A stretch of DNA of 17,603 nucleotides from an uncultured Rhodocyclaceae bacterium (GTDB taxonomy: Bacteria; Pseudomonadota; Gammaproteobacteria; Burkholderiales; Rhodocyclaceae): NCBI GenBank assembly GCA_903950295.1, contig CAJBAP010000422.1:1-17603 (forward strand), given 5' to 3'. This document shows, piece by piece, positions 1 to 17,603 of this stretch. The notes beneath the pieces are model-generated. The model ran no database searches and was not told where the DNA came from. It saw nothing but the letters and a program-made list of their open reading frames with translations. Position numbers and translations under genes: made by a program. Positions within the stretch are counted from its first letter, which is position 1. Every line of letters begins with the position of its first letter.

Positions 1-72
1 CAGGCTCATGTTGTGGGAACGACGCTCGGTCGCTTGACGGGCGCGCTTGCGCGCTTGGGCGGTATTGGCCAT
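1..72 (-). CDS. rpsT: 30S ribosomal protein S20, N-terminal part (runs off the window)
   Basis: The minus strand from base 72 reads MANTAQARKRARQATERR and continues to the window edge, 24 codons in all. This basic, Arg/Ala-rich start is typical of ribosomal protein S20, a primary 16S rRNA-binding protein of the small subunit. The reading frame is open to the edge and the rest of the gene lies outside. The start is an ATG at 72-70, preceded by a leader of about 30 bases downstream of a near-consensus promoter; the ribosome binding site is weak. The divergent rpsT/murJ arrangement is common in Betaproteobacteria, which supports the call. Only 24 residues are visible, but the match to the family N-terminus is specific. 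Confidence 0.9.
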   Translation of the reverse strand, partial: MANTAQARKRARQATERRSHNMSL

Positions 73-110
73 GAATAAGGATTCCGCTGGGGATCGGTGA
101 AAAGTCCGCA

Positions 111-139
111 ATTATAGGGAGAGTTGCACGCCTTTGCAA
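111..139 (-). promoter_or_regulatory. sigma70-type promoter of rpsT
   Basis: On the minus strand a -35 box TTGCAA (139-134, 4 of 6 consensus bases) is separated by exactly 17 bases from a perfect TATAAT -10 box (116-111). The -10 box lies about 39 bases upstream of the rpsT start codon. This is the best promoter match in the window and fits the high expression expected for a ribosomal protein gene. Confidence 0.75.
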
Positions 140-154
140 GGTACTTTTCCTGTC

Positions 155-182
155 TTCGCACACGGGCCAGAACCGTTACCAT
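155..182 (+). promoter_or_regulatory. possible promoter of murJ giving a leaderless or nearly leaderless mRNA
   Basis: TTCGCA (155-160) and TACCAT (177-182) each match sigma70 consensus at 4 of 6 positions and are 16 bases apart. The -10-like box ends only six bases before the murJ ATG at 189, and no Shine-Dalgarno sequence precedes that ATG. If used, transcription would begin at or next to the start codon. The matches are modest, so this is a suggestion. Confidence 0.35.
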
Positions 183-188
183 CGCGGC

Positions 189-1727
189 ATGAATCTGCTC
201 CGCACGCTCGCCACCGTCAGTGGCCTGACACTTCTCTCACGCGTCCTCGGTTTTGTCCGAGATTTTGTCATTGCACGAACCTTCGGCGCCGGCATGCTGA
301 CCGATGCCTTCTTCGTCGCCTTCCGCTTACCCAACCTGCTGCGTCGATTATTTGCCGAGGGCGCATTCTCTCAGGCTTTCGTTCCCTTGCTGGCGGAATA
401 CCGCAACCAGCGTGGGGAAACGGAGACGAAGGAACTCATCGACCGAGTCGCCACCGCCCTGAGCCTGATCGTGATGCTGGTCGCCGCATTGGGTGTCATC
501 GGCGCACCGCTCCTGATCCATTTAACCGCCCCTGGATTTTCCGCCGATGCAGACAAATTCGCCTTGACGGTAGCACTTACCCGCATCACTTTTCCCTACA
601 TCCTGTTCATGGCCCTGGTGGCCCTGTCAGCAGGAATTCTCAACACCTGGAGTCGCTTCGCGCTGCCCGCCTTCACACCCGTTCTACTCAATCTATCGTT
701 CATCGGCATGGCTTTGTTTGCCGCGCCGTATTTCGACCCACCGATACTCGCACTGGCATGGGCAGTATTCCTGGGCGGCCTGCTGCAACTGGCACTTCAG
801 TTTCCCGCGCTAAAGCGCATCGGCATGCTGCCACGCTTTGATCTCGCCTTGAGCGACCCCGGTGTCCGGCGCGTCCTCAAATTGATGGCGCCGGCCGTAC
901 TGGGTGTTTCGGTGGCACAGATCTCGCTGCTGATCAACACCATCTTCGCGTCCTTCCTCGTTTCAGGGAGCGTGTCGTGGCTTTACTATGCCGACCGACT
1001 CATGGAATTCCCTGCCGGCTTGCTGGGCGCGGCTTTGGGCACCATCCTGCTGCCCAGCCTGGCCAAGGCCCACGCCGGGGACAATCCGCAAGAATTTTCC
1101 GCACTCCTCGACTGGGGCCTGCGCCTGACTTTCATGCTGACACTGCCTGCCGCCATCAGCCTTGCCATACTGGGCGTACCCCTGATTTCCACTCTATTTC
1201 AGCATGGCGCCTTCACCACTCACGATGTCTTGCAAACCCGGCAGGCCTTGGCGGCTTATAGTATTGGCCTGATCGGTCTGATTTTGGTCAAGGTTCTTGC
1301 GCCCGGCTTCTACGCCCGCCAGAACATCAAGACACCGGTGCAGATAGCGCTCATCACGCTCGTCGCCACACAGGCGATGAACCTTGCGTTCATCCGTGAT
1401 TTCAAGCATGCCGGCCTGGCGCTCTCAATCGGCTTGGCGTCCTGCCTGAATGCAGCCCTGCTTTATCGCGGATTGCGGCGGCGCGATGATTACTTGCCGC
1501 TGCCAGGTTGGGGCATATTCCTGTTCAAGTTGGCTCTGGCATTGACGTCGCTCGCCGCCACACTCTGGTTTGGCATGGGCAGGGAAGCCGACTGGCTGGT
1601 CGCACCGGCAGTTGAACGGGGGGTGCGACTGTTCGTTCTGGTAGCGGCAGGGGCTTTCGCCTACTTCGCCACTCTTTGGCTACTGGGCTTTCGTCTGCGC
1701 GACTTCCACCAGCGCAGAGCAAGTTAA
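189..1727 (+). CDS. murJ: lipid II flippase MurJ
   Basis: The 512-residue, strongly hydrophobic protein has the family length and the expected set of about 14 membrane segments. Its N-terminus ([19 protein letters not shown], then [20 protein letters not shown] and [12 protein letters not shown]) is the diagnostic opening of MurJ/MviN in the MOP exporter superfamily. The family flips the undecaprenyl-linked peptidoglycan precursor lipid II across the inner membrane and is normally essential. The gene is transcribed away from rpsT and converges on hppA, with a terminator shared between them. The ATG at 189 aligns with the usual N-terminus, but it has no visible ribosome binding site and sits just after a -10-like box. 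Recognition is firm. Confidence 0.96.
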
Positions 1728-1732
1728 AACCG

Positions 1733-1756
1733 CCGTCCCGCTAGCACCGACTTCTG
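1733..1756 (+). repeat. dispersed short repeat, copy 1 (just after the murJ stop)
   Basis: This 24-base sequence starts CCGTCCCG, ends CACCGACTTCTG, and begins five bases after the murJ stop codon. It matches three other places in the window (9270, 13328 and 13932) at 16 invariant columns, always in the same orientation. Copy 1 is the most diverged. It lies upstream of, and separate from, the terminator hairpin. A REP-like element is an inference. Confidence 0.55.
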
Positions 1757-1760
1757 AAAA

Positions 1761-1792
1761 CAAAACGGGCAACCCGCAGGTTGCCCGTTTTG
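1761..1792. terminator. bidirectional intrinsic terminator between murJ and hppA
   Basis: AAAACGGGCAACC (1762-1774) and its exact reverse complement (1779-1791) form a 13-bp perfect stem with a CGCA loop; the flanking C1761/G1792 extends it to 14 bp. Both strands end the stem with a run of T, as needed for intrinsic termination in either direction. The position between two convergent genes fits this role for murJ and for the long minus-strand operon ending in hppA. Confidence 0.88.
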
Positions 1793-1810
1793 CTTACGAC
1801 TACTTGAGAA

Positions 1811-3904
1811 TCAAGCGACCAGCGGCACGATCAGCAGTGCCACGATGTTGATGATCTTGATCAGCGGGTTAACCGCCGGGCCAGCCGTATCTTTGTACGG
1901 ATCGCCCACGGTGTCGCCGGTCACGGCCGCTTTGTGCGTGTCGGAACCCTTGCCGCCGTAGTTGCCTTCTTCGATGTACTTCTTGGCGTTATCCCAAGCA
2001 CCGCCACCGGTCGTCATCGAAATGGCGACAAACAGGCCAGTCACGATAGTGCCCATCAGCACGCCACCGAGCGCACGAACGCCTGCTCCGACGCCATCCA
2101 CTGGAGGCATGAGGAAATTCATGCCAACGGCGACGACGACCGGCACCAGCACCGGCAACAACGAGGGGATCATCATTTCCTTGATCGCGGCCTTGGTCAG
2201 CATGTCGACGCAGGTGCCGTACTCCGGCTTGGCTGTGCCTTCCATGATGCCCTTGATCTCGCGGAACTGACGGCGCACTTCGACCACGATGGAACTAGCC
2301 GCACGACCCACTGCTTCCATGCCCATGGCAGCGAAGAGGTAAGGCACCATGCCGCCGATGAACAGGCCGATGATGACAGCCGGATCGGACAGGTCGAACA
2401 GGAACTTGACACCCGGCTTGAAGGCTTCCAGCCCGTGCGTGAAGTCGGCAAACAGCACCAATGCGGCCAGACCGGCGGAACCGATGGCATAACCTTTGGT
2501 CACCGCCTTGGTGGTGTTACCCACGGCATCGAGCGGATCGGTGATGTCACGGATTTCCTTGGGCAACTCGGCCATTTCGGCGATACCACCGGCGTTGTCG
2601 GTGATCGGGCCATAAGCGTCGAGAGCCACGATGATGCCCGCCATGGAGAGCATGGAAGTCGCAGCAATCGCGATGCCATACAGGCCACCCAGCAGATAGG
2701 CAGACCAGATCGAGGCACACACGGCCAGCACCGGCAGTGCGGTCGAGCGCATCGACACACCAATACCAGCGATGACGTTGGTGCCATGACCGGTGGTCGA
2801 GGCTTGTGCGATGTGCCGCACGGGAGCGTATTCCGTCGCCGTGTAGTACTCGGTGATCATCACCAGTAGACCGGTAAGTATCAGACCGACGACAGATGCG
2901 CCATACAACCGCATGTGGCTACCACCGGAAATACCCATGATGCTATCGAGTATGTGGTCGTCGATGAAGGCCGCCGTGATTGGGTAGAAGGCGATCAGCG
3001 CCAGCACACCCGCAGCGATCAGGCCCTTGTACAGCGCGGTCATGATCTTCTGGCCGGGAGAGTGCTTGACGAAAAATACGCCGATGATTGAGGCGATGAT
3101 CGAGAAGCCACCCAGCACCAGCGGATAGGTCACCGCCTGTTCGGCGAAGCCCTTGAACAGCAGCGCGCCGAGCAGCATCGTAGCGATCATGGTCACGGCG
3201 TAGGTCTCGAACAAGTCGGCGGCCATGCCGGCACAGTCGCCGACGTTGTCACCCACGTTGTCGGCAATCACAGCCGGGTTGCGCGGGTCGTCTTCGGGAA
3301 TACCGGCTTCAACCTTGCCAACCAGGTCGGCGCCGACGTCAGCACCTTTGGTGAAGATGCCGCCGCCCAGACGGGCGAAGATGGAGATCAGTGAAGAGCC
3401 GAAACCCAGACCGACCAATGGGTGCAGGATGTGATCCATGCTAACGTCGCCCATTGTGGCCTTGAGGTAAGCGAAATAGCCCGCCACACCCAGAAGACCG
3501 AGGCCGACCACCAGCATGCCAGTAATAGCGCCGCCCTTGAACGCAACATTAAGGGCTGCATCCAGGCCAGAACGCGCCGCTTCTGCGGTACGGACGTTGG
3601 CGCGCACGGAAACGTTCATGCCAATGAATCCGGCCAGACCCGAAAGAACCGCGCCAATCACGAAGCCAATGGCCGTGTTCAGTCCCAGCGTAGCGAAAAT
3701 CGCAATTGTCAGCACGAGACCCACCCAACTGATGGTTGTGTACTGACGCTTGAGATAAGCCTGAGCACCCTCTTGGACCGCAGCAGAAATTTCCCGCATA
3801 CGGTCGTTGCCTGTCGGCTGCGACATGATCCAGTTAGCCGTGATCCAGCCGTAGCCAATTGCCACGACAGAACAAACCAACGCAAATATCAAACCTGATG
3901 ACAT
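1811..3904 (-). CDS. hppA: K+-independent membrane-bound proton-pumping pyrophosphatase
   Basis: The 697-residue polytopic protein couples PPi hydrolysis (or synthesis) to proton transport across the inner membrane. Family signatures are present: [11 protein letters not shown] at residues 189-199 and [19 protein letters not shown] at 215-233, which supply the Mg-PPi-binding Asp and Lys residues. [10 protein letters not shown] has Lys466 and Thr469 at the positions known to separate K+-independent pumps (Lys, Thr) from K+-dependent ones (Ala, Ala). Length and the roughly 16 membrane segments are normal. The ATG at 3904-3902 has a strong AGGGGG ribosome binding site. It lies 90 bases downstream of pfp on the same strand, so both genes probably serve PPi metabolism, and it is the last gene before a strong terminator. 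Proton rather than sodium transport is inferred from the K+-independent subtype. Confidence 0.96.
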
Positions 3905-3953
3905 ACCGCCCCCTTTTCAAAAAAGTTACAGATTGCCTTGCGAACTACTACTT

Positions 3954-3982
3954 GGCCCGACCGACAGATTGCCGACCGGGCC
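3954..3982 (-). other. intercistronic hairpin between pfp and hppA
   Basis: The minus-strand RNA can form a 13-bp stem with a 3-base loop just after the pfp stop. Three of the pairs are G-U on the minus strand but would be A-C mismatches on the plus strand, so the structure suits the pfp-hppA transcript. No T-run follows, so it is more likely an mRNA stability or partial attenuation element than a full terminator. Confidence 0.45.
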
Positions 3983-3994
3983 GTTGAAAAAAAA

Positions 3995-5263
3995 TTACAG
4001 CTTGAACGCCGGCAACTTCTTCGCCACGGCAACGTTCTTCAGTGTCACATACTTGGGCAGGCCGTCAAGACCATAAGGCGGATAATCTTCACCCCTCATC
4101 AACGGAGCCAGGTATTCACGGCACTTGTCGGTGATGCCAAAGCCATCTTTGGTGATGAAGTTTTTCGGCATCATCTTCTCGACGTTGGCGACCTTGGACA
4201 ACGGTGCCATGCCGATTTTCCACTTGTAAGGCTTGTTTGAAATACGATCCACCGTCGGCATCACCGAATTATGGCCCTTGATGGCAAACTCGACTGCCGC
4301 CTTGCCCATGGCATAGGCTTGGTCAACGTCGCTCTTGGAGGCGATATGGCGAGCAGCACGCTGCATATAATCGGCGACACCCCAGTGGAACTTGTAGCCG
4401 AAGGCATCCTTGATCATGTTGGCGACCACGGGTGCAGCGCCGCCCAGCTGGGCATGGCCGAAAGCATCGCGCGTACCCTGCTCGGCGAGGAACTTGCCAT
4501 CCGGATGGTGGCACCCCTCCGAGACAACGACGGTGCAATAACCGAATTTCTTGACCAAACTCTGAACCTTGGCGAGGAACTTCTTTTGATCGAATACGAC
4601 TTCAGGGAACAGCACGATGATGGGCAGTTCAGTGCCCTCGGTCGACGCCATCGCACCTGCTGCGGCAATCCAACCGGCGTGACGACCCATCACTTCGAGG
4701 ACGAACACCTTGGTCGAGGTCGCGCACATTGAACGCACATCGAAAGTCGCCTCGAGCGTCGATACGGCAATGTACTTGGCGACAGAACCAAAACCCGGAC
4801 AGTTGTCAGTAATCGGCAGATCATTGTCAACCGTCTTCGGCACGTGGATCGCCTGGAGCGGATAGCCCATGGCCTTGCCGAGTTGCGACACCTTCAGGCA
4901 GGTATCGGCAGAATCGCCGCCGCCGTTGTAAAAGAAATAGCCAATGTTGTGCGCCTTGAACACTTCGATCAGGCGATCGTATTCGCGTTTGTTGGCTTCC
5001 AGACTCTTCATCTTGTAGCGGCAGGAACCGAAACCACCTGATGGTGTATGACGCAGCGCGGCAACTGCAGTCGTGGATTCCTTGGTGGTATCAATCAGGT
5101 CTTCGGTCAATGCACCGATGATGCCATTACGACCTGCATAGACCTTGCCGATCTGGTCCTTGTGCTTGCGTGCCGTTTCGATGACACCACAGGCGGAAGC
5201 ATTGATAACGGCGGTAACGCCGCCGGATTGCGCATAGAACGCGTTCATTTTCTTGGCTGCCAT
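3995..5263 (-). CDS. pfp: pyrophosphate-dependent 6-phosphofructokinase
   Basis: The 422-residue cytoplasmic enzyme interconverts fructose 6-phosphate and fructose 1,6-bisphosphate using PPi/Pi in place of ATP/ADP, and is reversible. The PFK fold is shown by the N-terminal AQSGGVTAVINAS, catalytic PKTVDNDLP (142-150) and EVMGRHAGW (190-198). Two donor-site residues point to PPi: Asp117 in GGGDS (ATP enzymes have Gly, as in GGDGS) and Lys143 in PKTVDND (ATP enzymes have PGTIDND). The residue before Asp117 is Gly where most relatives have Asp, Glu or Asn. The ATG at 5263-5261 has an AAGGGGA ribosome binding site. It lies 19 bases after adk and upstream of hppA. A comparable pfp with a proton-pyrophosphatase gene is known in Methylococcus. 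Confidence 0.93.
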   Translation of the reverse strand: MAAKKMNAFYAQSGGVTAVINASACGVIETARKHKDQIGKVYAGRNGIIGALTEDLIDTTKESTTAVAALRHTPSGGFGSCRYKMKSLEANKREYDRLIEVFKAHNIGYFFYNGGGDSADTCLKVSQLGKAMGYPLQAIHVPKTVDNDLPITDNCPGFGSVAKYIAVSTLEATFDVRSMCATSTKVFVLEVMGRHAGWIAAAGAMASTEGTELPIIVLFPEVVFDQKKFLAKVQSLVKKFGYCTVVVSEGCHHPDGKFLAEQGTRDAFGHAQLGGAAPVVANMIKDAFGYKFHWGVADYMQRAARHIASKSDVDQAYAMGKAAVEFAIKGHNSVMPTVDRISNKPYKWKIGMAPLSKVANVEKMMPKNFITKDGFGITDKCREYLAPLMRGEDYPPYGLDGLPKYVTLKNVAVAKKLPAFKL

Positions 5264-5282
5264 TAAGCTATTCCCCTTTGCT

Positions 5283-6040
<758 letters not shown>

Positions 6041-6805
6041 TTAGTGCAGTGCACCAAACATGGATTGCACACGCACCAAGTCCTCCGGCGTATCGACCCC
6101 AGGCATAGGCGGATGACCGCAATCGATGACATGAATGTGAAAGCCGTGCCAAAGCGCGCGGAGCTGCTCCAGAGCCTCCCATTGTTCGAGCGGCGCTGGC
6201 GCAAGCAGGCCATAGCGCTGCAAAAAGCTGACACGATAAGCATACAGGCCGATATGCCGACGAACCACGAAATCGGCCGGGAAACTGTCGTGCTGCACCG
6301 CAAAGCCATCGCGATGCCAAGGAATAGGCGCGCGCGAAAAATACAAGGCACGTCCGCTGGCTGCAGTCACCACCTTGACGGCATTCGGATCCATGAATTC
6401 GGCCATGGTGTTAATCGGGTGCGAGGCCGTGGCAATGGCCGCTTCGCGTTCAGTAGCCAACGCCCGCGCCACCTCCGCCACCAGCGCCGGCTCTATCAAA
6501 GGCTCGTCGCCCTGCACATTCACAACGATATCAGCTTCGTTCCAGCCAAATTGCCGTGCCACCTCGGCAATGCGATCCGTGCCACTCGGATGATCAGCAC
6601 GCGTCAATGTCACAGCATGACCATGGGCGGCAACTGCGTCACGTACCCGCGCATCATCAGTGGCGACGACCACCTCGCTGGCGCCGCTTTTTTGCGCCGC
6701 CTCGACCACGCGCACCACCATCGGCTTCCCGGCAATGTCGGCCAAGGGCTTGCCCGGCAGTCGCGTCGAAGCGTAACGCGCCGGGATGACGACGCGAAAA
6801 TCCAC
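6041..6805 (-). CDS. kdsB: 3-deoxy-manno-octulosonate cytidylyltransferase (CMP-KDO synthetase)
   Basis: The enzyme activates KDO with CTP for lipopolysaccharide inner-core assembly in the cytoplasm. Motifs are those of Kds[18 protein letters not shown] at the N-terminus, [31 protein letters not shown], and a C-terminal [12 protein letters not shown]. The GTG start at 6805 gives 254 residues, the usual family length, with the first strand beginning at once. An alternative TTG start at 6877 would overlap the stop of the upstream gene as TTGA, has GGAAG ahead of it, and would add 24 unmatched residues. The GTG start lacks a clear ribosome binding site, so the start is uncertain. With the GTG start, a 68-base leader containing a small ACCCGC-GTGA-GCGGGT hairpin (6829-6844) precedes the gene. 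It lies in the lpxK-kdsB envelope block. Confidence 0.93.
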
Positions 6806-6873
6806 CTTAATTTTAGTTTCGGCATCACACCCGCTCACGCGGGTATTAGCCTGCTCTGAAAATTTCGCGGCGC

Positions 6874-7050
6874 TCAATTTTCTTCCGGGCCGAGTTGACG
6901 CGCTTCGTCTTCCAGCATCACCGGAATGTCATCCTTGATCGGATAGGCAAGCCGACAGGCCTTGCAGACCAGTTCGGCCTGGGGCTTGCGGTAATCGAGC
7001 GGGCCTTTGCACAACGGGCAAACGAGGATTTCAAGCAGGCGGGGGTCCAT
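6874..7050 (-). CDS. Trm112-family zinc-ribbon protein
   Basis: This 58-residue protein begins [18 protein letters not shown] and has a second cysteine pair in [20 protein letters not shown]. Cys11, Cys14, Cys29 and Cys32 form a zinc-ribbon pattern typical of the bacterial Trm112-like (UPF0434, YcaR) family. The family is found between lpxK and kdsB in many proteobacteria, exactly as here. Eukaryotic Trm112 activates several methyltransferases; the role of the short bacterial form is not established. Its ATG at 7050-7048 lies inside the 3' end of lpxK (20-base overlap), which suggests translational coupling. Confidence 0.9.
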
Positions 7051-8020
7051 CGATTTTCTCCAGGATAAAACGTGCGAGATCGGGTTCGATACGCGCCTCG
7101 ACGGGTAACACCCAGATCGGCAACGCGGTGAGGCCGGCGCATTTTAGCGCGTCCTTTTCTGTCATCAGAATTGCATCGCCAACAAAATCAAGGTCGGTGC
7201 TAACGTAATGATGGTGATCGGGGAAGCCGTGAGCCGCAAAGAACAGCCCCATGGCCGCAAGGTGATCGAAAAAACGCTGCGGTTCGCCAATGCCGGCGAC
7301 GGCATGCAGTTTGAGGCCAGCCAGATCACTGGCGACACAGGTCTCGCCCGAACTCTGCAGCCGGTAAAAACGGTCACCGGCCAGAAGCATGTCGAACGTC
7401 GGCAATTCCTTGACTGGTGCTGTTTCAGCACCGTTAAGCACCAGCGCATCAACATCCCTTAAACGCGTCACCGGTTCACGCAAGGGGCCCGCCGGCAAAG
7501 GCCAACCATTCATCAGGCCGCGTCGGTCGATCACGGCGATCTCCACGTCACGATAAAGCCGGTAGTGCTGCAAGCCATCGTCGCAGAGAATCAGGTCGCA
7601 CTCAGGATATGCGGCCAGCAAGGCACGCGCCGCCGCCGCACGATCGCTACCGACGAAAACCGGGCAGCCCGAGCGATGGGCGAGCAACAGAGGCTCATCA
7701 CCAACGGTCTCAACTGCCGTCCCGCCAGGACCGATTTTTACTTCCAGAACACCTGTCGTTTCGCGCCCGTAGCCACGACTGACAATACCGGGCTTATGGC
7801 GGGTCAGAGACAGTCGTTGTGCCAAATACAGTGTCAAAGGTGTCTTGCCGGCACCGCCAGCGATGAGATTGCCAACCACCACGACCGGCACTGGCAAACG
7901 CTCTGACTTTGCCCAACCCATTCGATAGACGAAGCGCCTCAATGCAGTGAGGGCAAAGAAGGCAAAGCCGAGCGGCAACAGAGCCCACGCCAGCACACCC
8001 CGGCCGCACCAGACGCCCAT
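7031..8020 (-). CDS. lpxK: tetraacyldisaccharide 4'-kinase
   Basis: LpxK phosphorylates the 4' position of the lipid A disaccharide at the inner membrane, making lipid IVA. The ATG at 8020 gives 329 residues, the normal length. An N-terminal hydrophobic helix (about residues 9-28) is followed by the Walker A region [13 protein letters not shown] (50-62) and later [20 protein letters not shown] and LPAGPLREP, all characteristic of the family. The frame is open further upstream into exbD, but those codons encode no LpxK-like sequence. The gene starts eight bases after the exbD stop and overlaps the Trm112-like gene by 20 bases, consistent with one transcript for outer-membrane biogenesis. Confidence 0.95.
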
Positions 8021-8027
8021 CAAACCA

Positions 8028-8444
8028 TCAAGGCTGCTTTTGCTGGGTGGCAAATGAAATATGAGAGACACCGGCGTTGCGCGCCGCCTGCATGACATCG
8101 ATAACGTTCTGGTGCGCTGCCTTGGCGTCAGCATTGATGATGACCACCGGCTCCTGCGCACCTTCCGCTGCACGCCGCAGGATCACGCCGATCGCTTCGA
8201 CCCCGCCCGTCACCGGTGATTTGTTGACCAGTACGCTTCCCGTAGCAGTGACGACAACTTCGATCTCATTGGGTTTGTCCTGCTGGGCCTGGGAATCGGC
8301 GGTCGGCAGATTGATCTCGAGACCGGCGAACTTGGAGTAGGTCGTCGTGATCATGAGGAAGATCAGGATTACCAGCAGCACGTCGATCATCGGGATCAGA
8401 TTGATCTCCGGTTCCTCGCGCTGGCGGCCACGCTGAAAATTCAC
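8028..8444 (-). CDS. exbD: ExbD/TolR-family biopolymer transport protein
   Basis: The 138-residue protein has a short cytoplasmic N-terminus, one membrane helix (about 17-36, LIPMIDVLLVILIFLMIT) and a periplasmic domain. Asp21 in the helix is the conserved proton-pathway aspartate of ExbD/TolR. With ExbB it forms the proton-driven motor that energises TonB- or Tol-type systems. Its ATG overlaps the exbB stop as ATGA, indicating translational coupling. No tonB or tol gene is visible in the window, so the partner is unknown. In this neighbourhood the pair is commonly placed next to lpxK in Betaproteobacteria. Confidence 0.92.
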   Translation of the reverse strand: MNFQRGRQREEPEINLIPMIDVLLVILIFLMITTTYSKFAGLEINLPTADSQAQQDKPNEIEVVVTATGSVLVNKSPVTGGVEAIGVILRRAAEGAQEPVVIINADAKAAHQNVIDVMQAARNAGVSHISFATQQKQP

Positions 8445-9046
8445 TTGCGCTCTCCGTGCAATTGCTCAACGAGTTTCAGCGCCTGCTGCTCCATCTCGAT
8501 GATGAAACTATCGACCAGCGCACGGAAGTGCCGATAGGCAATCATGGCCGGGATGGCGATGATGAGGCCAAAACCCGTGTTGTAAAGGGCCACGGAGATA
8601 CCGTGCGCCAACTGCTGCGGATTATTGCCGGAACCCGTGGCGGAACCGAAGATTTCGATCATGCCGACGACGGTACCGAACAGGCCCATCAAAGGGCTGA
8701 TCGAGGCGATAGTGCCCAACGTGGTAAGAAAACGCTCCAGTTCATGCGCGACTCCACGTCCAGCCTCCTCGACGGCCTCCTTCATTACCTCGCGGGAACT
8801 TTTGTCGTTCTTGATGCCTGCCGCCAGCACGCGACCAAGCGGCGAGTGGGCGTCCAGTCGCTTGAGCAACTCTTCCGTGAGACCCGTGCGGCGATATTCG
8901 GCAATCGCACTTTGCAGCAAGCCAGGCGGAACGATCCTGATACGGCGCAAGGCGGCGCCGCGTTCAATGATGAGGGCGACGGCAATAACCGACGCCACAA
9001 GCAAAAACCAGATTGGCCAGCCGGCGGCCTGAATGATCGAAAACAC
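8441..9046 (-). CDS. exbB: ExbB/TolQ/MotA-family proton channel protein
   Basis: The 201-residue inner-membrane protein has an N-terminal helix (QAAGWPIWFLLVASVIAVAL) and two later helices bounded by LGTIASISPLMGLFGTVVGM and a GFGLIIAIPAMIAYRHF segment, the conserved TolQ/ExbB core. I chose the GTG start at 9046-9044 because GGAGGA lies seven bases upstream and the first helix then begins at the usual distance. An in-frame start at 9124 would add residues unlike the family. It is the first visible gene of the minus-strand operon and overlaps exbD by four bases. Confidence 0.92.
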   Translation of the reverse strand: MFSIIQAAGWPIWFLLVASVIAVALIIERGAALRRIRIVPPGLLQSAIAEYRRTGLTEELLKRLDAHSPLGRVLAAGIKNDKSSREVMKEAVEEAGRGVAHELERFLTTLGTIASISPLMGLFGTVVGMIEIFGSATGSGNNPQQLAHGISVALYNTGFGLIIAIPAMIAYRHFRALVDSFIIEMEQQALKLVEQLHGERK

Positions 9047-9202
9047 GTAAAGTCCTCCGGGGCGGTACAGACAGAGCCCGCACTTTACTACGAACCGGCA
9101 CTCTACATTCGCCAATGGCAACATGGAAATACGGCTGTTTTCCGCCCTCTTGTCGTGGCTTGAAACAAGCTGCCGGATGAAAGCCGGCGACTACAATGCC
9201 GC
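9047..9202. promoter_or_regulatory. divergent intergenic region between exbB and the J-domain gene
   Basis: These 156 bases must carry the start signals for the exbB operon and for the plus-strand J-domain gene. On the plus strand TACAAT (9192-9197) ends five bases before the ATG at 9203, again implying a leaderless message; its -35 match is poor. On the minus strand there is a good exbB ribosome binding site but no convincing promoter pair. Confidence 0.4.
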
Positions 9203-10618
9203 ATGGATTCCGCTCCGGATATCGCGACCACCATTGACGCTTGGCTGAGGCATTTCACCGCACATCGTGCCGTCTCGCCAACGCCGACTTTTTGTGAAAT
9301 CGGCGCCCCCGCAGATCCCTCCGTCACCCTGCCTGCGCTCGCCGCACTGGCCGCCGAGGCACTGGCACGCGATCGCACCCTCTGGATCATCACCGCCGAC
9401 GACGCGCTGCTGCCGGATATCTCCAACGCCCTCGACCTGAGCCTGCGTCCTCTTTGCCTGGTACTGCCCGGTGCGGACTACGCCGGTCGGATTGCACTGC
9501 GGGCCACGCTCTCGTTGCTGAAGAGTCGGCTGACACGCGCCGCCGAAGACAGTAATGGCCCCGCCTGGACCACCATGCGTGCGCACATCAAGAACGATGA
9601 TGCCCTGTGGCGTGCCTGCCTGGCCTGGAGCAAGCGCGGACTTGACAGCGAAGCACCACCCCCGGGGATTGGCAATTTATTTCCCGTGCGCATCGGCCCC
9701 TGGCAACTTGCTGAACGCCTTGACGCTCCCGCCGAGTGGGTGATGCTGGCGCAGGCAGGGCAACTCCCCGCAAACATCCGGACCCCCTGGCCGGGAGCAA
9801 ACTGCACGCTGATGCTCGCCGCAGGCCCCTTAAGTGGTACTACCGGCTTGGCGGTGATCGACGAAACCAGTCGCCTGCGCGCCGAACTCGAGGTGCTCGG
9901 ACAGGAATTGGCTGAAATGGAGCTGGAGCTTGCCACCGCACAAGGCGAACTGGCGGGATTTACCGAGCGCTATCACGCCCTGATCGCTGGCCGCATGGCG
10001 GAACTTGACCGTATTCAGGCCGATCTGGCGAAGCTCCGCATGCAGCACACGCCAGACGATCCACTGCTGAATACTGGCGCCGAAGAGGCCGAAGCCCGGG
10101 CCCAGCAATCACACCGGGAAAGCGAGGCCTACCGGACCAGGGAAGGAACCGGGGAGGAACGCTTTGCGCCCGGCAACGACCTCAAAAAACGCTTCCGTCA
10201 GTTGGCACAAAAGATTCACCCCGACCGGGCGACCAATGAATCCGACCGCGCCTGGCGTACTCAGCTGATGAGCGAGGCGAACCGGGCCTACCGCGCTGGC
10301 AATACTGGCGCCCTGGATGAGGTGCTTGCGCTTTGGCTCGAGGGCCGGAGCGATACCCGCCCCACGCCGGCAGCATCTACCTCCGCGGCTAGCGCAGCAC
10401 TTGCCGAGGAAGTGGCGAGAATTCGCCAGCGCCTTGCGGCCATCGTGTCCGAACTCGACAGGCTCTATGGCTCCAGACTTTACGAATTATTTGCTGCGGC
10501 ACGCGTTGCAACTCGCCAGGGGCGCGATCTGTTAAAAGAAATGGCCGAGCAGGTTGACCGCCAGATTGACCTGGCAAGTTCGCAGCTGGATCGTCTGGTC
10601 CAACCGGCAATGACCTAA
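9203..10618 (+). CDS. J-domain protein with central coiled coil and unidentified N-terminal region
   Basis: The 471-residue protein has a J domain at about residues 323-380: KRFRQLAQKIHPDRATNE contains the essential HPD tripeptide (339-341), followed by a helix MSEANRAYRAGN. J domains stimulate the ATPase of Hsp70/DnaK. Residues about 222-280 are Glu/Leu/Arg-rich and predicted to form a coiled coil, and another helical stretch runs from about 398 to 462. Residues 1-215 contain no domain I recognise. There is no signal peptide, membrane helix or Gly/Phe region, so this is not classical DnaJ. It stands alone on the plus strand, and its stop overlaps the stop of the convergent MBL gene by four bases. 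A dispersed repeat copy encodes residues around 23-32. The client is unknown. Confidence 0.82.
   Translation: MDSAPDIATTIDAWLRHFTAHRAVSPTPTFCEIGAPADPSVTLPALAALAAEALARDRTLWIITADDALLPDISNALDLSLRPLCLVLPGADYAGRIALRATLSLLKSRLTRAAEDSNGPAWTTMRAHIKNDDALWRACLAWSKRGLDSEAPPPGIGNLFPVRIGPWQLAERLDAPAEWVMLAQAGQLPANIRTPWPGANCTLMLAAGPLSGTTGLAVIDETSRLRAELEVLGQELAEMELELATAQGELAGFTERYHALIAGRMAELDRIQADLAKLRMQHTPDDPLLNTGAEEAEARAQQSHRESEAYRTREGTGEERFAPGNDLKKRFRQLAQKIHPDRATNESDRAWRTQLMSEANRAYRAGNTGALDEVLALWLEGRSDTRPTPAASTSAASAALAEEVARIRQRLAAIVSELDRLYGSRLYELFAAARVATRQGRDLLKEMAEQVDRQIDLASSQLDRLVQPAMT
9270..9296 (+). repeat. dispersed short repeat, copy 2 (inside the J-domain gene)
   Basis: This 27-base segment matches copy 4 at 24 of 27 positions, including 14 identical bases CGCCGACTTTTTGT. 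It lies in frame within the N-terminal coding region and encodes residues AVSPTPTF. Coding location makes chance or convergent origin more possible than for the other copies, but the degree of match argues for shared ancestry. Confidence 0.5.
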
Positions 10619-11496
10619 AGCGTGATTTCCAGCCCCTCGCGGGCCAGCATGACTTCGCAGCCAGACACATCGTGACGACCTGTCGCTTCCGCGAAGACCC
10701 TTTCGAGATCATCGTCGCTGCGTGTAGGTTCGTGGTGGGTACAGATCAAGCGCTTGGCGCCGACGCGTTGGGCCATGGCGATGGCACTATCGAAGGTGCC
10801 GTGTCCCCAACCAATCTTCGGCGGATATTCGGCCAGGGTGTAAGCCGAGTCGCAAATCAGCAGATCCACCGGCCCGATAGCGGCATAGAGCTCGGCCAGA
10901 CGCTGATCGACCATCGTCTGATACTCGGCATGCTCGCTATCATCCGGCGCATAAATGTTGACCCAGGGTTCGTGATCGCCGGTAAAAAACATCGACTTGC
11001 CGTCGCAATCGACGCGATAGCCAAGATCGGTGACCGGATGATTCATCAGCACCGGCGTCACCGTCGCATCGCCGATCGCTACCTGTTCGCCGATGGTGAG
11101 TGTCTGATATTCGATACCGGCACGCAGTTCCGCTTCGCGGATCGGGAAATAACTGTATTGCAGCTGGACATTCATCACCTGTTCGATGCCCTGCATGTTC
11201 ACGATGTCGTAGGCGCCATGAATGCGCACCGTGTTGCCAGGAATGTAGAGCGGCACGAAGAAAGGCAGGCCCTGGATATGGTCCCAGTGCGTATGGGTAA
11301 TGAAAATGTTCGCCGTGACGGGAAGCTTGGCAAGCAGTGTTTGCGCCAGGGGGAAGATGCCCGTGCCGGCGTCGAGAATGATCAGGCTGTCGTCATCACT
11401 ACGCACCTCGATGCAGGTAGTGTTGCCGCCATAGCGAGCAGTATGGGGTCCGGGCGAAGGGATCGAGCCACGCACACCCCACATCCTGATCTTCAT
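10615..11496 (-). CDS. metallo-beta-lactamase-fold hydrolase
   Basis: The protein (293 residues from the ATG at 11496) has the MBL metal motif HTHWDH at residues 68-73, plus NHP (His153), FTGDHEP (Asp174) and CTHHEP (His254), so a dinuclear zinc or iron site is expected. WGVRGSIPSPG near the N-terminus and THTHWDHIQGLPFF resemble a group of MBL proteins likened to cyclic-nucleotide phosphodiesterases, but the substrate cannot be read from sequence. GAGG lies eight bases before this ATG; a GTG six bases upstream would overlap that site. The gene follows HDOD by 19 bases on the same strand, and its stop overlaps the J-domain stop. No signal peptide is seen, so it should be cytoplasmic. Confidence 0.85.
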   Translation of the reverse strand: MKIRMWGVRGSIPSPGPHTARYGGNTTCIEVRSDDDSLIILDAGTGIFPLAQTLLAKLPVTANIFITHTHWDHIQGLPFFVPLYIPGNTVRIHGAYDIVNMQGIEQVMNVQLQYSYFPIREAELRAGIEYQTLTIGEQVAIGDATVTPVLMNHPVTDLGYRVDCDGKSMFFTGDHEPWVNIYAPDDSEHAEYQTMVDQRLAELYAAIGPVDLLICDSAYTLAEYPPKIGWGHGTFDSAIAMAQRVGAKRLICTHHEPTRSDDDLERVFAEATGRHDVSGCEVMLAREGLEITL

Positions 11497-11515
11497 GGCC
11501 ACTCCCTCATATCAC

Positions 11516-12388
11516 TCATCTTTCCGTGCCGATCTGCGCAAATGACTGGGCATCATCGACAATCTTCTGCAAGTCACCCAAGGACGCGATCACCCCGTCG
11601 ATATCGACGCCAAAGCGTTGGGGTAGGTTGGCAAGTTCGTCATCGCGCCAAGGGGCCCCGGATTCACCAAAAGTCTGCTTGCGACAAATGGCATCAGCCA
11701 TGCGCAAACAATCGAGCATGGCGTTGGGTTCTGCGTGCTCGGCATGGTGGTCACGAATACAGTTGACGAGCGACTCGGCAAACTGCCATTTTTTTGCCAG
11801 CAAAGCACCAACAAAAGCATGGTCGGCGCCAATAACTTCGGACTCAGCCAGGTAAAGCGGCTTGCCCAGATCTGCGGTAATGGCCAGAGCTTGCATGAAC
11901 TCGCCGGCCATCGACTGGGCAAACACCACCTTGCCGAAATCGTGCAGCAGGCCGGCAATATAGCAATCGCCGGGATCAGCCTCCGCCCGTGCATATTTCT
12001 CGCAGAGCATGCGCGCAATGATTGCCACCGACAGCGAATGCAGCAGATAGCGCTGGATATCGAAACCTGTTGTGTTGAAGCGCGGCAGAATACCTACGGC
12101 AGCAAACGACAGCGCCAGATTCTTGATGGTATTGATGCCCAGGTAAACAACCGACTGGCCGACAGAAGTGATCTTGTTGGGTAGCCCGTAGTAGGCCGAG
12201 TTGATGACACGCAGAATCTTGACAGTCATCACCGGATCCTTTTCGATGACACCGACCAAATCCCTCGGCAAGCAGTTGATGTTGCGCGTCATTTGAAGAA
12301 TCGTCTGCACGCTCTTGGGGAAAGCGGGCATACGCTCAATAGCCGAAGTCAGCTTGCGTTCAAGTTCCGGCGTCAGATGAGAGGACAT
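11516..12388 (-). CDS. HDOD-domain protein
   Basis: This 290-residue soluble protein is almost entirely one HDOD domain. MPAFPKSVQTILQMT (20-34), VIEKDPVMTVKILRVINSAY and ITSVGQSVVYLGINTIKNLAL are typical HDOD helices, and GLLHDFGK (146-153) preserves an HD pair. HDOD proteins usually act in signalling, often without a demonstrated phosphodiesterase activity. No receiver, GGDEF or PAS domain is attached. The ATG at 12388-12386 follows the dioxygenase gene by 29 bases and precedes the MBL hydrolase closely. The pair may be a regulatory tail of the sulfur-relay operon, which is an inference from position only. Confidence 0.9.
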   Translation of the reverse strand: MSSHLTPELERKLTSAIERMPAFPKSVQTILQMTRNINCLPRDLVGVIEKDPVMTVKILRVINSAYYGLPNKITSVGQSVVYLGINTIKNLALSFAAVGILPRFNTTGFDIQRYLLHSLSVAIIARMLCEKYARAEADPGDCYIAGLLHDFGKVVFAQSMAGEFMQALAITADLGKPLYLAESEVIGADHAFVGALLAKKWQFAESLVNCIRDHHAEHAEPNAMLDCLRMADAICRKQTFGESGAPWRDDELANLPQRFGVDIDGVIASLGDLQKIVDDAQSFAQIGTER

Positions 12389-12417
12389 TCAGCAGGTCGG
12401 GTTGAATTGAGTTGGAT

Positions 12418-13302
12418 TCAGGCGGCCGCCACGCGCTCGTAATATCGTGCCCGGTAGAGCAGACGGCGCTTTTCGGGCGTTTCAGTGAAGCCACTTCGAT
12501 CGTGCAGCACATTGTTGCACACCAGGCCCATGCCGGGTTCCAGGCGACCATGCAAGGTCCAGGGCGTCGGCACGGAAAGGATACGCGCCAGTGCGGCAAC
12601 GGCAGCCTGGGTCAGTGAGTCGTCACGCCAGGCGATGCTGACGGTACGCGCCGTATAGCGCATATGCAGATAACCAGCAGCATCGACCGAAAAGACCGGG
12701 CCGGGTTGCGCTGCGCGCGCCACGCCAGCATCGTCCAGACGCGGCGGAATCGTCATCGCATCGGGAGCCAACAAGGCGCGGATGAACTCCGGATTTTCGT
12801 CGCGCAACAGGATGTAGGCGAGGTCATGATCGAGCAACTGGTTCTCGCCGCCACTGGCCGCGCTGCGTACGCAATGCAGGATCAGGCCCCGGATAGTGTG
12901 TTCCGGCAGGTTGTAATAGCCATCGGTGTGCCACCGGATCGGCTTGTCGGTATAGGGGATGAACTCCTTGCGCTCACCACGCGCCTCGGCACCAGTAACC
13001 GAGATCGGTGAGATACCATCATTGTCGGTCAGCCAGTGGCCATCAAGCGTCTTGAGACCCATCTGGTGGCCCAACAGGCGGGGGATGTCCTTGTCGGGAT
13101 CGGCGCCGGTCTTGCTGACATACACCGCCATGTTGCAGTTGGCATTAAGCTTGACCAGACCCTGACGCTCGGCCGGGTTCAGCCGACGCGGATCGTCGAT
13201 TTCGATAACGATATCATCCAGACGGCGCGGCGCGGTATCGAGCTTCTGCTCACGCCAGCGGGTGTAGGCAGCGACATCCTGCAGATCGAAAACTTCGGAC
13301 AT
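12418..13302 (-). CDS. TauD/TfdA-family Fe(II)/2-oxoglutarate-dependent dioxygenase
   Basis: The 294-residue protein has the facial triad of this family: His125 and Asp127 in RWHTDGYYN and distal His267 in NNVLHDRSGF. A conserved arginine near the C-terminus (RLLYRARYYER, Arg284 likely) would bind 2-oxoglutarate. Family members hydroxylate small organic substrates; TauD hydroxylates taurine and so releases sulfite. That would suit a neighbour of dsrAB, but substrate specificity cannot be inferred here and the protein is also reminiscent of the gamma-butyrobetaine/trimethyllysine branch. The ATG has GGGAGAG nine bases upstream, inside the end of the preceding gene, which ends six bases earlier. 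Oxygen dependence implies activity under oxic or micro-oxic conditions. Confidence 0.87.
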   Translation of the reverse strand: MSEVFDLQDVAAYTRWREQKLDTAPRRLDDIVIEIDDPRRLNPAERQGLVKLNANCNMAVYVSKTGADPDKDIPRLLGHQMGLKTLDGHWLTDNDGISPISVTGAEARGERKEFIPYTDKPIRWHTDGYYNLPEHTIRGLILHCVRSAASGGENQLLDHDLAYILLRDENPEFIRALLAPDAMTIPPRLDDAGVARAAQPGPVFSVDAAGYLHMRYTARTVSIAWRDDSLTQAAVAALARILSVPTPWTLHGRLEPGMGLVCNNVLHDRSGFTETPEKRRLLYRARYYERVAAA

Positions 13303-13308
13303 GATTGA

Positions 13309-13917
13309 TTACTCTCCCGTCGAATTGCCGTCCCGCTGGCGCCGACTTTTATTGGCCTCTGGGTGGAACAACCCGGCCAAGGTCTTTTCGAGCGCCTTCA
13401 AGGCTTCTGGCGACTCGATATCCATGGCCTGATCGACAACCCAGAGTTGATCCTTGGCGGGCAGCACCTCCCGTAAGCAGGCGGCAAAATAACGCTTGAA
13501 ACCAAAGTCTGGGCCTTTTTCGTCATAGTCGAATTCGGCGTAATCCGCCCCGCGACGATTGAATAGATCGAGAAAATATCGTGGCGCTGCGGCAGGCATC
13601 GCCGCACCCAACAAATCCTCGAAGTTTTCTACCAGCAGTTCGGAAAGACGCTTGGCGAGTGCGGTCGTAAACTCGACCCGTTGCGCTGCGGAAAGCTCAC
13701 GATAGGCGATGCGATCGGCCGCTTGCGCCAGAAAAATGACGAACTCGCAAATGAAATCGAAGTAAGGCCGGCCGATGTCGATGTCGTAGTCGGCTTGGCG
13801 CATGCGATTGATCGCGTCGATGGCGAGCTTCCATGCCAGCACGGCAACCGCACCGGCAAGTTCCGCCATCGTGCGCGGTCGGCTGGCATGAAAGCTTGAG
13901 CGAATGCGTACTGCCAT
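13309..13917 (-). CDS. uncharacterised 202-aa protein of the sulfur-relay operon
   Basis: I do not recognise this protein. It appears soluble, largely helical and acidic, with no signal peptide, no cysteine pair and no membrane helix. Notable stretches are AWKLAIDAINRMRQADYDID, PYFDFICEFVIFLAQAADRI and APRYFLDLFNRRGADYAEFD. Its start is uncertain: the ATG at 13917 has no good ribosome binding site, and an internal ATG at residue 17 is possible. It ends six bases before the dioxygenase start, so the two are probably co-expressed. The last dozen codons (NKSRRQRDGNSTG) are read through a copy of the dispersed repeat, so the basic tail may be a recent addition. A second repeat element separates it from the DsrC-like gene upstream. 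Confidence 0.75.
   Translation of the reverse strand: MAVRIRSSFHASRPRTMAELAGAVAVLAWKLAIDAINRMRQADYDIDIGRPYFDFICEFVIFLAQAADRIAYRELSAAQRVEFTTALAKRLSELLVENFEDLLGAAMPAAAPRYFLDLFNRRGADYAEFDYDEKGPDFGFKRYFAACLREVLPAKDQLWVVDQAMDIESPEALKALEKTLAGLFHPEANKSRRQRDGNSTGE
13328..13366 (+). repeat. dispersed short repeat, copy 3 (3' end of the 202-aa gene)
   Basis: CCGTCCCG (13328-13335) followed by CGCCGACTTTTA matches the consensus, then TTGGCCTCTGGGTGG resembles TTGGCCCCTCGGGGGG at 13992 in copy 4. Copy 3 thus looks like a short form of the element without the internal hairpin. It overlaps the final codons of the 202-aa protein on the minus strand. Confidence 0.6.
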
Positions 13918-13931
13918 CAGGAGAACATCCG

Positions 13932-14040
13932 CCGTCTCGTCAGCGCCGACTTTTTGTCACAACAAACTCGCCGGGTCGCCCCAAGAGTTTGTTGGCCCCT
14001 CGGGGGGAGGAGCGAGCGCAGCGAGATCATCGGGGTGGGG
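13932..14040 (+). repeat. larger composite repeat element with internal hairpin, copy 4
   Basis: The element starts with the 24-base repeat (CCGTCTCG...CGCCGACTTTTT), continues into a perfect 9-bp inverted repeat AACAAACTC (13961-13969) / GAGTTTGTT (13985-13993), then a purine/GC-rich part with CCCCTCGGGGGGAGG and GAGCGAGCGCAGCGAG ending in GGGGTGGGG. Its outer end abuts the stop codon of the DsrC-like gene, and its other end lies 14 bases from the start of the 202-aa gene. It fills nearly all of the 123-base gap, which is the longest inside this operon. The composition resembles dispersed intergenic repeats of betaproteobacteria; mobility is not shown. Confidence 0.65.
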
Positions 14041-14379
14041 CTAGTAGCCGCCCTTGCCCTTGGGTTGGGGCAACCCGCCCACACGACAGGCCTGCTTGGC
14101 AGCACCGCCATCCGGAAACAGGTCGAACATCAGCTTGTTGTCGGCCTCGGGCATATCGGCCTCTTCCTGCAGACCCTTGACCAGATTGCGCGCATTGGGC
14201 GTATGGCCATCTTCCTGGTATTTCTGGCGCAGGTAGTTGATGATCTTCCAGTGCTGATCGGTCAGTTCAATACTCTCGGCAGCGGCAAACGCTGCCACCG
14301 CCTCTTCACTAAAATCGGGTTCAAGTAAGTAGCCGTAATCGTCCACTTCCTTCTCGACACCGTTGATGATAATGCTCAT
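14041..14379 (-). CDS. DsrC/TusE-family sulfur-relay protein lacking the near-terminal CysA
   Basis: The 112-residue protein matches the family: DDYGYLLEPDFSEEAVAAFA near the N-terminus, then IELTDQHWKIINYLRQKYQE and a flexible C-terminal arm AAKQACRVGGLPQPKGKGGY. DsrC carries persulfide sulfur between TusA/DsrEFH and the sulfite reductase; TusE does so for tRNA thiolation. Canonical DsrC has two arm cysteines ten residues apart: CysB, and CysA next to the end. Here CysB is Cys98 but position 109, where CysA should be, is Lys, followed by Gly-Gly-Tyr. I know of DsrC (both), TusE (CysA only) and RspA (neither), so CysB alone is unusual. The ATG has a strong AGGAGG-like site. The stop codon touches a repeat element. 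It follows the tandem TusA gene by 35 bases. Confidence 0.9.
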   Translation of the reverse strand: MSIIINGVEKEVDDYGYLLEPDFSEEAVAAFAAAESIELTDQHWKIINYLRQKYQEDGHTPNARNLVKGLQEEADMPEADNKLMFDLFPDGGAAKQACRVGGLPQPKGKGGY

Positions 14380-14414
14380 GGACTCCTCCTCTAATTTGTG
14401 ACGGGGTTGGAAAA

Positions 14415-14897
14415 TTACTTCTTGCGCAGATAAAACTCGTGGGCATTCCTGGCCATTGGCAGTGAGGCCAGGAGTTCGATAGCAGCGGCACGCCCCCAGG
14501 ACTCGACATCGTCTACCGCACCCGGGCAGTCGCTCACCAGTTGCAGGACTTCGCCAGGCTTCATGCCATCGAGCAATTTCTTGGCTTCGAGGATCGGCCC
14601 CGGACAGGACACGCCGCGCATATCGAGCGTGGCATGGGCGATCGGCGTTGTACTGGCCCCACCGGCCTTGCGCAGGGTGTAGGCCGTCTTGCCATCGGGC
14701 TGCTTGATATTGCTGACCAACTCGTTGCCGGTGTATTTGCACCAGGCAGACAGGTCATCGGACGAGCCCGGACAATCGGACAGCAACAACATTGACTGCC
14801 CGGCTTGCAGGTCATCGATGATCTTTTTGGCGCCCAGCAAGGGTGCCGGGCAGGGCAGACCGGACAGATCAATGGTTACAGCAGGTTTATCGGGCAT
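14415..14897 (-). CDS. tandem TusA-domain sulfur carrier protein
   Basis: Two TusA-like domains are fused in 160 residues. The first has LSGLPCPAPLLGAKK with the CPxP active-site motif at Cys16, the second MRGVSCPGPILEAKKLLDG with Cys98. TusA proteins carry a persulfide on this cysteine. Both domains also hold a second cysteine in SDCPG (Cys42, Cys124), and the first has Cys53. The linker runs from about residue 76 to 88. Most TusA proteins have one domain of about 80 residues, so the duplication is notable. The ATG has AGGAG at eight bases. The next gene, DsrC-like, is a known family partner of TusA in sulfur transfer, both for Dsr sulfur oxidation and for tRNA 2-thiouridine synthesis. Confidence 0.92.
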   Translation of the reverse strand: MPDKPAVTIDLSGLPCPAPLLGAKKIIDDLQAGQSMLLLSDCPGSSDDLSAWCKYTGNELVSNIKQPDGKTAYTLRKAGGASTTPIAHATLDMRGVSCPGPILEAKKLLDGMKPGEVLQLVSDCPGAVDDVESWGRAAAIELLASLPMARNAHEFYLRKK

Positions 14898-14983
14898 GAG
14901 GGGAACTCCTGAAAAGCATGGTTATCAAGTCGGAAACAAGCACTCCGGGACTCCGGGCACAATAGCTGGGTAGTTCAGGTGGC

Positions 14984-15619
14984 TCATTCTAGCGTCCCAA
15001 CCGCGACGATCGTTTTACACGGAATAAATATTCCACAACCGCGCTTGCGTTCGCTGCCAAGTCCGTTGCGCTGCAACAGCAAGGCAGCATCGACTTTCAA
15101 ATCGTGCAGCATCAGGCTGAAACCAGCAAGGGTACCTTGCGGGGTACGGGCCTGCTGCGGCTTGCCGCAGATCAGACGCGGCGACACGCCCAATGCAGCC
15201 AATTCCTGACGACACGCATCCATGAAGGCATTTTCATCCGCAGTTCCCACCGTGACGAAAGCAGCATGCAGCACCGGTGCGTGCGCCAGATCACGCACCT
15301 TCGCTGCCCCGACGTCGATCATGCTGCCAGCCAGGTGCAGACGCGACCCGACCAGAGCTTGCGCAGCCGCCACCCGGCCGCGCGCCAAACGCAAGGTCAA
15401 CCGGGAGCGCCGCGACAGATAACACGTACCTTCACCCGAACCCGGACTCAAACCTGACAGATGATGAATGCCGGCAAGCGTATCGCTTTCGAGCCAGGGG
15501 AGCACCTCGCGTATCGCATCCCAAAGAGCGGAGCCATGATCCAGGGGGGCAGCGTAGCCCTGCACGATGAACTGCAGATCGACAAACTGCTCCGCAGCAT
15601 CGGTCGGCAGCAAACTCAT
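14984..15619 (-). CDS. Cas6/Cmx6-like RNA endonuclease homologue without a CRISPR array
   Basis: The 211-residue protein resembles the Cas6/Cmx6 family (annotated elsewhere as type I-MYXAN Cas6). Family-like stretches are FVDLQFIVQGYAAPLDHGSA at the N-terminus, YLSRRSRLTLRLARGRV in the middle, and the C-terminal GFSLMLHDL followed by GLGSERKRGCGIFIPCKTI (186-204). That last part is the glycine-rich loop typical of the RAMP/Cas6 ferredoxin-like fold, which binds RNA. His28, His52 or His53 could serve as general base. Cas6 enzymes cut CRISPR precursor RNA; no repeats or other cas genes are visible here. The ATG overlaps the stop of the upstream gene as ATGA. The family call is from memory of sequence pattern; RNA cleavage is unproven and the job in a sulfur operon is unknown. 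Confidence 0.78.
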   Translation of the reverse strand: MSLLPTDAAEQFVDLQFIVQGYAAPLDHGSALWDAIREVLPWLESDTLAGIHHLSGLSPGSGEGTCYLSRRSRLTLRLARGRVAAAQALVGSRLHLAGSMIDVGAAKVRDLAHAPVLHAAFVTVGTADENAFMDACRQELAALGVSPRLICGKPQQARTPQGTLAGFSLMLHDLKVDAALLLQRNGLGSERKRGCGIFIPCKTIVAVGTLE

Positions 15620-15909
15620 TGCTCCGCCTTCGCTCCATCCAGTTGCTGTTTCGACCACGCAACCATCAAGTCACCCCAACGACCGGCAGTCACCGCATCG
15701 ATGTCGAAAATGGTGAAGCGTGAGTGCTCCCTGATGCGCAAGCGCAACAGCGACATGCCACCCGCCTCGGATTCAATCTGTTGCAATTCAATTTCCTGAT
15801 TGCCGATAGGCACACGAAACTTGTCGATACTGGTAATCTGGTCCACGGTCGGGTTACCAATTTGATAAGAAGGATGAAGCACTGAACTGGGGGCGGACTG
15901 TCGCATCAC
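15616..15909 (-). CDS. small conserved-looking protein at the head of the sulfur-relay operon
   Basis: The frame encodes up to 97 residues with a core from about residue 27 to 87: FRVPIGNQEIELQQIESEAG, SLLRLRIREHSRFTIFDIDA, then TAGRWGDLMVAWSKQQLDG. The alternating strands and a final helix suggest a small alpha/beta protein. It brings to mind the uncharacterised DUF6967 group, which I could not check. No catalytic motif, cysteine or membrane segment is seen. The start is unclear: an ATG at 15909 lacks a ribosome binding site, and a GTG at codon 22 would start close to the conserved core. Its stop overlaps the start of the Cas6-like gene, so the two are likely translationally coupled. It is the first gene facing away from dsrA. 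Confidence 0.72.
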   Translation of the reverse strand: MMRQSAPSSVLHPSYQIGNPTVDQITSIDKFRVPIGNQEIELQQIESEAGGMSLLRLRIREHSRFTIFDIDAVTAGRWGDLMVAWSKQQLDGAKAEQ

Positions 15910-16107
15910 AAGACATTCGAGGCCATCACCGAGACGGGTGGAGCCAACTACTCCATCCGGGTAGGTTCCCCTAATCCCACGAAAGAGGTTATTCTACTCG
16001 GCGGAGGTATGGCGCACAGACGGGTGCCGACCTGATAATTGCAAAAAATTCGGAACTGGACGCGCGCCACGCGAACATTTCCCCAACAGCCACGAAGAGG
16101 AGACAAC
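15910..16107. promoter_or_regulatory. divergent control region between the sulfur-relay operon and dsrA
   Basis: This 198-base region separates two oppositely transcribed sulfur gene sets and must hold both promoters. Near dsrA there is an AT-rich stretch (about 16033-16051) and a strong ribosome binding site GAAGAGGAGA (16094-16103). A hairpin lies at 15935-15959: CGGGTGGAG pairs with CTCCATCCG around a 7-base loop, with one G-U pair on the plus-strand RNA. TAGAAT on the minus strand (about 15992-15997) could be a -10 box for the relay operon, but its -35 partner is poor. No known riboswitch or regulator site was recognised. Confidence 0.5.
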
Positions 16108-17403
16108 ATGGCCAAACAGCCTCACGCTACCCCTTTGCTTGACCAACTCGAGACCGGCCCCTGGCCGAGCTTTGTTACGGGTTTGAAGCGTCTTGCCAAG
16201 GACAAGGATTACGTCGTCGATCTGCTCGGCCACCTCGAGCATTCCTACAAGACCCGCAAGGGCTACTGGAAAGGTGGCACGGTCGGCGTCGTCGGCTATG
16301 GTGGTGGTGTGATCCCCCGCTTCACCGAGATCAAGGACGACAAGGGCGCTGCGGTTTTCAAGGACGCCGCCGAGTTCCACACGATCCGCATCATGCCGCC
16401 CCCTGGCATGCACTACGATACCGATACCCTGCGCAAGTTCTGCGACGTCTGGGAAAAGTACGGTTCCGGCCTGATCGCATTGCATGGCCAGTCCGGCGAC
16501 ATCATGATGCAGGGCTGCACCACTGAAAACGTCCAGAAGGCCTGGGACGAAATCAACATGATGGGTTTCGACATGGGTGGCGCCGGTCCGGCCGTCCGCA
16601 CCTCGATGTCCTGCGTGGGCGCCGCGCGTTGCGAGCAGTCCTGCTACGATGAAGCCAAGGCTCACCAGATGGTGATCAACACCTTCCTCGACGACATCCA
16701 TCGTCCCGCCCTGCCCTACAAGTTCAAGTTCAAGTTCTCCGGTTGCGGCAACGACTGCATGAACTCGATTCAGCGTTCCGACATGGCCGTCATCGGCACC
16801 TGGCGTGACAACATGACCACCGACAACGCCATGGGCAAAAAGTGGTTCGCCAAACATGGCATGAACGAGTTGGTCAATGACGTCATCGGCATGTGCCCGA
16901 CCCGCGCCCTGCAGATCAAGGACGCCAAGGATGTACGCAAGGATGCGCACATTTCCTCTGTTGCCCTGAACGATGCCCAGTGCCTCGAAATCGACAACAA
17001 GGACTGCGTCCGCTGCATGCACTGCATCAACGTCATGACTGGCGCCCTCGGCGTCGGCAAGGACAAGGGTGCCACCATCCTGATCGGCGGCAAGAGCCAC
17101 CTCAAGATCGGTGCAACGATGGGTACGGTGATCGTCCCCTTCATGTCCCTGAAGAATGACGAAGACTACGACAAGATCGTTGAACTGGCTCAGGCTGCTA
17201 TCGATTTCTTCGCTGAAAACGCCCTCGAGCATGAGCGTACCGGTGAGATGATTGAACGTATTGGCCTGGTCAACTTCCTGGAAGGTATCGGTGTGGATGT
17301 CGATGCCAACATGGTCACCAACCCACGTATGAACCCCTATGTTCGTACCGACGGCTGGGACGAGGAAGTCGCCAAGATCAACGCCAAGAAAGCAGCAGCC
17401 TAA
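16108..17403 (+). CDS. dsrA: dissimilatory sulfite reductase, alpha subunit
   Basis: The 431-residue subunit partners with DsrB to interconvert sulfite and sulfide-level sulfur using siroheme and iron-sulfur clusters. Both cluster motifs are present: Cys169-x5-Cys175 (SCVGAARC) and Cys213-x3-Cys217 (SGCGNDC), which bind the siroheme-coupled 4Fe-4S. A ferredoxin-type insert follows with Cys300-x2-Cys303-x2-Cys306 (CVRCMHC) and an upstream CP at Cys263. Length agrees with DsrA. I chose the ATG at 16108 because it has GAAGAGGAGA five bases ahead and MAKQPHATPLLDQLETGPWP is a typical start; the frame is open upstream but unlike the family. dsrB follows after 117 bases. Oxidative rather than reductive operation is inferred from the TusA/DsrC-bearing divergent operon and the betaproteobacterial setting, not from DsrA itself. 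Confidence 0.97.
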   Translation: MAKQPHATPLLDQLETGPWPSFVTGLKRLAKDKDYVVDLLGHLEHSYKTRKGYWKGGTVGVVGYGGGVIPRFTEIKDDKGAAVFKDAAEFHTIRIMPPPGMHYDTDTLRKFCDVWEKYGSGLIALHGQSGDIMMQGCTTENVQKAWDEINMMGFDMGGAGPAVRTSMSCVGAARCEQSCYDEAKAHQMVINTFLDDIHRPALPYKFKFKFSGCGNDCMNSIQRSDMAVIGTWRDNMTTDNAMGKKWFAKHGMNELVNDVIGMCPTRALQIKDAKDVRKDAHISSVALNDAQCLEIDNKDCVRCMHCINVMTGALGVGKDKGATILIGGKSHLKIGATMGTVIVPFMSLKNDEDYDKIVELAQAAIDFFAENALEHERTGEMIERIGLVNFLEGIGVDVDANMVTNPRMNPYVRTDGWDEEVAKINAKKAAA

Positions 17404-17429
17404 AACACCGATCACACCGTCTGACCGAC

Positions 17430-17454
17430 GCCGAACCCTGTTGCTGGGTTCGGC
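17430..17454 (+). other. hairpin between dsrA and dsrB
   Basis: GCCGAACCC (17430-17438) and GGGTTCGGC (17446-17454) form a perfect 9-bp stem with a 7-base loop, 26 bases after the dsrA stop. No T-run follows, so it is unlikely to be a complete terminator. It may stabilise the dsrA end of the transcript, set a dsrA:dsrB ratio, or attenuate. Confidence 0.55.
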
Positions 17455-17520
17455 TTGCGGCCAGGGTGAAGTCCCTACTCGAATAGCGACAATTCACAAC
17501 AATTATTGCGGAGACGATTC

Positions 17521-17603
17521 ATGGCTCAACCTCAGATGCGCAAGCCAGTCGAGCATTTCCTCGACAACAAGAAGTTCCTGCACCCGAAATTCGCCGCCAA
17601 CTA
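17521..17603 (+). CDS. dsrB: dissimilatory sulfite reductase, beta subunit, N-terminal part (runs off the window)
   Basis: The plus strand from the ATG at 17521 encodes MAQPQMRKPVEHFLDNKKFL then HPKFAANY, 27 full codons up to the window edge. The FLHP-containing start and the position directly after dsrA are as expected for DsrB, which carries the catalytically active siroheme in the alpha2beta2 enzyme. GGAGA lies eight bases upstream of the start codon. The cofactor motifs are outside the window, so the call rests on context and this short N-terminus. Confidence 0.88.
   Translation, partial: MAQPQMRKPVEHFLDNKKFLHPKFAAN

Follow-up and report, generated by a model that had tools for sequence, protein, structure and literature searches.

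A gene of the CRISPR RNA-processing family Cas6 that lies among sulfur genes raises a simple question: does it still serve CRISPR, or has it been recruited for another purpose? The case comes from a 17,603-nucleotide stretch of DNA from an uncultured Rhodocyclaceae bacterium (GenBank assembly GCA_903950295.1, contig CAJBAP010000422.1), referred to here as the window, in which the original prediction placed a Cas6/Cmx6-like protein inside a sulfur-carrier operon. Reverse-Dsr (rDsr) oxidizers, marine and symbiotic sulfur bacteria among them, matter to the sulfur cycle, and both the regulation of the dsr operon and the traffic of DsrC are poorly understood.

The Cas6-like gene and its neighbours in the window

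In profile searches the protein scored 180.8 bits against Pfam PF09559 (curated cut-off 26.7) and 149.9 bits against NCBIfam TIGR02807 cas6_cmx6 (curated cut-off 98.85), and its glycine-rich loop, GLGSERKRGCGIF, occupies residues 186-198. The AlphaFold model (pLDDT 92.1, pTM 0.88) adopts a full-length Cas6 fold whose best matches in both Foldseek and VIA-align are type I-B CAST Cas6 proteins (the structural comparison covers Foldseek's top candidates only, and other folds may match as well). The predicted Cas6/Cmx6 homology, with its C-terminal glycine-rich loop, is thereby borne out, the profile search and the structure prediction having both returned Cas6 rather than no match. The homologues are under purifying selection as judged from their coding sequences, with dN/dS values of 0.06-0.24 in 11 of 13 pairs and of 0.43 and 0.49 in the remaining two.

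The surroundings of the gene are largely as predicted: an ATGA overlap couples it to the small gene before it, and tandem TusA and then a DsrC-like gene come after it (Table 1). The original prediction did not mention dsrA on the opposite strand, the neighbour that decides the context of the Cas6-like gene; the open reading frame from 17521, which is cut by the window end, is, by its location and start, taken to be dsrB. The "sulfur-carrier operon" has accordingly to be redrawn in part: the link to sulfur genes recurs in other genomes, but the setting is a cassette divergent from dsrAB in which tandem TusA is optional. In the TauD/DsrQ-type protein the Fe(II)-binding HxD motif reads HTD, and HxD is present in all 63 homologues that score at least 100 bits, while the conserved protein encoded before it, c8, has no Pfam match.

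We saw no CRISPR-like array in the window and no other cas gene, including cas3, cas5, cas7 and cas8, among its annotated neighbours, in agreement with the orphan position first described. A simple array finder run on 86 regions, the window included, likewise reported no array except one 3-copy 23-mer in L129, and thus no sign within these regions of a type I CRISPR locus to which the gene might belong; the finder is not sensitive, since it was positive in only 2 of 6 plasmid control regions. The window also carries five copies of a 27-nt dispersed repeat, GCCGTCTCGCCAACGCCGACTTTTTGT and others at 70-93% identity, possibly a REP-like element or a shared terminator.

Table 1. Features of the window around the Cas6-like gene
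Feature	Position	Strand	Evidence or remark
TauD/DsrQ-type 2-oxoglutarate dioxygenase, HxD motif	12418..13302	-	PF02668 E 1.6e-15
Conserved uncharacterised protein c8, 202 aa	13309..13917	-	Homologues in 52/80 Cas6 loci
DsrC paralogue, KGGY end, penultimate carrier cysteine absent	14041..14379	-	PF04358 E 1.7e-30
Tandem TusA, two domains, CPxP cysteine motif in each	14415..14897	-	Profile match and motif
Cas6-fold protein, 211 aa	14984..15619	-	PF09559 and TIGR02807 cas6_cmx6 profiles
DUF6967 (PF22295) small protein, 97 aa	15616..15909	-	E 4.4e-27; ATGA overlap with the Cas6-like gene
Imperfect palindrome CTACTC-CATCC-GGGTAG	15948..15964	.	Divergent intergenic region
dsrA, dissimilatory sulfite reductase alpha subunit	16105..17403	+	TIGR02064 504.5 bits, cut-off 392.85; divergent from the cassette
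27-nt repeat copies	1732-1758, 7716-7742, 9269-9295, 13327-13353, 13931-13957

Linkage to dsrA and separation from CRISPR loci

Starting from five Rhodocyclaceae MAG loci (L001-L005) found in one scan of genome contigs, we surveyed a non-random sample of 369 genomes of the same class, taken as Gammaproteobacteria including Rhodocyclaceae. PF09559 was above its cut-off in 118 of them and dsrA was strong in 119 (112 above cut-off; incomplete genes were counted too, the weakest being a 6e-33 fragment in G243). Both genes occurred in 111 genomes, only Cas6 in 7, only dsrA in 8 and neither in 243 (Fisher odds ratio 482, p 7e-75, with genomes treated as independent and kinship ignored), so that the Cas6-like gene is present in 111 of the 119 dsrA-bearing genomes. 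Among the eight genomes with dsrA only, dsrA lies less than 700 bp from a contig edge in four (G075, G084, G115 and G212), the cassette is cut off in G128, and G243 holds nothing more than the dsrA fragment; the upstream sequence of G216 and G360 (about 4.8 kb and 1.8 kb) contains no cassette gene.

For the comparison of gene neighbourhoods, 80 regions were hand-picked, mostly from long contigs: 57 from the 118 Cas6-bearing class genomes, 3 from class genomes with DUF6967 and no Cas6, and 20 from 83 family-level DUF6967 matches. Because the family-level regions were chosen through DUF6967, that domain is over-represented. After leaving out L134 (the same place as L001), L131-L133 (without Cas6) and L146 and L149 (a cassette without Cas6), the remaining regions together with the window and L001-L005 make up the final 80 Cas6 loci, in which cassette genes were identified by profiles. 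The fetched sequence includes dsrA in 69 of these loci, divergent in 69/69 and less than 3 kb away in 67; it is absent from the fetched region in the other 11, some of which are near contig ends. Among the 56 class regions, which were selected by Cas6 and not by dsr, dsrA is present in 45. In three small genomes (L118, L119 and L122, 1.4-1.6 Mb; around position 8000) the Cas6-like gene lies away from dsr and, by eye, adjoins a putative RNase III gene; residue 52 of these proteins is Phe, not His.

In a phylum sample of 299 genomes, dsrA was found in 52. With two of these (G001 and G392) excluded as already known, PF09559 was absent, outside the class, from 48 of the 50 dsrA-bearing genomes, which indicates that the Dsr pathway does not need Cas6; the other two, G964 and G991, carry it divergent from dsrA and in the same cassette. 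Among 30 compared dsrA loci, 24 encode a protein with at most 54% identity to the window DsrA.

The gene might instead be an ordinary crRNA-processing Cas6 that acts in trans on an array elsewhere in the genome, as its family name and profile would imply. Cas1 has a match in 38 of the 80 Cas6-bearing genomes searched (the first 80 of 118, many of them drafts) and by the positions listed is on the same contig as Cas6 in five, about 22 kb apart in G244; but in the remaining four (G066, G127, G130 and G190) the distance is about 250 kb or more, Cas1 was not found in 42 of the 80, and the gene tracks dsrA, all of which makes service in trans highly improbable. Nor do we give much credence to a decaying CRISPR relic: the surroundings without cas genes and the two cassettes that lack Cas6 (L146 and L149) would suit one, but purifying selection, the recurrent synteny and the near-constant company of dsrA render this scarcely believable.

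Other relatives of the protein are found on plasmids. All seven plasmid relatives are cyanobacterial. Of the six inspected, the Gloeobacter one has no annotated cas operon around it, and the other five belong to annotated type I-MYXAN cas operons; no phage record matches the protein. The Gloeobacter case, on plasmid pGMOR1 of Gloeobacter morelensis (L160, 5977-8549), is a Cas6/Cmx6 gene outside any annotated cas operon shown, followed by hypothetical, phosphoadenosine phosphosulfate reductase-family and cupin genes, and is another non-standard context for this Cas6 family. A small comparison set (n=7) was formed from 8fcj and these six genes, all cyanobacterial, five from annotated cas operons and the Gloeobacter gene without one. 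In a quick tree without bootstrap, one branch (SH-aLRT 98) separates all 80 proteins of the Cas6 loci, called dsr-type below, from the seven comparison Cas6. Taken with the gene neighbourhoods, the Cas6-like protein suggests an immune protein that was recruited into sulfur metabolism.

Cassette partners and the KGGY-tailed DsrC paralogue

The original prediction had proposed a survey of homologues beside tandem TusA and DsrC. Its DsrC half stood, as a KGGY-tailed DsrC paralogue accompanies Cas6 in 68 of the 80 loci, but tandem TusA (TusA2) does so in just 12 and was rejected as a core partner. The other main partners are DUF6967 or a second small protein, c9s (73 loci), TauD (61) and c8 (52), with c11s (29) and c20 (20) as minor members. 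The 56 class regions contain KGGY in 44, TauD in 38, c9s in 47, DUF6967 in 2 and TusA2 in 0; in the 18 family regions dsrA, KGGY and DUF6967 are each present in 18, TauD in 17 and TusA2 in 11. The usual class order, reading away from dsrA, is TauD, c9s, (c20), Cas6, DsrC-KGGY, (c11s), and the Rhodocyclaceae-type order, that of the window, is DUF6967, Cas6, (TusA2), DsrC-KGGY, c8, TauD. A second 2-oxoglutarate oxygenase, of the PKHD type (PF13640; cluster c10, e.g. L137 3765-4436), was found in 29 clustered regions, often right beyond the cassette.

DUF6967 and Cas6 are fused in 10 proteins among the 120 homologues listed of 264 found (for example Sulfuricystis multivorans P0029), and these natural fusions argue that the two act together; the model of the fused protein has a mean pLDDT of 82.5, with 60-72 in the DUF6967 part. 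Across the 80 Cas6 loci c9s and DUF6967 are mutually exclusive, and in four dsrA regions lacking Cas6 they are adjacent (DUF6967 31.6-71.1 bits, c9s 75-85 bits). A single family comprising both was considered and is unsupported (hhalign probability 2%). The three class genomes with DUF6967 and no Cas6 show unrelated neighbour genes that give no functional clue.

Several loci show the cassette without its Cas6-like member. In two Rhodocyclaceae-type cassettes (L146 7549-8201 and L149 7573-8201) DUF6967 is followed directly by the KGGY DsrC, with no Cas6 found. Four genomes outside the class, all lacking Cas6 (G937, G851, G989 and G977), carry TauD, c9s and a DUF6967-like gene in divergent orientation to dsrA. 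The KGGY paralogue was sought in 40 genomes, and its tail was read in the 5 in which the match extended to the final residue; in these it lay outside the dsr cassette, at a distance of 14 kb in G937 and on a different contig in G851, G989, G977 and G1034. Since they are present in dsrA genomes without Cas6, TauD, the small proteins and KGGY-DsrC do not need it, and this argues against Dsr oxidation depending on Cas6 in general. Together with DsrQ and the small proteins, KGGY-DsrC appears to make up a more widespread rDsr accessory set, to which Cas6 appears to be a lineage-specific recruit.

The DsrC paralogue of the window ends in ACRVGGLPQPKGKGGY, with one cysteine and the penultimate one missing. 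Among 140 DsrC-family matches in the 80 loci, 68 end in GY (67 of them KGGY), 65 in GCV or GCI, and 7 otherwise; the GCV/GCI ends belong to the dsr-operon DsrC of the same loci, as in sulfur-carrying DsrC, and 47 of the 68 GY-ending paralogues contain no cysteine at all. With the tail cysteine pattern absent, the cassette DsrC cannot be a two-cysteine carrier, and the invariant KGGY tail suggests a binding arm.

This pattern bears on a reading in which the cassette would thiolate RNA through a sulfur relay: the Cas6-like protein would hold the RNA, and TusA and the TusE/DsrC-like protein would bring the sulfur to it. In E. coli TusA and TusE belong to the sulfur relay to tRNA, and in the window tandem TusA, with both cysteines present, follows the Cas6-like gene; but the relay would have to run through a DsrC paralogue without its carrier cysteine, and tandem TusA is missing from most loci, so that we regard it as improbable. 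A regulatory DsrC relative is plausible, since in A. vinosum DsrC itself is stated to bind to the DNA upstream of dsr (PMC5944118).

Ligand, function and known systems

What the Cas6-like protein might bind was considered from its conserved residues, its charge and the structure of nearby transcripts. Residues were counted in 77 dsr-type proteins (the 80 less L118, L119 and L122). F17, P41, R77, Q183 and the glycine loop are common to these and the seven comparison Cas6, each of G186, G188, G194 and G196 being present in at least 75 of the 77 and at least 6 of the 7. Near-invariant residues of the dsr-type proteins' own are W42 (71), H52 (72), R71 (76), E129 (75) and G152 (76); H201 is found in 68 and K202 in 74, and the window protein has C201. 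An N-terminal tryptophan-acidic motif (e.g. MFWQED) was found by pattern search in 47 of the 56 proteins outside the window's type and in 0 of 24 within it. His52 aligns with a His of CAST Cas6 8fcj, and the other six comparison proteins have Q, N, A, N, N and L at this position; with His in only 1 of 7, position 52 is no general catalytic residue of this Cas6 family. By spacing it may be the counterpart of His46 of Pyrococcus Cas6; hhalign against that protein gave no significant match. The dsr-type proteins are mostly acidic (n=80; median charge -3, range -14 to 12; median pI 6.0; pI below 6.5 in 58 and above 8 in 5), the window protein having a charge of -1 and a pI of 6.7, and the comparison Cas6 lie at +5 to +10 and pI 9.2-9.6.

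Between dsrA and the cassette a palindrome, TA-H-Y-CC-N3-5-R-GG-D-TA, occurs in 28 of 71 loci (mean 0.15 and at most 1 in shuffled sequences). Its exact form TAYCCCNNNNGGGATA, sought in 20 genomes, matched in 13, at 18 distinct places of which 9 are by their coordinates in the dsrA-cassette interval, and the window palindrome is a probable degenerate counterpart of the TATCCC-N4-GGGATA element of other loci. An RNA hairpin was considered for the palindrome and set aside, since the half-sites are kept where pairing is broken (e.g. TAACCCTTTCGGGTAGG); in our judgement this conservation marks a DNA operator, probably that of the divergent promoter. A promoter and terminator scan of window positions 13900-16200 gave nothing above shuffles.

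Hairpin energies were compared with plain shuffles. The dsrC-dsrM intergenic region (L078-L157) holds a strong GC-rich hairpin, with a median best energy of -21.6 against -11.8 kcal/mol shuffled in 66 loci, which may determine how much of the operon transcript is dsrC. A modest structure excess is seen in the 150 nt before dsrA (-14.4 against -11.0 kcal/mol, 71 loci), and none in the sequence from Cas6 to the KGGY gene (-6.8 against -6.4, 56 loci).

These structures, together with the intact Cas6 fold and glycine-rich loop and a His52 that is nearly constant and shared with 8fcj, invite the reading that the protein actively binds or cleaves RNA, its target having shifted from CRISPR repeats to a hairpin in the dsr or another transcript, and that it thereby sets the ratio of Dsr proteins. 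The dsrC-dsrM hairpin is, however, equally strong in the cassette loci without Cas6 (-31.5 kcal/mol in L146 and -27.2 in L149) and ranges from -8.8 to -30.7 kcal/mol in nine further regions in which Cas6 was not detected. Rfam gave no match at window positions 13900-17603, and the acidic composition, the scatter of residues at position 52 and the hhalign result against Pyrococcus speak against it as well. We therefore hold RNA-directed activity, the chief rival to our own reading, to be possible but unlikely.

Instead, we infer that the Cas6-like protein acts by binding rather than by crRNA processing, and with about even confidence we see in it a domesticated Cas6 that serves as a binding subunit in a module assisting or regulating rDsr. 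Chiefly on the ground of the mostly acidic composition we place a protein ligand before RNA and lean towards the former; an overall charge of this kind is compatible with a local basic patch, and the conserved residues would suit the binding or cleavage of RNA equally well. In the mechanism that we propose, a complete Cas6-fold protein would have left CRISPR to become a standing accessory of the reverse-Dsr locus in this class. With the KGGY-tailed DsrC paralogue and either DUF6967 or c9s as partners it would form a small complex, whose genes would be expressed in the direction opposite to dsr from a promoter region common to both; this complex would tune either the expression of rDsr or the supply of DsrC and sulfur. 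Conserved His52, Arg71, Arg77 and Lys202 with the glycine-rich loop may make up the ligand site, and DsrQ (TauD) could supply a modification or signal dependent on O2 and 2-oxoglutarate. More tentatively, the wider claim would be that a protein from the processing of CRISPR RNA has been recruited for good into a central energy pathway, is near-universal in rDsr Gammaproteobacteria and controls or assembles the sulfur-oxidation machinery through RNA or through the DsrC paralogue that lacks the carrier cysteine.

On the binding-subunit reading the gene, which accompanies dsrA so regularly in the sampled class, is a candidate missing component of rDsr, and it would clearly exemplify the domestication of a Cas protein for a role other than immunity, with a new non-immune Cas function in a large share of the class's rDsr sulfur oxidizers. 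Public databases label it a CRISPR protein, and counting it so would inflate CRISPR statistics (118 of the 369 class genomes in our non-random sample).

Parts of the cassette have precedents in sulfur oxidizers. Lenk and colleagues reportedly described, in 2012, a dsrQ/tauD gene divergent from dsr clusters. A tauD/dsrQ gene next to dsr, often divergent, is already known, and DsrQ has been speculated to release sulfite from sulfonates (PMC7596348). Those clusters and the window share a TauD-family gene beside dsr, but in the window TauD is the last cassette gene, not the first; the section on dsrQ in PMC7596348 contains no mention of Cas6 or of a KGGY-tailed DsrC paralogue, and the terms "Cas6" and "CRISPR" are absent from its main text. 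Extra DsrC proteins of the same family as the cassette paralogue are reported, in the accessible parts of the respective papers, for the Solemya velum symbiont (DsrC-family genes without the two C-terminal cysteines; PMC4287430) and for Thiodictyon (THSYN_22565, a homologue numbered close to the dsr cluster; PMC5944118), where no Cas6 link or KGGY tail is mentioned. Our literature search, with supplements and most subscription papers outside its scope, found no paper that ties Cas6 to dsr.

Among Cas6 proteins, the CRISPR endoribonuclease of Pyrococcus furiosus (3i4h, 3pkm) has 11% identity to the window protein, and a profile alignment with its N-terminal piece was not significant. Closest are Cas6/Cmx6 of type I-MYXAN (I-B-like) systems and Cas6 of type I-B CAST (8fcj, 8fcu), which are alike in family, full-length fold and glycine-rich loop. 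Unlike these, the window gene has no array or cas3, cas5, cas7 or cas8 beside it and is tied to dsr, and the dsr-type group to which it belongs is mostly acidic, with H52, R71, E129, G152 and K202 as residues of its own.
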